A stretch of DNA of 64,000 nucleotides from an uncultured Prevotellaceae bacterium (lineage in GTDB: Bacteria; Bacteroidota; Bacteroidia; Bacteroidales; Bacteroidaceae), in the NCBI GenBank assembly GCA_900318995.1, contig ONMR01000010.1, positions 1-64,000 of the forward strand, in the 5' to 3' direction. Below are positions 1 to 64,000 of the stretch, in pieces. A program made the translations under genes and the position numbers. Under the pieces are notes generated by a model, which was given only the letters and a program-made list of their open reading frames with translations, did not search any database and had not been told where the DNA came from. Numbering within the stretch: the first letter of the stretch is position 1; each line of letters starts with the position of its first letter.

Positions 1-81
1 ACCGTATTTACATTCCACAATGGCGCCGACTCTTACTATTCCGTACGTGGCTGGAGAGGATATTTCTGTTTCAAGGGCTAG
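1..81 (+). CDS. C-terminal end of a CDS cut by the window start
   Basis: Frame 1 is open from the first base to a TAG at 79-81 and encodes 26 residues rich in Tyr, Phe, Gly and Arg, ending in GWRGYFCFKG. Aromatic, glycine-rich tails of this sort are common at the ends of secreted Bacteroidales proteins (for example FISUMP-type domains), but the piece is too short to name. It could also be a chance open frame. About 45 bases after its stop the first 75-bp palindromic repeat begins. Confidence 0.4.
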   Translation, partial: TVFTFHNGADSYYSVRGWRGYFCFKG

Positions 82-126
82 TATTACTTCCCGATGCAGG
101 AAATAGTTCAAACTCGTATATTATTA

Positions 127-201
127 TGACGCAAAGGGGTATTCCTTTCAGTCGCTTCGCTTGGTAAAAGCGTCCCTTCGGGCCGAGCGCGTTTTGCGTC
201 A
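127..201. repeat. 75-bp palindromic repeat, left of hicAB
   Basis: The element starts TGACGCAAAGGGGTATT and ends TTTTGCGTCA, so its ends pair as TGACGCAAA/TTTGCGTCA. The interior can fold further (CGCTTGG with CCGAGCG). A nearly identical copy in the same orientation lies at 891-965, so the two bracket the hicAB pair as direct repeats. Related short forms of the same arm sequence occur at 1844-1861, 3209-3241 and 3827-3850. Confidence 0.85.
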
Positions 202-234
202 CTTTGTTTTTGTTGATTATTTCTTTGCAAATGT

Positions 235-252
235 GGTACTAAATTTAGTACC
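235..252. promoter_or_regulatory. Perfect 18-bp palindrome over the hicAB promoter, candidate HicB operator
   Basis: The sequence GGTACTAAATTTAGTACC is its own reverse complement. Its last four bases are the TACC of the -7 box, so anything bound here would block the promoter. HicB antitoxins with a ribbon-helix-helix domain are known to repress their own operon through palindromes, and the HicB here has such a domain. The operator role is inferred from position and symmetry. Confidence 0.6.
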
Positions 253-257
253 TTTGC
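249..257 (+). promoter_or_regulatory. -7 box of the hicAB promoter
   Basis: TACCTTTGC fits the Bacteroidales -7 consensus TAnnTTTG. A TTTG about 20 bases upstream (near 224) may be the -33 element. It lies 20 bases before the hicA ATG and overlaps the 18-bp palindrome. Confidence 0.7.
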
Positions 258-276
258 CATTGTAATTTTTAAGACC

Positions 277-534
277 ATGAGTTCTATTGAAAAACTATTG
301 GAGAGGTTTAAGAAAAAACCTAAAGACTTTACTTATGAGGAGACCGTGAGACTACTTTCGTATCTGGGCTATGAAGTACACAACAAAGGAGCGACATCGG
401 GCTCTCGTGTGAGATTTAAGAATGAGGCGACGGGTGAGTATATTGATATTCATCGGCCCCATCCGGGAAGTGTTATGAAAGAGTGGATGTTGAACGCTGT
501 TTATCAGCACCTAAAGAGTAAGAACTTATTATGA
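277..534 (+). CDS. hicA: HicA family toxin (type II toxin-antitoxin)
   Basis: An 85-residue basic protein of HicA size. HicA toxins are small double-stranded-RNA-binding-fold mRNA interferases that stop translation until HicB is made. The strand-loop with GSRVRF, then IDIHRPHP and a C-terminal helix, matches the HicA layout. The usual GSH motif with the catalytic His reads GSR here, while HRPHP further on keeps histidines; this may be a subfamily trait or loss of activity. The stop overlaps the start of the next gene (ATGA), the usual arrangement of a hic pair. The promoter box at 249-257 supports the ATG at 277. Confidence 0.8.
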   Translation: MSSIEKLLERFKKKPKDFTYEETVRLLSYLGYEVHNKGATSGSRVRFKNEATGEYIDIHRPHPGSVMKEWMLNAVYQHLKSKNLL

Positions 535-890
535 ACGAGGATATGGATTATTTGGAATACAAGGGCTATAAGGGCAGTGTGGAATACAGCAAGGAGGATG
601 ACTGCCTATGTGGTAAGGTTCAGGGCTTGAATAAGGTGCTGATCCTTTATGAGGGCCAGACGCTTGCTGAGCTGCGCAAGGATTTTGAGGATGGTATTGA
701 CAGCTATATCGAGGGCTGCAGGGCCGAAGGTGTGGAGCCGGCCAAACCTTTCAGCGGAAAGCTTAATCTCAGAATGTCATCGGAGCTTCATTCGCGCGTT
801 GCTGCGGCCGCGTCTTCATCGGACACTACCATTAATGACTTTATAAACAAGGCAATAAAGAATGCCCTGAAGCATGCATCGGTGCTTTAG
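531..890 (+). CDS. hicB: HicB family antitoxin with ribbon-helix-helix domain
   Basis: A 119-residue protein starting inside the hicA stop codon. Residues 1-60 have the HicB partial RNase H-like fold pattern (YKGYKGSVEYS, CLCGKVQGL, the acidic helix ELRKDFEDGIDSYIEGC). Residues 75-115 (NLRMSSELHSRVAAAAS, then TINDFINKAI) look like a ribbon-helix-helix DNA-binding domain. It should bind and neutralise HicA and repress the shared promoter, possibly through the palindrome at 235-252. The TAG stop is directly followed by the second copy of the 75-bp repeat. An alternative start at the second Met (position 5) is possible. Confidence 0.85.
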   Translation: MNEDMDYLEYKGYKGSVEYSKEDDCLCGKVQGLNKVLILYEGQTLAELRKDFEDGIDSYIEGCRAEGVEPAKPFSGKLNLRMSSELHSRVAAAASSSDTTINDFINKAIKNALKHASVL

Positions 891-965
891 TGACGCAAAG
901 GGGTATTTCTTTCAGTCGCTTCGCTTGGTAAAAGCGTCCCTTCGGGCCGAGCGAAGAATGCGTCA
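891..965. repeat. 75-bp palindromic repeat, right of hicAB
   Basis: Second copy of the element at 127-201, same orientation and length, with a few substitutions near both ends (ATTTC for ATTCC, AAGAATGCG for GCGTTTTGCG). It begins on the base after the hicB stop codon. A fold here could also end the hicAB transcript, though there is only a short T run after it. Confidence 0.85.
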
Positions 966-1036
966 CTTTTTGCTAACAAATTGCCGGATTATTCGTCATT
1001 AATGCAGATTATGTAGAATGCTAAACTTTTATTGAA

Positions 1037-1540
1037 ATGAGAAAAGTCCTTTTTTTGCTCCTGTTTGGTGCGTTTAGTCTTGTGAGTTCGGCCCAGGAGA
1101 TGGTGGCCTATAAACTTGGAAACATAACTGTGGGCAATCCTTATCATGGTTGCATATCGACGCTTTGCTACAATGATTCCATATACCGATACGTGATTCT
1201 GGGCAAAGGAAACCACGGCACTTGGGGCTTTGATCTGGGCGAAACTCCGCTCCAGTCAATCGCCAAACTACAGGGAATTATAGTTTCATATCAGGGTGCC
1301 GATACCATCTGGATTGATGGTTATACCATTGAGTGTGAAAGGGATAAGGGCTTTTATGTGGCCCAGCCCGCTCCGGGCAAGTCGCTGCCCGAGGGCACAG
1401 ATTTCTGGTTCAGCATAGCCAATATGAAAAAAGATATCAAATATCTGCGCCGGATTCAAAGCGGCAAACTGAACCGCCGCGAACGCCGCGCCCTTGACAA
1501 GATCAACCGCGAGATTCGCCAAGCTGTGAATGCAAAATAG
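1037..1540 (+). CDS. Secreted protein of unknown function
   Basis: 167 residues with a clear signal peptide (basic start MRK, hydrophobic LFLLLFGAFSLV, likely cleavage at SSA-Q near residue 19). The mature part looks beta-rich up to about residue 130 and then ends in a strongly basic helix (RRIQ, NRRERRAL, REIRQ). I do not recognise a family. Its stop codon lies directly against the palindrome at 1541-1567, and the next gene converges from the other side of that palindrome. Confidence 0.7.
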   Translation: MRKVLFLLLFGAFSLVSSAQEMVAYKLGNITVGNPYHGCISTLCYNDSIYRYVILGKGNHGTWGFDLGETPLQSIAKLQGIIVSYQGADTIWIDGYTIECERDKGFYVAQPAPGKSLPEGTDFWFSIANMKKDIKYLRRIQSGKLNRRERRALDKINREIRQAVNAK

Positions 1541-1567
1541 TACAAAAGGGGACAGACCCCTTTTGTA
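1541..1567. repeat. Palindrome filling a convergent gene junction
   Basis: Arms TACAAAAGGGG and CCCCTTTTGTA pair perfectly over 11 bases around the loop ACAGA. The hairpin fills the whole space between the stop of the secreted protein (ends 1540) and the stop of the TSCPD gene (ends 1568). The GGGG-ACAGA-CCCC core resembles the cores at 16413-16457 and 32721-32756. It could be a two-way terminator or a REP-like element. Confidence 0.8.
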
Positions 1568-1819
1568 TCATTTTTTGAGTTGTTCCAGAGCGCGGCACAA
1601 CTGGTCGGGGCAGGAAGTGCCTTTGCCGCCGCAGTCTATTCCGTTTAAGCGGGCTATTACATCGTCTATTTTCTGGCCGGCTACTAAGCGGCTTATTCCC
1701 TGCAGGTTGCCGTTGCAGCCGCCCAGGAACGCTACCTGCTGGATCACGTCGTCATCGCTGGCCACTACGTCTATCAGTAGTGAGCAGGTTCCTTCTGTCT
1801 GATACTGGATGTGTTTCAT
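1568..1819 (-). CDS. TSCPD domain protein (TIGR03905 type)
   Basis: An 83-residue protein carrying the TSCPD signature near its C-terminus (GGKGTSCPDQLCRAL) and a GGCNGNLQGI motif in the middle. TSCPD domains are Cys-containing modules also found at the end of some ribonucleotide reductases and are thought to bind metal; the free-standing protein has no known function. Cysteines at about 12, 35, 63, 69 and 74 may hold a metal. The ATG lies only seven bases after the -7 box at 1827-1835, so the message should be almost leaderless. It is divergent from the DUF4832 gene. Confidence 0.8.
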   Translation of the reverse strand: MKHIQYQTEGTCSLLIDVVASDDDVIQQVAFLGGCNGNLQGISRLVAGQKIDDVIARLNGIDCGGKGTSCPDQLCRALEQLKK

Positions 1820-1826
1820 ATTAGGT

Positions 1827-1835
1827 GCAAAGATA
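1827..1835 (-). promoter_or_regulatory. -7 box for the TSCPD gene
   Basis: TATCTTTGC on the minus strand, seven bases before the ATG at 1819. It is back to back with the box at 1869-1877, with one short repeat between them. Confidence 0.6.
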
Positions 1836-1843
1836 GCAAAAGA

Positions 1844-1861
1844 GACGCAAAGGGGTCGTTT
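1844..1861. repeat. Short GACGCAAAGGGGTCGTTT repeat between divergent promoters
   Basis: An 18-base unit identical to the left part of the palindrome at 3209-3241 (GACGCAAAGGGGTCGTTT). It sits between the two opposed -7 boxes, so it is placed where an operator would be, but its spread to gene ends elsewhere suggests a dispersed repeat. Confidence 0.65.
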
Positions 1862-1868
1862 CTTTTAT

Positions 1869-1877
1869 TACCTTTGC
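1869..1877 (+). promoter_or_regulatory. -7 box for the DUF4832 gene
   Basis: TACCTTTGC, 15 bases before the ATG at 1893. It lies inside the longer open frame that begins at 1809, which argues for 1893 as the true start. Confidence 0.65.
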
Positions 1878-1892
1878 TTCAAAACAGGATTG

Positions 1893-3215
1893 ATGAGAAG
1901 GATTTATCTGACATTGGCTTTTTGCGCGATGTGCTTGTGCGCATGCCCGCAGAAAATTGCAGAAAGTGCCGGATGGCGTGATGTGGTACTGCAGCCGCAG
2001 GATACAGGCGTGCAGCCCATGACCGGCCTGGTGCTCTGGCCCGATGAGGCCCGCAACCGTAACGCCCAGTACGGGAAGACCATTCAGCTGGAGTTCTCGT
2101 ACTGCCTGCCCTGCAAGGTGGTGACCGGTCGGGCCGATGACGGAACGATCCTGTATGACTGGAGCTGGTTTGAGAACCTTTTGGCCGATGTGGCCGGACG
2201 CGGGCATCAGCTTATAGCAAGGTTCCGATACGAGTATCCGTCGGGTAGGGATGTGGACGGCAACCGAGGCACGACTGCAGTCCCGCAGTACATCAAGCAA
2301 CTGCCTGATTATAAGGAGACTTACGCCGCCAACCCGGGCAGCGACGGACCCACCTGGTATGCCGATTGGAGCAATGCCGAGCTGCAGCGTTTTACCTTGC
2401 AATTCTATGCTGATTTTGCACAGCGATACGCTAAGGATCCGCGCCTGGCGTTCGTTGAGGTGGGGTTCGGCCATTGGGCTGAGTATCATATCTATGGCTC
2501 CACATATAATCTGGGGCACAATTTCCCGTCCATGGAGTTCCAGAAACGGTTTTTTGAGCATCTGGACACCGTGATGTGCGACATTCCGTGGGCTGTTTCG
2601 ATCGATGCTTCATCGGCCGGTCATTCTCCTGTTACGACCGATGCACAACTGATGGCTTTGCAATTTGGATTGTTTGACGACTCTTTCATGCACAAGAACC
2701 ACGAGATTGGTTCGGGCGACGGTTACAATGAACAGTGCTGGAATAAAATAGGACGCGGAACTCGTTGGCAGACAGGTGTTTGCGGCGGCGAGATTAGCTA
2801 TTATTCGGATAATGACCAGCGTAACTTTTTGAACCCTGCCGGCATGTACGGGCATACCTGGGCGGATCAGGCGGCCAAATACCATATTACGTTTATGATT
2901 GCCAATGATGCTCCTCACGGTGGCGTGGCAACTCCTGAACTGTTCCGCGCCGGTTCTATTGCGACGGGTTACCGGTTTGTGGTAAAACAGTGTCAGACAA
3001 ATGGTCAGGCAACGCGTCTGCTGGTGTGCAATGAAGGTGTGGCGCCTCTGTATAGGGATGCATATTTTGCAGTGGGTGGCGTCCGCTCCGAAACATCTTT
3101 GAAAGGTCTGCTGCCCGGTCAGGAACTCCAGATTGAGATTCCCGCAGCAGGCTCCGACATTCACATAGAATCGGACTACATCCTCCCTTCGCAGAGTATT
3201 GGTTTCTCAAAGTGA
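1893..3215 (+). CDS. DUF4832-type lipoprotein, glycoside-hydrolase-like
   Basis: 440 residues from the ATG at 1893; an upstream start at 1809 is rejected because the frame would then run through the promoter box, and the 1893 start gives an export signal (MRRIYLTLAFCAMCLCAC) with possible lipobox cysteine. The body reads like a TIM-barrel hydrolase: YCLPCKVV, FRYEYPSG, FVEVGFGHWAEYH, HTWADQAAKYHITFMIANDAP, with a beta-rich C-terminal part from about residue 365. Bacteroidales proteins of this plan carry DUF4832 at the C-terminus and are suspected polysaccharide-active enzymes. The acidic residue in FVEVGFG could be catalytic; that is inference. The TGA stop is part of the palindrome arm at 3209-3221. 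Confidence 0.7.
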   Translation: MRRIYLTLAFCAMCLCACPQKIAESAGWRDVVLQPQDTGVQPMTGLVLWPDEARNRNAQYGKTIQLEFSYCLPCKVVTGRADDGTILYDWSWFENLLADVAGRGHQLIARFRYEYPSGRDVDGNRGTTAVPQYIKQLPDYKETYAANPGSDGPTWYADWSNAELQRFTLQFYADFAQRYAKDPRLAFVEVGFGHWAEYHIYGSTYNLGHNFPSMEFQKRFFEHLDTVMCDIPWAVSIDASSAGHSPVTTDAQLMALQFGLFDDSFMHKNHEIGSGDGYNEQCWNKIGRGTRWQTGVCGGEISYYSDNDQRNFLNPAGMYGHTWADQAAKYHITFMIANDAPHGGVATPELFRAGSIATGYRFVVKQCQTNGQATRLLVCNEGVAPLYRDAYFAVGGVRSETSLKGLLPGQELQIEIPAAGSDIHIESDYILPSQSIGFSK

Positions 3216-3241
3216 CGCAAAGGGGTCGTTTGCGTCACTTT
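3209..3241. repeat. GTGACGCAAA palindrome carrying both stop codons of convergent genes
   Basis: Arms of 13 bases (AAAGTGACGCAAA and TTTGCGTCACTTT) pair perfectly around the loop GGGGTCG. The TGA at 3213-3215 ends the DUF4832 gene, and the mirror-image TGA on the other strand (3235-3237) ends the YdeI-like gene. The arm sequence is the same as the ends of the 75-bp repeats around hicAB. Confidence 0.85.
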
Positions 3242-3810
3242 AGCCGGCCAAAATCATTCCAGCCGGACTGGAGTTTGCCGTTATGGGTGTCTATGATCAG
3301 TTTTTCCAGAGTCTTTTGGGCGTATTCGGGGCGGTTGGTGTGCTGATAGTGCTGGATCCGGTCGGCTTTTATGCGTTTGTAGGTTTCGGGGAATGACTGC
3401 CAATGCATCCACGCTTGCTTATCGGCCCTGATGGCATTGAGCAACCAGTCTTCAAAGACAAACAGTGCTGGGTCCAGATTGGGTGCTACAGCCAGTCCGG
3501 CAGGGGTCATTTCTCCAAGCCTGACAAGCCTTCTGCAGCGCTCCAGATTCTGCTCGCACCAGTTGCTACGCTTGCGCCGCGGGGTGAAATGCTGGATAGG
3601 TTTGCCGTCATCGATTCGCTTCATGGTGCTGTCAATCCAGCCAAAACAGAGCGCCACCTCGACGGCATCCACGTATCGGACCACACCGGGGCAATCGGCC
3701 TCAGCCCGGTTTATGCGCAGCCAGAAATCACTCACTTTGTCGTGATTCTTCTCATACCACCGATACAATTCCGCGCGCGTATGAATGTCTAGCAGATTGG
3801 TTACCTCCAT
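3235..3810 (-). CDS. YdeI/OmpD-associated family protein
   Basis: 191 residues. The opening TNLLDIHTRAELYRWYEKNH, then RYVDAVEVALCFGWIDSTMKRID, FTPRRKRSNWCEQNLERCRRL, and a C-terminal TLEKLI..GK match the YdeI/OmpD-associated family. These are small cytoplasmic proteins of uncertain role, linked in some species to tolerance of bacteriocins or peptides. The promoter box at 3831-3839 overlaps the stop codon of the Nudix gene upstream, so the gene may be read on its own as well as from the Nudix and MATE genes. Confidence 0.8.
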   Translation of the reverse strand: MEVTNLLDIHTRAELYRWYEKNHDKVSDFWLRINRAEADCPGVVRYVDAVEVALCFGWIDSTMKRIDDGKPIQHFTPRRKRSNWCEQNLERCRRLVRLGEMTPAGLAVAPNLDPALFVFEDWLLNAIRADKQAWMHWQSFPETYKRIKADRIQHYQHTNRPEYAQKTLEKLIIDTHNGKLQSGWNDFGRLK

Positions 3811-3826
3811 AACATAAGCTCAAAAA

Positions 3827-3850
3827 TGACGCAAAGTTAAACGACCCCTT
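3827..3850. repeat. Rearranged GACGCAAA/ACGACCCC repeat
   Basis: TGACGCAAAG is followed by TTAAACGACCCCTT, the reverse complement of the AAGGGGTCGTTT part of the family. On the minus strand it codes the last residues (EGVV) and stop of the Nudix protein and gives the promoter of the YdeI-like gene. Confidence 0.6.
3831..3839 (-). promoter_or_regulatory. -7 box for the YdeI-like gene, inside a repeat
   Basis: TAACTTTGC on the minus strand, 20 bases before the ATG at 3810. The first three bases (TAA) are also the stop codon of the Nudix gene. Confidence 0.55.
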
Positions 3851-4370
3851 CGCTGCGACTGCTTTGCGGCGAAAAGAATCGCAGGTATTCAGACTCAAAG
3901 TTGGGCGTGAGTATATTCTGTCCCATGGCGTCCATGATCTCCTGCCTGCTCCAGAACCGGCCGCCGTCAAGCTCATCGGCACTGGGATTTACCGGCCCGT
4001 CATAGATGGTGCGGAATACATATACCAGTTCTTTTTCAACTTTACTCTCAAAGACGTAGTGACCCAGAGGGGTGGCATCGGGCACATTTATGCCCAGCTC
4101 TTCCATTACCTCACGACGGAAAGCCTGCTCAACTGTTTCACCAAATGATATGTGCCCTCCCACGGCGGTGTCCCATTTGCCCGGCTGGATGGGTTTCCAG
4201 TCTGGACGGCGCTGAAGGTACAGTTCTCCTTTTGAGTTGAACAGGTGCAGATGTACCACCGGATGCAGCACCTTGCGGCCGTCATGAGCCTGACCGCGAA
4301 GTATCTTGCCCAGCACATTTCCCTGCTCATCGACAATAGGGAACAGCTCGTTGTCGTTATCAGAATTCAT
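3837..4370 (-). CDS. Nudix hydrolase, Idi-like
   Basis: 177 residues with a complete Nudix box at about 73-95: GHISFG, E, TVEQAFR, REVMEELGI. The glutamates of REVMEE bind the divalent metal. The N-terminal part (VDEQGNVLGKILRGQAHDG, VHLHLFNSKGELYLQRR) resembles isopentenyl-diphosphate isomerase-like Nudix proteins (YfcD group), which hydrolyse a nucleoside or other diphosphate; the substrate cannot be told. It starts 23 bases after the MATE gene and is probably co-transcribed with it. The last residues EGVV and the stop come from a dispersed repeat, so the natural C-terminus may have been changed. Confidence 0.85.
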   Translation of the reverse strand: MNSDNDNELFPIVDEQGNVLGKILRGQAHDGRKVLHPVVHLHLFNSKGELYLQRRPDWKPIQPGKWDTAVGGHISFGETVEQAFRREVMEELGINVPDATPLGHYVFESKVEKELVYVFRTIYDGPVNPSADELDGGRFWSRQEIMDAMGQNILTPNFESEYLRFFSPQSSRSEGVV

Positions 4371-4393
4371 TATCGTTTCGTTTAGCGTCGTTT

Positions 4394-5725
4394 TCAGTAG
4401 TGGTATCGGGAGCGGAATGCTGCCAGCAGGATTACGGACATGATGAGCGCCAGGACATCGGCCACATCGACCGCCAGCCAGACACCGTCCAGCCCGAACG
4501 CCAGCGGCAGAATGAATATGGAGCCCAACTCAAATATCATGGTGCGGGCAAATGCCGCTATGGCCGATACGATGCCGTTGTTGAGAGCCGTAAAGAAGGC
4601 CGATACAAACATGTTCAGCCCGCAAATCATGAAACTGAGCATATAGAGCCTGATGGCGTGGGCCGTAAGACTGCGCAGCTGTGGGTCATAACTTACAAAT
4701 ATGCCTGCCATGGGGTTACTCAGCACCTCGGACAGAACGGTCAGTATGGTACCCGCTACAAACAACAGTATCAGGCTCTTACGTAACAGTCGCTTAAGCT
4801 CATCGTGGTTCTGCGCCCCGTAATTGTAGCTGACCACCGGAGATATGGCCAGGTTGAATCCTATAAATACCGATGCATACACAAATCCTATATACATAAG
4901 TATGCCGTATACCGCAACGCCCTCCTCACCGATAAGACGCATCAGCTGCAGGTTGTAACACATACTCACCACGCTGAGCGATATGTTGCCCACATACTCG
5001 GACAGTCCGTTGCTGCACACCTGCAGGATGCTCCGTCCGTTAGTGCGGGTACGGACAAGCCTTAGTTTTGTGGTGTTCCTGCGCGATGAGAAATAGTACA
5101 GCGGATAGATGCCGCCCACAGCCATTCCCGCCGCGGTTGCGATTGCCGCTCCAGTGAGCCCCCAGTCCAGCACCACAATCAGCAGCGCATCGAGCACTAT
5201 GTTTGTCAGGCCGCTTATTATGCTCAGCCGTGTGCCCATTTGCGGGATTTCGGCCGTCATGTAGAGTGAGTGGAACGCCATCTGAATCATGTAGAACGGC
5301 ATTACCAGCAGCACTATGCGGCCGTAATGTACGCTGTATTCCAGCATCTGGCCATCGGCCCCCAGCAATGAGCAGACCGGTCTGATAAAGATATAGAACA
5401 GCACGGTTGCCGCAACACCCACAATGAGCAGCGTCTTGATGACCATGCTGAAAGCCCTGCAGGCACGCTCCCGGTCGCCCTGGCCCAGAATCATGGCCAC
5501 GTATGCGCTGCCGCCGGTCCCGAACATAAGCCCTATGGCACCGGTAATCATAATGGCCGGCCAGATAAGGTTGAGCGCCGCAAACGGTGTGGTCCCGGTA
5601 AAGTTTGATACAAACAGCCCGTCCACGATGCTGTAGACCGATGTGGCCAGCATCATGAGTATTGACGGCACTGATGAGCGTATCATCCTGCGGTATCCGT
5701 AACTTCCCGAAAGTTCAATCTTCAT
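4394..5725 (-). CDS. MATE family multidrug and toxin exporter
   Basis: 443 residues with about twelve membrane segments in two similar halves, starting MKIELSGSYGYRRMIRSSVPSILMML style. MATE signatures: VYSIVDGLFVSNFTG, GTGGSAYVAMILGQGD, then SNGLSEYVGNISLS, NLAISPVVSYNYGAQ. It should export organic cations or other toxic compounds in exchange for Na+ or H+. The longer frame to 5755 is rejected because it contains the promoter box at 5734-5742; the ATG at 5725 is only eight bases after that box. The Nudix gene follows 23 bases downstream. Confidence 0.9.
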   Translation of the reverse strand: MKIELSGSYGYRRMIRSSVPSILMMLATSVYSIVDGLFVSNFTGTTPFAALNLIWPAIMITGAIGLMFGTGGSAYVAMILGQGDRERACRAFSMVIKTLLIVGVAATVLFYIFIRPVCSLLGADGQMLEYSVHYGRIVLLVMPFYMIQMAFHSLYMTAEIPQMGTRLSIISGLTNIVLDALLIVVLDWGLTGAAIATAAGMAVGGIYPLYYFSSRRNTTKLRLVRTRTNGRSILQVCSNGLSEYVGNISLSVVSMCYNLQLMRLIGEEGVAVYGILMYIGFVYASVFIGFNLAISPVVSYNYGAQNHDELKRLLRKSLILLFVAGTILTVLSEVLSNPMAGIFVSYDPQLRSLTAHAIRLYMLSFMICGLNMFVSAFFTALNNGIVSAIAAFARTMIFELGSIFILPLAFGLDGVWLAVDVADVLALIMSVILLAAFRSRYHY

Positions 5726-5733
5726 ATCAGCCC

Positions 5734-5742
5734 GCAAATTTA
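5734..5742 (-). promoter_or_regulatory. -7 box for the MATE gene
   Basis: TAAATTTGC on the minus strand, eight bases before the ATG at 5725, implying a leader of only a few bases. Confidence 0.6.
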
Positions 5743-5759
5743 CGCAAAAAAACACAGTT

Positions 5760-5770
5760 GGGCCTGACCC
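5760..5770. repeat. Degenerate GGGCCTGACCC core
   Basis: GGGCCTGACCC is the core of the palindrome at 16413-16457 but has no long matching arms here. It may be a decayed copy. Confidence 0.35.
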
Positions 5771-5844
5771 TTCCGTATCGGTTGAGTATTGGTGTAAATT
5801 TTCAATAATCTTGAAGAGGTATCATTATAAAAACAGGAAAAGTG

Positions 5845-5853
5845 TATATTTGT
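5845..5853 (+). promoter_or_regulatory. -7 box for the large GH3 gene
   Basis: TATATTTGT, 30 bases before the ATG at 5884. It fits TAnnTTTG. Confidence 0.5.
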
Positions 5854-5883
5854 GAATCTTATGTTGCATAGAAAACTACCCGT

Positions 5884-8800
5884 ATGGAAAAATCATTGAA
5901 AAGAGTCCTGGCGGTTGCCGCTCTGGCACTCATCGGACTGCCTATTACAGCTCAGGAGACCGTTCCGGTTTACAGAAACACCAGTTATTCATTTCAGGAG
6001 CGTGCAGTAGACCTGGTGTCACGCCTTACCCTGGAGGAGAAACAGGCCCTTTTGGGCAACAACATGGCTGCCGTACCACGTTTGGGTATTAAACAGTATA
6101 ACGTATGGAGTGAGGCTCTTCACGGAGTGCTTGCCGGAGCAAATGCATCGGTAGGGCTGCAGGGACCTACATCGTTCCCCGGCAGTGTGGCTCTGGGCTC
6201 AACATGGGACCCGGACCTGCTGGAACTGGAGGCATCGGTCATAGCCGATGAGGCACGTGCCATTTTCCAGACAGGCACCAAAGGACTTACATTCTGGAGC
6301 CCGGTGGTGGAGCCCATACGTGACCCGCGCTGGGGCCGTACCGGCGAAAGCTACGGTGAGGATCCGTTCCTGGCCGCCGTTATGAGCGGCGGATTCGTGC
6401 GCGGCATGATGGGCAGTGACCCCAACTACATCAAGGCAGTGCCGTGCGCCAAGCACTATTTTGCCAACAACAGTGAGTTTGACCGTCACGTGGGCAGTTC
6501 AAACATGGACAGCCGCGATATGCGCGAGTTCTATCTCTATCCATACAAGGAGCTGATTGAGAAGGACAACCTGCCGTCAATCATGTCATCGTACAATGCT
6601 GTTAACCACGTTCCCACATCGGCCAGCGGATTGTATCTGGACACCATAGCCCGCCGTACCTACGGCATGAAGGGTTACGTAACGGGTGACTGCGCTGCCA
6701 TTGAGGATATTTACACAGGTCATTACTACGTGGAGACAGCCGAGGAGGCTACCGCCGCCGGACTCAAGGCCGGTGTGGACTCCGACTGCGGAAGCGTATA
6801 TCAGCGTTACGCCCTGAGCGCACTGGAGAAAGGTCTTATAACAGAGGCCGATATGGACCGTGCATTGGTCAATATGTTCATAATCCGTATGCGTACCGGT
6901 GAATTTGACCCTTTGATGAAGGTGCCGTACGCAAACTTCCCCGCCAGCACCGTAAACTCAGAGCGCAGCCAGGCCATTGCACTGGAGGTGGCCACACGCA
7001 CTCCTGTCCTGCTCAAGAATGATAAGATTGTTGGTACTGAGACAAAGGCCCTGCCTATCAGCCTTAATGATATAAAGAGCATCGCGCTGATTGGCCCGCA
7101 GGCTGACCGCGTGGAACTTGGACCGTACTCCGGACGTCCCGAGCAGTCCAGCCGTACCAGCCCGTACGCCGGTATCAGCAAGTATATAGCCGACAAGGGT
7201 CTGGATATAGAGGTAACCCTGGCTCAGGGCGGAAGTACCAAGAGCAAGAGTAACCTGCTGTATGTGGCTTGGTTTGAACTGGAGAAACCCGACGGAACGA
7301 AGAGCCGCCATGATGCTACGCAGTACAGTTCTTCGTCTCAGGGCATTACCGTAGGATCCGGCATGGGAACCGAGGAGCAGGTCCGTTCAATTGATGACGG
7401 CTCCTGGACAGCGTATGAGAACATTGACCTTATCAATGTGGAAAAGATTACCATCGGTGCCAACATTCCTACTGAGGGTGGTATCATAGAGGTGCACGTA
7501 GGTTCACCCGAGGGAAACCTCATCAGCACTATCGAGGCTACACGTGCATCGGGCAAGAGGGTAGGCGGCGTATATGGCGCCAGCACACCCATGGAGGCTA
7601 AGGTTAACAAGCTGGGTTACAACGGTCCTCAGACCCTGTATCTGGTCTATAAGGCCCCGGAAGATGATGAGATTCCGGATGATGTACTTGCAGCAGCCCG
7701 CAAGAGTGACGTGGCAATCGTATTTGTGGGAACCGATGAGAACACCGCCACCGAGGAGGCTGACCGTCTGACCCTGAACCTGCCGGGCAACCAGGTCAAG
7801 CTGATTCAGGCAGTGGCTAAGGAGAACAAGAATACCGTAGTTGTGATGCAGACCCTGGGATGCGTAGAGGTTGAGGATTTCAAGAACCTGGAGAACATTC
7901 CCGGCATACTGTGGACCGGATACAACGGCCAGGCACAGGGTGCCGCCATTCCTATGGTGCTGTTTGGCGACGTTACCCCCGGCGGTAAGCTGAACGCCAC
8001 ATGGTACAAGTCCGTCAAGGACCTTCCGCCCATTACAGACTATACCCTGCGTGCCGGAAACGGCAAGCCCGGTCGTACCCTGTGGTACTTTACCAAGCCG
8101 GTATCTTACGAGTTCGGTTACGGACTCAGTTACACCACATTCGAGTATTCGGACTTTACAATCAGCAAAAGTTCAATCACCCCCGATGACAAGATAACAG
8201 TATCAGTAAACGTAAAGAACACAGGCGATTATGACGGTGATGAGGTGGTCCAGATTTACGTCAGGACTCCCGACAGCCCGGCATCGCTGCAGCGTCCAAT
8301 AAAGAGGCTCAAGGGATTCAAGCGCGTTACCATACCGCGTGGCCAGACCCGCCGGGTTGAGATTGATATTGACTGCGCCGACCTCTGGTTCTGGGATATG
8401 GATAAAGACCGCATCACCTATGATTCGGGCCGTTATCTGTTTGAGATAGGCTCTTCTTCACAGGATATCCGCGGAACCGTATCGGCCAATATGAACGGCA
8501 GGTTCACTCCGCAGCTCAAGACCGTTGTGGCCGACTGCCGCGTATCGGTTCTGGAGATTGGCCAGACCGCACAGACGGTTACATCGGCCTGCCTTACCGA
8601 TGACTCGTTCATAGGCCTGGACGAGGCTACCGTAAAGTATCTGAGCAGCAATGAGGCTGTGGCAACCGTGGATGCATCCGGTAAACTTACCGCTGTGGGC
8701 CCCGGAATTGCGTCAGTTACCGTAAGCGTTACCTATAACGGCAAGACCGTGAGCGACACCTATTCAATAAAGGTCAATGCCGACCTGTCACTGGCCACAC

Positions 8801-9684
8801 TAAAGAACGGCAGCAAGTCTATCTTTAAAGCCGGACGCAAGCAGTTCAGCGTGCTGGGCAAGATGTCGTCGCAGGTAAGCGCTACTGCCAAGTCGCAGAA
8901 GGTCAAGGTTGATGTAAGTCAGGCTCCTACAGTGCCCGGAACAGCCGTCGTAAAGGTATCCGAGCCTGTTACCGGCGATGCCCTGACCTACTATGTGAAT
9001 TTCGGTACCAAGGGCGTAAGCGATGAGTTTAAGAACAACAATCTGGACCGCCAGTGGAATGTGCTGCGCCGCAACGATGACAATCTGCTGCTGGCCGACG
9101 GCAGACTGGAGATAACAGCTGCTGCAGGTGATATAAACGGTGCTGCCGACAACGGAGCCAACGTGGTCCTGCAGAGCGCCAACAGTGACTGGACCATAGA
9201 TACCAAAGTGCAGACAAGCGCTCTGCCTACCGGTGCCCAGAACGCAGGTCTGGTGGCTTATCAGGATGACGCCCATTTTGTCAAGTTTGTCTACACCGCC
9301 GCCGGATTCCGCCGCGGACAGCAGCAGGCGGCAGCACCGGCAGCAGGCAGCCTGCAGCTCTATGTTGAGGAGAACGGCGCATCCAAGAGCACAGCCAGCG
9401 TAAACCTGGCTGAGGCCGGCGTCAAGGATAACACAATCTATCTCAAGCTTGAAAAGGACGGCAGCGTCTATACCGCATTCTATTCTGTAAACGGTAAGGA
9501 GTGGATTCAGGCCGCTCAGGCAGATGTTACCCTTAAGGATATCCAGGCCGGTGTGATTGCATGCCAGGGAGTCCAGAATATGCGCGGCATGCGTGGCGGA
9601 GCAGCTCCGGCTGCAGCACCTGCACAGCAGCAGGCCGCACCCTTCAAAGCTGCTTTTGACTGGTTCCGTATCAAGAACAGATAA
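5884..9684 (+). CDS. Multidomain GH3 glycosidase, probable beta-xylosidase or beta-glucosidase
   Basis: 1266 residues, much longer than the usual 750-850 of GH3. A signal peptide (to about residue 23, ITA-QE) is followed by the GH3 TIM barrel (35-340; KHYFANNSE, nucleophile Asp269 in GYVTGDCAA), the GH3 alpha/beta sandwich split by an inserted beta domain at about 440-590 (VGSGMGTEEQVRSIDDGSW, CBM6-like), the fibronectin-like GH3 domain (755-860; FGYGLSYTTFEYS, NTGDYDGDEVVQIYV), a Big_2 Ig-like domain (880-960) and a C-terminal concanavalin-like domain (1045-1266; DEFKNNNLDRQWN) as in some xylan enzymes. It acts outside the cytoplasm on xylan- or glucan-derived oligosaccharides. A small secreted protein follows six bases later. 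Exact substrate is not certain. Confidence 0.88.
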   Translation: MEKSLKRVLAVAALALIGLPITAQETVPVYRNTSYSFQERAVDLVSRLTLEEKQALLGNNMAAVPRLGIKQYNVWSEALHGVLAGANASVGLQGPTSFPGSVALGSTWDPDLLELEASVIADEARAIFQTGTKGLTFWSPVVEPIRDPRWGRTGESYGEDPFLAAVMSGGFVRGMMGSDPNYIKAVPCAKHYFANNSEFDRHVGSSNMDSRDMREFYLYPYKELIEKDNLPSIMSSYNAVNHVPTSASGLYLDTIARRTYGMKGYVTGDCAAIEDIYTGHYYVETAEEATAAGLKAGVDSDCGSVYQRYALSALEKGLITEADMDRALVNMFIIRMRTGEFDPLMKVPYANFPASTVNSERSQAIALEVATRTPVLLKNDKIVGTETKALPISLNDIKSIALIGPQADRVELGPYSGRPEQSSRTSPYAGISKYIADKGLDIEVTLAQGGSTKSKSNLLYVAWFELEKPDGTKSRHDATQYSSSSQGITVGSGMGTEEQVRSIDDGSWTAYENIDLINVEKITIGANIPTEGGIIEVHVGSPEGNLISTIEATRASGKRVGGVYGASTPMEAKVNKLGYNGPQTLYLVYKAPEDDEIPDDVLAAARKSDVAIVFVGTDENTATEEADRLTLNLPGNQVKLIQAVAKENKNTVVVMQTLGCVEVEDFKNLENIPGILWTGYNGQAQGAAIPMVLFGDVTPGGKLNATWYKSVKDLPPITDYTLRAGNGKPGRTLWYFTKPVSYEFGYGLSYTTFEYSDFTISKSSITPDDKITVSVNVKNTGDYDGDEVVQIYVRTPDSPASLQRPIKRLKGFKRVTIPRGQTRRVEIDIDCADLWFWDMDKDRITYDSGRYLFEIGSSSQDIRGTVSANMNGRFTPQLKTVVADCRVSVLEIGQTAQTVTSACLTDDSFIGLDEATVKYLSSNEAVATVDASGKLTAVGPGIASVTVSVTYNGKTVSDTYSIKVNADLSLATLKNGSKSIFKAGRKQFSVLGKMSSQVSATAKSQKVKVDVSQAPTVPGTAVVKVSEPVTGDALTYYVNFGTKGVSDEFKNNNLDRQWNVLRRNDDNLLLADGRLEITAAAGDINGAADNGANVVLQSANSDWTIDTKVQTSALPTGAQNAGLVAYQDDAHFVKFVYTAAGFRRGQQQAAAPAAGSLQLYVEENGASKSTASVNLAEAGVKDNTIYLKLEKDGSVYTAFYSVNGKEWIQAAQADVTLKDIQAGVIACQGVQNMRGMRGGAAPAAAPAQQQAAPFKAAFDWFRIKNR

Positions 9685-9690
9685 AAACTG

Positions 9691-10497
9691 ATGTCAGTAA
9701 GACATATAAACAATCTGAAACTGTTCTCCGCCATATTACTGATGTGGTGGGGGACAGTTTTCAGTTTGTCTGCCGCCCCGCCAAAGGTTGTGGATATAAA
9801 ACCCTACAATGACGGATTCGTTAAAGCTTGCGTTGACGGAATGATTTACTGGACAGATATTGACGGAGTTCATCTGGACAGCGTGAATATCAGGACCGGA
9901 ATTGCAGGGATTGAGGTGGCAGAAGGCTCGGTCCTGGCGGTAAGCCCTGATTGTGCGGTCATGAAAGTGGAGCGTAACGGAAAGACCGGCCGGCTATGCC
10001 GCAGTCAGATAAAAGGCGGTGCCGATAAAGTGACCGGGATTGCATGCTCGGGAGGCAGAACCTATATCCTTACGGAAAACGGCATAATATATAACACTAC
10101 AGATTTCAAGACGTTTACTCCATTTGATTTCAATCTCACATACAGCGGTTATTATGACCCGACGCGTTTCAGCGCAATATGCGCATCGGCGGGCAGCATT
10201 TTCATAGCCGGAACTTTTGATAACGGTATGCCTGCGGTGTTCACATCGACCGCCGGAAATATCTGGAGCGAGCGCAGCCTTACCTATACCGATAGGGCCG
10301 AAACCCTGTCATTGGAGCAACAACCCCTGTCAATGGCATACGACAGCCGTATGGACCGTTTTGTGCTGGCCTGCACAGACGGTTACCTGTTCTATATGCC
10401 CGGATGCTCACACTGCAACAGCTTAGAGCATAAGGCCCTCTCTGACATAGCGGCAGTAGGGTTTAATGACGGCCGATGCCTCTGGGCAGTGGAATAA
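9691..10497 (+). CDS. Secreted protein of unknown function, GH3 partner
   Basis: 268 residues with a signal peptide (hydrophobic LFSAILLMWWGTVFSL, cleavage near SAA-PP at about 31). The mature part shows repeated short beta units with Gly and aromatic residues (GFVKACVDGMIYWTD, GRTYILTENGIIYNTTD, GSIFIAGTFDNG, DRFVLACTDGYLFYMPG), as in a beta-propeller, but I cannot assign a family. It starts six bases after the large GH3 gene and ends before a strong terminator, so the two form one operon. It may bind the same glycan or help the enzyme at the surface; that is inference. Confidence 0.75.
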   Translation: MSVRHINNLKLFSAILLMWWGTVFSLSAAPPKVVDIKPYNDGFVKACVDGMIYWTDIDGVHLDSVNIRTGIAGIEVAEGSVLAVSPDCAVMKVERNGKTGRLCRSQIKGGADKVTGIACSGGRTYILTENGIIYNTTDFKTFTPFDFNLTYSGYYDPTRFSAICASAGSIFIAGTFDNGMPAVFTSTAGNIWSERSLTYTDRAETLSLEQQPLSMAYDSRMDRFVLACTDGYLFYMPGCSHCNSLEHKALSDIAAVGFNDGRCLWAVE

Positions 10498-10503
10498 AAG
10501 AAT

Positions 10504-10536
10504 GCCGTCATCTCATTGAGGTGGCGGCTTTTTTTT
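10504..10536 (+). terminator. Rho-independent terminator after the GH3 operon
   Basis: GCCGTCATCTC pairs with GAGGTGGCGGC (two G-T pairs) around a three-base loop, followed by eight T. The T run merges into the -7 box of rnhB. Confidence 0.85.
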
Positions 10537-10544
10537 AAATTTGC
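10536..10544 (+). promoter_or_regulatory. -7 box for rnhB
   Basis: TAAATTTGC, starting in the T tract of the previous terminator and ending eight bases before the ATG at 10553. A TTG at 10541 lies inside the box and is therefore not the start. Confidence 0.6.
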
Positions 10545-10552
10545 AGTCTGTT

Positions 10553-11170
10553 ATGAAACATAATCCGTTGATGCCGTATCTGGTGGAGGGTAGGGTGGAG
10601 GCCGGCTGCGATGAGGCGGGGCGCGGCTGTCTGGCCGGGCCTGTGTATGCCGCTGCGGTGATATTGCCGCCCGGTTTCTGCAATCCGCTGCTTAATGACT
10701 CCAAGCAGCTTACGGAGAAACAGCGCTATGAACTGCGCCCCATCATTGAGCGGGAGGCTGTGGCTTGGGCCGTGGGTGTGGTGGATAACAGGGAGATAGA
10801 TAAAATCAATATTCTCAAGGCATCATTCACGGCCATGCACAGGGCGATAGACCAGCTTAAGGTGAGGCCGGAGCATCTGCTCATAGACGGTAACCGTTTC
10901 ATCCCGTATCCGGGCATACCGCATACAACCATCGTGAAGGGCGACGGCAAGATGATGTCCATTGCGGCGGCTTCAATACTGGCCAAGACCTACCGTGACG
11001 ACTTTATGAACCGCATAGCCGATGAATACCCGCAGTATGACTGGCGGGAGAACAAGGGCTATCCGACTGCCAAACATAGGGCGGCCATAAAACAGTACGG
11101 CACGACGCCGTATCACCGCATGTCGTTCAACCTGCTGGGTGACGGACAGTTATCTCTGGATTTGTTCTGA
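10553..11170 (+). CDS. rnhB: Ribonuclease HII
   Basis: 205 residues from the ATG at 10553. RNase HII motifs are plain: [15 protein letters not shown] (catalytic Asp-Glu), [25 protein letters not shown] (catalytic Asp), [21 protein letters not shown] (catalytic Asp/Glu region), then [16 protein letters not shown]. The enzyme cuts RNA in RNA-DNA hybrids and removes single ribonucleotides from DNA. The length is normal for the family. It is a single-gene unit with its own promoter and lies between two GH3 genes without an evident functional link to them. Confidence 0.95.
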
Positions 11171-11208
11171 TAATTGTATTACCTTTATAGCCCTAAACCG
11201 GTTATAAT

Positions 11209-13575
11209 ATGAAGACTGTAATAAGGAAAAGCCTGATAGCATTAAGCGCATTGCCGTTATGCATGAACTCATGCAGGCAGAGTGACGTGTTGGAACGTCA
11301 GATAGATGAACTGTATGACCGAATGCCGCAACAGGAGCGTATAGCACAGTTACGCAGTATGTACATGGATGTGCTCTTTGATGACCAGGGTAAGCTGGAT
11401 ACCACCCAGTGCCGCAAACTCATTCCCTATGGTATAGGTCATTTCTCGCAGTTTGCTCTGCAGCAGCCGCGTGACCCCAATGATTTGCGTGACATGGTAG
11501 CTCAGCTTCAGGATTGGCTTATGAATAATACCCCCAACGGTATCCCGGCGCTGTTTCATGAAGAGGTACTCTCTGGAATCAATACTCTTGGTGCTACAGT
11601 ATATCCGCAGCAGATAGGACAGGCCGGTTCTTTCAATCCCCAGCTTGCAGAGCTCAAGACCAGGCAGACCGGCAGGCTTATGCGTAAGATGGGCGGAATT
11701 CTGGCCCTGTCACCTATGATTGACGTATGCCGTACTCCCAGCTTTAACCGTCTGGAGGAGTCATACGGTGAGGACGGGTATCTTAGTGCCGTGATGGGCG
11801 TGGCTTTTGTGCGTGGCCTGCAGCAGGGTGACCTTAAGAAAGGGGTTGGTGCATGCACAAAGCATTACCTGGGCTATGGTGGAGGCGGTGATGCCCCCGA
11901 AAAGGAGCTGATGGAGGAAATCCTGCTGCCGCATGAGACTGCAATCCGTATTGCCGGCAGCAGGACGGTCATGCCCGGATATCATGCCGTTCATGGTGTT
12001 AACTGTGTGGCTAACGGCGAGATTCTGAATGACATACTGCGCGGCTATGTGGGTTTTGACGGTATGGTTGTGAGTGACTATACCGCGATAGGCCAGATTC
12101 CGGGAGTGAGGGGTTCTGCTGCAAAGGCTGCCGAGGCTATCAATAACGGAAACGATGTTGATTTTCCGGAAGGCAGTGACTATCGTAACCTGCAGGAGGC
12201 ATTAGACAAAGGTCTGGCCAAGCCCGAGGCGTTTGAGCGTGCGGTGAAGGATGTGCTGCGCCAGAAATTCCGTTCCGGACTGTTTGATGAGAATCCTTAT
12301 CTGTACAGCAGTGAAAAAATAATATTGGATACCCCCGAGGAGCGCCGTGCTGCCTACGATATTGCTTCACAATCAGTTGTGCTGCTTGAGAACAACGGTG
12401 TGCTGCCGCTTAATGATGTAAGGAACATTCTGGTGACCGGACCCAATGCCAACTCCATCTGGGCCATGTGCGGTGACTATACCTATCCCGCCATGTCATA
12501 TTTCTGGAAAAGGGTTGAGGATATTGACCAACAGGACCAGCCGCATATAGTGAAATTGCTGGAGGGTTTGAACAACCGCAAGCCATACGGGATGAACATA
12601 ATGTACTCACGAGGCTGTGACTGGACCGAGGAGCTTGAGACCAAATACCGCGAGGACGGCGACGAGCGTGCATGGGACTGGTACATCCTGCACCGTATGG
12701 TACAATCGGGCGAGGTGGCCGATAAGAAAGAGGCTCTCAGACTGGCTGCCAAGGCCGATGTCATCATAGCCGCTATGGGTGAGAACGTGATGCTGTGCGG
12801 TGAGAACCGTGACCGGAAGGGACTGCGTCTGCCGGGCAGTCAGGAGCAGTATGTGGAGGAGCTCATCAAGACCGGCAAGCCCGTGGTATTGATAATGTTT
12901 GGAGGCCGTGCCCAGGTGGTGTCAGGACTGGCTGAGCGTTGCGCCGCAGTGATACAGGCCTGGTATCCGGGTGAGGAGGGCGGTAATGCAGTTGCTGATA
13001 TTCTTTATGGAAACGTATCACCATCGGCCAGGCTTTCCGTAAGCTATCCGAATACAGAACTGTATGAGCCTATATGCTACAACCGCTCCACCAAACAGGA
13101 TCCGCGCATACAATGGCCGTTCGGTTACGGACTGAGCTACACTACATTTGAGTACAGCAACCTGAAGGTGACTGATGCCAAGACTACCGATGAGTCCCTA
13201 ACCGTTTCGTTCACGGTTAAGAATACCGGCAGTGCTACTGCCGATGAGGTGGCTCAGATTTACCTTTCACCCACAACCGAAGGACAGAATATCCGCCCCA
13301 TACAGCTGCAGGGATTTGCCCGCGTTTCACTGCTGCCGGGTGAGAGCAAGACCGTTCAGGTAAAGCTCTACACTGAGCAGCTGGGCTATTACAGCAATGA
13401 CGGAAAGCGGCAGTGGAACATTGCTCCGGGCAGGTTCATCGTAAAGGTGGGAGCTTCATCGGCCGATATAAGACTTGAGGAGACCGTGACACTGAGCGGC
13501 AAGGCTGTAAGCAAGCCTATCAGGGACTACTACTTCTCGGAGAGTTCTGTTTCTATGGCAGCCACGACAAGATAG
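11209..13575 (+). CDS. GH3 beta-glucosidase-type lipoprotein
   Basis: 788 residues, the normal GH3 length. An export signal with cysteines at 18 and 22 (LCMNSC) suggests a lipoprotein. The TIM barrel holds LEESYGEDGYLSAVMG, KHYLGYGG and the nucleophile Asp290 in MVVSDYTAIG; the sandwich domain follows (VVLLENNGVLPL, ENRDRKGLRLPG), then WPFGYGLSYTTFEYS and a fibronectin-like end (NTGSATADEVAQIYL). It differs from the first GH3 by lacking the inserted and C-terminal extra domains. It is likely to release terminal glucose or xylose from short oligosaccharides in the periplasm or at the surface. There is no SusC/SusD pair in the window, so this is not a standard PUL. Confidence 0.9.
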   Translation: MKTVIRKSLIALSALPLCMNSCRQSDVLERQIDELYDRMPQQERIAQLRSMYMDVLFDDQGKLDTTQCRKLIPYGIGHFSQFALQQPRDPNDLRDMVAQLQDWLMNNTPNGIPALFHEEVLSGINTLGATVYPQQIGQAGSFNPQLAELKTRQTGRLMRKMGGILALSPMIDVCRTPSFNRLEESYGEDGYLSAVMGVAFVRGLQQGDLKKGVGACTKHYLGYGGGGDAPEKELMEEILLPHETAIRIAGSRTVMPGYHAVHGVNCVANGEILNDILRGYVGFDGMVVSDYTAIGQIPGVRGSAAKAAEAINNGNDVDFPEGSDYRNLQEALDKGLAKPEAFERAVKDVLRQKFRSGLFDENPYLYSSEKIILDTPEERRAAYDIASQSVVLLENNGVLPLNDVRNILVTGPNANSIWAMCGDYTYPAMSYFWKRVEDIDQQDQPHIVKLLEGLNNRKPYGMNIMYSRGCDWTEELETKYREDGDERAWDWYILHRMVQSGEVADKKEALRLAAKADVIIAAMGENVMLCGENRDRKGLRLPGSQEQYVEELIKTGKPVVLIMFGGRAQVVSGLAERCAAVIQAWYPGEEGGNAVADILYGNVSPSARLSVSYPNTELYEPICYNRSTKQDPRIQWPFGYGLSYTTFEYSNLKVTDAKTTDESLTVSFTVKNTGSATADEVAQIYLSPTTEGQNIRPIQLQGFARVSLLPGESKTVQVKLYTEQLGYYSNDGKRQWNIAPGRFIVKVGASSADIRLEETVTLSGKAVSKPIRDYYFSESSVSMAATTR

Positions 13576-13641
13576 ACCGCACGACTTGACTACATTTATG
13601 CCGCGTAGTTTATTTGCGAATCCGGATATTTATGACTATCT

Positions 13642-14292
13642 ATGTGTCAGAAAAAGGATTATGCTATGCTGCAATATGAGAAATTAAAGAAGGAGGAGAT
13701 TAAGGAGGCATCGGAACTGGCCGCCAGAGCCTATTTTGATTATATCTATATAACCATCTTTTTTCCAGGCCTTAAGGAGCGGCAAAGAGGGTTGGCACGG
13801 TTCCTGGCCATTAACAGGAAAGGAAACTTTAAGGGCTCACATATGCTGACCGCACGTCTGGACGGCAGGATGGTGGCTGAGGCGTCACTTGAGCCACCTG
13901 GATACAAGCAGCCATCGGTAATCAGGTTTATTCTGAGCGGTTACCTGAAGATGTATTTTCTTACCAATTGGAAGCACCTGCATGCTTTCCTGGCAAAGGA
14001 TGAGGAGGCCGGTACCCCGTGCCATGATTATCAGAAGAACAATCCCGATGTATGGTACCTGAGTATGATTGAGGTTGATCCACAGTTTCACGGTCAAGGC
14101 ATAGGCACTGAGTTCCTGTCTTATCTGGAGGATTACGTACGGCAGCATGGGGGCAAGACCATGGTGCTGTTCACCAACAACCGGGAGAACTTGGGTTTCT
14201 ATACAAAACGCGGCTACGAGGTGTTCCATGAGTATGAAATAAGCCATAACGGCCAGACAATGGGTAACTGGAGCTTGAGGAAATCCCTGTGA
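13642..14292 (+). CDS. GNAT family N-acetyltransferase
   Basis: 216 residues. The acetyl-CoA-binding motif A is visible near residue 140-165: LSMIEVDPQFHGQGIGTEFLSYL, with the Q/R-x-x-G-x-G/A pattern as HGQGIG. The C-terminal strand LGFYTKRGYEVFHEYEI is typical of GNAT proteins. The acceptor substrate is unknown. The ATG at 13642 is used here, but the Met nine codons later (13666) has AAAGGA upstream and could be the true start. The gene ends 15 bases before the nested inverted repeat at 14308. Confidence 0.82.
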   Translation: MCQKKDYAMLQYEKLKKEEIKEASELAARAYFDYIYITIFFPGLKERQRGLARFLAINRKGNFKGSHMLTARLDGRMVAEASLEPPGYKQPSVIRFILSGYLKMYFLTNWKHLHAFLAKDEEAGTPCHDYQKNNPDVWYLSMIEVDPQFHGQGIGTEFLSYLEDYVRQHGGKTMVLFTNNRENLGFYTKRGYEVFHEYEISHNGQTMGNWSLRKSL

Positions 14293-14307
14293 GTCTATGG
14301 CTTCTTT

Positions 14308-14450
14308 CGCCAAAGTGTCCCACACTCACCCTATTGAGAATACGTTCTCTCGCGGGTTGGTGTGGGACATACCCTCATTTTAGGGGGTATGTCCCACACT
14401 TATCGGCCCCAGGAGCGCTGTGAGCGGGGTGAGTGTGGGACACTTTGGCG
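14308..14450. repeat. Nested inverted-repeat element, MITE- or BIME-like
   Basis: The outer arms (14308-14331 and 14427-14450) are perfect 24-base inverted repeats. Inside is a second perfect hairpin of 15 bases per arm (14360-14374 and 14385-14399). All four arms share the unit GTGTGGGACA, so the element looks built from four alternating copies of one unit. It contains no gene. The right outer arm lies upstream of the promoter of the metal ATPase gene. Confidence 0.85.
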
Positions 14451-14487
14451 GAGCGCAAAATGCAACCCGGTTGCAAGCGCGCTCGTG

Positions 14488-14496
14488 TACCTTTGC
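14488..14496 (+). promoter_or_regulatory. -7 box for the metal ATPase gene
   Basis: TACCTTTGC, 26 bases before the ATG at 14523. It lies inside the longer open frame from 14433 and shows that frame's start to be false. Confidence 0.65.
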
Positions 14497-14522
14497 AGCG
14501 GAAATCAAAAAAAGTACGCTAT

Positions 14523-16421
14523 ATGATACACGAACATCATCATCACGAGGAGGAAGAGGAAGAAGAGGAGGGCCGCGGCCGCATAATCAGGATAATCTCT
14601 GCAACGGTACTTCTTATCGTTGCGTCAATCATTGAGCGAAAGACCGATTGGGCCGATTGGCAGTATCTGCTGCTGTTCCTTGTCCCTTACCTGATTGTGG
14701 GTTGGGAGACCCTTAAGGAGGCTGCCGAAGCCCTGTTTGAGGGCGAGCCCATGAGCGAAGACTTCCTTATGAGCATAGCCACCATAGGTGCCCTTGCCAT
14801 AGGATTCATGCCCGGGGCCGAAACCCAGTTTGCCGAGGCCGTATTCGTAATGCTGTTCTTCCAGATAGGCGAGGCGTTTGAGGAGGTGGCCGAGGGCCGA
14901 AGCCGCAAATCCATTGAGCACCTTATGGATATACGTCCCGATACCGCCAACGTGGAGCGCGACGGAAAACTGCTTACAGTAGCGCCCGATACCGTCAATC
15001 CAGGCGAGATAATAGTAATCCGCCCGGGTGAGAAGGTTCCCATGGACGGTGTGGTAATAGAAGGTACATCAAGCCTTGATACAGTAGCGCTTACCGGCGA
15101 AGGCATGCCCCGGAGCGTAAACAAGGGCGATGAAATCCTTTCGGGCTGCGTAAACCTGAACGGTCTGCTCAAGGTGCGCACCACAAAGGCATTTGCCGAA
15201 TCCACGGTATCCAGGATTCTGGACCTGGTGGAGAACGCCGCCGAAAGCAAGAGCCGCAGCGAAAGTTTCATAACCCGTTTTGCCCGCATATATACGCCTA
15301 TCGTAGTGGGTCTGGCAGTGCTGGTTGCAGTGATTCCAGGTCTTATAACCGGAGAGTGGGCTACATGGATCTATCGCGGACTGCTGTTCCTGGTGGTATC
15401 GTGCCCGTGCGCGCTGGTGATATCGGTCCCGCTCACATTCTTTGGCGGACTGGGCGGTGCATCACGCAAGGGTATTCTGATAAAGGGTTCCAACCTTATT
15501 GACAAGTTGGCCGGTGTAAAGACGGTGGTGTTCGATAAGACCGGAACGCTTACAGAAGGCGTGTTTGAGGTAACGGCCGTTCATCCGCAGGAGATTGACA
15601 ACAATGAGCTTCTGCATCTGGCCGCCCATGTGGAGCGCCACTCGACGCATCCCATTGCAATGGCCTTGCTTAACGCATATCCCAATGAGCAGGATGACTG
15701 TGTTATAACCGATGTACAGGAGACCGCCGGTCACGGAATAATAGCCAGTGTAAACGGCAGGAGCGTGGCTGTGGGCAACAGTAAACTGATGGATAAGATA
15801 GGTGCAGGATGGCGTCCCTGCCATCACGAGGGCACTATAATCCATGTGGCTATTGACGGAAATTATGCCGGTCACATAGTGATATCGGACCGCATCAAGG
15901 AGGACGCCGCCCAGGCTATTGCCGACCTCAAGAATGCAGGTATCAGTAAAACAGTAATGCTTACGGGAGACCAGGAGGGGGTTGCCGCAGCCGTTGCCGC
16001 CAAGGTAAAAGTAGACGAGTATCATGCCCAACTGCTTCCGGCCGATAAGGTGAGCAATGTTGAAAGACTGCTCAGTGAAGGTACGCTTGCATTTGTGGGC
16101 GACGGCATAAACGATGCTCCGGTGCTTACCCGCGCGGACATAGGCATAGCAATGGGAGCGCTGGGATCGGACGCCGCAATCGAGGCCGCCGATATAGTCC
16201 TTATGGACGACAAACCCTCCAAGATAGCACTGGCAGTAAAGATTGCCCGCCGCACAATCCGAATAGCAAAGGAAAACATCTGGTTTGCCATCGGCATAAA
16301 AATCCTGGTACTACTGCTGGCAATACCCGGCCTGGCCACAATGTGGATGGCGGTATTCGCCGATGTAGGCGTAACGGTTCTGGCCGTTCTGAACGCAATG
16401 CGCGCTCTCCGCACAAAATAG
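14523..16421 (+). CDS. P1B-type heavy-metal ATPase, Zn/Cd/Pb class
   Basis: 632 residues from the ATG at 14523. The N-terminus has a His/Glu-rich tail (HEHHHHEEEEEEEE) in place of the usual HMA domain and probably collects metal. Motifs: TGEGMP in the actuator domain, CPC at 294-296 in the sixth membrane helix, DKTGT with phosphorylated Asp338, HP in ERHSTHPIA, GDGINDAP. The C-terminal helices hold Lys in IGIKILVLLLA and Asp in FADVGVTVLAVLNA, the pattern of the Zn2+/Cd2+/Pb2+ exporters (ZntA, P1B-2). It pumps excess metal out of the cytosol. The stop codon is already inside the left arm of the palindrome at 16413. Confidence 0.92.
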   Translation: MIHEHHHHEEEEEEEEGRGRIIRIISATVLLIVASIIERKTDWADWQYLLLFLVPYLIVGWETLKEAAEALFEGEPMSEDFLMSIATIGALAIGFMPGAETQFAEAVFVMLFFQIGEAFEEVAEGRSRKSIEHLMDIRPDTANVERDGKLLTVAPDTVNPGEIIVIRPGEKVPMDGVVIEGTSSLDTVALTGEGMPRSVNKGDEILSGCVNLNGLLKVRTTKAFAESTVSRILDLVENAAESKSRSESFITRFARIYTPIVVGLAVLVAVIPGLITGEWATWIYRGLLFLVVSCPCALVISVPLTFFGGLGGASRKGILIKGSNLIDKLAGVKTVVFDKTGTLTEGVFEVTAVHPQEIDNNELLHLAAHVERHSTHPIAMALLNAYPNEQDDCVITDVQETAGHGIIASVNGRSVAVGNSKLMDKIGAGWRPCHHEGTIIHVAIDGNYAGHIVISDRIKEDAAQAIADLKNAGISKTVMLTGDQEGVAAAVAAKVKVDEYHAQLLPADKVSNVERLLSEGTLAFVGDGINDAPVLTRADIGIAMGALGSDAAIEAADIVLMDDKPSKIALAVKIARRTIRIAKENIWFAIGIKILVLLLAIPGLATMWMAVFADVGVTVLAVLNAMRALRTK

Positions 16422-16457
16422 TACCATTGGGGCCTGACCCCAATGGTACTATTTTGT
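16413..16457. repeat. 20-bp-arm palindrome over the ATPase stop codon
   Basis: Arms 16413-16432 and 16438-16457 are perfect inverted copies of 20 bases around CCTGA; the core is GGGGCCTGACCCC. The left arm covers the last codons and stop of the ATPase gene. It could end transcription (the arm finishes in TATTTTGT) or be a REP-like repeat. Confidence 0.85.
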
Positions 16458-16537
16458 AACTTTGACCTTCGTTCTTAGATAGGCTGCGCCTCGGGAGAAA
16501 AATGAGTAAACTCCTTTTTTCTCCTCTCGGCTTGCAC

Positions 16538-16546
16538 TATCTTTGC
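16538..16546 (+). promoter_or_regulatory. -7 box for the PTS_EIIC_2 gene
   Basis: TATCTTTGC, seven bases before the ATG at 16554, giving an almost leaderless message. Confidence 0.6.
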
Positions 16547-16553
16547 ACCTGTT

Positions 16554-17612
16554 ATGGGAAAATTTAAGGCATTTCTTGAAAGAAAGGATATCGTAATATC
16601 CGGTAAGAGGTACGGAGTTGACGCTCTGGGTGCAATGGCGCAAGGATTGTTTGCGTCACTTCTGATAGGTACTATCATTGCAACAATAGGTGAGCAGGTA
16701 GGACTGCAGTGGCTCGTTGATGTGGGAGGTTTTGCCAAGAGCATGGCCGGCCCGGCAATGGCGGCATCTATCGCCTATGCCTTGAGGACGCCTAATCTGG
16801 TGCTCTTCTCAATGCTTGCAGTAGGTGCCGCTGCAAATAAACTGGGCGGAGCCGGAGGCCCGCTGGCTGTTTATGTGGTGACCATATTTGCATCCGAATT
16901 CGGTAAAGCCGCATCCAAAGAGACCAAGATAGATATTCTTGTAACTCCGCTTGTAACGATTGCGGTGGGTATAGGCCTTTCATATTGGTGGGCTCCCGGT
17001 ATCGGAGCCGCAGCCAGCAGTCTGGGGCATGTCATAATGTGGGCAACGACAAAGCAGCCTTTCCTGATGGGTATCCTGGTATCGGTGATAGTAGGTATGG
17101 CACTGACGTTACCGATAAGTTCGGCGGCAATATGCGCCGCACTGAGTCTGACCGGATTGGCCGGAGGTGCCGCGCTGGCCGGTTGCTGCGCCCAGATGGT
17201 TGGATTCGCAGTACTCAGTTTCAAAGAGAACAAATGGAACGGCATCATATCACAGGGCCTTGGCACCAGTATGCTGCAGATGGGTAATATTGTAAAGAAC
17301 CCCAAGATATGGATTACTCCCACGCTGGTATCGGCCATAACCGGTCCGATGGCAACGTGCCTGTACAAACTGGAGATGAACGGCCCTGCCATTGCATCCG
17401 GAATGGGTACGTGCGGACTGGTGGGCCCCATTGGAGTCTATACGGGTTGGATGCAGGAGATATCGGCCGGTTCCCGCTCGTTTGTGACCGGAGCCGATTG
17501 GGTAGGGCTGTTGTCGGTAAGCGTCATACTTCCCGTAATCCTGACAATTGTAATAGGCTCCATGATGCGTAAGGTGGGTTGGATAAAGCCCGGCGACCTT
17601 AAAATTGATTGA
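16554..17612 (+). CDS. PTS_EIIC_2 family membrane protein
   Basis: 352 residues with about eight to ten membrane segments. It has the features of the PTS EIIC-like family PF13303: opening FLERKDIVISGKRYGVDALGAMAQGLFASLLIGTI, KLGGAGGPLAVYV, LPISSAAICAALSLTGLAGGAALAGC, GMGTCGLVGPIGVYTGW. Members lack EIIA and EIIB domains and no PTS gene is nearby, so sugar phosphotransfer is unlikely from this locus alone; the substrate is unknown. It stands alone between its own near-leaderless promoter and a two-way terminator. Confidence 0.85.
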   Translation: MGKFKAFLERKDIVISGKRYGVDALGAMAQGLFASLLIGTIIATIGEQVGLQWLVDVGGFAKSMAGPAMAASIAYALRTPNLVLFSMLAVGAAANKLGGAGGPLAVYVVTIFASEFGKAASKETKIDILVTPLVTIAVGIGLSYWWAPGIGAAASSLGHVIMWATTKQPFLMGILVSVIVGMALTLPISSAAICAALSLTGLAGGAALAGCCAQMVGFAVLSFKENKWNGIISQGLGTSMLQMGNIVKNPKIWITPTLVSAITGPMATCLYKLEMNGPAIASGMGTCGLVGPIGVYTGWMQEISAGSRSFVTGADWVGLLSVSVILPVILTIVIGSMMRKVGWIKPGDLKID

Positions 17613-17667
17613 TAAGGAAAAAACTGATAATGTGAATCATATCCGTTGTCACATTTTCTTCTGGAAT

Positions 17668-17704
17668 AAAAAAACTCCGGCCTTGCGGTCGGAGTTCTTT
17701 TTTT
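17668..17704. terminator. Two-way terminator between the PTS_EIIC_2 gene and rpsP
   Basis: ACTCCGGCC and GGTCGGAGT pair around TTGC, with an A run on the left and a T run on the right, so it can stop transcription from both convergent genes. Confidence 0.88.
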
Positions 17705-17720
17705 GATTTGAGATTGAGGT

Positions 17721-18290
17721 TTATGCCTCGGCGGGTGCCTCCTCAGCGGCGGGTGCCTCCTCAGCGGGAGCCTCGGTTGCTGCCTCCTCAGCTGCTGCCT
17801 CTGCGGCTGCTGCCTCAGCTGCTGCCTTAGCCTCAGCCTTCTTGGTGGCAACCTTCTCGGCGATAGCCTCGTTAACCTTCTTCTCTGCTTCCAGCTTTGC
17901 CTTGGCGTCAGCCTTCTTAGCCTGCTCATCCTTGACTGAAATAGCCTTCAGTGAGCTCTCCTTAGCCTGCTTCCAGGCATCGAATTTGGCCTGAGCTGCT
18001 GCCTCGTCGAAAGCGCCTTTCTTAACGCCACCCTGGAGGTGCTTCATAAGATACACACCCTCGCGTGAAAGAATGTTGCGTGCGGTATCGGTGGGCTGTG
18101 CGCCTACGTTTACCCAGTACAGGGCTCTTTCGAAATTCAAATCTACTGTAGCGGGATTGGTGTTAGGATTGTAGGTACCAATCTTCTCAATAAACTTTCC
18201 ATCACGTGGAGCTCTGGAGTCTGCAATTACGATTGAATAGAAGGCGTAACCTTTGTGGCCTCTTCTCTGCAATCTGATTTTTGCTGCCAT
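17721..18290 (-). CDS. rpsP: 30S ribosomal protein S16 with long Ala/Glu tail
   Basis: 189 residues. The first 80 or so are standard S16 ([64 protein letters not shown]). The rest is a tail that starts with a Lys/Asp part (about 95-135) and ends in an Ala/Glu/Pro-rich stretch ([10 protein letters not shown] and similar). Long S16 tails are usual in Bacteroidota, although E. coli S16 has only about 82 residues. The tail is probably exposed on the ribosome; its role is not known. The gene has its own promoter and a hairpin at the very start of its leader. Confidence 0.95.
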
Positions 18291-18329
18291 AAGTTGTTGT
18301 TTTTATTGAATTTATAAATGATTTGAATA

Positions 18330-18348
18330 GCCGTTATCCCGTAACGGC
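18330..18348 (-). promoter_or_regulatory. Hairpin at the 5' end of the rpsP leader
   Basis: GCCGTTA and TAACGGC pair around CGGGA on the minus strand. Given the -7 box at 18352-18360, transcription should begin within a base or two of the hairpin, so the message would carry a 5'-terminal stem-loop about 40 bases before the ATG. It could protect the message or serve feedback control. Confidence 0.5.
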
Positions 18349-18351
18349 GCC

Positions 18352-18360
18352 GCAAAGGTA
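18352..18360 (-). promoter_or_regulatory. -7 box for rpsP
   Basis: TACCTTTGC on the minus strand, preceded by TTATTA, about 60 bases before the rpsP ATG. Confidence 0.7.
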
Positions 18361-18452
18361 ATAAAAAACGCTGAACTTGCAATCAATCTGTCTATTTTAA
18401 AAATTTATAATAAAAATGTGATTTTGATTCGTTCTGAAAAGTAGAAATACCT

Positions 18453-18461
18453 TACATTTGT
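18453..18461 (+). promoter_or_regulatory. -7 box for the rseC-rnf operon
   Basis: TACATTTGT, 25 bases before the ATG of the rseC gene at 18487. It would serve the nine genes to ispE. Confidence 0.6.
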
Positions 18462-18486
18462 AGGATTAATCGGTTCAGGAGCATTA

Positions 18487-18900
18487 ATGGCACAGGAAAT
18501 CAGGCACGACGGTATTGTGGACTCTGTTGACGGTCAGACCGTTGTTGTACGCATAAACCAATCATCGGCCTGTGGAGGGTGTCAGGTAAGGAATATCTGT
18601 CGGGCTGCCGAATCCAAGGATAAGTTGGTGGAGATTAACTGTCCCGATGCCGGCAGTCTAAGGATTGGACAGACGGTGACGGTGACAGGTGCCGAGAGTC
18701 TTGGCATGAAAGCCGTGATTTACTCTTTCGGGCTGCCTCTTTTGCTTTTGTTGGTTGCACTGATTACTGCAGAGGCTGTTACCGGCAGTGAAAAGATGGC
18801 GGCTCTGGCTGCATTGGGTATTCTGCTACCTTATTATATCGTGCTGTTCCTGCTCCGTGACAGGATTAAAAAGGACTTTCAATTCAGTATCAAATATTAA
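18487..18900 (+). CDS. rseC: RseC/SoxR-reducing family membrane protein
   Basis: 137 residues. An N-terminal domain with a cysteine motif (SSACGGCQVRNICRA, four Cys, likely to bind a cluster or metal) is followed by two membrane helices (about 78-100 and 103-122). RseC-type proteins are often the first gene of Bacteroidota rnf operons and are linked in Proteobacteria to SoxR reduction together with Rnf. The next gene, rnfB, begins seven bases later. It probably helps assemble Rnf or passes electrons from it. Confidence 0.88.
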   Translation: MAQEIRHDGIVDSVDGQTVVVRINQSSACGGCQVRNICRAAESKDKLVEINCPDAGSLRIGQTVTVTGAESLGMKAVIYSFGLPLLLLLVALITAEAVTGSEKMAALAALGILLPYYIVLFLLRDRIKKDFQFSIKY

Positions 18901-18907
18901 ACAATAT

Positions 18908-19798
18908 ATGACGTTTATTTTGACAGCTGTCCTTGTATTGGGTGCAACCGGACTTGTTTTAGGCCTGGTGCTGTATCTGATATCCAGGAAGTTCAAGGTT
19001 GAAGAAGACCCCAGAGTGGGCCAGATTACCGAATTGCTGCCCGGTGCCAACTGCGGCGGCTGCGGATTCCCCGGTTGCTCGGCTTTTGCCGCTGCATGCG
19101 TCAAGAGTGATTCCATGGAGGGACTCAAGTGTTCGGTATGTAAGAGTGAGGTAATGCAACAGATCGCATCCATAACAGGTCATGCGGTAGAGGTTGGAGT
19201 CGAGAAGGTCGCCGTAGTCCGTTGTAACGGATCATGCCAGAACCGTCCCAGGACACGTGTTTATGATGGTGCCAGAAGTTGTGCTGCCGCCGCCCTTATG
19301 AACGGTGGTGAGACCGGTTGTTTCTTTGGGTGTCTGGGTTGCGGTGATTGCGTAAAGGCCTGTAAGTTTGATGCCATACACATGGATCCGGAGACCGGAC
19401 TGCCAGTTGTGGATCAGGATAAATGTACCGCTTGCGGAGCTTGCGCCAAGGCTTGTCCCCGTGGCATAATAGAACTGCGCAACAAGAACAAGCTTGACCG
19501 CAGGGTTTACGTGAGCTGTGTCAACAAGGACAAGGGCCCGATAGCCAAAAAGGCTTGCAGCGTGGCTTGCATAGGTTGCGGCAAGTGTGTAAAGGCTTGT
19601 CCGTTTGAGGCCATTACCCTTGAAAACAATCTTGCATATATTGATTTTGAAAAGTGCCGTCTGTGCCGCAAGTGTGTGGATGAGTGTCCGCAGCAAACTA
19701 TCATGGCTGTGAACTTCCCGCCCAAGAAAGCTGCCGCTCCTGCCCAGCCGGTCCAGACTGAACAGCCGGCTCCGGCCGATAATACGGTAACAGAATAA
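18908..19798 (+). CDS. rnfB: Rnf electron-transport complex subunit B
   Basis: 296 residues from the ATG at 18908; a longer frame from 18788 overlaps rseC and is rejected. One membrane helix at the N-terminus, a 4Fe-4S domain (GANCGGCGFPGCSAFAAAC), then four CxxCxxCxxxC motifs: CGDCVKAC, CTACGACAKAC, CIGCGKCVKAC and CRLCRKCVDEC. RnfB takes electrons from reduced ferredoxin and feeds the membrane subunits. Two more ferredoxin clusters than in the short proteobacterial form is usual in Bacteroidota. The C-terminus is a Pro/Ala-rich tail. Confidence 0.95.
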   Translation: MTFILTAVLVLGATGLVLGLVLYLISRKFKVEEDPRVGQITELLPGANCGGCGFPGCSAFAAACVKSDSMEGLKCSVCKSEVMQQIASITGHAVEVGVEKVAVVRCNGSCQNRPRTRVYDGARSCAAAALMNGGETGCFFGCLGCGDCVKACKFDAIHMDPETGLPVVDQDKCTACGACAKACPRGIIELRNKNKLDRRVYVSCVNKDKGPIAKKACSVACIGCGKCVKACPFEAITLENNLAYIDFEKCRLCRKCVDECPQQTIMAVNFPPKKAAAPAQPVQTEQPAPADNTVTE

Positions 19799-19802
19799 CA
19801 AC

Positions 19803-21146
19803 ATGGCTATGAATACATTTAAAATAGGTGGTGTACACCCCGAGCCCAATAAGCTTACTGCAGACAGGAAGATAGAGACCTTGGGACTTCCCAAACAGGC
19901 TGTATTCCCATTGTCGCAGCATATCGGCGCTCCGGCTGTACCATGTGTACAGAAAGGTGATACCGTTATGGTAGGCACCAGGATAGCCGAACCCGGCGGT
20001 TTCATGTCGGCTTCAATCCACTCATCGGTTTCCGGTAAGGTTGCCAAGATAGATACAATCGTCGATGCCAGCGGACTTCGCAAGCCCGCCATATTCATTG
20101 ATGTGGACGGTGATGAGTGGGATCCCTCAATTGACCGTTCCGACAAGCTGGTCCTTCAGTGCAATCTGTCTCGTGAGGAGATTATAGAGAAGATAAAGAA
20201 TGCCGGTGTGGTGGGTATGGGAGGTGCCTGTTTCCCAACTCATGTCAAGCTTTCTCCGCCCAAGGACTGTACTATCGATACCCTCATAATCAATGCCGTT
20301 GAGTGTGAGCCGTACCTTACCGCCGACCACAGGCTGATGCTGGAGTATCCGGACCAGATATTGATCGGCATAAAGGTTATCCTTAAGGTTCTGGGTATTG
20401 ACCGGGCAGTGATAGGTATTGAGGCCAATAAGCCCGATGCCATAGAACTGATGAGGACAAAGACAGCCATGGTCAGCGGCATAGAGGTGATGCCTCTCAA
20501 GATGAAATATCCCCAGGGAGGTGAAAAACAGCTGATTGAGGCTGTCACCGGCCGTCAGGTTCCGCCTCCGCCCGCACTCCCCGCCAACGTGGGTTGTGTG
20601 GTTCAGAACGTGGGCACCGTTTTTGCCATCTATGAGGCTGTCATGAAGAATAAGCCTCTGTTTGAACGCATAGTTACCGTTACCGGTCAGGAACTCCGGA
20701 ATCCATGCAACCTGAAGGTGCGTATGGGTACACCGGTAAGCCAGCTTATAGAGTATGCCGGCGGAATGCCGGAAGATACCGGAAAGCTGATATCCGGCGG
20801 TCCCATGATGGGACGTCCGCTGTTGGATGATACAGCTCCGGTAGTAAAGGGCACATCGGGCCTGCTCATGATTCCCGAATCCGATGCCATACGCCGTGAG
20901 GAGCGTAACTGCATCCGTTGTGCCAAGTGCGTACAGGCATGCCCCATGGGACTGGAACCCTATCTGCTTGCCACAGCATCGGAATCATCGGACTGGGAGT
21001 GTGCCGAAGAGAACTGGATAATGAGTTGTATAGAGTGCGGCTGTTGTCAGAGCACCTGCCCGTCACGCAGGCCTCTGCTTGACTGGGTCCGTCTTGCCAA
21101 GAACAGGGTAGGCGGCATAATCCGCGCACGTAACGCAAAGAAATAA
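19803..21146 (+). CDS. rnfC: Rnf electron-transport complex subunit C
   Basis: 447 residues. The N-terminal part and the NADH/FMN-binding region (GVVGMGGACFPTHVKL, NAVECEPYLTADHRLM, KYPQGGEKQLIEA) are followed by two 4Fe-4S motifs, CIRCAKCVQACP and CIECGCCQSTCPSRRP. RnfC is the soluble NADH-binding subunit that completes the ferredoxin:NAD+ reaction. It begins four bases after rnfB and ends six bases before rnfD. Sodium or proton export by the whole complex cannot be told from the sequence by eye. Confidence 0.95.
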   Translation: MAMNTFKIGGVHPEPNKLTADRKIETLGLPKQAVFPLSQHIGAPAVPCVQKGDTVMVGTRIAEPGGFMSASIHSSVSGKVAKIDTIVDASGLRKPAIFIDVDGDEWDPSIDRSDKLVLQCNLSREEIIEKIKNAGVVGMGGACFPTHVKLSPPKDCTIDTLIINAVECEPYLTADHRLMLEYPDQILIGIKVILKVLGIDRAVIGIEANKPDAIELMRTKTAMVSGIEVMPLKMKYPQGGEKQLIEAVTGRQVPPPPALPANVGCVVQNVGTVFAIYEAVMKNKPLFERIVTVTGQELRNPCNLKVRMGTPVSQLIEYAGGMPEDTGKLISGGPMMGRPLLDDTAPVVKGTSGLLMIPESDAIRREERNCIRCAKCVQACPMGLEPYLLATASESSDWECAEENWIMSCIECGCCQSTCPSRRPLLDWVRLAKNRVGGIIRARNAKK

Positions 21147-21152
21147 GTAATC

Positions 21153-22136
21153 ATGGCTCAGAAACTATATGTAACTACATCACCGCACGTGCATTGCGGT
21201 GATACCATAGAGAGAAACATGCGCTGGGTGATTGTGGCCCTTATGCCGGCACTCATTGCATCATTCGTGGTATTCGGACTGGGATCACTGATAGTTACAG
21301 CTACATCAGTTGCATCCTGTCTCTTCTTTGAGTGGTTCATTACCAAAGTGTTCCTCAAGAAACCGTCCACCCTTGCCGACGGCTCTGCAATAATAACCGG
21401 TATCCTGCTGGCGTTCAACCTGCCGTCCAACTTGCCGCTGTATATGATTGTGATAGGAGCTTTGGTGGCTATCGGAATCGGCAAGATGGCGTTCGGAGGA
21501 CTGGGTAACAACCCGTTCAACCCTGCACTTGTAGGCCGTGTGTTCCTGCTGATATCATTCCCGGCCAAGATGACTTCATGGCCCGTCCCGCATCAGCTTT
21601 CAGCTTATGCCGATGCCGTTACCGGTGCAACGCCGATGAACCTTATCGGTCAGATTGCAGGCGGTAATGTATCTGCCGCTGACCAGCTGCCTGGCCTGAC
21701 AGACCTTTTCCTTGGTAACATAGGAGGCTGTATTGGTGAGGTGAGTGCTCTTGCACTGCTCATCGGACTTGTTATCCTGCTATGGCGCAAGGTTATCACA
21801 TGGCATATTCCTGTGGCTATATTGCTTACAGTAGCAGTACTGACAGGCATCATGTGGCTTATAAATCCGGTACTTTACGTCAATCCCCTGTATCATCTCT
21901 GTTCGGGCGGTCTTATGTTGGGCGCCATCTTTATGGCCACGGACTATGTGACATCCCCAATGACTCACAAGGGGATGCTATGGTACGGTGCCGGAATTGG
22001 TTTCCTGACCGTAATCATCAGATATTTCGGATCTTATCCGGAGGGCATGTCGTTCGCTATCCTTATCATGAACGCCGTTACTCCGCTTATCAACAACTGG
22101 TGCAAACCTAAACGTTTCGGGGAGGCAGTAAAATGA
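21153..22136 (+). CDS. rnfD: Rnf electron-transport complex subunit D
   Basis: 327 residues with about eight to nine membrane segments. The motif DAVTGATPMN holds the Thr that carries covalent FMN. Other family marks: NPFNPALVGRVF and MATDYVTSPMT. RnfD forms the membrane core with RnfA and RnfE. The stop overlaps the start of rnfG (ATGA). Confidence 0.95.
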   Translation: MAQKLYVTTSPHVHCGDTIERNMRWVIVALMPALIASFVVFGLGSLIVTATSVASCLFFEWFITKVFLKKPSTLADGSAIITGILLAFNLPSNLPLYMIVIGALVAIGIGKMAFGGLGNNPFNPALVGRVFLLISFPAKMTSWPVPHQLSAYADAVTGATPMNLIGQIAGGNVSAADQLPGLTDLFLGNIGGCIGEVSALALLIGLVILLWRKVITWHIPVAILLTVAVLTGIMWLINPVLYVNPLYHLCSGGLMLGAIFMATDYVTSPMTHKGMLWYGAGIGFLTVIIRYFGSYPEGMSFAILIMNAVTPLINNWCKPKRFGEAVK

Positions 22137-22804
22137 AAAAACTTGAATCAAACATACTGAATATGGCCGTTGTCCTGACAGCGATAGCTGTCGTGGCAGG
22201 CGGATTGCTGGCCTGGGTTAACAATGTGACTGCAGGTCCGATAGAGACCATCAACAATCTGGCCATTGAGAATGGTATCAAGAGCGTGATACTGGGTGAC
22301 CGTGACATTCAGTTCCGTGTAGAGGATCCTGTTGAGAAAGAGGGTTTTGTCTTCCACAACGTGTATGACACCAACGATAATCTTCTTGGAACGGCAGTCG
22401 AATCTACCGATAAGAACGGATTCGGCGGTTCCATCAAGATAATGGTGGGCTTTGACTCTGAAGGCAAGATCCTTGGGTATGAGGTGCTTGAGCACAGCGA
22501 GACCCCGGGACTTGGTGCACAGGCCAACGAGTGGTTCCGCCAGAAGAGCGGTCAGGTTGAGGAGCAATCGGCCGTAACCACCGTCCTTCTGGGAGCTCCC
22601 GGCAAACCCGGAAACCACAATATCATTGGGATGAACCCCGGTGACAACCTTATGACCGTCACCAAGGACGGAGGCGAGGTTGATGCCATCACCGCTTCCA
22701 CAATAACATCCAGAGCATTCCTTCGTGCAGTGAACGCCGCATACAAGGCTGTGTTCGGATACACAGCCGCCGATGGTGTCAGCGGAGCTTCGTCACAGAA
22801 CTAA
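22133..22804 (+). CDS. rnfG: Rnf electron-transport complex subunit G
   Basis: 223 residues: one N-terminal membrane helix and an FMN-binding domain outside the membrane. The covalent-flavin motif reads DAITASTITSRAF (usual form SGAT); the TAST variant keeps the Thr that takes FMN. Earlier motifs LEHSETPGLGAQANE and GFGGSIKIMVGFD fit RnfG. It passes electrons on the outer face of the membrane, where the FMN/FAD lipoprotein three genes downstream could accept them. Confidence 0.94.
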   Translation: MKKLESNILNMAVVLTAIAVVAGGLLAWVNNVTAGPIETINNLAIENGIKSVILGDRDIQFRVEDPVEKEGFVFHNVYDTNDNLLGTAVESTDKNGFGGSIKIMVGFDSEGKILGYEVLEHSETPGLGAQANEWFRQKSGQVEEQSAVTTVLLGAPGKPGNHNIIGMNPGDNLMTVTKDGGEVDAITASTITSRAFLRAVNAAYKAVFGYTAADGVSGASSQN

Positions 22805-22818
22805 AAACCAAGGCAACG

Positions 22819-23409
22819 ATGAATTACTTCAAGACAATAATAAACGGAATAGTAAAGGAGAACCCTACTTTTGTACTCCTTCTGGGAATGTGTCCCACCC
22901 TGGCCACAACCACATCGGCCATCAACGGACTGGGAATGGGCGTTGCCACAATGTTTGTGCTCATCTGCTCCAACACATTCATTTCACTTTTAAAGAACCT
23001 CATCCCTGACGGTGTGAGAATACCTTGCTACATTGTGGTGATAGCGTCATTCGTAACACTGCTGCAGATGCTCATGCAGGCTTACGTGCCGGATCTTTAC
23101 AAGACATTGGGTATTTTTATACCTCTGATTGTGGTTAACTGCATCATATTGGGCCGTGCCGAGGCATTTGCTGCCAAGAACAACGTTCTGGCATCTGTCT
23201 GTGACGGCATCGGTATCGGCATAGGTTTCACCCTGGCCCTTACCATACTGGGATTTGTACGCGAACTGCTTGGCAATGGTGCTGTTTTCGGATACAGCAT
23301 ATTCCCCGAGTCAATGAAGATGCTGGTATTCGTGCTGGCACCCGGAGCATTCATCACCCTTGGTCTTCTGATGGCAATAGTCAACTCAATTAAGAACCGT
23401 AAAGCCTGA
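22819..23409 (+). CDS. rnfE: Rnf electron-transport complex subunit E
   Basis: 196 residues, six membrane helices, with the family motif NPTFVLLLGMCPTLATTTSAINGLGMG and the conserved VVNCIILGRAEAFA. With RnfA it forms the paired antiparallel membrane core around a shared iron-sulfur centre (Cys in GMCPTLA and in NCIILG). It starts 14 bases after rnfG. Confidence 0.95.
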   Translation: MNYFKTIINGIVKENPTFVLLLGMCPTLATTTSAINGLGMGVATMFVLICSNTFISLLKNLIPDGVRIPCYIVVIASFVTLLQMLMQAYVPDLYKTLGIFIPLIVVNCIILGRAEAFAAKNNVLASVCDGIGIGIGFTLALTILGFVRELLGNGAVFGYSIFPESMKMLVFVLAPGAFITLGLLMAIVNSIKNRKA

Positions 23410-23414
23410 ACACT

Positions 23415-24035
23415 ATGGAATATTTTCTGATTTTTATAGCTGCTATATTTGTCAATAATATAGTTCTCTCCCAGTTCCTGGGCATATGTCCGTTCCTGGG
23501 TGTTTCCAAGAAGATCAGTACCGCCGCCGGTATGGGCCTGGCAGTAACGTTTGTGCTTACGGTTGCGGTAATAGTGACATACGCTTTGCAGAACTGGGTG
23601 CTCAATCCTTACGGACTGGGCTATCTGCAGACAATACTGTTCATCCTGGTGATAGCAGGTCTGGTACAGATGCTGGAGATGGTGCTTAAGAAAGTATCTC
23701 CGTCACTTTATCAGGCTCTGGGTATATTCCTGCCGCTTATTACCACCAACTGCTGCATCCTGGGCGTATCCATCCTGGTGGCCAATGCCACATATAACGC
23801 TCAGGGACTGGAGCCGAATCTGCTTACAGGTGTGGTTTACGCATTTGCCACATCGATAGGTTTCGCTCTCGCCCTGATAATATTTGCAGGTATACGTGAG
23901 CAACTGGCACGGGTGCGTATCCCCAAGAGCATGGAGGGTATGGCAATAGCCCTTATCACAGCCGGTCTGCTGGCCCTGGCATTCATGGGATTCAGCGGCG
24001 TGGATCACGGCATTGCCGTTGCTGCAGGACTTTAA
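23415..24035 (+). CDS. rnfA: Rnf electron-transport complex subunit A
   Basis: 206 residues, six membrane helices, similar in plan to RnfE: NNIVLSQFLGICPFLGVSKK and TTNCCILGVSILVAN hold the Cys residues of the shared cluster. It starts five bases after rnfE and ends 12 bases before the flavin reductase gene. Confidence 0.95.
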   Translation: MEYFLIFIAAIFVNNIVLSQFLGICPFLGVSKKISTAAGMGLAVTFVLTVAVIVTYALQNWVLNPYGLGYLQTILFILVIAGLVQMLEMVLKKVSPSLYQALGIFLPLITTNCCILGVSILVANATYNAQGLEPNLLTGVVYAFATSIGFALALIIFAGIREQLARVRIPKSMEGMAIALITAGLLALAFMGFSGVDHGIAVAAGL

Positions 24036-24047
24036 TTCTTTCAATAT

Positions 24048-26642
24048 ATGAGAATATCAAAAGTTTGTTTTCCAGTTTTTGCAATGTTGGTGGCTGCCTG
24101 CGGAGGTGGTGCACCGAGTGACGGAACTCAGTTGGCTAACGGCAAATACAGTGCCGATGCCCTTAACGTTGAGAGTACAATAACCGCTACAGTGACCGTA
24201 AAAGGTCACAGGATTGCCGCTGTATCCGTTAAGGATAACGGCAATACTTACGCACAGTATACATCGCCTTACACGGTTGTAGCCAAAAGGATAGTTGAGG
24301 CCCAGAGCACCGATGTTGACGGCGTTACTGGTGCCACATATTCATCGGATGCAGTAAAGAAGGCTGTGGATATGGCTCTTGCACAGGCCCGCGGAGAGAA
24401 ACCGGTTCCTGCTAAGAATGCTGCCCTGGGTTTCACTCCAGGTACATATACCGGTAGCGGTAAGGGCTACGGCGGTCAGGTTCAGGCCCGCGTGACATTC
24501 AGCGAGACCGGAATTACCGATATCCGTGTGGGTCAGCAGCGCGAGACCGCCCATGTGGGTGATGTGGCACTGCAGACTCTGCCGCAAAAGATCATCGCAG
24601 CCAACGGACTTGGTGTTGACGCCGTAACAGGTGCCACAATGTCAAGTTTCGGCCTTAAGGAGGCCGTTCTGGATGCAGCTGACCAGGCTGGCGTTACCAA
24701 TCGTAAGGCTTTCATTGACAATAGCGTAAAGGTTGAGCCGGGTGCTCCCGTTGAGGATACCTGGGATGTGGTTATCATTGGTGGCGGAGGTGCCGGACTC
24801 TGTGCCGGAGCTCAGGCTGCCCAGGACGGAAACACTGTCCTTATCATAGAGAAGAACGCAGAACTGGGCGGTAACACTCTGGTATCAGGCGGAGTCTATC
24901 AGTCTGTTGACCATAGCCTGGTATGGGATATGAGTAACCCGACAGCTACCAGCGCCAAGGGATTTGACGGCAGGATGCATAACAAGGTCCGTGCTACAGT
25001 AGGTTGCGTAAATGACCTCAAGGTTATCTATAACTGGAGCGAGGAGCCGTTTGATGCATCATATTACAAGGATCATGAGTTTGTGGCCGGTGATATAGTG
25101 GAGCTCTCCAAGCACGGAGTCCATCCCGAATATCTCCAGACCCTGCAGGAACTTAAGAAAGAGATAAAGGCTTATCTGGCTTATGCCGAGCCTCAGCTTG
25201 CCAAGGGTACTCCCGAGAATCAGCTTCTGCTATTCTCAACCACCAACCTGCACATATTCCAGACCTATTACGGCGGCCTACGCCAGAATACGGCCAAGGA
25301 CGAGTGGATTTACGGAGAGTATCCGTTGGTAAAACAGTTTATTGAAGAGGGCGAGCAGCTCAAGCCCTGGCTCATGCAGATGGGCGTAGGCTTCAGCGAC
25401 AGCCAGTCAACACTGGTGGGAGCCCTGTGGTATCGCGGCAACACCATGAACGGTTGCACCACCGATGCCGACGGTGACGGTACAACAGAGCGTTATCAGG
25501 GCAACTGGGGATCATACGTGATGGCTCCTCTGGCAGTAGTGAACAATGCAGATAAGCACAACCGTGTGATGCGTGAGACCAGCGCCAATGAACTTATATT
25601 CGAGAACGGCCGCGTAACAGGCGTCAAGGCCAAGATGGCCGATGGCACTCAGGTTACCGCTCATGCCAGGAAGGGTGTCATCATAGCTACCGGCGGATAT
25701 GCCGCAAACATACAGAAGGTGCTCAAGACCAATAAGTACTGGTCCAGACAATATCTATCACCCAACATAGGCACCACCAACCGTTCGTCACTGCGTGGTG
25801 ACGGTATCGAAATGGCACAGAAGATTGGTGCCGCAACGGTAGGCGAGGGCTATACCCAGCTTATGCCTCTGGCTTACATAGCCGACGGCGCCATCGCATT
25901 CGGCGGTGTTGAGAACGCCGTGTTCATCAGCACCAAAACAGGTAAGCGTTATGTGGATGAGTGCTCTGAGCGTGATGTGCTGTCACTTAACGGATTCAAG
26001 AACGGAATAGACCTGGAGGGCCGTCACGGTGTGTATTTCTACATCACTCCCGGCTTTGGCGGATTCGGTGGCGGATTCGGCGGATTTGGCGGAGGCGGTT
26101 TCGGAGGCTTCGGAGGCGGTTTTGGCGGTGGTGCCAATGCCAATGCATCGGCTGCGGCTCCTGCACGCCGTTTCAACGGTCGTGACTGGAGCGGTAAGGC
26201 ATCCGAACTTCCTGAACTGTTTGATGAACTGGGCATAAAGCTCGATGCCGAAGTAGTAAAGAACAGTATCCGTGAGTATGATATGGCTGTTATGGAAGGT
26301 CGTGAACCTGCTCCTGTAGGCAAGCGTCACGCAACCGGTATCATAGGCTCGGCACGTCGCGGTGCCGACGGCAAGTATGACACGTCAACCTATAACATTG
26401 ACGATGCCAACCTGTCAATCCGCGTGCTGGCTCCATCAACCCACCACACCATGGGCGGTCTTAAGATTGACCTGGACCGCCGCGTCCTGGATGAGAACGG
26501 CAAGGCCATACCCGGACTCTATGCAGCAGGTGAGGTTACAGGCGGATTCTTTGGCGGCAACCGCCTGGGCGGCAACGCCCTTACCGAGTGCATGGCATCG
26601 GGCCGCATTGCCGCCAAGGGCATTGAAAAGGATAACAAATGA
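24048..26642 (+). CDS. Lipoprotein with two FMN-binding domains fused to a FAD-dependent (fumarate-reductase-like) enzyme
   Basis: 864 residues with a lipoprotein signal (MLVAAC, Cys near 19). Two FMN_bind domains follow, each with a covalent-flavin motif: DGVTGATYSS (about 91-100) and DAVTGATMSS (about 192-201). From about 240 comes a FAD-binding reductase of the fumarate/urocanate reductase type: VIIGGGGAGLCAGAQAA, EKNAELGGNTLVSGG, HTMGGLKIDLDRRVLDENG, GEVTGGFFGGNRLGGNALTECMASGR. A Phe-Gly-rich stretch at about 667-697 breaks the reductase domain. It sits in the rnf operon, so it probably takes Rnf electrons outside the cytoplasm and reduces an unknown acceptor such as fumarate, urocanate or an acrylate. 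ApbE, needed to attach FMN, is not in the window. Confidence 0.85.
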   Translation: MRISKVCFPVFAMLVAACGGGAPSDGTQLANGKYSADALNVESTITATVTVKGHRIAAVSVKDNGNTYAQYTSPYTVVAKRIVEAQSTDVDGVTGATYSSDAVKKAVDMALAQARGEKPVPAKNAALGFTPGTYTGSGKGYGGQVQARVTFSETGITDIRVGQQRETAHVGDVALQTLPQKIIAANGLGVDAVTGATMSSFGLKEAVLDAADQAGVTNRKAFIDNSVKVEPGAPVEDTWDVVIIGGGGAGLCAGAQAAQDGNTVLIIEKNAELGGNTLVSGGVYQSVDHSLVWDMSNPTATSAKGFDGRMHNKVRATVGCVNDLKVIYNWSEEPFDASYYKDHEFVAGDIVELSKHGVHPEYLQTLQELKKEIKAYLAYAEPQLAKGTPENQLLLFSTTNLHIFQTYYGGLRQNTAKDEWIYGEYPLVKQFIEEGEQLKPWLMQMGVGFSDSQSTLVGALWYRGNTMNGCTTDADGDGTTERYQGNWGSYVMAPLAVVNNADKHNRVMRETSANELIFENGRVTGVKAKMADGTQVTAHARKGVIIATGGYAANIQKVLKTNKYWSRQYLSPNIGTTNRSSLRGDGIEMAQKIGAATVGEGYTQLMPLAYIADGAIAFGGVENAVFISTKTGKRYVDECSERDVLSLNGFKNGIDLEGRHGVYFYITPGFGGFGGGFGGFGGGGFGGFGGGFGGGANANASAAAPARRFNGRDWSGKASELPELFDELGIKLDAEVVKNSIREYDMAVMEGREPAPVGKRHATGIIGSARRGADGKYDTSTYNIDDANLSIRVLAPSTHHTMGGLKIDLDRRVLDENGKAIPGLYAAGEVTGGFFGGNRLGGNALTECMASGRIAAKGIEKDNK

Positions 26643-27559
26643 TAACATTTCCAAACGCCAAGATAAATATAGGACTCAATGTCGTGGCTAAACGCAGTGA
26701 CGGATACCACGACATTGAGACTGTATTCTATCCGGTGCTGCTGCAGGATGCGCTGGAGATTAAGCCTATGCGCACGCTTGATCCGGCACAGTTGCGCAAG
26801 CGTCTTGAGGCCGGACTGCTGGTTCAGCCCAATGACGTTTTCATGCCTTACCGCCTTTTCCCCAAGAAAGAGGAAATACCATGCTGCTCACTTGAGATTA
26901 CAGGCAATGATTTTCCCTTTAAGGCGGCCGACAACCTTGTGGTCAAGGCTTATCTTATGTTGCAGCAGGATTTTGACCTGCCGTCAATAGACATTAAACT
27001 GCACAAGCATATACCGTCCGGCGCCGGCCTGGGCGGGGGGTCATCGGACTGCGCGTTCATGATAAGCCTTCTTAACCGTCGGTTCAACCTGCGTATGCGT
27101 GATGGCATGATGGAGCGCTACGCTGCAAAGTTGGGTTCGGACTGCGCCTTTTTCATTACAAATACCCCATCGCTGGCTACGGGCAGGGGCGAGATACTCA
27201 ATCCCATAAGCCTGTCACTCAAAGGCTACACAATCCTTCTGGTCAAGCCCGATGTGTCGGTAAGTACGGCCGAAGCATATGCTTCACTTACTCCAAAACG
27301 TCCCGAGATTCCGCTTGAGGAGGCAATCAAGCGCCCGGTGTCTGAGTGGAAAAATTGTGTTTTCAATGATTTTGAGACCACAGTCTTTGCCAAGTATCCT
27401 CTTTTGGCCGATATCAAACAGAAACTCTATTCAATGGGTGCAGTCTACGCCTCAATGTCCGGCTCCGGCTCCACCATCTACGGCCTGTTCCGTAAACCGC
27501 TGGACGCTCCTGCCGACTTGTTCCCCGGCATGTTCTGCTGCCAGCGGGAGATGGCTTGA
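26639..27559 (+). CDS. ispE: 4-diphosphocytidyl-2-C-methyl-D-erythritol kinase
   Basis: 306 residues. GHMP-kinase marks: FPNAKINIGLNVVAKRSDGYHDIETVFYP at the start, the ATP loop PSGAGLGGGSSDCAFM (about 123-138) and SGSGSTIYGLF near the end. It phosphorylates CDP-methylerythritol in the non-mevalonate isoprenoid pathway. The start codon overlaps the stop of the flavin reductase gene (ATGA), so this housekeeping gene depends on the rnf operon unless an internal promoter exists. Confidence 0.95.
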   Translation: MITFPNAKINIGLNVVAKRSDGYHDIETVFYPVLLQDALEIKPMRTLDPAQLRKRLEAGLLVQPNDVFMPYRLFPKKEEIPCCSLEITGNDFPFKAADNLVVKAYLMLQQDFDLPSIDIKLHKHIPSGAGLGGGSSDCAFMISLLNRRFNLRMRDGMMERYAAKLGSDCAFFITNTPSLATGRGEILNPISLSLKGYTILLVKPDVSVSTAEAYASLTPKRPEIPLEEAIKRPVSEWKNCVFNDFETTVFAKYPLLADIKQKLYSMGAVYASMSGSGSTIYGLFRKPLDAPADLFPGMFCCQREMA

Positions 27560-27589
27560 CTGTTGAAAACGCGGGGAAAAGTATAGTTG

Positions 27590-27619
27590 GCGGTTTGCCT
27601 TATGCTGATGGCAAACCGC
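27590..27619 (+). terminator. Hairpin after ispE, next to the dnaB promoter
   Basis: GCGGTTTGCC and GGCAAACCGC form a perfect 10-base stem with a 10-base loop. It is followed at once by TAATTTTG, which serves both as a T-rich tail and as the dnaB -7 box. Confidence 0.65.
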
Positions 27620-27628
27620 TAATTTTGT
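27620..27628 (+). promoter_or_regulatory. -7 box for dnaB
   Basis: TAATTTTGT, 19 bases before the ATG at 27648, directly after the ispE hairpin. Confidence 0.5.
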
Positions 27629-27647
27629 ATCTGCAATAAACAACGAT

Positions 27648-29159
27648 ATGGCAGATTCCAGGACAAGAACCCGCAGTACGCGCACCAATACCGATGGCAT
27701 AGTACTCAATCACCTTCAGCCCCAGGCTCTGGAGCTTGAAGAGGCCGTGATTGGCGCATTGATGATTGAGCAGGATGCATTCCCCAAGGTAAGTGATATA
27801 GTAAAGAAGGAGTCATTCTACGATCACCGCCATCAGGTGATTTATGAGGCTGTGGCAAATCTGTCACTCAATCAGCGTCCTATAGATATTCTGACGGTTA
27901 CCGAGCAGCTCAAGAGCAACGGCACCCTGGATGAGGCCGGCGGCCCGCTCTATGTAACGCAGCTGGCAGGTAAGGTTACATCATCGGCACATATAGAGTA
28001 TCACGCCCGTATCATTGCCCAAAAGGCCATGGCCCGTGAACTTATTACATTTACAAGTGAGATCCAGACCGAGGCTTTTGATGATACTACCGATATCTCC
28101 GAACTTCTGGGTGAGGCCGAGAACAAGCTGTTCCAGATTGCACACCGCAACGTCAAGAAAGACTTTGCATCGATTGATGTGGTGCTGCAGGAGTCTGTAA
28201 ACCGCATACGTACCGCCGCACAGAGGGCTGAGGGCATGAGCGGACTGGCCAGCGGATTCCGTGACCTTGATAATATCACATCGGGCTGGCAGAAATCAGA
28301 CCTTATAATCCTGGCTGCGCGACCTGCTATGGGTAAGACCGCATTCGCACTCTCCATGGCCAAGAACATAGCCGTGAACAATCAGCATCCGGTGGCTCTG
28401 TTCTCACTTGAAATGAGTAATGTGCAGCTGGTTAACCGTCTGATATCCAGCGTTTGCGAGATCCCGGGCAATAAGCTGCGTGACGGACGTCTTGCTCCGT
28501 ATGAGTGGCAGGTGCTGGACAGCAAGATCAACGCCCTGCAGAGTGCTCCCATCTATCTGGATGATACTCCGTCACTCTCCATCACCGAGTTCCGCACCAA
28601 GGCAATCCGTCTCAAGCAGGAGCATCAGGTGGAGCTTATAATAATTGACTACCTGCAGCTTATGAACGCAAGCGGTATCCGGTTCGGTAACCGTCAGGAG
28701 GAGATAAGCACCATATCCCGTAACCTTAAGGGCATTGCCAAGGAACTGGATATTCCCATCATAGCGCTGTCACAGCTTAACCGTGGTGTCGAGGGTCGTG
28801 AGGGCTATGAGGGCAAGCGACCGCAGTTGAGTGACTTGCGTGAATCTGGTGCCATTGAGCAGGATGCCGATATAGTTTGCTTCATCCATCGCCCGGAGTA
28901 CTACAAGATCTACGAGGACAACAACCACAATGACCTGCACGGCATAGCCGAGATCATCATCGCCAAGCACCGTAACGGCGGAGTGGGTGATGTACGTCTG
29001 TCATTCCGCAGCGACCTGGCACTCTTTGATAACATCGGCACCGGGGAGTCTGTAGCCGGAGGCCGTAAGGGCAGTGTCAAACGTTCCAAAATGAATGATG
29101 AGTCCATGCCTGCCGATCCGCTTGATTCCGCCCCCGACATGGGTGACGCTCCGTTCTGA
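27648..29159 (+). CDS. dnaB: Replicative DNA helicase
   Basis: 503 residues. The N-terminal DnaB domain (about 24-125; LELEEAVIGALMIEQDAF, HQVIYEAVANL) is followed by the RecA-like helicase domain with Walker A in ARPAMGKTAFALSMA (about 225), Walker B in LIIIDYLQLM, and SRNLKGIAKELDIPIIALSQLNRGVE. It unwinds DNA at the replication fork as a hexamer. The length and motif order are normal; no intein was seen. The folded repeat element begins three bases after its stop codon. Confidence 0.96.
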   Translation: MADSRTRTRSTRTNTDGIVLNHLQPQALELEEAVIGALMIEQDAFPKVSDIVKKESFYDHRHQVIYEAVANLSLNQRPIDILTVTEQLKSNGTLDEAGGPLYVTQLAGKVTSSAHIEYHARIIAQKAMARELITFTSEIQTEAFDDTTDISELLGEAENKLFQIAHRNVKKDFASIDVVLQESVNRIRTAAQRAEGMSGLASGFRDLDNITSGWQKSDLIILAARPAMGKTAFALSMAKNIAVNNQHPVALFSLEMSNVQLVNRLISSVCEIPGNKLRDGRLAPYEWQVLDSKINALQSAPIYLDDTPSLSITEFRTKAIRLKQEHQVELIIIDYLQLMNASGIRFGNRQEEISTISRNLKGIAKELDIPIIALSQLNRGVEGREGYEGKRPQLSDLRESGAIEQDADIVCFIHRPEYYKIYEDNNHNDLHGIAEIIIAKHRNGGVGDVRLSFRSDLALFDNIGTGESVAGGRKGSVKRSKMNDESMPADPLDSAPDMGDAPF

Positions 29160-29161
29160 CG

Positions 29162-29402
29162 GAGCCGGTTCCTCCCGTGTAAATTTTGGGGTATAGGTAT
29201 AGGAAACCATAGCCGCCCGTGGGTTTGTGAACCGACGAACGAAGAGAGAGTAGAGAAAGCTAGCTTACTCTACCGAACGAGGAGGAGGTCTAGAACGTAG
29301 TTCTTAACGGGAGGGGCCCGCTCCGAAGGAGTGGGAGGGATAGCGCGAAGCGCGTAGTTTCAGATACCTATACCCCAAAATTTACACGGGAGGAATCGGC
29401 TC
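29162..29402. ncRNA. Candidate structured RNA or hairpin element, copy 1
   Basis: A 241-base element fills the space after dnaB. Its outer arms (29162-29200 and 29364-29402) pair over 39 bases with a single mismatch, which is a G-U pair if read as RNA. The 163-base core begins AGGAAACCATAGCCGCCCG and ends GCGCGAAGCGCGTAGTTTCAG. GAAAC pairs with GTTTC inside the arms, CCCGT with ACGGG, GTAGAG with CTCTAC, CTCC-GAA-GGAG and GCGC-GAA-GCGC form small hairpins. The core blocks recur in the copy at 39664-39944. The strand is not fixed by the data; the plus direction would put it in the dnaB transcript. Confidence 0.6.
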
Positions 29403-29419
29403 TATTATGTTCTTTTTTG

Positions 29420-29428
29420 TACCTTTGC
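29420..29428 (+). promoter_or_regulatory. -7 box for pheT
   Basis: TACCTTTGC, 24 bases before the ATG at 29453 and 17 bases after the end of the folded element. Confidence 0.7.
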
Positions 29429-29452
29429 AGTTTGAAAAAGAAATAGTGTTTT

Positions 29453-31948
29453 ATGAACGTTTCATATAAGTGGCTCAAGGAGTATGTTGACTTTGATCTG
29501 ACCCCTGATGAGGTGGCTGCAGCCCTTACATCGGTAGGTCTCGAGGTCGATGGAGTAGAGGAGGTTCAGTCTGTCAAGGGCGGACTCAAGGATATTGTTG
29601 TAGGCGAGGTCCTCACATGCGTGGAACATCCCAATTCGGACCATCTGCATGTGACCACTGTCAACCAGGGCAGCGGCGATCCCGTGCAGATAGTATGCGG
29701 TGCCCCCAACGTGGCTGCCGGCCAGAAGGTGGCGGTTGCTACCATCGGCGCCAAGATCTATGAGGGCGATGAGAGCTTTACCATCAAGCCTTCAAAACTG
29801 CGTGGCGTAGAGTCATTCGGAATGCTCTGCTCCGAGAAGGAACTTGGTCTTGGTAATGACCACTCCGGTATCATGGTTCTTCCGGCCGATGCCGTTCCCG
29901 GCACTCCTGCTGCCGAATATTTCCACCTGGAGTCAGATTACGTGATAGAAGTGGATATCACCCCTAACCACTCCGATGCATGCTCACACTGGGGCGTTGC
30001 CCGTGATTTCTACGCATGGCTGCTCCAGAACGGTTACAAGACCGCTCTGCATCGGCCTGACTGCGAGGCCTTCAAGGTTGACAACCAGGACCTCAAGATT
30101 GATATTGACGTTCAGAATACCGAGGCTTGCCCACGTTATGCAGGCGTAAGCATCAAGGGTGTCACTGTTAAGGAGAGTCCCGACTGGCTTAAGAACAAGC
30201 TTACGGCCATCGGACTTCATCCTATCAACAACATTGTAGATATTACCAACTACATACTTTTTGCATACGGCCAGCCGCTGCACAGCTTTGATGCCGATAA
30301 GATAAAGGGAGGCAAGGTGGTTGTAAAGACCATGCCGGAGGGCACTCCGTTCGTAACTCTGGACGGCGTGGAGCGCAAGCTCTCGGAGCGTGACCTTATG
30401 ATATGCAACACCGTGGATCCCATGTGTATGGGCGGCGTGTTCGGCGGTCTGGATTCGGGCATATCGGACTCAACCAGGAACGTGTTCCTGGAGAGCGCAT
30501 ACTTCCATCCCACATGGATCCGCAAGAGCGCACGCCGTCATCAACTCAGCACCGATGCTTCGTTCCGTTTTGAGCGCGGTATTGATCCCAACGGTACAAT
30601 TTATGCACTCAAGCAGGCTGCAATGCTGGTCAAGGAACTGGCCGGCGGTACCATTTCAATGGATATCAAGGATGTTTATCCTTCCAAGATAGAGAACTTC
30701 AAGATTGACTTTGAGTTTGACTATGCAGACCGTCTTATCGGCAAGCAGCTTGACCGCAAGGTCATGAAGAGCATTGTGGAGAACCTGGGCATTACAGTTG
30801 AGTCTTTTGATGAAAAGACCGGAATGAAGCTCTCCGTTCCTCCTTTCCGCGTGGATGTACAGCATCAGTGTGATGTGGTGGAGGAGATTCTCCGTATCTA
30901 CGGCTACAACAATATAGATTTTGACAAGTCAGTCAAGTCAAGCCTGACCGTTCAGGGCGATGTGGACCGTTCGCATAAACTGCAGGATCTGGTATCTGAG
31001 CAGCTGGTAGGATGCGGATTCAATGAGATCCTGAACAACTCGCTTACCCGCGCCGCATATTATGACGGTCTGGAGTGCTGCCCGCCTGAGAGGCTGGTTC
31101 ATGTAATAAATCCGCTTAGTGCCGACCTTAACGTACTGCGTGAGAATCTGGTATTCGGCGGATTGGAGAGCCTGTCACACAATATACGCCGTCAGAGTGC
31201 AGACCTCAGGTTCTTTGAGTTCGGTAAGTGCTACTATTTTGATGCCGCCAAGCGTGAGGCTCTCAATGAACCCGGCAAGGACGGTAACCCTCAGAACCCG
31301 CTGCGTGCATATTCTGAAGACTATCATCTGGGCTTGTGGATTACCGGCCAGCGCGTATCGGGCTCTTGGGCTCATGCCGATGAGAAGAGCTCTGTATATG
31401 AGCTCAAGGCTTACGTAGAGAACGTGTTCAGGCGCGTAGGTCTGGTATCGGGCAACATTCAGATAGAGGAGTTTGAGAATGGCGTTTACAGTTGCGGATT
31501 GCGCTATAAGCTGCGTTCAGGCAAGACGGTTGCCGAACTTGGTCTGGTTAGCCGCGCATTGCTCAAGCTGACGGATGTGGAGCAGCCTGTCTACTACGCC
31601 GATATCAACTGGGATGAGCTGCTCAAGGCTACCCGCAAGGTAAAGGTGAGCTATGCCGAGCTGCCCAAGTATCCGGCCGTACGCCGTGACCTGGCTTTGC
31701 TGGTTGACAGGACAGTCAAGTTCGTTGATATAGAGAAACTGGCTTATCAGACTGAGAGCAAGATTCTTAAGGAGGTTACCCTGTTTGATGTCTACGAGGG
31801 AAAGAACCTGCTGCCGGGCAAGAAGAGTTACGCAGTAAGTTTCCTGCTTCAGGATGAGAGCCAGACACTTAACGATGCCCGCATAGAGAAGGTTATGAAT
31901 AACATGATAGCCGCAATGCAGAACAAACTTGGGGCACAACTCAGATAA
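29453..31948 (+). CDS. pheT: Phenylalanine-tRNA ligase beta subunit
   Basis: 831 residues, long bacterial form. In order: start MNVSYKWLKEYVDFDLTPDEVA, tRNA-binding OB fold (about 40-150; HPNSDHLHVTTVNQG, QIVCGAPNVAAGQKV), B3/B4 editing region (about 210-390; YAGVSIKGV, INNIVDITNYILFAYGQPLHSFDADKI), B5 DNA-binding-like domain (about 405-480), the inactive synthetase core, and the anticodon-binding FDX-ACB domain at the end (YAELPKYPAVRRDLALLVD). With PheS it charges tRNA-Phe. yebC follows 20 bases later. Confidence 0.97.
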   Translation: MNVSYKWLKEYVDFDLTPDEVAAALTSVGLEVDGVEEVQSVKGGLKDIVVGEVLTCVEHPNSDHLHVTTVNQGSGDPVQIVCGAPNVAAGQKVAVATIGAKIYEGDESFTIKPSKLRGVESFGMLCSEKELGLGNDHSGIMVLPADAVPGTPAAEYFHLESDYVIEVDITPNHSDACSHWGVARDFYAWLLQNGYKTALHRPDCEAFKVDNQDLKIDIDVQNTEACPRYAGVSIKGVTVKESPDWLKNKLTAIGLHPINNIVDITNYILFAYGQPLHSFDADKIKGGKVVVKTMPEGTPFVTLDGVERKLSERDLMICNTVDPMCMGGVFGGLDSGISDSTRNVFLESAYFHPTWIRKSARRHQLSTDASFRFERGIDPNGTIYALKQAAMLVKELAGGTISMDIKDVYPSKIENFKIDFEFDYADRLIGKQLDRKVMKSIVENLGITVESFDEKTGMKLSVPPFRVDVQHQCDVVEEILRIYGYNNIDFDKSVKSSLTVQGDVDRSHKLQDLVSEQLVGCGFNEILNNSLTRAAYYDGLECCPPERLVHVINPLSADLNVLRENLVFGGLESLSHNIRRQSADLRFFEFGKCYYFDAAKREALNEPGKDGNPQNPLRAYSEDYHLGLWITGQRVSGSWAHADEKSSVYELKAYVENVFRRVGLVSGNIQIEEFENGVYSCGLRYKLRSGKTVAELGLVSRALLKLTDVEQPVYYADINWDELLKATRKVKVSYAELPKYPAVRRDLALLVDRTVKFVDIEKLAYQTESKILKEVTLFDVYEGKNLLPGKKSYAVSFLLQDESQTLNDARIEKVMNNMIAAMQNKLGAQLR

Positions 31949-31968
31949 TAACTAAAACAATACATACA

Positions 31969-32703
31969 ATGGGAAGAGCATTTGAATTCAGAAAGGCCCG
32001 CAAGCTGAAACGCTGGGGCAACATGGCCAAGACATTTACCCGCATAGGCAAACAGATAGCCATTGCTGTAAAGGCTGGCGGTCCGGATCCGGACAACAAC
32101 TCTACACTGCGTGCCATCATAGCTACCGCTAAGCACGAGAACATGCCTAAGGACAACATCGAGCGCGCTATCAAGAACGCGATGGGTAAGGACCAGAAGG
32201 ATTACAAGGAGATGAACTATGAGGGCTACGGCCCCCACGGAATTGCCATCTACGTTGAGACCTTGACCGATAACACCACCCGTACCGTTGCTAACGTTCG
32301 CTCAGTATTCACCAAGTTCGGCGGCACACTGGGCACGAGCGGCAGTCTGGACTTTATTTTCAGCCACAAGTGCCAGTTCACCATCGCCCTTAAGGACGGC
32401 GTCGATATGGATGACCTGATCCTGGAACTCATTGACCTTGGCATTGAGGAGGAGTATGATATCGATGAGGAGGAGAATGAGGTAACCCTGTACGGTGATC
32501 CCAAGTCATACGCCGCAATCCAGAAATGGTTTGAGGAGAACGGCTATGAGGTTAAGGCCGCCGAGTTCACCCGCATCCCCAACGACCTCAAGGACGTTAC
32601 CCCCGAGCAGCGTGAGACCATCGACAAGATCGTGGAGCGCCTGGATGAGGATGATGACGTTCAGAACGTCTACACCAACATGAAACCTCTGGACGAGGAA
32701 TAA
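31969..32703 (+). CDS. yebC: YebC/PmpR family protein
   Basis: 244 residues: GRAFEFRKARKLKRWGNMAKTF, KHENMPKDNIERAIKNAMG, YEGYGPHGIAIYVETLTDN, NVRSVFTKFGGTLGTSGSLDFIF are typical. YebC proteins act as transcription regulators in some species, and others in the family help ribosomes move through proline stretches. It follows pheT closely and is probably in the same operon. A palindrome begins 17 bases after the stop. Confidence 0.95.
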   Translation: MGRAFEFRKARKLKRWGNMAKTFTRIGKQIAIAVKAGGPDPDNNSTLRAIIATAKHENMPKDNIERAIKNAMGKDQKDYKEMNYEGYGPHGIAIYVETLTDNTTRTVANVRSVFTKFGGTLGTSGSLDFIFSHKCQFTIALKDGVDMDDLILELIDLGIEEEYDIDEEENEVTLYGDPKSYAAIQKWFEENGYEVKAAEFTRIPNDLKDVTPEQRETIDKIVERLDEDDDVQNVYTNMKPLDEE

Positions 32704-32720
32704 TATATCGTAGTAATAAT

Positions 32721-32756
32721 AAAGGGACAGATTCCATCAGTGGGGTCTGTCCCTTT
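32721..32756. repeat. GGGACAGA palindrome between yebC and nadE
   Basis: AAAGGGACAGA (32721-32731) and TCTGTCCCTTT (32746-32756) pair perfectly over 11 bases with a 14-base loop. It shares GGGACAGA with the palindrome at 1541-1567. It lies 15 bases before the nadE start, so it could end pheT-yebC transcripts or shape nadE translation. Confidence 0.75.
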
Positions 32757-32771
32757 GGATATAATATAAGT

Positions 32772-33527
32772 ATGAAAACATTCGATGCCAAAGAGGTTAA
32801 GAATCAGGTGGTTCAGTGGATCAGAGATTGGTTTGAAGTTAACGGTAGGGGCTGCAATGCCGTAATCGGTATATCCGGCGGCAAGGATAGCAGTGTGGTT
32901 GCGGCTTTGTGCGTTGAGGCGCTTGGCGTTGACCGTGTGATAGGCGTGACCATGCCCAACGGCGTACAGAAGGATATATCGGACAGTATGAAACTGATAA
33001 ACCATCTGGGAATACGCCACTTCAACGTGAATATTGCCGATACGTACAATGCGCTCATGAACACAATCGGAGAGCAGTTTGCTCCCGATGGCATAGAGAT
33101 AAGCCGTCAGACCATAATCAATATGCCGCCGCGCCTGCGTATGACTACGCTGTACGCTGTTTCACAGTCCCTGAACGGCCGCGTGGCCAATACCTGCAAC
33201 CTTTCTGAGGACTGGGTGGGCTATTCGACCCGTTACGGCGATGCTGCCGGCGACTTTTCACCCCTGGGTGGTTTGACTGTGGCCGAGGTCAAGGCTATCG
33301 GCCGGGAACTGGGGCTGCCTGTAGACTTGGTGGATAAGACTCCGTCGGACGGACTGAGCGGCAAGAGCGATGAGGATAACCTGGGCTTTACTTATGCCGT
33401 ACTGGACCGATATATCCGTACCGGCGTCTGCGATGACCCTAAGACCAAAGCTGCCATTGACGATAAGCATGTAAAGAATCTCTTTAAACTGCAACCCATA
33501 CCTCATTTTGATTATAATGCCGATTAA
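32772..33527 (+). CDS. nadE: NAD+ synthase, ammonia-dependent short form
   Basis: 251 residues. The ATP pyrophosphatase P-loop GISGGKDSSVVAALC lies at about 37-51; NLSEDWVGYSTRYGDAAGDFSPLGGL and DKTPSDGLSGKSDEDNLGFTY are NadE motifs. There is no glutaminase domain, so it should use free ammonia to turn deamido-NAD into NAD+. No clear -7 box lies between the palindrome and the ATG, so it may be read from pheT-yebC. Confidence 0.94.
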   Translation: MKTFDAKEVKNQVVQWIRDWFEVNGRGCNAVIGISGGKDSSVVAALCVEALGVDRVIGVTMPNGVQKDISDSMKLINHLGIRHFNVNIADTYNALMNTIGEQFAPDGIEISRQTIINMPPRLRMTTLYAVSQSLNGRVANTCNLSEDWVGYSTRYGDAAGDFSPLGGLTVAEVKAIGRELGLPVDLVDKTPSDGLSGKSDEDNLGFTYAVLDRYIRTGVCDDPKTKAAIDDKHVKNLFKLQPIPHFDYNAD

Positions 33528-33625
33528 TGAGGGCAGAGATTGCAATTATACGTTATTTATACAGAATTGAGGTGGTTGTGTGTAAAAAAGTGGGCTGTTT
33601 TAGAATAATGTATTGCAAAAATATG

Positions 33626-33634
33626 TAATTTCGC
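33626..33634 (+). promoter_or_regulatory. Variant -7 box (TTCGC) for the winged-helix gene
   Basis: TAATTTCGC, 35 bases before the ATG at 33670. It differs from the consensus by C for T in TTTGC, as do the boxes at 44920-44928 and 60453-60461. Confidence 0.4.
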
Positions 33635-33669
33635 GGCGATTTTAAAAAACACATAAAAACACTTTGAAA

Positions 33670-33867
33670 ATGAACGAAATGGTAGGCGAATTCGCCGGTC
33701 TTATCTGGCGCGCACTTGAGGGTAAGAATGCCCTTTCACAGAAGGAAATTAAAAAGGCTACAAAACTGAAAGACAAAGAGTTTTATCTTGGACTGGGCTG
33801 GTTGCTCCGTGAAGACAAAATCAACGTTACAGAGGGAGAGGAGGAAAATTACTACGCTTTGAAGTAA
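33670..33867 (+). CDS. Small winged-helix protein (DUF2582, PF10771 type)
   Basis: 65 residues from the ATG at 33670; a TTG two codons earlier is less likely. The pattern GEFAGLIWRALEG, LSQKEIKKATKLKDKEFYLGLGWLLREDKI and a beta hairpin to the end is the Bacteroidota winged-helix family once called DUF2582. Such proteins may bind DNA, but no target is known. The gene stands alone between a variant promoter and a terminator. Confidence 0.85.
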   Translation: MNEMVGEFAGLIWRALEGKNALSQKEIKKATKLKDKEFYLGLGWLLREDKINVTEGEEENYYALK

Positions 33868-33887
33868 TAACCTTCTCAATTTGAATA

Positions 33888-33924
33888 AAAGAGCCGGAAG
33901 CATTATTAGCTTTCGGCTCTTTTG
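33888..33924 (+). terminator. Terminator before uxuA
   Basis: AAAAGAGCCGGAAGC pairs with GCTTTCGGCTCTTTT around ATTATTA, with one G-T pair. Its T run leads into the uxuA -7 box. Confidence 0.85.
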
Positions 33925-33925
33925 T

Positions 33926-33934
33926 TATCTTTGC
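33926..33934 (+). promoter_or_regulatory. -7 box for uxuA-uxuB
   Basis: TATCTTTGC, 27 bases before the ATG at 33962. It lies inside a longer open frame from 33881, which is therefore not the coding start. Confidence 0.65.
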
Positions 33935-33961
33935 AATCAGTATTACTTAACCGAATTTTAT

Positions 33962-35215
33962 ATGGAAAGAACATGGCGTTGGTTTGGCAAGAAGGATAAG
34001 ATTACACTTGCCATGCTTAAGCAGATAGGCGTTGAGGGTATCGTGACAGCTCTGCACGATGTACCTCTGGGCCAGGTATGGACACGTGAGAAAATCCGCG
34101 ACTTGCGTGAATATATCGAGAGTTACGGCATGCGCTGGAGCGTAGTTGAGAGCCTGCCGGTGGTTGAGACCATCAAGTACGGCGGTCCGGACCGTGACCA
34201 TCAGATTGAGGTTTACAAGGAGAGCTTGAGGAACTTATCGGCCGAGGGTATCCATTGCATCTGCTATAACTTCATGCCGGTGCTGGACTGGGCACGTACG
34301 GATCTGTTCCACATCAACCCCAACGGATCGACCAACCTCTATTTCAATTATGCCGAGTTTGCCTACTTTGACATCTATATATTAAAGCGTGCAGGCGCGC
34401 GTGAGGAGTGGGCTAAGTTCCAGTTCCCTGAGGGCTGGGGTAAGGGCCGCAGCGTTCTGGCCGAGGCCGATGAGCTGGCCAAGACCATGACCCCCGAGGG
34501 CGAGCACAAGCTGGTTGAGACCATCATCATCAAGACCCAGGGATTCGTTAGCGGAAATTTCAGTGAGAACGATGAGGCTCCCATCCAGAAGTTCCGTGAT
34601 TTCCTGAACCTTTACAAAGGCATTGACAAGGCACAGCTGCGTGCCAACATGAAATACTTCCTGGAGGCCATCATGCCTACCTGTGAGGAGTACAACATGA
34701 ACATGTGTGTACACCCCGATGATCCCCCGATTGAGGTCCTTGGCCTGCCGCGCATTGTCCGCACCGAGGAGGATATCCAGTGGTTCCTGGATGCAGTGCC
34801 CAACAAGCATAACGGCCTTACGTTCTGCGCCGGTTCATTATCGGCCGGAGCATACAACAATGTGGTTGAGATGGCTAAGAAGTTTGCATCACGCACACAC
34901 TTTGTACATCTGCGCTCTTGCCACATATTCCCCAACGGTGACTTTACCGAGGCATCGCACCTGGGTGGCCGCGCAGACCTTATTGAGCTCTGCCGCATAT
35001 TTGAAAAAGAAAATCCGGCTCTCCCGATGCGTGTTGACCACGGCATGACATTTACCGATAATCCCGGCGGCATAATGGATGAGTCCAGCCACGGACACAA
35101 TGCAGGCTACACTTTGCTTGGCCGTATGTTTGCAATGGGTCAGGTGCAGGGAATCCTTGCTACCGTTGACCGCGAGCTTGGCATTGAATACAAACAACCC
35201 GGATTCTTTGATTGA
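33962..35215 (+). CDS. uxuA: Mannonate dehydratase
   Basis: 417 residues from the ATG at 33962. UxuA marks: MERTWRWFGKKDKITLAMLKQIGVEGIVTALHD style opening, WSVVESLPVVETIKYG, CYNFMPVLDWARTDL, MNMCVHPDDPPIEVLGLPRI, FVHLRSCH, MRVDHG. It dehydrates D-mannonate to 2-keto-3-deoxygluconate in glucuronate breakdown. The next gene, two bases later, makes its substrate. No uxaC, kdgK or transporter is nearby, so the pathway is only partly here. Confidence 0.95.
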   Translation: MERTWRWFGKKDKITLAMLKQIGVEGIVTALHDVPLGQVWTREKIRDLREYIESYGMRWSVVESLPVVETIKYGGPDRDHQIEVYKESLRNLSAEGIHCICYNFMPVLDWARTDLFHINPNGSTNLYFNYAEFAYFDIYILKRAGAREEWAKFQFPEGWGKGRSVLAEADELAKTMTPEGEHKLVETIIIKTQGFVSGNFSENDEAPIQKFRDFLNLYKGIDKAQLRANMKYFLEAIMPTCEEYNMNMCVHPDDPPIEVLGLPRIVRTEEDIQWFLDAVPNKHNGLTFCAGSLSAGAYNNVVEMAKKFASRTHFVHLRSCHIFPNGDFTEASHLGGRADLIELCRIFEKENPALPMRVDHGMTFTDNPGGIMDESSHGHNAGYTLLGRMFAMGQVQGILATVDRELGIEYKQPGFFD

Positions 35216-35217
35216 TT

Positions 35218-36804
35218 ATGAAGCTTTTGGATATAGTTAGCGGCAAGCTTAACGCCGCAGAGTGGGAGAGTAAAGGTTATGAGCTCCCCAAGTTTGATAT
35301 AGCAGCTGTTCGCCGTAAGACTCACGATGCTCCTACCTGGGTGCATTTTGGCGGCGGTAACATATTCCGCGCCTTCCCGGCAGCCATCCTGAACGATGCG
35401 CTCAATACCGGAAAGTATGACCGCGGAGTGATTGTGGCCGAGACCTTTGACTATGAGGTGATAGACAAGGCCTACGCCCCGTATGATAACCTCTCGCTTC
35501 TGGTTAGCCTGCAGTCAACAGGCACCGTTGAGAAGAAGGTTATTGCATCGGTAACCGAGGCCCTCAAGGCCGATTTCCAATTCCCCGACTGGCAGCGCCT
35601 CCAGGAAATATTCCGCAACCCCTCACTCCAGATGATATCATTCACCATCACCGAGAAGGGTTACACCTATAACGATGCGGATCTGGCACGCGGTCTCAAG
35701 CCTGTGCTGGCCATGGGTAAGGTCTGCGCCCTGCTGCTGGAGCGTTTCAATGCCGGCAAGTTGCCTCTTACCGTCCAGAGCATGGACAACTGCTCACACA
35801 ACGGCGATAAGGTAAAGGCCGGAGTGATGGCATACGCCGAGCGCTGGGTGGCCGATAAGCTGGTTCCCGCCGAATTCCTGGCATACCTCAAGGATGAGAC
35901 CAAGGTTACATTCCCATGGTCAATGATCGATAAGATTACACCCCGTCCGCATGAGAAGGTCAAGGAACTGCTGGCCAAGGACGGCTTTGAGGATAACGAT
36001 TATATCGAGACCGAGAAGCATACATTCACCGCTCCTTTTGTAAACTCCGAGGAGGTACAGTATCTGGTAATTGAGGACAACTACACCAACGGCCGTCCGC
36101 CGCTGGATCTGGGAGGTGCCCTCTATACCACACGCGAGACCGTAGATAAGGTTGAGACCATGAAGGTTACCACCTGCCTCAACCCCCTGCACACCGCAAT
36201 GGCCATCTACGGCTGCATGCTGGGCTACACCCTTATCAGTGCCGAGATGGCCGATGAGGATATCCGTCCCTTCATCCAGAAGATGGGTTACATGGAGGCC
36301 ATGCCGGTAGTGGTTGATCCCGGAATCCTGAACCCGTACGAATTTATAGGCGCCGTAATCAAACGCCGTCTGCCCAACCCCTTCATGCCAGATGCACCCC
36401 AGCGCATAGCATGTGATACCAGCCAGAAAATTCCAATCCGCTTTGGCGAGACCATCAAGAAATACATAGCCCGCGGCCTTGACATGGACAACCTGGTACT
36501 CATACCTCTGGCACTTGCCGGCTGGGCACGCTATCTTAAAGGCATCAAGGATGACGGCACCCCGTTTGATCCGTCACCAGATCCTCTGCTGGCCGAAATG
36601 CAGGCAATAGTTGCCCCGCTTGAGGTAGGCAAGGCTGATCAGGACTACTCATGCCTAAAGAAACTCTTCAGCCGCAAGGATATCTTTGCAGTAGATCTGT
36701 ACGAGGCCGGCCTTGGTGAGCGTATAGAAGGCATGGTCAAGGAACTCTACGCCGGTCCCGGCGCCGTCCGCAAGACCCTGCACAAGTACGTCCAGGCCCG
36801 CTAA
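35218..36804 (+). CDS. uxuB: Mannitol dehydrogenase family oxidoreductase, probable fructuronate reductase
   Basis: 528 residues from the ATG at 35218 (a TTG at 35212 overlaps the uxuA stop). Family marks: WVHFGGGNIFRAFPAAILND (NAD-binding start), SMDNCSHNGDKV, WSMIDKITPRPHE, CLNPLHTAMAIYGCMLGY. The position after uxuA points to D-fructuronate reduction to D-mannonate with NADH. The family also includes mannitol and altronate enzymes, so the substrate rests on context. Confidence 0.88.
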   Translation: MKLLDIVSGKLNAAEWESKGYELPKFDIAAVRRKTHDAPTWVHFGGGNIFRAFPAAILNDALNTGKYDRGVIVAETFDYEVIDKAYAPYDNLSLLVSLQSTGTVEKKVIASVTEALKADFQFPDWQRLQEIFRNPSLQMISFTITEKGYTYNDADLARGLKPVLAMGKVCALLLERFNAGKLPLTVQSMDNCSHNGDKVKAGVMAYAERWVADKLVPAEFLAYLKDETKVTFPWSMIDKITPRPHEKVKELLAKDGFEDNDYIETEKHTFTAPFVNSEEVQYLVIEDNYTNGRPPLDLGGALYTTRETVDKVETMKVTTCLNPLHTAMAIYGCMLGYTLISAEMADEDIRPFIQKMGYMEAMPVVVDPGILNPYEFIGAVIKRRLPNPFMPDAPQRIACDTSQKIPIRFGETIKKYIARGLDMDNLVLIPLALAGWARYLKGIKDDGTPFDPSPDPLLAEMQAIVAPLEVGKADQDYSCLKKLFSRKDIFAVDLYEAGLGERIEGMVKELYAGPGAVRKTLHKYVQAR

Positions 36805-36825
36805 AAAGCCTCGCATCAGCAAAAT

Positions 36826-36858
36826 AAGCGCATTAGGAATAGTTCCTGGTGCGCTTTT
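36826..36858 (+). terminator. Terminator after uxuB
   Basis: AAGCGCA..AGGAA pairs with TTCCT..TGCGCTT, followed by TTATTG; the stem has one internal mismatch pair of bases. Confidence 0.75.
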
Positions 36859-36871
36859 ATTGTTATTTTGG

Positions 36872-36880
36872 TATATTTGC
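36872..36880 (+). promoter_or_regulatory. -7 box for the metallophosphatase gene
   Basis: TATATTTGC, 17 bases before the ATG at 36898. Confidence 0.65.
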
Positions 36881-36897
36881 CAAAAACAGGACTGGTT

Positions 36898-37815
36898 ATG
36901 AAAAGGATTTCAAAGTGGTTACTCACTCTCGTGATTGTTGGCTTCAGTACGGTATCGGCGCTGGCCCAGAAGGCTAAGGATATTGTGATTCTGTATGAGA
37001 ATGATGTGCATTGCAGTATTGACGGATATACCAAGCTGGCCGGACTGCGCGATGCCATTGCCAAGGCCGATACGTGTTTCGTCGGTATTGTGAGCTGCGG
37101 AGATTTTGCGGCCGGAGCCGATGTGGGTAAGAACTCACAAGGTAAGTATATAGTGGATATACTCCGTTCTGTGGGTTATGATGCCATCACTTTAGGTAAC
37201 CATGAGTTAGACTATGGAGTACCCCATATCAAGGAACTCATGCAGCAGGCAGGTGCCCCGGTTGTATGCTCTAACCTGTTCGATATGGAAGGCAATCAGA
37301 TTTTCCCGTCATACACAATACACCAGTACGGAAACAAGCGCGTGGCGTTTGTGGGTGCACTTACGCCACAGACCATGCAGATTGAAAGGAGTGCATTCTA
37401 TGACGCTGATCGCAACCAGCTTTATGACTTAAAGCGCGATGCAATCTATGATCTGGTTCAGCAAGCCGTTGATGACGCTCGTGCCAAAGGAGCTGATTAT
37501 GTGATCATGCTCTCACACCTTGGTGAAAGACCCGCCAACCGCGTTGATTCCCATGATCTTATAAGCAAGACCAATGGTATTGATGCATTGCTCGATGCCC
37601 ATACCCATTCCACAGTACCCTGTGTTTATGTTGAGAACAAGGACGGCAAGCAAATCCCCATCACCCAGACCGGTATCCATTTTGCCAACATCGGCAAACT
37701 GATAATAACAACCGGTGGCAAGGTAAGCGTCCAGCTCATGCCCGTAGAAGAAATCACCTGCACCAGCCCCCGGGTAACAGCCGTCACCGACAGCATAAAG
37801 TCTCTCCTCCCTTAA
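36898..37815 (+). CDS. Secreted metallophosphatase, UshA-like without the C-terminal domain
   Basis: 305 residues from the ATG at 36898, with a signal peptide (LLTLVIVGFSTVSALAQ, cut near residue 22). The calcineurin-like metal motifs are complete: ENDVHC (D-x-H), CGDFAAG (GD), LGNHELDYG (GNHE), MLSHLGE and DAHTHS. The family usually has a second, substrate-binding 5'-nucleotidase domain of about 200 residues; here it is missing and no separate gene for it follows. Bacteroidota often encode the two halves apart, so the partner may lie elsewhere. Likely role: phosphate release from nucleotides or similar esters in the periplasm. Confidence 0.88.
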   Translation: MKRISKWLLTLVIVGFSTVSALAQKAKDIVILYENDVHCSIDGYTKLAGLRDAIAKADTCFVGIVSCGDFAAGADVGKNSQGKYIVDILRSVGYDAITLGNHELDYGVPHIKELMQQAGAPVVCSNLFDMEGNQIFPSYTIHQYGNKRVAFVGALTPQTMQIERSAFYDADRNQLYDLKRDAIYDLVQQAVDDARAKGADYVIMLSHLGERPANRVDSHDLISKTNGIDALLDAHTHSTVPCVYVENKDGKQIPITQTGIHFANIGKLIITTGGKVSVQLMPVEEITCTSPRVTAVTDSIKSLLP

Positions 37816-37846
37816 GGCAAGTTGCGGTAATACGCGGAAAATTCAC

Positions 37847-37855
37847 TAATTTTGC
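37847..37855 (+). promoter_or_regulatory. -7 box for lepA
   Basis: TAATTTTGC, 18 bases before the ATG at 37874. Confidence 0.65.
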
Positions 37856-37873
37856 GGCGTAAAAACACCCCAT

Positions 37874-39655
37874 ATGGAGAACATCCGCAATTTCTGCATT
37901 ATTGCTCATATAGATCACGGTAAGTCAACGCTGGCTGACCGCTTGCTGGAGTACACTCATACCATCAATATCACTGAGGGTCAGATGCTCGATGACATGG
38001 ACCTGGAGAAGGAGCGCGGCATCACCATCAAGAGCCACGCCATCCAGATGGAGTACGAGTATCAGGGACAGAAATATATCCTGAACCTTATTGACACTCC
38101 GGGACATGTGGATTTCTCATATGAGGTATCACGCTCTATCGCTGCCTGCGAGGGTGCAATCCTGGTGGTTGATGCCACACAGGGCGTGCAGGCGCAGACC
38201 ATCAGCAACCTCTACATGGCCATTGAGCATGACCTGGAGATTATCCCGGTTATAAACAAGTGCGATATGCAGAGCGCCATGCCCGATGAGGTGGAAGATG
38301 AAATCATCGAGTTGCTTGGTTGCAAACGTGAGGAGATTATCCGTGCATCGGCCCGCACCGGAATGGGTGTTGAGGAGATACTTCAGGCAATTGTAGAGCG
38401 CATACCGCATCCTGTGGGTGATCCCGATGCTCCGCTGCAGGCATTGATATTTGACTCGGTATTCAACTCGTTCCGCGGAATCATAGCATATTTCAAGATT
38501 GAGAACGGCTGCATCCGCAAGGGTGACAAGGTAAAGTTCTTCAATACCGGTAAGGAGTATGATGCCGATGAAGTTGGCGTGCTCCGTATGGATATGGTGC
38601 CGCGCGACGTGATGACCACAGGCGATGTGGGTTACATTATCTCCGGTATCAAGACATCGACCGAGGTCAAGGTGGGCGATACAATCACTCATGTGGCCCG
38701 TCCCTGCGACAAGGCCATTGCGGGATTCGAGGAGTCCAAACCTATGGTGTTTGCCGGCGTATATCCCATTGAGGCCGATGAGTTTGAGGACCTGCGTGCC
38801 TCACTTGAGAAACTGCAGCTGAACGATGCCTCACTGAGTTTCTTCCCTGAGTCATCGGCAGCGCTGGGATTCGGATTCCGCTGCGGATTCCTGGGTCTGC
38901 TGCATATGGAGATTGTGCAGGAGCGTCTGGACCGTGAGTTTGACATGAGCGTCATAACCACCGTGCCCAACGTATCATACATGGTCTATGACAAGCAGGG
39001 TAACGCCACCGAGGTGCACAACCCCAGCGGCATGCCTGACCTTACGCTTATAGACCACATAGAGGAACCCTACATAGACGCATCCATAATCACTACGACC
39101 GATTACATAGGCCCCATTATGACTCTGTGCCTTGACAAGCGCGGAGAGCTGGTAAAGCAGCAGTTCATAGCCGGTAATCGTGTGGAGATATACTTCAAGC
39201 TGCCACTTGGTGAGATCGTGATTGACTTCTATGATAAACTCAAGAGCATATCAAAGGGTTACGCATCATTTGATTACCATCCCGCAGGTTACCGTCCGTC
39301 CAAGCTCATCAAGCTGGATATTCTGCTTAACGGTGAGCCTGTGGATGCCCTGTCAACCCTTACTCACGTGGACAACGCCTATGACCTGGGCCGCCGTATG
39401 TGCGAGAAACTAAAGGAACTCATACCGCGTCAGCAGTTTGATATAGCCATCCAGGCTGCCATAGGCTCCAAGATTATTGCCCGCGAGACCATCAAGCAGG
39501 TCCGCAAGGATGTGACCGCCAAGTGCTACGGCGGTGACGTATCGCGTAAGCGCAAGCTTCTGGAAAAGCAGAAGAAGGGCAAGAAGCGCATGAAACAGAT
39601 AGGCAACGTCGAAGTCCCCCAGAAAGCCTTCCTTGCCGTACTGAAACTGGATTAA
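37874..39655 (+). CDS. lepA: Elongation factor 4 (LepA GTPase)
   Basis: 593 residues, normal length. GTPase motifs: [36 protein letters not shown]. The C-terminal LepA domain ends [20 protein letters not shown]. It binds ribosomes and affects initiation or stalled elongation. The second copy of the folded element starts nine bases after the stop. Confidence 0.97.
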
Positions 39656-39663
39656 CCAGCGAG

Positions 39664-39944
39664 GGACACAAAATGAAAGGTTCTATCTGTGCTTCTTTTG
39701 ATAATATTCCAAGGTGCACAGAACTTTTGAGGTATCGGTATCGGAAACCATGGCCGCCCGTGGGCTTGTGAACGGGAGGGGCCCGCAGCACAAGAAGATG
39801 TCCTGGAAGGTAGGAGTTTACTCATGCCTTTCAGGACGTCTTGTTGGGATGTGGGAGGGATAGCGCGAAGCGCGTAGTTTCAGATACTGATACCTCAAAA
39901 GTTCTCTTGGAAAGAAGCACAGATAGAACCTTCCATTTGTGTCC
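39664..39944. ncRNA. Candidate structured RNA or hairpin element, copy 2
   Basis: A 281-base element fills the space between convergent lepA and the acyl-CoA synthetase gene. The left arm runs 39664-39742 and the right arm 39883-39944; they pair almost fully, with two unpaired bulges (about 10 and 6 bases) on the left side. The arms differ in sequence from those of copy 1, except for the inner TTTTGAGGTATCGGTATC/GATACTGATACCTCAAAA, where bases changed on both sides so pairing is kept. The 140-base core shares GGAAACCAT-GCCGCCCGTGGG, GGGAGGGGCCCGC and GGGAGGGATAGCGCGAAGCG with copy 1. Extra hairpins sit at different spots: here an 18-base-pair arm (about 39795-39843) replaces the small CTCC-GAA-GGAG. 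Confidence 0.6.
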
Positions 39945-39946
39945 TA

Positions 39947-41638
39947 TTACTCCTTTTGATAGAGGAATCGTTTGATACTCTTTTTGGGAGTCTTTTCAAA
40001 CTCTTCGTGGTAGATGCGTATCTGGGAGATTTTCTCGTAGGCGGGCAGGATGTTGTTCAGTTCCTGACGGTTCTGCTCCATCACCTCGGCTATCTGCTCA
40101 TCGGTCATGCCGGACTTCATAGCCTCGTCAAAATCGGGATAGACCAGAGCTACCAGCTTATCGGACTCAGAAATTACAACTGACTCGTTTACAAGGTTCA
40201 TGTTGTTCAGATGATCCTCAATCTCCTCGGGGTAGATGTTCTGGCCCGAAGGACCAAGAATCATGCTCTTGCTGCGGCCCTTAATGAATATGTTGCCGTC
40301 CTTGTCCATGATACCCAGGTCACCGGTATACATCCAGCCGTCAGGATCGATGGTCTCCTCGGTCAGTTTCTCGTTCTTGTAATAACCCAGCATAACGTTG
40401 GGGCCGCGGCAGATTATCTCACCGGGTACATGCTCGGGATCGTTACTCAGAATCTTGACCTCCATGTTGGGAACAGGCTTGCCGCATGAACCGGGAGCGA
40501 ATGTGGTCTTGTCGTCGTATGCAATGATAGGACCGCACTCAGTGGCACCGTAACCCACGGTGTAGGGGAAATGTATGGATGAAATGAATCTCTCAACTTC
40601 CTGATTGAAGGGAGCACCACCCAGGATTACCTCGTAGAAGTTGCCTCCGAATCCCTTTATCATCTCATCGCAGACCTTCTTCTTGATCTGGTCGTTCACG
40701 ATGGGCACCTTGAGCAGGAGTTTCATGGACGGAGTCTCCAACTTGGGCAGTATGTTCTTCTTTATGATCTTCTCGATTACCAGAGGTACTGATACGATAA
40801 GCATGGGTTTGATCTCACCCAGAGCCTGGAATATGATCTTGGGGCTGGGCAGGCGGGTCAGGAAGAATACGTGGCAACCCTCCAGGAACTCATGGAAGAA
40901 CTCGAATGCGAATCCGTACATGTGAGCCATGGGGAGCATGGATATTACCTTGTCGCCTGATTTCATGACATACATGACTCTCTTGGCAAACAGATGGTTG
41001 CTTATGAGTGAGCGGTAGGGCAGCATGACACCCTTTGAGAATCCGGTCGATCCGGATGTGTAGTTTATCATGGCCATATCATCAAAGCCGGTCTCATAAT
41101 ACTTGACATCCTTCTTGGTGAACTCCTTGGGGTATTTGCGTCCGAACAGCTCGTTCAGGTGCTCGCGTGCATAAGTGAGTTTCTCATTACGTGAAATCAC
41201 CAGCTGGTATTCGTCAAGAGTGATGATACCCTCTACGTTGGGCATCGAGGCCTCGTTCAGGTTCTCCCAGATCTGGTCTCCTGCAAAGAAGAGCTTGGTC
41301 TCGGAGTGGTTTATGATATGGTGAATGTTATCGGCCTTGAACTCATGCAGGATAGGAACCACTACAGCGCCGTATGTGAGTGCTGCTATGCAGGCGGTGC
41401 CCCAGTTGGAGCTGTTCTTGCCGCACAGTGCAATGCGGTCACCGGGTTTCAGACCGGCCTCGTCAAAGAGTATGTGCAGCTTGGCAACACGGCGGGCTAC
41501 GTCGCGGTAGAGCAGGGTAGCGCCTTTATAGTCTGTAAATGCCTCAAGGTCCCAGTTCTTGATTATGGAACCGGCTATGTAAGCATTCAGGTTCTTCTCG
41601 GTGAAGACGTTGTCGGATCTGTCGTAGTGATCTATCAT
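39947..41638 (-). CDS. AMP-binding acyl-CoA synthetase (long-chain type)
   Basis: 563 residues. Adenylate-forming motifs: MINYTSGSTGFSKGVMLPYRS (ATP loop), YGATECGPI, GDLGIMDKDGNIFIKGRSKSMI and SGQNIYPEEIEDHLN. The C-terminal catalytic Lys is in TPKKSIKRFLY. It joins fatty acids to CoA for lipid making or uptake. Its start lies 11 bases downstream of yggS, so it is probably read with it. The right arm of the folded element ends two bases before its stop. Confidence 0.9.
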   Translation of the reverse strand: MIDHYDRSDNVFTEKNLNAYIAGSIIKNWDLEAFTDYKGATLLYRDVARRVAKLHILFDEAGLKPGDRIALCGKNSSNWGTACIAALTYGAVVVPILHEFKADNIHHIINHSETKLFFAGDQIWENLNEASMPNVEGIITLDEYQLVISRNEKLTYAREHLNELFGRKYPKEFTKKDVKYYETGFDDMAMINYTSGSTGFSKGVMLPYRSLISNHLFAKRVMYVMKSGDKVISMLPMAHMYGFAFEFFHEFLEGCHVFFLTRLPSPKIIFQALGEIKPMLIVSVPLVIEKIIKKNILPKLETPSMKLLLKVPIVNDQIKKKVCDEMIKGFGGNFYEVILGGAPFNQEVERFISSIHFPYTVGYGATECGPIIAYDDKTTFAPGSCGKPVPNMEVKILSNDPEHVPGEIICRGPNVMLGYYKNEKLTEETIDPDGWMYTGDLGIMDKDGNIFIKGRSKSMILGPSGQNIYPEEIEDHLNNMNLVNESVVISESDKLVALVYPDFDEAMKSGMTDEQIAEVMEQNRQELNNILPAYEKISQIRIYHEEFEKTPKKSIKRFLYQKE

Positions 41639-41649
41639 ATAATGTGTTG

Positions 41650-42330
41650 TTATTTGTTCAGATTGTAGTTTCTCTCTCCGAATATGGAACTGCCTATGCG
41701 TACCATATTGCTTCCGGCCTCAATAGCCAACTCATAATCGCCGCTCATGCCGGCCGATATGGTATTGAAATCAGCGCTGCCGGCAAAATACTTCTGCTTG
41801 TATGTATCAAAGAGTTCCTTCAGACGGCCGAACTCACGACGGACCTGAGCCTCATCATCAGTATTGGTGGCCATTCCCATGACTCCGCCGATGGTGATGT
41901 TCTGCAGGTCTTTCCACTTGCCCTCGTCAAGCATCTGGGTGCACTCATCGGCCGAGAATCCGAACTTGGTCTCCTCGGAAGCAATGTGCAACTGAAGCAG
42001 GCATGTTATGTGACGGTTAAAGCGGGCGGCCTGACGGTCTATCTCGGCGAGTTTGTCATATGTATCAACTCCCTGTATGACCGATACGTACGGCGCCATC
42101 ATCTTGATCTTGTTGCTCTGGACGTGGCCGATGAAATGCCACTCGATATCCTTGGGCAGAACCTGACTCTTGGCTGTCATCTCCTGAACCTTGTTCTCAC
42201 CGAATATACGCTGTCCGGCATCATAAGCCTCCTGGAGCATCTCGACCGGGTGGGTCTTGGATACTGCTACAAGCGTTACTCCTGGGGGGAGTGTGGCTTT
42301 GATTCGGTTCAGGTTCTCTTTAATGTCCAT
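41650..42330 (-). CDS. YggS family PLP homeostasis protein
   Basis: 226 residues from the ATG at 42330; a TTG at 42351 overlaps the promoter box and is rejected. Motifs: LVAVSKTHP (PLP Lys), IFGENKVQEM, WHFIGHVQSNKIK, LQLHIASEETKFGFS, GMSGDYELAIEAGSNMVRIGSSIFG. These proteins hold and buffer pyridoxal phosphate and have no clear enzyme activity. Confidence 0.94.
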   Translation of the reverse strand: MDIKENLNRIKATLPPGVTLVAVSKTHPVEMLQEAYDAGQRIFGENKVQEMTAKSQVLPKDIEWHFIGHVQSNKIKMMAPYVSVIQGVDTYDKLAEIDRQAARFNRHITCLLQLHIASEETKFGFSADECTQMLDEGKWKDLQNITIGGVMGMATNTDDEAQVRREFGRLKELFDTYKQKYFAGSADFNTISAGMSGDYELAIEAGSNMVRIGSSIFGERNYNLNK

Positions 42331-42347
42331 ATAAAACGGAAAACGCT

Positions 42348-42356
42348 GCAAAGTTA
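42348..42356 (-). promoter_or_regulatory. -7 box for yggS
   Basis: TAACTTTGC on the minus strand, 17 bases before the ATG at 42330. Confidence 0.65.
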
Positions 42357-42400
42357 CTTTTAGGACACCACTAAGGTTTTAAAAATGTCCATTATTTGAT

Positions 42401-44893
42401 TTAACGTGCACACTTTAAAATAATGTGTGCATCATTTAGTCCTTCGGATGATGCTTTCACCTTTATCTTTCCCTTTCTGGAGTCGTTTTGCACAACTACC
42501 AGACACTTTCCGTAAAACGCCTTGCGCTTATTGTCCTTGAAACGCTCCAGCGATATGGGGCTTCCGTTGTCAACTCCGGCGATGAATCCCTTTCCTTCAA
42601 TCTGGAACTGCACCAGGTTGTCGGCGTTGGGGCACAGGTTGCCGTCCTTGTCCAGAATCTCGACGGTCACAAAACTAAGGTCTGTCCCGTTGCTTTTTAT
42701 TTTGCTCCGGTCGGGTGTCAGACGAATCTGTGCGGGCTCGCCTGCAGTATGTATCTCCCGGCTGGCAGTCTCGACTCCGTCTTTGCGGGCCACAACCTTG
42801 ACTGTGCCTGGCTCAAAAGTCACGTTCCAGACTACATGCAGATGCTCTGAGTCCTTGCTGCGAATACCCTGTGACTTGCCGTTTATGTAGAGCTCCACCT
42901 CATCGGCATTGTTGTAATAGCACCACATGTCAATCTGCTGTCCGGGCTCCCAGTTCCAGTGGGGGAACAGGTGCAGCACGGGGGTATCGGTCCACTCTGA
43001 CTGATAGAGGTAATAGATGTCCTTGGGGAATCCGGCCAGGTCAACTATCCCGAAGTATGAACTGCGGGCGGGCCAGCCGTATGGGGTGGGCTCACCAATG
43101 TAGTCAAATCCGGTCCAGATATACTGTCCTGCCACAAAGGGCTGGGAGTTAAGGAATATCAGGTTCTCCTCATGATGGCTGCCCCACGGGGTGGCAACGT
43201 TGTCATATGCAGAGCATGAGAATGTCTCGTTAAAGTAGGGACGGTCCCAGCGCACCGGGCGCGTCATCATCTGTCCGGACGGCATCTCATAGAACCCGCG
43301 TGTCATCAGGGCCGATACGCTCTCGGTTATTATGAACGGCTTGCCGGGGAAAAGACGCGGTACTGACGGTACGTTCTGGTTATGGTAGTTGTAGCCAATC
43401 ACATCGATGGCACCGGAGCGGAAAAGGTGGTTGCCGGGACTGGGCTCATTGCAACCGGCAGTTACCGGACGGGTGGGGTCAAGTTCCTTAATTATCTCTG
43501 TCAGGCGGGCGGTAATCAGTGAATTAACGCTCATTTCACCCTCCTTGGCCAACTGGTCCTCGCTGTGTCCCATGTTAAGTATAAGGTTGGCCTGCTCAAG
43601 GCTCAGGGTATCGGCCTTGGCATCGGACCACTGCTCAAGTACCTCGTTGCCTATGCTCCACAGCACTATGCTGGGGTGGTTGCGGTCACGTACCACAAGG
43701 TCGGTCAGGTCACGCTCATACCACTCATCAAAGAAACGGGCATAGTCGCGCTCGGTCTTGTGGCGGCGCCACATGTCAAAAGCCTCATCCATTACCAGGA
43801 ATCCCATGCGGTCGCACAAGTCAAGCAGTATGGGCGAGGGTGGGTTGTGTGAGCAGCGTATTCCGTTGCAGCCCATCCCTTTGAGTATCTGTAATTGACG
43901 CTCTATGGCACGCTCGTTAGTTGTAGCGCCCAGACAGCCCAGGTCATGGTGGTTGCAAACACCGTTTATGCGTACATGCTCTCCGTTCAGGAAGAATCCG
44001 CTGTCGGCGCGGAACTCTATGGTGCGGATTCCGAACGGGGTAGAGTATGTGTCAATGGTCTTTCCGTTCAATCTTATTTCTGTAATCATGGTGTACATGT
44101 AAGGGTCATCGACACTCCACAGGTGTGGCTCTGTCATGTGAACCTGCTGCTGAATGGTGTTCTTGCCGTTAGAGGCTACCAGATGGCCTGCAATCATGGA
44201 CACTCACTTGCCTTTGTCATCCACTATACCGGACCATACAGTTATTTCAGCAGGATCTGGACTGTCGTTTTCTATGGTGACTTCAACGTTTACGATTGTG
44301 GCTTGATCTGTAATTTCTGTGTTAATGTATGTACCCCATTGGGCTACATGTACCGGGGTGGTCTTCACTATCCTCACGTCACGGTAAATGCCGCACCCCG
44401 AGTACCAGCGGCTGTTGGGTTGGTCGGAGTTATCGACCTTTACTGCTATAACGTTTTCACCTTCCCAGTTGATGTATTGTGTCAGGTTATAACTGAATGA
44501 TATATATCCGTATGGGCGTGTACCCAGCAAGTGCCCGTTTATATAGACCGAGCTGTTCATATAGACGCCGTCAAACTCTATGCTGAACACCTGGCCTTTA
44601 TCCTTTTTGGAAACCTTAAATGTCTTGCGGTACCAGCCTATGCCGCCGGGCAGCGCGCCGCCGCCTGTGCCGGATGGGTTGTGCTCGTCAAAATCGCCCT
44701 CAATGGCCCAGTCATGGGGCACGTCAAGGGTGCGCCAGCCACTGTCATCGAACTCAATATCAGCGGGATTACTGTCGGACTCAGGATTAAGGCAGAACTT
44801 CCAATCTTTGTTGAAATCAATCACCTCCCTTGCGCCAAGACAGGTTGCGTATAGGGAAAACAGAAATATCAGTATGTGTTTTAGCCGTTCCAT
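42401..44893 (-). pseudogene. GH2 beta-galactosidase broken by an in-frame TGA
   Basis: From the ATG at 44893 (export signal MERLKHILIFLFSLYATC) the frame runs through the GH2 sugar-binding domain (REVIDFNKDWKF, DVPHDWAIEGDF, GIGWYRKTF) into the Ig-like domain and stops at a TGA (44204-44206). The next codon continues the same domain in the same frame to 42401. Together they make a full enzyme of about 830 residues: acid/base Glu in SIGNEVLEQW, nucleophile Glu in IITESVSAL, DUF4982 (from about 600) and an invasin-like Ig end. The stop falls in the middle of a fold, so the pieces cannot be separate domains. It is a nonsense mutation, a sequencing error, or rare readthrough. Other genes here end in TGA, so the code is not changed. 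Confidence 0.8.
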
Positions 44894-44897
44894 AAAG

Positions 44898-44906
44898 GCA
44901 AAGATA
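44898..44906 (-). promoter_or_regulatory. -7 box for the GH2 gene
   Basis: TATCTTTGC on the minus strand, only four bases before the ATG at 44893; the message would be leaderless. Confidence 0.6.
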
Positions 44907-44919
44907 AACCGAAAATGCA

Positions 44920-44928
44920 TATCTTCGC
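44920..44928 (+). promoter_or_regulatory. Variant -7 box (TTCGC) for the ABC permease gene
   Basis: TATCTTCGC, eight bases before the ATG at 44937, divergent from the GH2 box 13 bases away. Confidence 0.45.
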
Positions 44929-44936
44929 GTTCAGTT

Positions 44937-46175
44937 ATGGAGAAGTTTCTGGCCAGACGTTTGTATGGTAGGGACGAGGGCGTAAAAGGCGGCTCCCGTC
45001 CGGCTATCATCATTGCTACTGCAGGCATAGCGGTGGGGCTGATGGTAATGATATTGACAATGTCGGTAACCAGAGGCTTCAAATGTCAGATTCGGGACAA
45101 GGTGATGGGATTCTCTCAGCATATTACCGTAACCAACACTTACGTGGGTATGGGCATTATTGAAGATCCGGTAACTTGTACTGACTCCGCATTCAAGGCA
45201 TTGTCCAACCTGGAACTTGTTAAGCGTGTACAGCCATTTGTGAACAAGCCCTGTATTGTGCGCACCGATGAGGCTTTCCACGGATTCATGCTCAAGGGCA
45301 TAGACGCCAATTATGACCGCACTTTCCTTAATCAATATATGCTGGAGGGTGGTTTCCCTGAACTTCAAGACTCTTTGGGGTCCAACTGGATAATCCTGTC
45401 CCGCACCATAGCCGATATGCTGGGACTGGAAGTGGGTTCCAAGGCAGATGTCTATTTTATGCAGAACCAGGTGCGAATACGCAGGCTAACTGTTACAGGA
45501 ATATACGAGACAGGTTTTCTGGAGTATGACCGTATGTTCGGTGTTTCGGAACTGGCATTGTTGCAGCGCCTTAATGAATGGACTCCCGATGAATATACAG
45601 GACTTGAAATACGCCTTAAAGATTACCAAAGGATCGATGACGGATATAGTCAGGTTCGTGGTGTGATGAATGAACTGGAAAGCATTAATGATGAGGATTA
45701 TCTGGTTCAAACAATGTATGATACACATTCCGGCCTTTTTGCCTGGTTGGATGTGCTTGACCTTAATGTTTGGATCATTCTGGCACTCATGCTGGGTATT
45801 GCGGGATTCACCATGATTTCCGGCCTGCTAATTATAATATTTGAGCGAACCGCAACAATAGGTACTCTCAAATCTATGGGTGCATCAAACAGTACCGTAA
45901 GAAAGGTGTTCCTGCGACTGGCATCATATATAATCATTAAAGGTATGGCGATAGGTAATGTGGTTGGAATAGTTATCTGTTTTGTTCAGCAGTGGTTTCA
46001 TATAATTCCGCTGGATCCTGCCAATTACTATCTTGACAGCGTACCAATGCAGATTGGCTTGGGATGGCTCATCATCCTTAACGTGGTAATGTTCATCCTT
46101 TCCATGCTGATGATGCTCATTCCAAGTGCAGTCATCTCAAGGATAGTACCCTCCAAGTCAATCCGGTTCGAGTAG
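44937..46175 (+). CDS. ABC transporter permease, LolC/LolE-like (FtsX domain)
   Basis: 412 residues from the ATG at 44937; longer frames start within the opposite-strand GH2 gene. It opens EKFLARRLYGRDEG, with a first membrane helix at about 25-45 (IIIATAGIAVGLMVMILTMSV), a large outside domain (about 50-270) and three helices near the end (WIILALMLGIAGFTMISGLLIIIFERTATIGTLKSMGAS). This is the plan of the lipoprotein-releasing permeases that pass lipoproteins to LolA. The ATPase partner (LolD) is not next to it. ABC transporters with a MacB-like fold are an alternative. Confidence 0.85.
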   Translation: MEKFLARRLYGRDEGVKGGSRPAIIIATAGIAVGLMVMILTMSVTRGFKCQIRDKVMGFSQHITVTNTYVGMGIIEDPVTCTDSAFKALSNLELVKRVQPFVNKPCIVRTDEAFHGFMLKGIDANYDRTFLNQYMLEGGFPELQDSLGSNWIILSRTIADMLGLEVGSKADVYFMQNQVRIRRLTVTGIYETGFLEYDRMFGVSELALLQRLNEWTPDEYTGLEIRLKDYQRIDDGYSQVRGVMNELESINDEDYLVQTMYDTHSGLFAWLDVLDLNVWIILALMLGIAGFTMISGLLIIIFERTATIGTLKSMGASNSTVRKVFLRLASYIIIKGMAIGNVVGIVICFVQQWFHIIPLDPANYYLDSVPMQIGLGWLIILNVVMFILSMLMMLIPSAVISRIVPSKSIRFE

Positions 46176-46203
46176 GGCGCTATCTTGTAAATCAAATTAT
46201 CAT

Positions 46204-47586
46204 TTACTTGTTGAACAGGTTTGAGTATTGTTCGGGATTCTCCTTGATGGAGTTATACATGTACTGTATGTTGTCAATAACAGCCTGACTGTCCTCCATA
46301 TTGCTGCTTTTTTCCAACATCAGGCAACTCTCCAGCAGGAATACGTATGCTGCATTGAATACATGATCACCGCTGTCATTGAAATCTGTAACCACCTTGG
46401 CCCCTCTTTCATTTAGGAATGCAGCCATCCGTACGCTTGCCTGCCATGTCATATAGGAGTCACCAGGGCTGTGCATTACAAAGAACTGTGTATTTGGATT
46501 GGGCTTCCACTGGACTGTTGAGTCGCAAAGTGAATTCTCACGGAACTTGTGGTACATGGTAAGGCCTACACCCTGGGTCCAGTCACGGGCAGCCGGGGTT
46601 AGGATTTGGTCAACGGTCTTTTCCATACCTATCCGCTCGTTTATGCCGTCAGTGTTGTAGCTTTTGTCAAGAATCCATTCCTGAATGCTGTCACACAATG
46701 GCGGCATGAATATATCATCGTACCCGAGTCCAAGATTGTACGTCTCATTGTAAGCTACCATGATGAGCGGCAGCGCACAAACAAAACTGGTCGTGTTCTT
46801 ATTGACATAATCCTGCCATACTATGTTTATGTCAAACGGTGAGGCTCCTACTGCCGTCAATGCTATGTCGATGTCGGGGCGGTTCTCGTCAATAAATCTC
46901 TGTATGCCTATGGCCTGCATTCCTGCACTTGAATAGCCTACATTTGAAACAGGTATACTGTCTGTCTTAAACTTAAGCGAATCCAGAATCTCCATTGCGG
47001 CATCCCAGCAATCCAACGTCTCTACTGCGGTTATTTCCGGGCAGCAGTAAGCCTGAGGCTTGTCTACAGTGAGAGTCCATCCATACAGGTCTGATGATAT
47101 TGCTATGGTGTTCTGTTGATTGTTCATGAAAAACTCAAGTTCAGACTGTGTGTTGAGCGTCAGACGCTCGTTTCTGGAGGCGTGAGTCCACTGGGTGACA
47201 ATAAGCAGGTGTCTGGGATCGGCTTCCTTGTTGAACACGGCACGCGGCATACTGATGCTTCCCGTAAGACGGACAGGAGTCTTTAGGTCCGGACCTACGC
47301 TGTTGTACTCAAAGATGATCTGATCACATTCTGATCTGAATTGCCCTCCGGCAAGGTCTGCCAGTACGGTTTTCTGTCGGTCCGGATTTATTATCTCCCA
47401 GTCAAGGGAATATGTGCGCTGCGGAGTTCCGGGGTTGACATCTATTTTTTCTTCTTCATCATCTTTTACTCCGTCAAGTATTTCTTCAGAGCACGATGAA
47501 ACAGATACTGCAATCCCTGAAAAGAAAAATACGGAGGCAAGTACGCCAGAACTGAAATTTCTGATAATCATTTTAATACAATTCAT
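46204..47586 (-). CDS. Lipoprotein alpha/beta hydrolase A (lipase- or esterase-like)
   Basis: 460 residues with a lipoprotein signal (ASVFFFSGIAVSVSSC). The nucleophile elbow is GYSSAG (about 215), in the G-x-S-x-G form; the regions around MHSPGDSYMTWQASVRM (likely Asp) and FNDSGDHVFNA (likely His) complete a believable triad. Similar plan to the next gene upstream, from which it is separated by 16 bases, so the two look like an old tandem duplication that has drifted apart. It is the last gene of the ten-gene run. Substrate unknown; secreted lipases and peptidoglycan- or polyester-acting esterases share this fold. Confidence 0.72.
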   Translation of the reverse strand: MNCIKMIIRNFSSGVLASVFFFSGIAVSVSSCSEEILDGVKDDEEEKIDVNPGTPQRTYSLDWEIINPDRQKTVLADLAGGQFRSECDQIIFEYNSVGPDLKTPVRLTGSISMPRAVFNKEADPRHLLIVTQWTHASRNERLTLNTQSELEFFMNNQQNTIAISSDLYGWTLTVDKPQAYCCPEITAVETLDCWDAAMEILDSLKFKTDSIPVSNVGYSSAGMQAIGIQRFIDENRPDIDIALTAVGASPFDINIVWQDYVNKNTTSFVCALPLIMVAYNETYNLGLGYDDIFMPPLCDSIQEWILDKSYNTDGINERIGMEKTVDQILTPAARDWTQGVGLTMYHKFRENSLCDSTVQWKPNPNTQFFVMHSPGDSYMTWQASVRMAAFLNERGAKVVTDFNDSGDHVFNAAYVFLLESCLMLEKSSNMEDSQAVIDNIQYMYNSIKENPEQYSNLFNK

Positions 47587-47602
47587 TAATCAAATAGTCA
47601 GA

Positions 47603-49225
47603 TTAGAAAAGACTGGATTGGTACTGAGATACTCCCGGACTCCATTTGTTATCCAGGATTTCATGAACCAAGTCGTCATGTATCTCAAGGAAGAAGGATC
47701 TACCCACATCACCATGATCAAAGTAGTTTTGGAATTGTACTACTTTAATATTGTCAAATCCCCAATTCCTTCCCACAGATATTATATTGTCATACGGTAC
47801 CACCGTATCCCATAGTCCGTGGAAAAATGTGAACTGCGTGGGATAATTATGGGTGCCGGTTAAAGACCCTATTTTGGCTTTTAAGACATAGCTTGGTTTC
47901 AAATCGAAGTTGTCAAACAGTCTGTTTTTCATCAGACAGTTTTTGAGTACATTTAATTTATTGAGCAATTCCGGATTGTCTGTGGGTTGCTTGCCATCGC
48001 GGAAAAACTCGAATACCTCTTTTTTGAAAGCGTCCGATGCGCTCACCTTGGTATGGTCTGTGACTTTCATCGATCCGGGATTGTCACCCAGGGCATATTC
48101 ACAGTGAGTGGTAGGATGTATCTTTTTATTGATACGTTCAAATATTCCGGAATTACAGAAACTTTCCGAGAAGAAATCGCTCGGCTTAAGTTCGGCTTTA
48201 ATTGCATCCTTATCCGTCTCACACAGGCCTAGCAACATCAGAGCCGGTGCTACAGGCATGGATAGCCAGTTATTTTTGCAATAATACTCCAAGGTGGCAA
48301 GCGGATCATACGGACCATCTGCGCATACTGCTCCTACAATGGGGTTCGCAAAGGATCTGGCCCAATTGTCGTTGATATGTTCAAGCCAATATCTGTAAGT
48401 GGCGGCAGCAACTGCTCCTCCCTGAGAGAATCCTTCCACTACCACTCTTCCATCACTGAATTCCTCGCCATGATCATTTTTAAACCAGTTTATTGCCACA
48501 TTGAGTGCCTTTATGCACTGACGGGCCTGCACTTCGCGTATCAGGTAAGGTTGTTTGGAGTCTACTGAGGATCCGAATCCTTCATAGTCAGGCATTACCA
48601 CCAGGTAGTTTTCGGTCGTAGCCCACTCGGCACCTAAAAAGCAGGCGTCGTTGAGTCCCTGAAAACCTGTGGCAGTGGGCCTTTCATTATTATCTGTTAT
48701 TGTATAGTGACAGCCCAGGATAATGTTCTTGGCATCAATGTTTACAAAAAAGCGGGTTGGATAAACTACCAGCATGGACATTCTTTTAGTCTTGCCGTCA
48801 GCGCCTATGTCATCATAACTGATTACGGCACGCCCCATCTCCAGTATCTGTCCTGTTATGGCCTCCAGGCTGTTGCCGGGTTCTACGGCAAAAATGGAGT
48901 CGGCCGTACGTTCTGCGAATGCCTGAATACGGTCATATTGAGCTTTGTAGTACTCAAGCATTGCCGTGTCCTCTTTTGTTTCACTGTTTGCATTGGATTT
49001 GTTCTGTATGCGCTTTCTCATCTCATCCAGGATGTTGAATGTGGTATCTTCAACCACCTCTATCTGAGATGCGTCATACTTGAAATACTCGTTGAGTTCG
49101 GCCTCCTCAGGGCTGATTGCGTTGTCAGCCGAATCATCATTATCTGAGCATGAGGAGAAAAAGGCGGTTCCAGCTCCTGCCACCAGTATGCTCAATGCAT
49201 ACCAACTTAAAAGTCCTTTTTTCAT
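47603..49225 (-). CDS. Lipoprotein alpha/beta hydrolase B (secretory-lipase-like)
   Basis: 540 residues with a lipoprotein signal (ILVAGAGTAFFSSC). An acidic linker follows (DNDDSADN), then an alpha/beta hydrolase with the elbow GFSQGG (about 268). The C-terminal TQFTFFHGLWDTVVPYDN and FDHGDVGRSFF hold the likely Asp and His. It resembles secretory lipases (LIP family) in plan. It lies ten bases after the C13 protease fusion gene. Confidence 0.74.
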   Translation of the reverse strand: MKKGLLSWYALSILVAGAGTAFFSSCSDNDDSADNAISPEEAELNEYFKYDASQIEVVEDTTFNILDEMRKRIQNKSNANSETKEDTAMLEYYKAQYDRIQAFAERTADSIFAVEPGNSLEAITGQILEMGRAVISYDDIGADGKTKRMSMLVVYPTRFFVNIDAKNIILGCHYTITDNNERPTATGFQGLNDACFLGAEWATTENYLVVMPDYEGFGSSVDSKQPYLIREVQARQCIKALNVAINWFKNDHGEEFSDGRVVVEGFSQGGAVAAATYRYWLEHINDNWARSFANPIVGAVCADGPYDPLATLEYYCKNNWLSMPVAPALMLLGLCETDKDAIKAELKPSDFFSESFCNSGIFERINKKIHPTTHCEYALGDNPGSMKVTDHTKVSASDAFKKEVFEFFRDGKQPTDNPELLNKLNVLKNCLMKNRLFDNFDLKPSYVLKAKIGSLTGTHNYPTQFTFFHGLWDTVVPYDNIISVGRNWGFDNIKVVQFQNYFDHGDVGRSFFLEIHDDLVHEILDNKWSPGVSQYQSSLF

Positions 49226-49235
49226 AATCTGTTAT

Positions 49236-51626
49236 TTAGTTTTTTATTCCGTATACAACGAATTCTTCCGGAGTGGTGCTGTAAAGATTGCCAAAAAATT
49301 CCGCATTGACAAGTTTTACATGTGATCCTATCGTATTTTGCATGCAATAAAGGTAGAAATCACGATATGATGCCGTGGGATTGGCTGTGAGATAATTCAC
49401 TACGTTCCTTGTAAACCGGTCATACATCCAGGTACCGTAACGTCCAAGTACGGCACTCCAGTTTTCGGCCCAGGACTGCTCGTCACCGCTGGCACCGGCC
49501 ATTGCCAGAACACCTGTCAGACCATGAAGCGGTTTAATGACACCTTCACTGTAACAAGGCTCCACTATTGCCAGGATTTTGCGGTAACTCATCTGTTCTG
49601 CCGTCTGGCGCAGTAGTGGGGCGGTCATGCCGTTGCCTGCTGCGGTTTCTCTCCAAACCAACTCGTCTATCCCGCCGTGATTGACGTTGCGTCCGTGACC
49701 GCTCCAATATATCAGTATGTTGGCTCCTTCATCCTGCGGCAGTACCACAGGCAGATGGGTTGATCTTTTTCCGATAAGTATATCTGCTATGTCTGCAGCG
49801 TCAAGGCTGTCGGTGTCATAATCAACAACGGCTGCCGGATATTCTACATCAAAGAAGGTGTATCCTTCAAACTGTTGGGCCCACTGCCGGTTGGTTATGG
49901 AATCATTGCCTCCCAACAGGTCATGTCCCAGCATGTTGTTCCTTATTACGCCAGGTTCGTTGTTCTGGGGATCATTAGACAGAGCGCCGTCTATAATCAG
50001 GATGATATGGTCATCGTCAAAACCATTCTGGCGCAGCATCTGATATAAGGACAGGACATCGGCCTGATGACGGTAGTTATTCATTCCGTTGCTGCCTTGT
50101 ACCAGCACAGCATACTGGTCATTCAATGAGGGGTAACTGATTGCCTGATCCTGACCTGATACCATATCGGCAAAATCCTTCAATGCCGATTCCTCGTCAA
50201 AATCAGACTCCCATGAAAGCCTGTCATCAGTCTCCAGTCTGCCGTTGGGCCCGTAATAGGTCTCGTGGACAATGCTGTTGTCATTAATCTGCCAGTGTAC
50301 ATATGTGGTGCGTGCCATCTGCATGCAGGTTTCCTGGTCAAAGGTGATAAGACCGGAGGCACCTGACAGGGGGCGGAATTCTGCTCTGTCATAAGAGTCA
50401 AGATATCCCCTTATATCTGCTGCACGCCATGCAGGTTGTGTGATGACTTCTGCTCCATTGCCGCTGTAGTTGTGTTCAGTACACATCATGGATATAAAGG
50501 AGTTTATCCACCCGTTCATATCCGGCGTATATGCAGAAACCGGGATAGATGAGGCATACCGTTCATATAAAACCGATGCAAGTCCTGCCAGCAGCAGACC
50601 GTCGTAGAACTTGCACTCTGCAAATGTGGGCTTTACTCCGAAACGTTGCTCGTAAGCCCGGGCGAATCCGGTAGTCGGGTCGGCATACGGTGAGAAACCA
50701 TGACATCCCTGTAGTCTTGAGGTACTGCTGCCTGCAAGCCCTTCTTCACTGATTGCAGGAAATACATAATAAGTTCCAGAATTATCGCTTATGCCCGAAA
50801 CCTCAACCAACTGTTGAGTGGTTTCAATTACGCAGAAACTGGCTGTGTTGCCCTGGCCGGCGTCTGTCCGGTCCTGATATGCGGCCAGGGCATTCAGCAG
50901 TTCCTGTGTGGTGGCAAACTGCATGTTGACGTCCAGGTTTATCTTCAGATTACCGGTGTGAAAGGGTGCCCAGCTATAAAATGTCTGTCCGAACTTGTCG
51001 GCTGGTGAGAATACGGCGCAGTTAAGGTCCTTGTCGACCGCATTAGACTGTGCCTGTATCACATAGTGTTTCAACATTGTCTCTGTCAGGGCCACATCGC
51101 TCTCACAAAGAGGCCAGAAGAAGGACTCTTTATTTGTGGTTTCCCTGTTGCCTGCTGTTGATACGGCATAACGGCGCATTATTTCCTCACTGGTGAGGGT
51201 AGGGGCGATAAGTGGCTTGCGGTTTTTCTGGCAGGCAGCGGCAAATTGAGCCATACTTTCATTGCCGAACGGTCCTATTATGGCTGTTACATCTTCTCTT
51301 GCTGCCAGTTGTCTGCCCAGTTCTTCCAGGTCCGCGTTCAACTCGTCATACCATTCAGGTTGGAGCTTTATCTTCAACGTATCATTTTTAAGAGCCTCAT
51401 CAAAGTTTCCGATAAACCACTCAGCCGTACGTTCCATGCGTATCTTGGTGGCTTCATCGCCAATGGGTGCCACTATAGCTAACTTATGTACGATGGTATC
51501 TTTATCTGCTTGAGGGACCTGAACGTCATCCTTGTCACATGATAACATGATAAGAGTTAAACAGGCAGACAGGATCAGTGCTGTCAGATTTAAGATTCCT
51601 GTTGATGTATAGCCCTTTATAATCAT
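49236..51626 (-). CDS. Lipoprotein fusing a periplasmic-binding domain to a C13 (legumain-type) protease
   Basis: 796 residues with a lipoprotein signal (LILSACLTLIMLSC). Residues about 45-400 look like a type I periplasmic ligand-binding domain (LAIVAPIGDEATKIRMERTAEWF, VTAIIGPFGNESMAQFAAAC, GFARAYEQRFGVKPTFAE). Residues about 500-790 look like peptidase C13: YAVLVQGSNGMNNYRHQADVL, HIILIIDGALSNDPQN, catalytic His in LIYWSGHGRN (about 645) and catalytic Cys in IVEPCYSEG (about 689). Legumains and GPI transamidases share this core. Joining a ligand sensor to such a protease on the cell surface suggests a protease switched by a small molecule. I know of no characterised example. Confidence 0.75.
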   Translation of the reverse strand: MIIKGYTSTGILNLTALILSACLTLIMLSCDKDDVQVPQADKDTIVHKLAIVAPIGDEATKIRMERTAEWFIGNFDEALKNDTLKIKLQPEWYDELNADLEELGRQLAAREDVTAIIGPFGNESMAQFAAACQKNRKPLIAPTLTSEEIMRRYAVSTAGNRETTNKESFFWPLCESDVALTETMLKHYVIQAQSNAVDKDLNCAVFSPADKFGQTFYSWAPFHTGNLKINLDVNMQFATTQELLNALAAYQDRTDAGQGNTASFCVIETTQQLVEVSGISDNSGTYYVFPAISEEGLAGSSTSRLQGCHGFSPYADPTTGFARAYEQRFGVKPTFAECKFYDGLLLAGLASVLYERYASSIPVSAYTPDMNGWINSFISMMCTEHNYSGNGAEVITQPAWRAADIRGYLDSYDRAEFRPLSGASGLITFDQETCMQMARTTYVHWQINDNSIVHETYYGPNGRLETDDRLSWESDFDEESALKDFADMVSGQDQAISYPSLNDQYAVLVQGSNGMNNYRHQADVLSLYQMLRQNGFDDDHIILIIDGALSNDPQNNEPGVIRNNMLGHDLLGGNDSITNRQWAQQFEGYTFFDVEYPAAVVDYDTDSLDAADIADILIGKRSTHLPVVLPQDEGANILIYWSGHGRNVNHGGIDELVWRETAAGNGMTAPLLRQTAEQMSYRKILAIVEPCYSEGVIKPLHGLTGVLAMAGASGDEQSWAENWSAVLGRYGTWMYDRFTRNVVNYLTANPTASYRDFYLYCMQNTIGSHVKLVNAEFFGNLYSTTPEEFVVYGIKN

Positions 51627-51641
51627 TTTTGTATCCAGCTG

Positions 51642-52394
51642 TCAGAACAGACTTACAGGATGGGTAAAGTATGTGTCAGTATATGGCTCATTCTTGAGTG
51701 TGAAATGCCACCACTCAGTGTCTAAAGGCCTGAACCCGTGGCTTGTCATGGCGTTGCGCAGGATCATACGGTTCCTGAACTGCTCTTCGGTAATGGAACG
51801 TCCGGTTGGACTCTTGCTGTTGTCTCCCGTGTATTGTCCTGTCTTGGGATCGCCGCAGAAATCAGGATGGCTTTCAGGGCCGAACCAGTCAAACGTACCA
51901 CCCATATCCACTTCCTTCTCAGTAGCCATATCAAACAGAGTCAGATCAACGGTCGATCCCCTTGTATGTCCGCTTTTTGCCATGATGTATTCCTGCTCAA
52001 AGAGTACACTTTTGTCAAGGTCAGGATAGAAATAGGGTTTCATCAGGGTGTCCGATATGTTCTCTGCCCAACGTACAAAATGATCCACCGCCATCTGCGG
52101 GCGGTAGGCATCGTAGATTTTAAGGCGGTAACCCCTTGCAATAACGTCATCACTGACTTCTTTGAGTGCCGCTGCGGCTTCTTTGGTAAGTTGCGCTACC
52201 GGCTGGTCGTAACCGTCTATGCGTGTTCCAACAAAGTTGTATGTGCCATAGTAGCGGATTTCAAGTATGGCATCCGGAATGACATCGGTCAGGATTACCA
52301 TCTTATTGTGAAACTCAACGTCTTTGTGGCTGTCTCTGAAACAACCTGTCAATATCAGACAGCCCAAAAGTAATATGGATAAAATCTTATTCAT
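51642..52394 (-). CDS. VanX-type D-Ala-D-Ala dipeptidase, lipoprotein
   Basis: 250 residues with a lipoprotein signal (ILLLGCLILTGC). The M15D motifs are clear: DAYRPQMAVDHFV, the zinc site SGHTRGSTVDLTLFD (His, Asp), and EWWHF (Glu base and His). VanX enzymes cut D-Ala-D-Ala; chromosomal relatives outside resistance clusters recycle wall dipeptides. No vanA/vanH-like gene is near, so resistance is unlikely. Its place 15-16 bases from its neighbours ties wall turnover to the signalling genes of this run. Confidence 0.9.
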   Translation of the reverse strand: MNKILSILLLGCLILTGCFRDSHKDVEFHNKMVILTDVIPDAILEIRYYGTYNFVGTRIDGYDQPVAQLTKEAAAALKEVSDDVIARGYRLKIYDAYRPQMAVDHFVRWAENISDTLMKPYFYPDLDKSVLFEQEYIMAKSGHTRGSTVDLTLFDMATEKEVDMGGTFDWFGPESHPDFCGDPKTGQYTGDNSKSPTGRSITEEQFRNRMILRNAMTSHGFRPLDTEWWHFTLKNEPYTDTYFTHPVSLF

Positions 52395-52410
52395 AAGAAT
52401 ATGCTTTTTG

Positions 52411-53244
52411 TTACAACAATGATGCCATTCCGGCTCTCAGTTCCGGCATGGGGCATTTGGTATCCCGTTCCACAATCAGGGTCTTGAGCCCTGCATATGG
52501 GCGTATCTCTTCCTCGATATCCTTTAACGGACGGTCTGTCCCGAAGTACGCAGGTGCAAAGTTCTTCCAGAACTCTATGGCCAGGGACTTGGGCATGTGG
52601 AATGTCTCCCGGATAAAACTCTCTTCACTAAGACAACAGCACAGATAGACCATTCCTACGTCAAACATGTTGTATCCGTAGCAGAAATCTCCAAGGTCTA
52701 TGAAGTAACGGTCCGATCCGGCAAATATGGCGTTGCTGTACTGCAGGTCACCATGAATGGCTGTGTCGGAATCAGGAGCATCCGATATGAACCGGCCAAT
52801 ACGGTCTTTCTCTGTTGTGGTAAAGAACGGGTTCTCAGTCAGCAGACGGTAATAACGGTCCTTGACGCACTCAAACTGTGTAGTATCAACATGGGTGGCG
52901 TGCAGTTTCAGGCACATATCGGCAAACTCACGGGCGTATTGTCCCACCAGTTCCGGGTTGTCGCCTGTAGCGCGTGAATAGGATTTCTTGCCGTGTATGC
53001 GGCGGAACCTTATTCCGTACCGGCCGTCGTCAGTAACCACGTAGTCACCGGGCTCCGGGGTAGGGATACCCATGTCATAAACCTTGCGGGCCAGAATCAT
53101 TTCATCCAGAGGCTGTTGAATCTTTCCGGGCATATAGAGTTTCAGCATAAGGTCCGGATTCGTCTTATGGTCATAACTCTCACCGTTGGCACCTCCGCCA
53201 AACAATGTATAGTCGTCAAGGCTTATTCTGATTGGTTCAGTCAT
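52411..53244 (-). CDS. APH-like phosphotransferase (TIGR02172 type)
   Basis: 277 residues with the fold of aminoglycoside/choline kinases: GGGANGESYDHKTNPDLMLKLYMPG at the start, catalytic loop AIHGDLQYSN (His-Gly-Asp, Asn) at about 163-172, metal motif YFIDLGDFCYG. TIGR02172 proteins are widespread in Bacteroidota and Fibrobacteres; their substrate is unknown, and drug resistance should not be assumed. It starts within the end of the HD gene (four-base overlap). Confidence 0.8.
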   Translation of the reverse strand: MTEPIRISLDDYTLFGGGANGESYDHKTNPDLMLKLYMPGKIQQPLDEMILARKVYDMGIPTPEPGDYVVTDDGRYGIRFRRIHGKKSYSRATGDNPELVGQYAREFADMCLKLHATHVDTTQFECVKDRYYRLLTENPFFTTTEKDRIGRFISDAPDSDTAIHGDLQYSNAIFAGSDRYFIDLGDFCYGYNMFDVGMVYLCCCLSEESFIRETFHMPKSLAIEFWKNFAPAYFGTDRPLKDIEEEIRPYAGLKTLIVERDTKCPMPELRAGMASLL

Positions 53245-53822
53245 TTGTTTCCGAATACCTGATTTATGAGCGTTTCAAATTCCTGAAATGCAAATGTATC
53301 CTTAAGGTCACGGAGTGCATCGGCCAGACCACGGTAATGCCATTCGTGTTCCCTGGGGTCGTTTACATGGAACAGGTTCCATAATGCATCGCCCTGAACG
53401 GCATAGTCACGCGCAATGGCGCGCATATTGGACAGTTTGTCGCCCATTGCAACTATTTTGGCATCACTCGAAACCCGGGCCAGGCGGTCAATGGCAGCCT
53501 GCTTGCGCTCGTGCCAGGTCTTATTCTCGGACTTACCTTCCATAACGGCATCGGTCTCGGCTGCCACCAGAGATGCAATCCTTTCTCCGAATTCAGAGCG
53601 GATCTGATCAACGGTCACATCAGTATCTTCTACTGTGTCATGTAATGCGGCAGCTGCCAGGATTTCCTGGTCAGAGGTTATGGTAGCTGCAATCGACACG
53701 GCTTCCATGGGATGTACTATATACGGGAATCCCTTGCCACGACGCTCTGTCCCGGCGTGAGCACGTACCGCAAAGATTATTGCACGGTCCAGAATGGCTG
53801 TATCAACAGGGGCGTTTGCCAT
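53241..53822 (-). CDS. HD-domain protein, probable small alarmone hydrolase (MESH1/SpoT-like)
   Basis: 193 residues. Marks of the RelA/SpoT hydrolase domain: AIIFAVRAHAGTERRGKGFPYIVHPMEAV, AAALHDTVEDTDVT (HD and ED), FGERIASLVAAET, IVAMGDKLSNMRAI (the Asn of the DRLHN-type motif). It would remove pyrophosphate from (p)ppGpp, countering the synthetase that begins the same run. A different nucleotide substrate is possible. Overlaps the APH-like gene by four bases. Confidence 0.82.
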   Translation of the reverse strand: MANAPVDTAILDRAIIFAVRAHAGTERRGKGFPYIVHPMEAVSIAATITSDQEILAAAALHDTVEDTDVTVDQIRSEFGERIASLVAAETDAVMEGKSENKTWHERKQAAIDRLARVSSDAKIVAMGDKLSNMRAIARDYAVQGDALWNLFHVNDPREHEWHYRGLADALRDLKDTFAFQEFETLINQVFGNK

Positions 53823-53836
53823 AAGGAAAACCTTCT

Positions 53837-54142
53837 TTAATCCTGTATCTCAAAAAGGTTCAGGAAGCCGGTCATCATGAACACCGAACGGATATCATTG
53901 TTGATGGCTTTTACTATGATCTTGCCACCCTTGGAGGCAGCTGCCTTGCGCAGGGAAAGGAACAGACGCAGTCCTGAACTGGAGATGTATTCAAGTTCGG
54001 TGCAGTCCAGAATAATGGTTCCTGCGGCAAACTGCATAAGATTGTCAAAATCGCCACTTACCTCCTGTGAAGCGGGAGTGTCCAAACGTCCTATCAGCTG
54101 AGCTGTAGTTACAGAGTCCTTTGTGTTTACTTTTATTTCCAT
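53837..54142 (-). CDS. STAS domain anti-sigma factor antagonist (RsbV/SpoIIAA-like)
   Basis: 101 residues, a complete STAS domain: VTTAQLIGRLDTPASQEV, GTIILDCTELEYISSSGLRLFLSLRKAAASKGGK. The serines in YISSSG include the one that partner kinases phosphorylate. In the Rsb/SpoII switch the kinase holds a regulator until a PP2C phosphatase frees the STAS protein. Here both kinase and phosphatase are in one protein two genes upstream. Confidence 0.92.
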   Translation of the reverse strand: MEIKVNTKDSVTTAQLIGRLDTPASQEVSGDFDNLMQFAAGTIILDCTELEYISSSGLRLFLSLRKAAASKGGKIIVKAINNDIRSVFMMTGFLNLFEIQD

Positions 54143-54160
54143 ATCATTATTATTGTTGTT

Positions 54161-55666
54161 TTAATCATCAGAATCTCCGAGTATAAGAATAAGCATATCG
54201 CCCGGCAAGAGTTTCATGCTGCCGTGAGGCACCAGATATTTTTCACCCCTGTGTACCATAACTACACGTATTCCGTGAGGCAACCGGAGGTCACGGAGAG
54301 TGTCACCGCCAGCCAGGTCCTGCTCTGAAACGGTATGGTCACGCAACATTCCCATATATTCGGGTATCTCCATTCCGAATGTCTTTACCTCGGGGTCATC
54401 CTCTATTGAGAGGTTGAGCAGATGCGCCATGGGTGACACGGTCATACCCTGAACAAGAAGTGACAGAAGGGTAATGAAGAATACTATGTTGAATATATCG
54501 CTTGATCCGTCCACACCTTCCAATACGGTGTAAAGAGCAAACAGTATAGGGCCGGCTCCCTTGAGTCCTACCCACGATGCCAGCAGTTTGGCCCTGAATG
54601 AGAGTCCTCTGAAAGGCAACAGGCTCAGTATGATTCCGGCAGGACGGGCAATGAACATGATGAACAGCCCTATAAACAGTGCAGGCCACATGATGTGGCT
54701 CATCTCTGACGGCTTGGCCAACAGTCCCAGAAGAAGGAACATCATAAGTTGTGCCAGCCATGTGATACCTTCTGAGAACAGCAGGATATTTTTTCTGTGG
54801 GGCAATTCCTTGGTGTTTCCTATAATGATGGCTGTGATATAGAGAGCCAACAGTCCGTTTCCGCCCAGGAAAGAAGCCGCACCGTTTGAGAACAGCGTTA
54901 TGCTCAGAATCAGGATGGCGTACATGGGACTGGAACTGAGGTTTATCCTTGTAAGCAGCCATCTTGCGGCATGCCCTAATGCCATTCCAACTGCAAAGCC
55001 TATGGTTATCTGCTTGATCAGGATCCAGATACCCAGCAGGATTATACTCCATGTTCCGGATATGCCGGAGACAGATTCCAATGATTCCATTATCTGGACC
55101 AGCAGAATGGTAAGCACATATGCCATGGGGTCGTTGCTTCCGGATTCAAGTTCCAGCAAAGGTCCCAGATTCTCGCGCAGGGTCAGACGGCGGCTGCGAA
55201 GGATTGAGAATACCGAAGCCGAATCAGTTGATGACATGACTGTTGCCAGAAGCATGCATCCCATCAGGGTCTTGCCGGCTCCGCCAATCTTTTCTCCCAA
55301 AACGAACCAGATGAATGTACCTGTAATCACAATGGTCAGGAAAACACCCAGAGTGGACATGGATATGCCTTTACGGATAATGGGACGTGTCTCATCCAGT
55401 GAGGTCTCAAGACCGCCTGACAGCAGTATTATGGTCATGGCCAGATGTCCCAGAAACTCTGTGACATGAAGGTTGTCTATGCGTATTCCTATACCGTCCT
55501 CACCCGCCAGCATTCCTATCAGAAGGAAAAGCAACATGGCGGGAACGCCGTATTTGATGCCCACTTTGGCCAAAAGTATGGCAACGAACATTAGCAGTGA
55601 TGTAAGCAGGATAATGTTTCCTGTTGTGAGGTCTATATTGAATATTGACAGAGGTAATATCATCAT
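54161..55666 (-). CDS. Potassium/proton antiporter, CPA1 type with C-terminal RCK-like domain
   Basis: 501 residues, about twelve to thirteen membrane helices (to about 400): GVPAMLLFLLIGMLAGEDG, LLSGGLETS, ATVMSSTDSASVFSILR, LELESGSNDPMAYVLT (the Asp pair of CPA antiporters). The end (RDLRLPHGIRVVMVHRGEKYLVPHGSMKLLPGDMLI, about 455-500) is a TrkA-C-like regulatory domain, as in NhaP2/CvrA. It overlaps the phosphatase gene by four bases. Its ion choice (K+ or Na+) is inferred. Confidence 0.9.
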   Translation of the reverse strand: MMILPLSIFNIDLTTGNIILLTSLLMFVAILLAKVGIKYGVPAMLLFLLIGMLAGEDGIGIRIDNLHVTEFLGHLAMTIILLSGGLETSLDETRPIIRKGISMSTLGVFLTIVITGTFIWFVLGEKIGGAGKTLMGCMLLATVMSSTDSASVFSILRSRRLTLRENLGPLLELESGSNDPMAYVLTILLVQIMESLESVSGISGTWSIILLGIWILIKQITIGFAVGMALGHAARWLLTRINLSSSPMYAILILSITLFSNGAASFLGGNGLLALYITAIIIGNTKELPHRKNILLFSEGITWLAQLMMFLLLGLLAKPSEMSHIMWPALFIGLFIMFIARPAGIILSLLPFRGLSFRAKLLASWVGLKGAGPILFALYTVLEGVDGSSDIFNIVFFITLLSLLVQGMTVSPMAHLLNLSIEDDPEVKTFGMEIPEYMGMLRDHTVSEQDLAGGDTLRDLRLPHGIRVVMVHRGEKYLVPHGSMKLLPGDMLILILGDSDD

Positions 55667-57888
55667 TCCTGTGGTATGCTCAGTTTCTTGATTAATGTAA
55701 GTATGTTGTGACCGCCGGTGCGCTCGTAATTGATGCGGTCGGTTATCTGGCGGATAAGATGTATCCCCAGACCTCCTATGGCACGGTCTTCGGCACTCTG
55801 TGTGATATCGACTTCCGGCTTGGCGGTGGGGTCGAACGGCTTACCCGTATCTGTTATGATGAATGTCATCTCCTTGCCGTCAGATTTGGCTTCAATCGTT
55901 ACGTCGCCTTTGGAGCCTTGGGGGTAGGCGTAATTCATTACATTGACTACAGCCTCTTCGATGGCCAGGTTGAGCTGCATTGTGGTGGGGGCGTCAAATC
56001 CGTTGGCCTCGCAGACCTCATCTATGAAAGAGTTGAGTCTGGGAATCCTGCTCAGGTCATTGGAAAGAGTTAAACTGCGCTGGTAAACAATATCTTCGTT
56101 GTGCCTGGTGTATTGTATGGCCAACATAGTAAGGTCATCGCTTTGGTCTGCTTCGCCCACAAATGCGTGAACGGCATCGGTCATACGTTCTATTATTACT
56201 GTCGGGCTGAATGAGCGGTCTTTCTGCAGTTGCTGTGCAAGTTCCTTTACGCGATCCATCTCAAACTGGTCATGAGACATGTTCTCGGCTTCAGTGAGTC
56301 CGTCAGTGTACAGAAAAATGCTGGTGTCGGGATCTATGACGGTCTCCTGCTGACTGAACTTCCATTTGGGCATGACTCCTACAGGCAGGTTTGAATCAAC
56401 GGGAAGCATTCCCGCACCGGTGTTACCTATCAGGAAAGGCGCATCGTGTCCTGCATTGCAGTAATGCAGACGTCCGGTAGGCAGATCCAGAACACCCACA
56501 AACAGAGTGACAAACATATTGGACTCATTGTCCTCGGACATTACGTCATTCAGGTTGGAAACTATTTTGCAGGGTTGTGCCTCACGGGCCGAAATGGTTC
56601 TGAACAGTGCTTTGGTAACCATCATGTAGAGAGAGGCGGGGACTCCCTTGCCGGATACGTCACCTATGCAGAAGAACAGTTTCTCATCCCGGATAAAGAA
56701 ATCAAACAGGTCACCTCCCACCTCTTTTGCCGGGGTTAGTTTGCCGAACAGGTCTATGTCGTCACGATCAGGGTAGGGCGGGTATATCTTGGGTATCATG
56801 GCCATCTGAATGGCGCTTGCTATCTGAAGCTCACCCTGAATACGTTCCTTCTGCTCGTTTAGCTTCTGATACTCCATCTGTTTCTTGGCAACGGTACGTA
56901 ATATCAGGATAATCATTCCAATACCGAGTATCTGGAGGAGCTTTACAATCATGCCGACACGACGTATGCTTGCAAAAATCTCACTCTCGGGGATGACTAT
57001 GGACATGGACCATCCGGTGCGCTCCACAGGTGAGAAATATACTTGGCTGGATATTCCGCGGTCTGTTATCCTAATGTTTCCGGACTCTCCGGAGAGCATG
57101 GAATTGCTCAGGTCTTTGAATGACTCGTTGTCACTGCGGGCCTGAATGTCCTGTATGTTGGTGTTCATGACCAGTGTCTCTACGGGGCATACCATAACCT
57201 GACCACTCCGGCTCAGCAGGACGCTGAATGCGTTGGGATAGACCGATATGTTACCTACCAGGTCGTTCAGCCAGTCCAGAGAGATATCGGCCGTGATGAC
57301 TGCGGCAATATTGCCTTTGGCATCACGCAACGGAAGCGAGTAGGTTGTCATTAGCATCTCGCCGCCACCCTCGTCCACATAAGGCTCGGACCAGTAGCCG
57401 GCATCAAATTCAAGAGGTTTGGTAAACCACTCCTGCGAGGGATAGTCATACTCCCGGGTGGCAAGTGACTTGTACTTAATTAATCCTGTGCCCTCCTCAC
57501 GGTAGCTGTAAGGGGCAAACAGGTTGTGGGTTTTGTCATATCCGGGTACAAAGGCTACGGTCGATCCTACAACCACCGGATTGTCCTTAACAATGCGTTC
57601 CGTGACACGACCCATGCTGTCGGGAACCTCCAGACACCACTGGGCAATCCATATACTGTTGCGTACTGCCGCCTCGGCCTGATTGATTACATCCATGATA
57701 CGGGCCTTGGTGGTCTCCATCTGGCTCTCGGCACGCATGGAAGCCTCATTCCTTATACCTTTCTGTGAGAATACGTACTGTGTTATTGATGTCGCTTCGA
57801 GAGTAATAGCGGCTATAAAGATGAGAAACAGTCCTACCCTTGCTGACTTTTTCTCGATATCTGTAAGTTTACGTTTCTCTTTTTTCAT
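55663..57888 (-). CDS. Membrane sensor with PP2C (SpoIIE) phosphatase and anti-sigma-type kinase domains
   Basis: 741 residues in four parts: membrane helix (about 17-40), dCache-like outside sensor (about 45-315; TYSLPLRDAKGNIAAVITADISLDWL), second helix (about 318-336), PP2C/SpoIIE phosphatase (about 365-590; PAKEVGGDLFDFF, IGDVSGKGVPASLYMM, DDLTMLAIQY) and a GHKL kinase at the C-terminus (about 605-735; NLAIEEAVVNVMNYAYP, DTGKPFDP, GGLGIHLIRQ). Phosphatase and kinase normally oppose each other on separate proteins; here one sensor holds both. Likely target: the STAS protein two genes downstream. Confidence 0.9.
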   Translation of the reverse strand: MKKEKRKLTDIEKKSARVGLFLIFIAAITLEATSITQYVFSQKGIRNEASMRAESQMETTKARIMDVINQAEAAVRNSIWIAQWCLEVPDSMGRVTERIVKDNPVVVGSTVAFVPGYDKTHNLFAPYSYREEGTGLIKYKSLATREYDYPSQEWFTKPLEFDAGYWSEPYVDEGGGEMLMTTYSLPLRDAKGNIAAVITADISLDWLNDLVGNISVYPNAFSVLLSRSGQVMVCPVETLVMNTNIQDIQARSDNESFKDLSNSMLSGESGNIRITDRGISSQVYFSPVERTGWSMSIVIPESEIFASIRRVGMIVKLLQILGIGMIILILRTVAKKQMEYQKLNEQKERIQGELQIASAIQMAMIPKIYPPYPDRDDIDLFGKLTPAKEVGGDLFDFFIRDEKLFFCIGDVSGKGVPASLYMMVTKALFRTISAREAQPCKIVSNLNDVMSEDNESNMFVTLFVGVLDLPTGRLHYCNAGHDAPFLIGNTGAGMLPVDSNLPVGVMPKWKFSQQETVIDPDTSIFLYTDGLTEAENMSHDQFEMDRVKELAQQLQKDRSFSPTVIIERMTDAVHAFVGEADQSDDLTMLAIQYTRHNEDIVYQRSLTLSNDLSRIPRLNSFIDEVCEANGFDAPTTMQLNLAIEEAVVNVMNYAYPQGSKGDVTIEAKSDGKEMTFIITDTGKPFDPTAKPEVDITQSAEDRAIGGLGIHLIRQITDRINYERTGGHNILTLIKKLSIPQE

Positions 57889-57908
57889 AGTCGAAAAAAT
57901 TTGGGCAT

Positions 57909-58979
57909 TCAGTTGCCGGTGTTCATAAAAGGAAGGTCTTTGGACTGTTCCAACATCATCTCGGCAATTGCCGTGTTGCTCTCTGACTCTCCGTTAAGCA
58001 GGTCAAACATATATTTCAATCCAACCTTGCCGCCTCCGTTCTTGAGGATGTATGCTATACACAGGTTTTGCGGACCTATGGAGGAAGCTATGATATCAAG
58101 ATCAGTGAGTCCTATCTGATAACATGCAATCTGGTATGCTCCATCTGAGTAATTCTTTACAATCGATGCAATGTCTCCCAGGGTCTTGAGCCCCATTCCC
58201 TTGAATACGGCCAGATAGGGCATGAGCGGCACATCCTGGATCTCGGCCTGGTTTATGGATGCAATACGTTTGTTCAGTTGACCGAACGGATTGAGTTCAA
58301 GATAGCTGCGGAAAGTATCTCCGTCAATTGAAACCTCATCCAGATCGCCCGATTTTACAAGCGCCTGAACGCGGCGGCGGTAATCGGTCAGTTCTATGCG
58401 GATTTTACTGAACTCATCATCCACCAGCTCAAGCATACCAGCCAGACGGCTCATGTTGCGCATGTAACCCTTTGGAATCTCTACTCCCGACTTGTAGCCT
58501 GTATCATGGTTCATATTGGCCCATGCATGCTGAAGCAAGGTACGCATCTGTATCTCAAACCGGTAAGGAAAACCGGGTATGGAGCAGATATAGTGAAGAG
58601 ACAGATAACCGAAACTGTCTATCTCATGTATCTTGCGCTTGTCTACCGAGTTGTCCCAATCCACGGTAAAAAGGCGTTCCACAGCCGATGCGACAATATC
58701 AACATCATCTATATAGAATGTGATGATTCTGAGTCCAAGAATATCTGTCAGGTCTGCCAGAGTTGAGTACTTATTTCCCTTGAGCTCCAATTTGCCTGCC
58801 AGTGAATCATATTCCTTTATGCGGGACTCCAGTGCAGCAACAAGCAGCCCAGCCTCAGATAAAGTCCTTTTTAACATGTCCCGCACCTGAACTTCCACTT
58901 CCCTGAACCGCGGGAGATTATCCCTGTATTCCTCAAGTATAGCTTCACAGTGTGGGTCAAGATGTCGGTTTTTTGACAT
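57909..58979 (-). CDS. RelA/SpoT-domain alarmone synthetase with C-terminal extension
   Basis: 356 residues from the ATG at 58979; a TTG at 59009 lies in the promoter box. The synthetase domain (about 45-205) keeps its catalytic marks: SRIKEYDSLAGKL (the RxKxxxS pattern), DLTDILGLRI (metal Asp), GYLSLHY (the G-loop Tyr), FEIQMRTLLQHAW (Glu). There is no hydrolase domain in the protein. The last 120 or so residues are an unassigned helical region (MGLKTLGDIASIVKNYSDGAYQIACYQIG). It should make (p)ppGpp or a related alarmone. It is the first gene of a ten-gene minus-strand run. Confidence 0.88.
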   Translation of the reverse strand: MSKNRHLDPHCEAILEEYRDNLPRFREVEVQVRDMLKRTLSEAGLLVAALESRIKEYDSLAGKLELKGNKYSTLADLTDILGLRIITFYIDDVDIVASAVERLFTVDWDNSVDKRKIHEIDSFGYLSLHYICSIPGFPYRFEIQMRTLLQHAWANMNHDTGYKSGVEIPKGYMRNMSRLAGMLELVDDEFSKIRIELTDYRRRVQALVKSGDLDEVSIDGDTFRSYLELNPFGQLNKRIASINQAEIQDVPLMPYLAVFKGMGLKTLGDIASIVKNYSDGAYQIACYQIGLTDLDIIASSIGPQNLCIAYILKNGGGKVGLKYMFDLLNGESESNTAIAEMMLEQSKDLPFMNTGN

Positions 58980-59005
58980 TTTGCTTTCTAATTTCCTGTT
59001 AGTCT

Positions 59006-59014
59006 CCAAAGATA
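59006..59014 (-). promoter_or_regulatory. -7 box at the head of the ten-gene run
   Basis: TATCTTTGG on the minus strand, 26 bases before the ATG at 58979. No other good box was seen between genes of the run, where gaps are too short for one outside coding sequence. Confidence 0.6.
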
Positions 59015-59079
59015 GCTTTTTTGTTTGGTTCTACAATGATAAAACCTTATATTTACGGAACAAAATATAATTAATTAGG

Positions 59080-60390
59080 ATGGATATTCTGATATACATA
59101 ATCTGTATTGTCCTGGGCATTGCGGTGGGGCTTCTGATAGGCCGTAACCGCAAGAGGGAGAATGAATTGGAGACTCAGGTAAAAGTTCTTGAATCACGTA
59201 ATGCCAGCCTGACTGAGCAGGCTGCCCGGGACAAGGAGGAGTGGCAGGCACACACCCGCGATATGCTGGATGCGCAGCAGGCTAAGTTTGACGAGACCAT
59301 TGCCAAGGTGACCGCTCAGATGAAATCGGCCACGGAGGATATTCTAAAACGCCGTCAGGAGGAGTTTGCTTCGTCCAGCAATACCAGCATCGGCCAGATA
59401 GTGAATCCGCTTAAGGAAACCATTGACAGGATGAAGGAAGCAATGCAGGAAAACACCATCAGGCAGACCTCAATAAGCAGTGAGATAAAGACCCAGGCTG
59501 AGAATATGATGCGCCAGAGCGCCGCAGCCAAGGAGAGTGCCGATGAACTTACCCGCGTTTTCCGTCATGCCGGACGTGTACAGGGTAACTGGGGTGAGAT
59601 TGTACTTAATGAGTTGCTTGAATCTCAGGGGCTGACAGAGAATGTGCATTACGAGTTGCAGTCATCCATCCGCGACGCGTCGGGTGATGTGGTTCGTAAT
59701 GACAATGACCACGGTATGCGTCCTGATGTGATCCTGCATCTGGACCAGAAACGGGAAGTCATCATAGACTCAAAGGTTTCGCTTACCGCATTCATGGATT
59801 ATGTCAATGCCGAGGATGAGAATGACAGGCAAAAGTACCTAAGGGCACATGTGGAGAGTATTCAGAAACATGTAAAGGAACTTGCGGCCAAGGATTATTC
59901 ATCGTATGTCAAGCCGCCCAAGGTCAAGATGGATTACGTGATTATGTTTGTGCCAAATACCGGTGCTTTGTGGGCTGCTATTGGTGCACAGCCCGATCTG
60001 TGGCGCAATGCAATGGAAAAGAATGTCTATATAGCCGATGAGCAGACACTGTTTGCCGCCTTGCGTATAATCAACATGACTTGGACTCAGATAGCACAGG
60101 CTCAGAATCACGAAAAAGTGTATGCCCTGGCAAATGAACTTATGGACCGTGTGGGGCAGTTCATGGACCGCTACAAGGCAATCGGAAAGGCTCTTGAAAA
60201 TGCAGGTAAGGCATATGAGGCAGCCGATAAGAAACTCCAGCCCACAGGACAGAGTATAATCCAGACCTGTGCCAAACTTCAGAAATTAGGTGCAAAGCAG
60301 AGTTCCCGCAATCCTATCCCCGAGTTGAACGAAGTGGAATTTGATGAGTTGGATGCCGAATTGCCTGAGTCCGAAACCCGGATTGGCTGA
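59080..60390 (+). CDS. rmuC: DNA recombination protein RmuC
   Basis: 436 residues: one N-terminal membrane helix (ILIYIICIVLGIAVGLLIG), a coiled coil (about 25-100), then the RmuC nuclease-like domain (GRVQGNWGEIVLNELLESQGL, MRPDVILHLDQKREVIIDSKVSL, DYVIMFVPNTGALWAAI). RmuC limits inversions at short inverted repeats in E. coli. That is of note in a window so full of perfect inverted repeats, although no direct link can be shown. Divergent from the ten-gene run. Confidence 0.95.
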   Translation: MDILIYIICIVLGIAVGLLIGRNRKRENELETQVKVLESRNASLTEQAARDKEEWQAHTRDMLDAQQAKFDETIAKVTAQMKSATEDILKRRQEEFASSSNTSIGQIVNPLKETIDRMKEAMQENTIRQTSISSEIKTQAENMMRQSAAAKESADELTRVFRHAGRVQGNWGEIVLNELLESQGLTENVHYELQSSIRDASGDVVRNDNDHGMRPDVILHLDQKREVIIDSKVSLTAFMDYVNAEDENDRQKYLRAHVESIQKHVKELAAKDYSSYVKPPKVKMDYVIMFVPNTGALWAAIGAQPDLWRNAMEKNVYIADEQTLFAALRIINMTWTQIAQAQNHEKVYALANELMDRVGQFMDRYKAIGKALENAGKAYEAADKKLQPTGQSIIQTCAKLQKLGAKQSSRNPIPELNEVEFDELDAELPESETRIG

Positions 60391-60452
60391 ATTAGGGTTT
60401 TCCCCCGAATCTTATAGGAAAAATTCCCGACTTCGGGTGAACTATCCTCAGT

Positions 60453-60461
60453 ATCTTCGCA
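60453..60461 (+). promoter_or_regulatory. Variant -7 box (TTCGC) for the outer-membrane protein gene
   Basis: TATCTTCGC, 23 bases before the ATG at 60485; same form as the box at 44920-44928. Confidence 0.4.
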
Positions 60462-60484
60462 CCGGATATAAACATTATACCTGT

Positions 60485-61537
60485 ATGAAGAAGTTTTTTG
60501 TTCTTATGATGGTTGTGGTATTACCGATTACAGCCATGTATGGAAAGAAGAAAGAAAAGAGTAATATTATGGTTTGGGGCGAGGTGGTAACAGCCGATGA
60601 CGGCCGTGACTATCTGACCATGTATAAGAATTGCCCGGCCGAGGTTACCGCTCAGTTCCATTTCAAATATAAGGACAGGACCGAATCTGTGATGTATGAT
60701 CTCTTTATGCCCGATACCGTTGCCCAGGTCAATGATCCCGTTCCGGTTGATAAGCCAGTAAAAGAGGTCGTGGTTGACAATATCATATACAGCACTTTAG
60801 ATGCAGAGGGCAAGAAATACAGCACCAGTGATCCTGATGATCCCGTATTGGCCATGCTGCTGGTAGACCTGTTTGATTTTTATCACGATCTATTCTGGTT
60901 TGATGTAACTCACAGGGCACGTTATTATGACAACCGTCACTATGACAACTGGATACCATCCTCCAGCCGATATCAGAGCACTCATCCCCAAAGCGGCAAG
61001 TCAAAGGCTCCCGATATCAATCTGGATAAGGTTGATGACACCGCACTGCTGATAGGTGCGGCAGCCGTAGCGGTTGCGTCAGTCGGTATGCTGGTGGCAG
61101 TGGCCGATAAGTGGGATGTACCCGATGAAAGATTCCCTTATGTGTCTCTGTCTCCTCAAGTGCAGTATTTTACCCAGTCAGGTACGATGCGTGACGTTCT
61201 GCAGTTCAAGGTAAGGGTAGGGAACTACGGGGGATTCTCATTCATAGGTGACCTGGGTTACTGTTCAGGTTCGTGGAATGAGACCAACCTCTTTGATCCG
61301 GGATTTACATGGAGTGCAGGAATAGGTCTTGACCTTGGCGCATTCTCCCTGTCATTTCGTGGTAAGCCAGCTACATCACGTTACTCTGAGAACTTCCTGA
61401 CCTGTCAGTTGGGATATGACATATTCGTCTCCAAGGACCTGGCTATAGACTTGAGTGCCGGAGCCGGTATACTTGGACACGATGGGGATTTGTACTGGGA
61501 TATTCCGGTGTCGGCAGGCCTGCTTTGGAAATTCTGA
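60485..61537 (+). CDS. Secreted protein with likely outer-membrane beta-barrel end, unknown function
   Basis: 350 residues from the ATG at 60485; a longer frame overlaps rmuC and has no signal. Signal peptide MKKFFVLMMVVVLPITAMYG. The first half is unassigned (VWGEVVTADDGRDYLTMYKN). A hydrophobic helix lies at about 195-215 (LLIGAAAVAVASVGMLVAVA). From about 220 alternating strands (SLSPQVQYFTQ, QFKVRVGNYGGFSFIGDLGY, FTWSAGIGLDLGAFSLSF) end in LLWKF, with terminal Phe as in barrel proteins. Its TGA stop touches the lysA stop on the other strand. Confidence 0.7.
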   Translation: MKKFFVLMMVVVLPITAMYGKKKEKSNIMVWGEVVTADDGRDYLTMYKNCPAEVTAQFHFKYKDRTESVMYDLFMPDTVAQVNDPVPVDKPVKEVVVDNIIYSTLDAEGKKYSTSDPDDPVLAMLLVDLFDFYHDLFWFDVTHRARYYDNRHYDNWIPSSSRYQSTHPQSGKSKAPDINLDKVDDTALLIGAAAVAVASVGMLVAVADKWDVPDERFPYVSLSPQVQYFTQSGTMRDVLQFKVRVGNYGGFSFIGDLGYCSGSWNETNLFDPGFTWSAGIGLDLGAFSLSFRGKPATSRYSENFLTCQLGYDIFVSKDLAIDLSAGAGILGHDGDLYWDIPVSAGLLWKF

Positions 61538-62656
61538 TCAGAACTTTCCTTGTTCGGATGGCGGGAGAGGACGGCAGTTGTACTGAGACGACATGGTCTC
61601 CCCGTATGCGCCTGCAGACATGAGCGCCAGCAGGTCACCGCGGTGAACCTCCGGTAACATTTCATCTTTTCCGAATACATCCGATGACTCACAGATGGGA
61701 CCTACCACATCATATTTCAGGAGTGGGCCATTTGAACTCAGGTTCACTATTTTGTGATGAGCTCCGTACAGCGCGGGACGTATCAGTTCCGTAAATCCGG
61801 CATCCACTATGGCGAACTTCTTGATGGTTCCTTGCTTTACGTACAGCACTTTGGTGACAAGTCTTCCGCATTGGGCTACAATGGCGCGGCCCAGCTCAAA
61901 GTGGAGCTGCTGGCCGGGACGTAGCCTGAGTTCATTGCCGAATATGTCAAAGTACTGCTTGAAATCGGGAACGGGATTCTGCTCCGGATTATCGTAATCC
62001 ACTCCCAGACCACCGCCTACATTTATGCTGTTCAGATTGATACCTTCTGATTCAAGCATATCCTGCAAGTCGTTGATCTTATGGCAGAGCAGACGGAACG
62101 GCTCCATGTCAAGTATCTGTGAGCCTATGTGGAAATGCAACCCTTCAAATGTAAAGCAGGGATTCTGCTGCGCCTTTCGGATTATTGGCAGGAGCATGGG
62201 AATCTCAATTCCGAACTTGTTCTCAGCCTTACCGGTAGTTATGTTGGCATGTGTGTGGGCATCGACATCAGGGTTTACGCGCAGTGCTATGTGAGCGGTC
62301 TTGCCCAATACAGTGCAACGCTCGGCAATCACGTCAAGTTCAGCCTCAGACTCCACGTTGAAGCACAGGATTCCGGCATTCAGGGCCAGGTCTATCTCCC
62401 AATCGGCCTTGCCGACTCCTGCGAATACTATGGATGAAGCCGGGAAACCGTTGTTAAGGGCTGTCTGGATTTCACCGCCGCTGACACAGTCTATTCCTAA
62501 GCCATATTCATTGATGTGTTTGAGCAGTAAAGGATTGGCATTCGCCTTTATGGCATAATGAACGTGCCAGTCAGGGTTGCCTGCTGTACATTCCTCTATT
62601 GACTTGAGGGTATTTTGGAGTATCCCCAGGTCATACTGGTAGTATGGGGTGCGCAT
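61538..62656 (-). CDS. lysA: Diaminopimelate decarboxylase
   Basis: 372 residues. PLP lysine in HVHYAIKANANP (about 36), GLHFHIGSQI, SINVGGGLGVDYDN, FELGRAIVAQCG, GPICESSDVF and SAGAYGETMSSQYN are DAP decarboxylase marks. It makes L-lysine from meso-diaminopimelate. It starts three bases after lysC ends, so the first and last steps of the lysine path are read together. Related carboxynorspermidine and arginine decarboxylases are less likely given lysC. Confidence 0.92.
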   Translation of the reverse strand: MRTPYYQYDLGILQNTLKSIEECTAGNPDWHVHYAIKANANPLLLKHINEYGLGIDCVSGGEIQTALNNGFPASSIVFAGVGKADWEIDLALNAGILCFNVESEAELDVIAERCTVLGKTAHIALRVNPDVDAHTHANITTGKAENKFGIEIPMLLPIIRKAQQNPCFTFEGLHFHIGSQILDMEPFRLLCHKINDLQDMLESEGINLNSINVGGGLGVDYDNPEQNPVPDFKQYFDIFGNELRLRPGQQLHFELGRAIVAQCGRLVTKVLYVKQGTIKKFAIVDAGFTELIRPALYGAHHKIVNLSSNGPLLKYDVVGPICESSDVFGKDEMLPEVHRGDLLALMSAGAYGETMSSQYNCRPLPPSEQGKF

Positions 62657-62659
62657 CTT

Positions 62660-63982
62660 TTACTTGTTGTTGAATAGAACGTCACTCAAGCGCTGTAATG
62701 CAGCTTTCTTGTCACTCTCTTTGATGAGGAATGAAATGTTGTAGTTGCTTCCGCCGTATGAGATCATTCGTACGGGGATATCGGCCAGGGCATCCATTGC
62801 TCGTGACTCGAACCCCAGGTTCTCCCATACCATATCACCGACAACGCATACGATGCACATACCGCTGTCAACGGTTACGGTGCCGTATTTCTTCAGTTCG
62901 GCTACGATGTCCTCCAGATGCTTGGTGTTGTCTATTGACATTGATACGCCCACCTCGGATGTGCATATCATGTCGATAGATGTACGGTAGGTCTCGAATA
63001 CCTCAAAAACCTTCTTGAGGAAACCGTGTGCCAGGAGCATTCGGCTTGACTTGATCTTGATGGCAGTGATGTTCTCCTTGGCGGCTACGGCAGCTATGCG
63101 GCCTGGCTCTGAACGGTTATCAATCAGCGTGCCTGGGGCTGTGGGCTCCATGGTGTTGAGCAGACGTACGGGTATGTTGGCTGCCTTGGCAGGCTGAATG
63201 CAGGTGGGGTGGAGTATCTTGGCTCCAAAGTAGGCAAGCTCGGCTGCCTCCTCAAAATGAAGGTGACGTACCGGCTGGGTATTGTCAACTACACGCGGGT
63301 CATTGTTGTGCATGCCGTCAATATCGGTCCAGATCTGGATTTCATCGGCCTTGATGGCGGCACCTAGTATGGATGCGGTGTAGTCACTTCCGCCGCGCTG
63401 CAGGTTGTCAATGTCGCCGTTTGCGTTACGGCAGATGAATCCCTGAGTAATGTAAATCTGCATTTCGGGAACAGAACTCAGAGCCTTTGCTGCATGCTCT
63501 GCAATATAGTTCATGTCAGGCTCTGCATCGGCATCGGTCTTCATGAAATCCAGGGCGGGCAGGAGAGCGGCCTGGATGCCCTGCTCCTTGAGGTAACTGG
63601 TTACCATGTATGTTGAAATCAGCTCGCCTTGGGCAAGAATGATTTTCTCCTCCTTCTCAGTGAAATTATCCTTTGAGAATGACTGCAGATAGGAGAATTT
63701 GTCCTCCAGAAACTTCTGCACGTTATCCTGATTCTCTTTTTTGGAGAGCAGTTCCGGAACGTGGGCGTAGTATTTGGCGCGCAGACGGTTTATCACGTCG
63801 TCTGCTCCGGCCTTGTTGCCGCCGTAAAGGTATTGTGATATCTCAACCAGTGAATTTGTGGTGCCTGACATGGCCGACAGGACTACCAGTTTCTGCTGTC
63901 CGTCTTCTGTGATAAGGCGGCTCACTTCTTTCATTCTCTCGGGGCTTCCTACTGATGTGCCTCCGAATTTCAGTACTTTCAT
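62660..63982 (-). CDS. lysC: Aspartate kinase
   Basis: 440 residues. Kinase start VLKFGGTSVGSPERM, LSAMSGTTNSL, RGGSDYTASILGAAIKADEIQIWTDIDGM, then two ACT domains (about 300-435; ITAIKIKSSRML and VCVVGDMVWENLG). It phosphorylates aspartate, the first step to lysine, threonine and methionine, and ACT domains usually bind the end products. No homoserine dehydrogenase is fused. Its promoter must lie beyond the window's end. Confidence 0.95.
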   Translation of the reverse strand: MKVLKFGGTSVGSPERMKEVSRLITEDGQQKLVVLSAMSGTTNSLVEISQYLYGGNKAGADDVINRLRAKYYAHVPELLSKKENQDNVQKFLEDKFSYLQSFSKDNFTEKEEKIILAQGELISTYMVTSYLKEQGIQAALLPALDFMKTDADAEPDMNYIAEHAAKALSSVPEMQIYITQGFICRNANGDIDNLQRGGSDYTASILGAAIKADEIQIWTDIDGMHNNDPRVVDNTQPVRHLHFEEAAELAYFGAKILHPTCIQPAKAANIPVRLLNTMEPTAPGTLIDNRSEPGRIAAVAAKENITAIKIKSSRMLLAHGFLKKVFEVFETYRTSIDMICTSEVGVSMSIDNTKHLEDIVAELKKYGTVTVDSGMCIVCVVGDMVWENLGFESRAMDALADIPVRMISYGGSNYNISFLIKESDKKAALQRLSDVLFNNK

Positions 63983-64000
63983 GTTATGTTATGATTGTTT

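Follow-up and report, generated by a model that had tools for sequence, protein, structure and literature searches.

The window analyzed here, a stretch of 64,000 nucleotides from an uncultured Prevotellaceae bacterium (contig ONMR01000010.1), harbors two copies of a folded element. Copy 1 (29162–29402) is situated between dnaB and pheT, and copy 2 (39664–39944) between lepA and the convergent gene of an AMP-binding enzyme, the genes being identified by their Pfam domains. Both copies are near-perfect foldbacks. As the preliminary description had proposed, copy 1 forms a single fold, whose 39 outer pairs include one G-U, at −129.2 kcal/mol (z −13.1) against a mean of −72.5 (sd 4.3) for its shuffled sequences, and copy 2 is likewise a foldback (−159.7, z −17.1). 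The same description had placed the first fold in a 241-base space after dnaB; 241 bases is indeed the length of the fold, whereas the gap separating the dnaB stop (29159) from the pheT start (29453) measures 293 bases. A run of T residues is present ∼10 bases past the arm of copy 1.

Anatomy of the two copies

All parts of both copies were assigned on the plus strand. The fold of copy 1 is closed by a stem, P1, whose 46-nt 5′ arm (29162–29207) is 93% complementary to the 3′ arm (29357–29402), the latter being placed by the fold and arm complementarity. Inside the stem lies a hand-placed pseudoknot part (29211–29225), resting on covariation over copies and consisting of S1 AGCC (29211–29214), the S2 5′ strand CCCGT (29216–29220), and S1′ GGTT (29222–29225). 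It is followed by an optional inserted domain (29231–29306), which is missing at the same site in a related genome (G029, locus L027/L040), by S2′ ACGGG with the joint AGGGG (29307–29316, from comparison of copies), by the hairpin P3 with a C-GAA-G triloop (29317–29335), and by the joint AGGGATA, the hairpin P4 (29343–29353), and the joint GTA (together 29336–29356), the parts from P3 onward being supported by comparison and covariation. In copy 2, the 5′ arm of P1 (39664–39748; fold and arm comparison) is REP-like in its outer part. The pseudoknot and the joint AGGGG occupy 39752–39781, with S1 at 39752–39755, S2 at 39757–39761, S1′ at 39763–39766, and S2′ at 39772–39776; these were also placed by hand, and S1/S1′ covary over copies. 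A long-form P3 (39782–39855) and the joint AGGGATA, P4 (39863–39873), and the joint GTA (together 39856–39876) were placed by fold and comparison, and the 3′ arm (39877–39944) by fold and arm complementarity.

The paired changes between the two copies reported earlier, GGGG/CCCC against GAGG/CCTC and TATAGG/CCTATA against TATCGG/CTGATA, are present, the second version of the latter including a G-U. Hairpins of unequal length do occupy matching places: P3 measures 19 nt in copy 1 but 74 nt in copy 2. Copy 1 also has an extra domain of ∼76 nt within the pseudoknot. A 22-base core signature matched twice in the window and not once in 100 shuffles, and a 29-base signature matched six times in the own genome and not at all when read backwards. 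The element had been left unplaced in Rfam, and a search with Rfam 15 agreed: the window gave no hit at the gathering threshold, and a lax scan of four loci (E up to 5) gave two weak hits, none on the element, so that a known RNA family was rejected.

The window also contains two 79-nt palindromic repeats (127–205 and 891–969; TGACGCAAAGGGG...GCGTCA), 92% identical and belonging to another hairpin family, and an inverted repeat whose 24-bp arms match perfectly around a 95-base loop (14308–14331/14427–14450).

A conserved pseudoknotted core

Each copy carries a core of ∼90 nt at the tip of the long stem P1. The order of its parts, derived from 12 short and 24 diverse copies, is the P1 5′ arm, CRT, S1 (four pairs), one base, the S2 5′ strand CCCNN, S1′, five to six bases ending in A, S2′ NNGGG, AGGGG, P3, AGGGATA, P4, GTA, and the P1 3′ arm. 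S1 and S2 are interlocked and thus form an H-type pseudoknot, a feature beyond those in the preliminary description. P3 exists in short and long forms, and in some copies a domain of ∼76 nt precedes S2′. P4 is usual, but is missing from some distant copies. The joints AGGGG and AGGGATA are fixed, and GTA was found in 190 of 199 copies by a parser that admitted only GTA or GAA. These 199 unique copies were parsed from 313 anchors, with 67 unparsed and the remainder duplicates, by a procedure that by design favors pairing in S1, S2, P4, and inner P1. Searches of individual loci covered 56 chosen from L001–L121 and all 100 of L123–L222.

In an alignment of 24 copies, 96.4% of the cells were paired as compared to 67.7% after shuffling, and the covariation score was 0.754 as compared to 0.190, with none of 500 shuffles as high; the signal disappeared once the partners were slid. 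The 25 sequences chosen for it, 24 of which were aligned, came from a set of 92 in which P1 had 11 or more of its 14 pairs and P4 at least three; the covariation of P1 and P4 is therefore biased upward. Across 188 unique cores, 746 of 752 S1 cells (99.2%) were paired in 20 different S1/S1′ combinations, whereas permuted strands with a best-offset search gave at most 78.3%. Much of the apparent covariation of the arms could also be made by homogenization of the arms at the DNA level, since the arms reach into coding ends. As arm pairing is thus ambiguous, the evidence that the structure is under selection comes from the pseudoknot, P3, P4, and the one-sided wobble described below. Comparison of the copies indicates that the core structure of one strand is under selection, and the shuffle and permutation controls bear out the conserved, covarying one-strand structure first noticed in two copies.

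Distribution in the Bacteroidales

The element family is common to many gut and rumen Bacteroidales. A search for further copies in this order had been suggested, and model R1 found them: 322 matches (E up to 1e-4) in 33 of 37 genus genomes, with up to 38 in one genome, those of the own genome being at separate places. Scans of more than 40 genomes used strict filters by which weak copies are lost, and in such scans a strict pattern was found in 22 of 200 genomes, all from one genus, a family scan was positive in 16 of 251 genomes (15 in the genus and one other), and model R2 matched 6 of 393 genomes of the order, i.e., the own genome and five of the 392 others, from families f9 (two), f29, f74, and f108. 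In the phylum sample, R2 matched only the own genome (1 of 395; none of 394 others). A shorter pattern matched at least 119 stretches of a named genome collection, and the 80 titles listed for it are all Bacteroidales, Bacteroidia, or Bacteroidaceae metagenome-assembled genomes; the listed carriers include Candidatus Coprenecus avistercoris, which is placed in the Rikenellaceae by NCBI. Phages, plasmids, and viral contigs gave no match to the element. Our literature search found nothing like it, which does not prove its absence from print. The unnamed family is new and is order-wide but patchy in its distribution.

Genomic context and signs of mobility

For the analysis of gene context, 186 of 207 copies were kept; 8 of these were located inside a large ORF and another 21 at the edge of a locus. 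Among the 157 classed copies, 61 were flanked by convergent, 85 by tandem, and 11 by divergent genes, the excess of convergent sites being relative to general expectation rather than to an intergenic baseline of the genus. The copies are mostly 3′ of genes, and the orientation of tandem copies to their genes is even (42 vs 43).

No ORF-sized insert was found in the core, the two halves of which lay within 90 bases of each other at 217 of 227 5′-half anchors. At 8 anchors there was no downstream 3′ half in the locus, and at 2 it was more than 1.7 kb away; these 10 proved to be variant, broken, or differently ended elements with no gene, and an autonomous form carrying an ORF between its two halves was rejected. 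An IS200/IS605 element was rejected as well, since no transposase gene was present inside the cores of the 227 anchors and no neighbor family recurred. Among the ORFs within 2.5 kb at 119 loci, no driver gene beside the core was found, the largest cluster comprising only 7 loci; by sequence, its members look like ABC transporters. No mobilizing enzyme was found, either among these neighboring ORFs or in the comparison with the RAYT genes of the 37 genus genomes, and no insertion junction or target duplication could be defined at three sites inspected by eye.

In genome G447, one 5′ arm is common to eight places and the 3′ arm to seven, the eighth running off its contig, so that the arms can travel with the core. 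A second sub-family adjoins several of these places in reverse, forming composite arrays. Among the copies listed, the inner arms in the genus are variations on one theme, AGAACTTTTGGGGTATCGG and its relatives. A given intergenic site may be filled by the element in one sister species and by REP-like palindromes or palindromes of quite another kind in others, or it may be empty. By eye, a copy at the lepA site of G029 (L071) was apparently lost by deletion between two CTAT repeats, with half of the left REP-like arm remaining. A second large foldback with a structured-looking interior and no Rfam hit was observed at the lepA site of G007 (L083) and the nfo site of G029 (L384).

Turnover of the arms and the nfo-araC site

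Comparison of copy 1 with its G029 counterpart (flank 99% identical) showed that one of 28 inner arm pairs was changed on both sides, and that the whole optional domain was present in one and absent from the other. Copies with similar flanks formed 79 pairs in the same orientation and 37 flipped pairs; these are not independent, and as similarity was judged by flank BLAST alone, some may have a repeat in common and not the site itself. In 42 of the 79 same-orientation pairs the arms were comparable, and their 1169 arm pairs contained 35 double and 42 single changes, whereas fewer than 3 doubles are expected from independent change; in the other 37 pairs, the arms were more divergent.

At the nfo site, 7 of 30 loci carry the element, reversed in L371, L374, and L379 and forward in L372, L373, L377, and L386, and arms of the same kind surround another structured core in L384. 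Both genes at this site, nfo and araC, have their ends within arm sequence. Of the 22 nfo loci without the element, 10 show the simple nfo ending ...[LFM]E*, the other endings being varied (e.g., ...LEQ* in L381). The nfo gene ends in ...EK* or ...QK* in L371–L374, and keeps ...LE* in L377, L379, and L386. An exactly mirrored sequence extends from the final codons and stop of nfo and of araC into the stem in L372 (24 bases) and L373 (38 bases). L371 and L374 show an exact mirror of 21 bases within the stem, and a shorter mirror covers their stop codons. From these sequences, we infer that the araC end was probably copied to nfo. Replication template switching, as described in yeast, leaves arm homogenization and spacer inversion as its two marks (PMC8604942). 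The nfo-araC site is a natural record of arm copying that reaches protein ends, and long hairpin arms can thus show paired changes without any selection acting on an RNA.

Single-stranded DNA or RNA

Wobble pairs were counted on the strand as written in 151 copies out of 155 kept from 194 model hits (antisense and duplicate hits and those with no core anchor being dropped). With same-context repeats removed, G-U exceeded A-C by 66:25 beyond arm pair 13 (p 2e-5) and by 39:1 at arm pairs 10–12. The wobble in S1 was 58:2, with 51 cases from the single form GGCC/GGCT and 7:2 without it. A palindrome acting only as double-stranded DNA should show G-T and A-C equally often, and the G-U excess therefore implies that one strand matters, as RNA or as single-stranded DNA. 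Since similar sites carry the core in either orientation, the wobble would be poorly explained by a bias between the strands in replication or transcription.

GNA triloops close P4 in 159 of 199 copies (28 of 56 distinct hairpins) and the short P3 in 84 of 154 copies (27 of 80 distinct), while UNCG loops were found 0 times in P4 and once in the short P3, and GNRA loops twice and once. GNA and GNNA loops on G-C stems give exceptionally stable DNA hairpins (PMC4686876), and the argument for DNA rests on this source because the Vienna energy sets, for RNA or DNA, gave no useful ranking of triloops. A conserved G-U in P3 (158 of 199 copies) and CUNG loops in 13 of 80 distinct short P3 hairpins suit RNA.

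An alternative is that the element works as a structured RNA, either in trans or at the 3′ ends of transcripts (for termination, for protection of the mRNA, or as a small RNA), and was spread by an unrelated repeat mechanism. This would account for a one-strand pseudoknot with G-U wobbles, for the position mostly behind genes, and for the observation by eye that several related species have, where copy 1 lies, a hairpin and then a T run ahead of pheT. However, the even orientation at tandem genes speaks against a cis-acting RNA, as transcription from the upstream gene would yield the wrong strand of about half of the tandem copies. Conservation is also lacking in the arms, and hence in any promoter located there, and a scan of 29100–29500 found no terminator, with a limit to loops of 3–8 that would miss this shape. 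On balance, such an RNA is rather unlikely.

Comparison with known repeat systems

REPINs are similarly small, non-autonomous, palindromic, extragenic repeats with many copies per genome, and REPINs or REP doublets are predicted to form hairpins in single-stranded DNA or mRNA (PMC3116915). REP-like units also flank some copies of the present element. A REPIN has two inverted REP units around a spacer; among 149 copies examined here, 24 had a REP-like unit at either side and 14 at one side only. In contrast to REPINs, the element has a conserved, pseudoknotted core of ∼90 nt, copy-specific arms, and no link to RAYT in the genus. Movement of a REPIN-type element by the RAYT (Y1) transposase of the same genome would be in keeping with the REP-like flanks and with the single RAYT-like Y1 transposase gene of the own genome (L122 1099–1896, G000:C6), which lies between GATACAAAAGGGGACAG-type palindromes, yet 111 of the 149 copies have no REP-like neighbor. 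Counting only matches over the cut-off, Y1/RAYT was found in 23 of the 37 genus genomes, and 13 of the 14 without a match carry copies, these being draft genomes from which genes may be missing; G014, G024, and G031 present the reverse case, a Y1 match with no copies. Copy number was unrelated to RAYT presence (Mann–Whitney p 0.88). RAYT presence does not track the copies in these genomes, the role of RAYT as driver is not supported, and movement by this transposase appears improbable. A REP of the GTAG type was also rejected because the GTA joint lies inside, between P4 and P1, whereas by definition GTAG stands at one end of the palindrome (PMC3733652).

The STAXI motif is alike in having a pseudoknot, in that a role as single-stranded DNA was considered, and in the use of loop type as an argument, there toward RNA; it has frequent UUCG loops, occurs in tandem repeats, and lies near DNA-handling genes (PMC2864571). 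The present element differs in having mostly GNA loops, with UNCG nearly absent, and no neighbor family above 7 of 119 loci.

Bacterial MITEs and interspersed mosaic elements are non-coding and dispersed, with inverted arms and composite arrays, and the element shares all of these, the arrays in G447. Unlike MITEs, it has no terminal inverted repeat common to all copies, no target duplication was seen, and its conserved part is the tip rather than the ends. The element works like a REPIN or MITE, yet by the presence test used here it is not a member of the RAYT group.

A probable family of mobile palindromes

Based on sequence comparison, the element is probably (with a likelihood of roughly 60%) a family of small, non-autonomous mobile palindromes of Bacteroidales with a pseudoknotted core. 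This reading follows from the many unrelated loci, the lack of an ORF, the location behind genes, the inversion of the core, and the arms that change in concert, and its odds are carried by the pseudoknot, the arm wobble, and the distribution. The preliminary description had offered a mobile hairpin as its alternative, and the many loci, inverted cores, and changing arms favor that option. That the copies are ordinary palindromes or bidirectional terminators, alike by arm correction alone and with a functionless core, would fit the unrelated palindromes at the same sites in sister species and the concerted change of the arms, but is highly improbable, as the pseudoknot and the fixed joints are found again in different families of the order, arm correction does not make an H-type pseudoknot covary, and the S1 pairing and covariation score contradict it unless the parsing misleads.

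For a mobile palindrome, the folded strand may serve as the handle, through which an enzyme supplied in trans would copy or move the element; replication template switching between the arms could then homogenize, lengthen, and flip it. The handle would be folded single-stranded DNA or RNA, with a slight lean toward DNA. More tentatively, the family may possibly constitute a new mobile class whose sole cargo is its folded strand, with a single-stranded DNA pseudoknot as the handle for a trans-acting enzyme and with arms that replication template switching would build and renew from any adjoining sequence, thereby rewriting the last codons of the neighboring genes.

Dispersed bacterial palindromes are usually plain hairpins. 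Here, by contrast, a conserved pseudoknot common to families of an order tips ever-changing arms. If the fold is a recognition handle, it would link nucleic-acid structure to mobility without any coding part.
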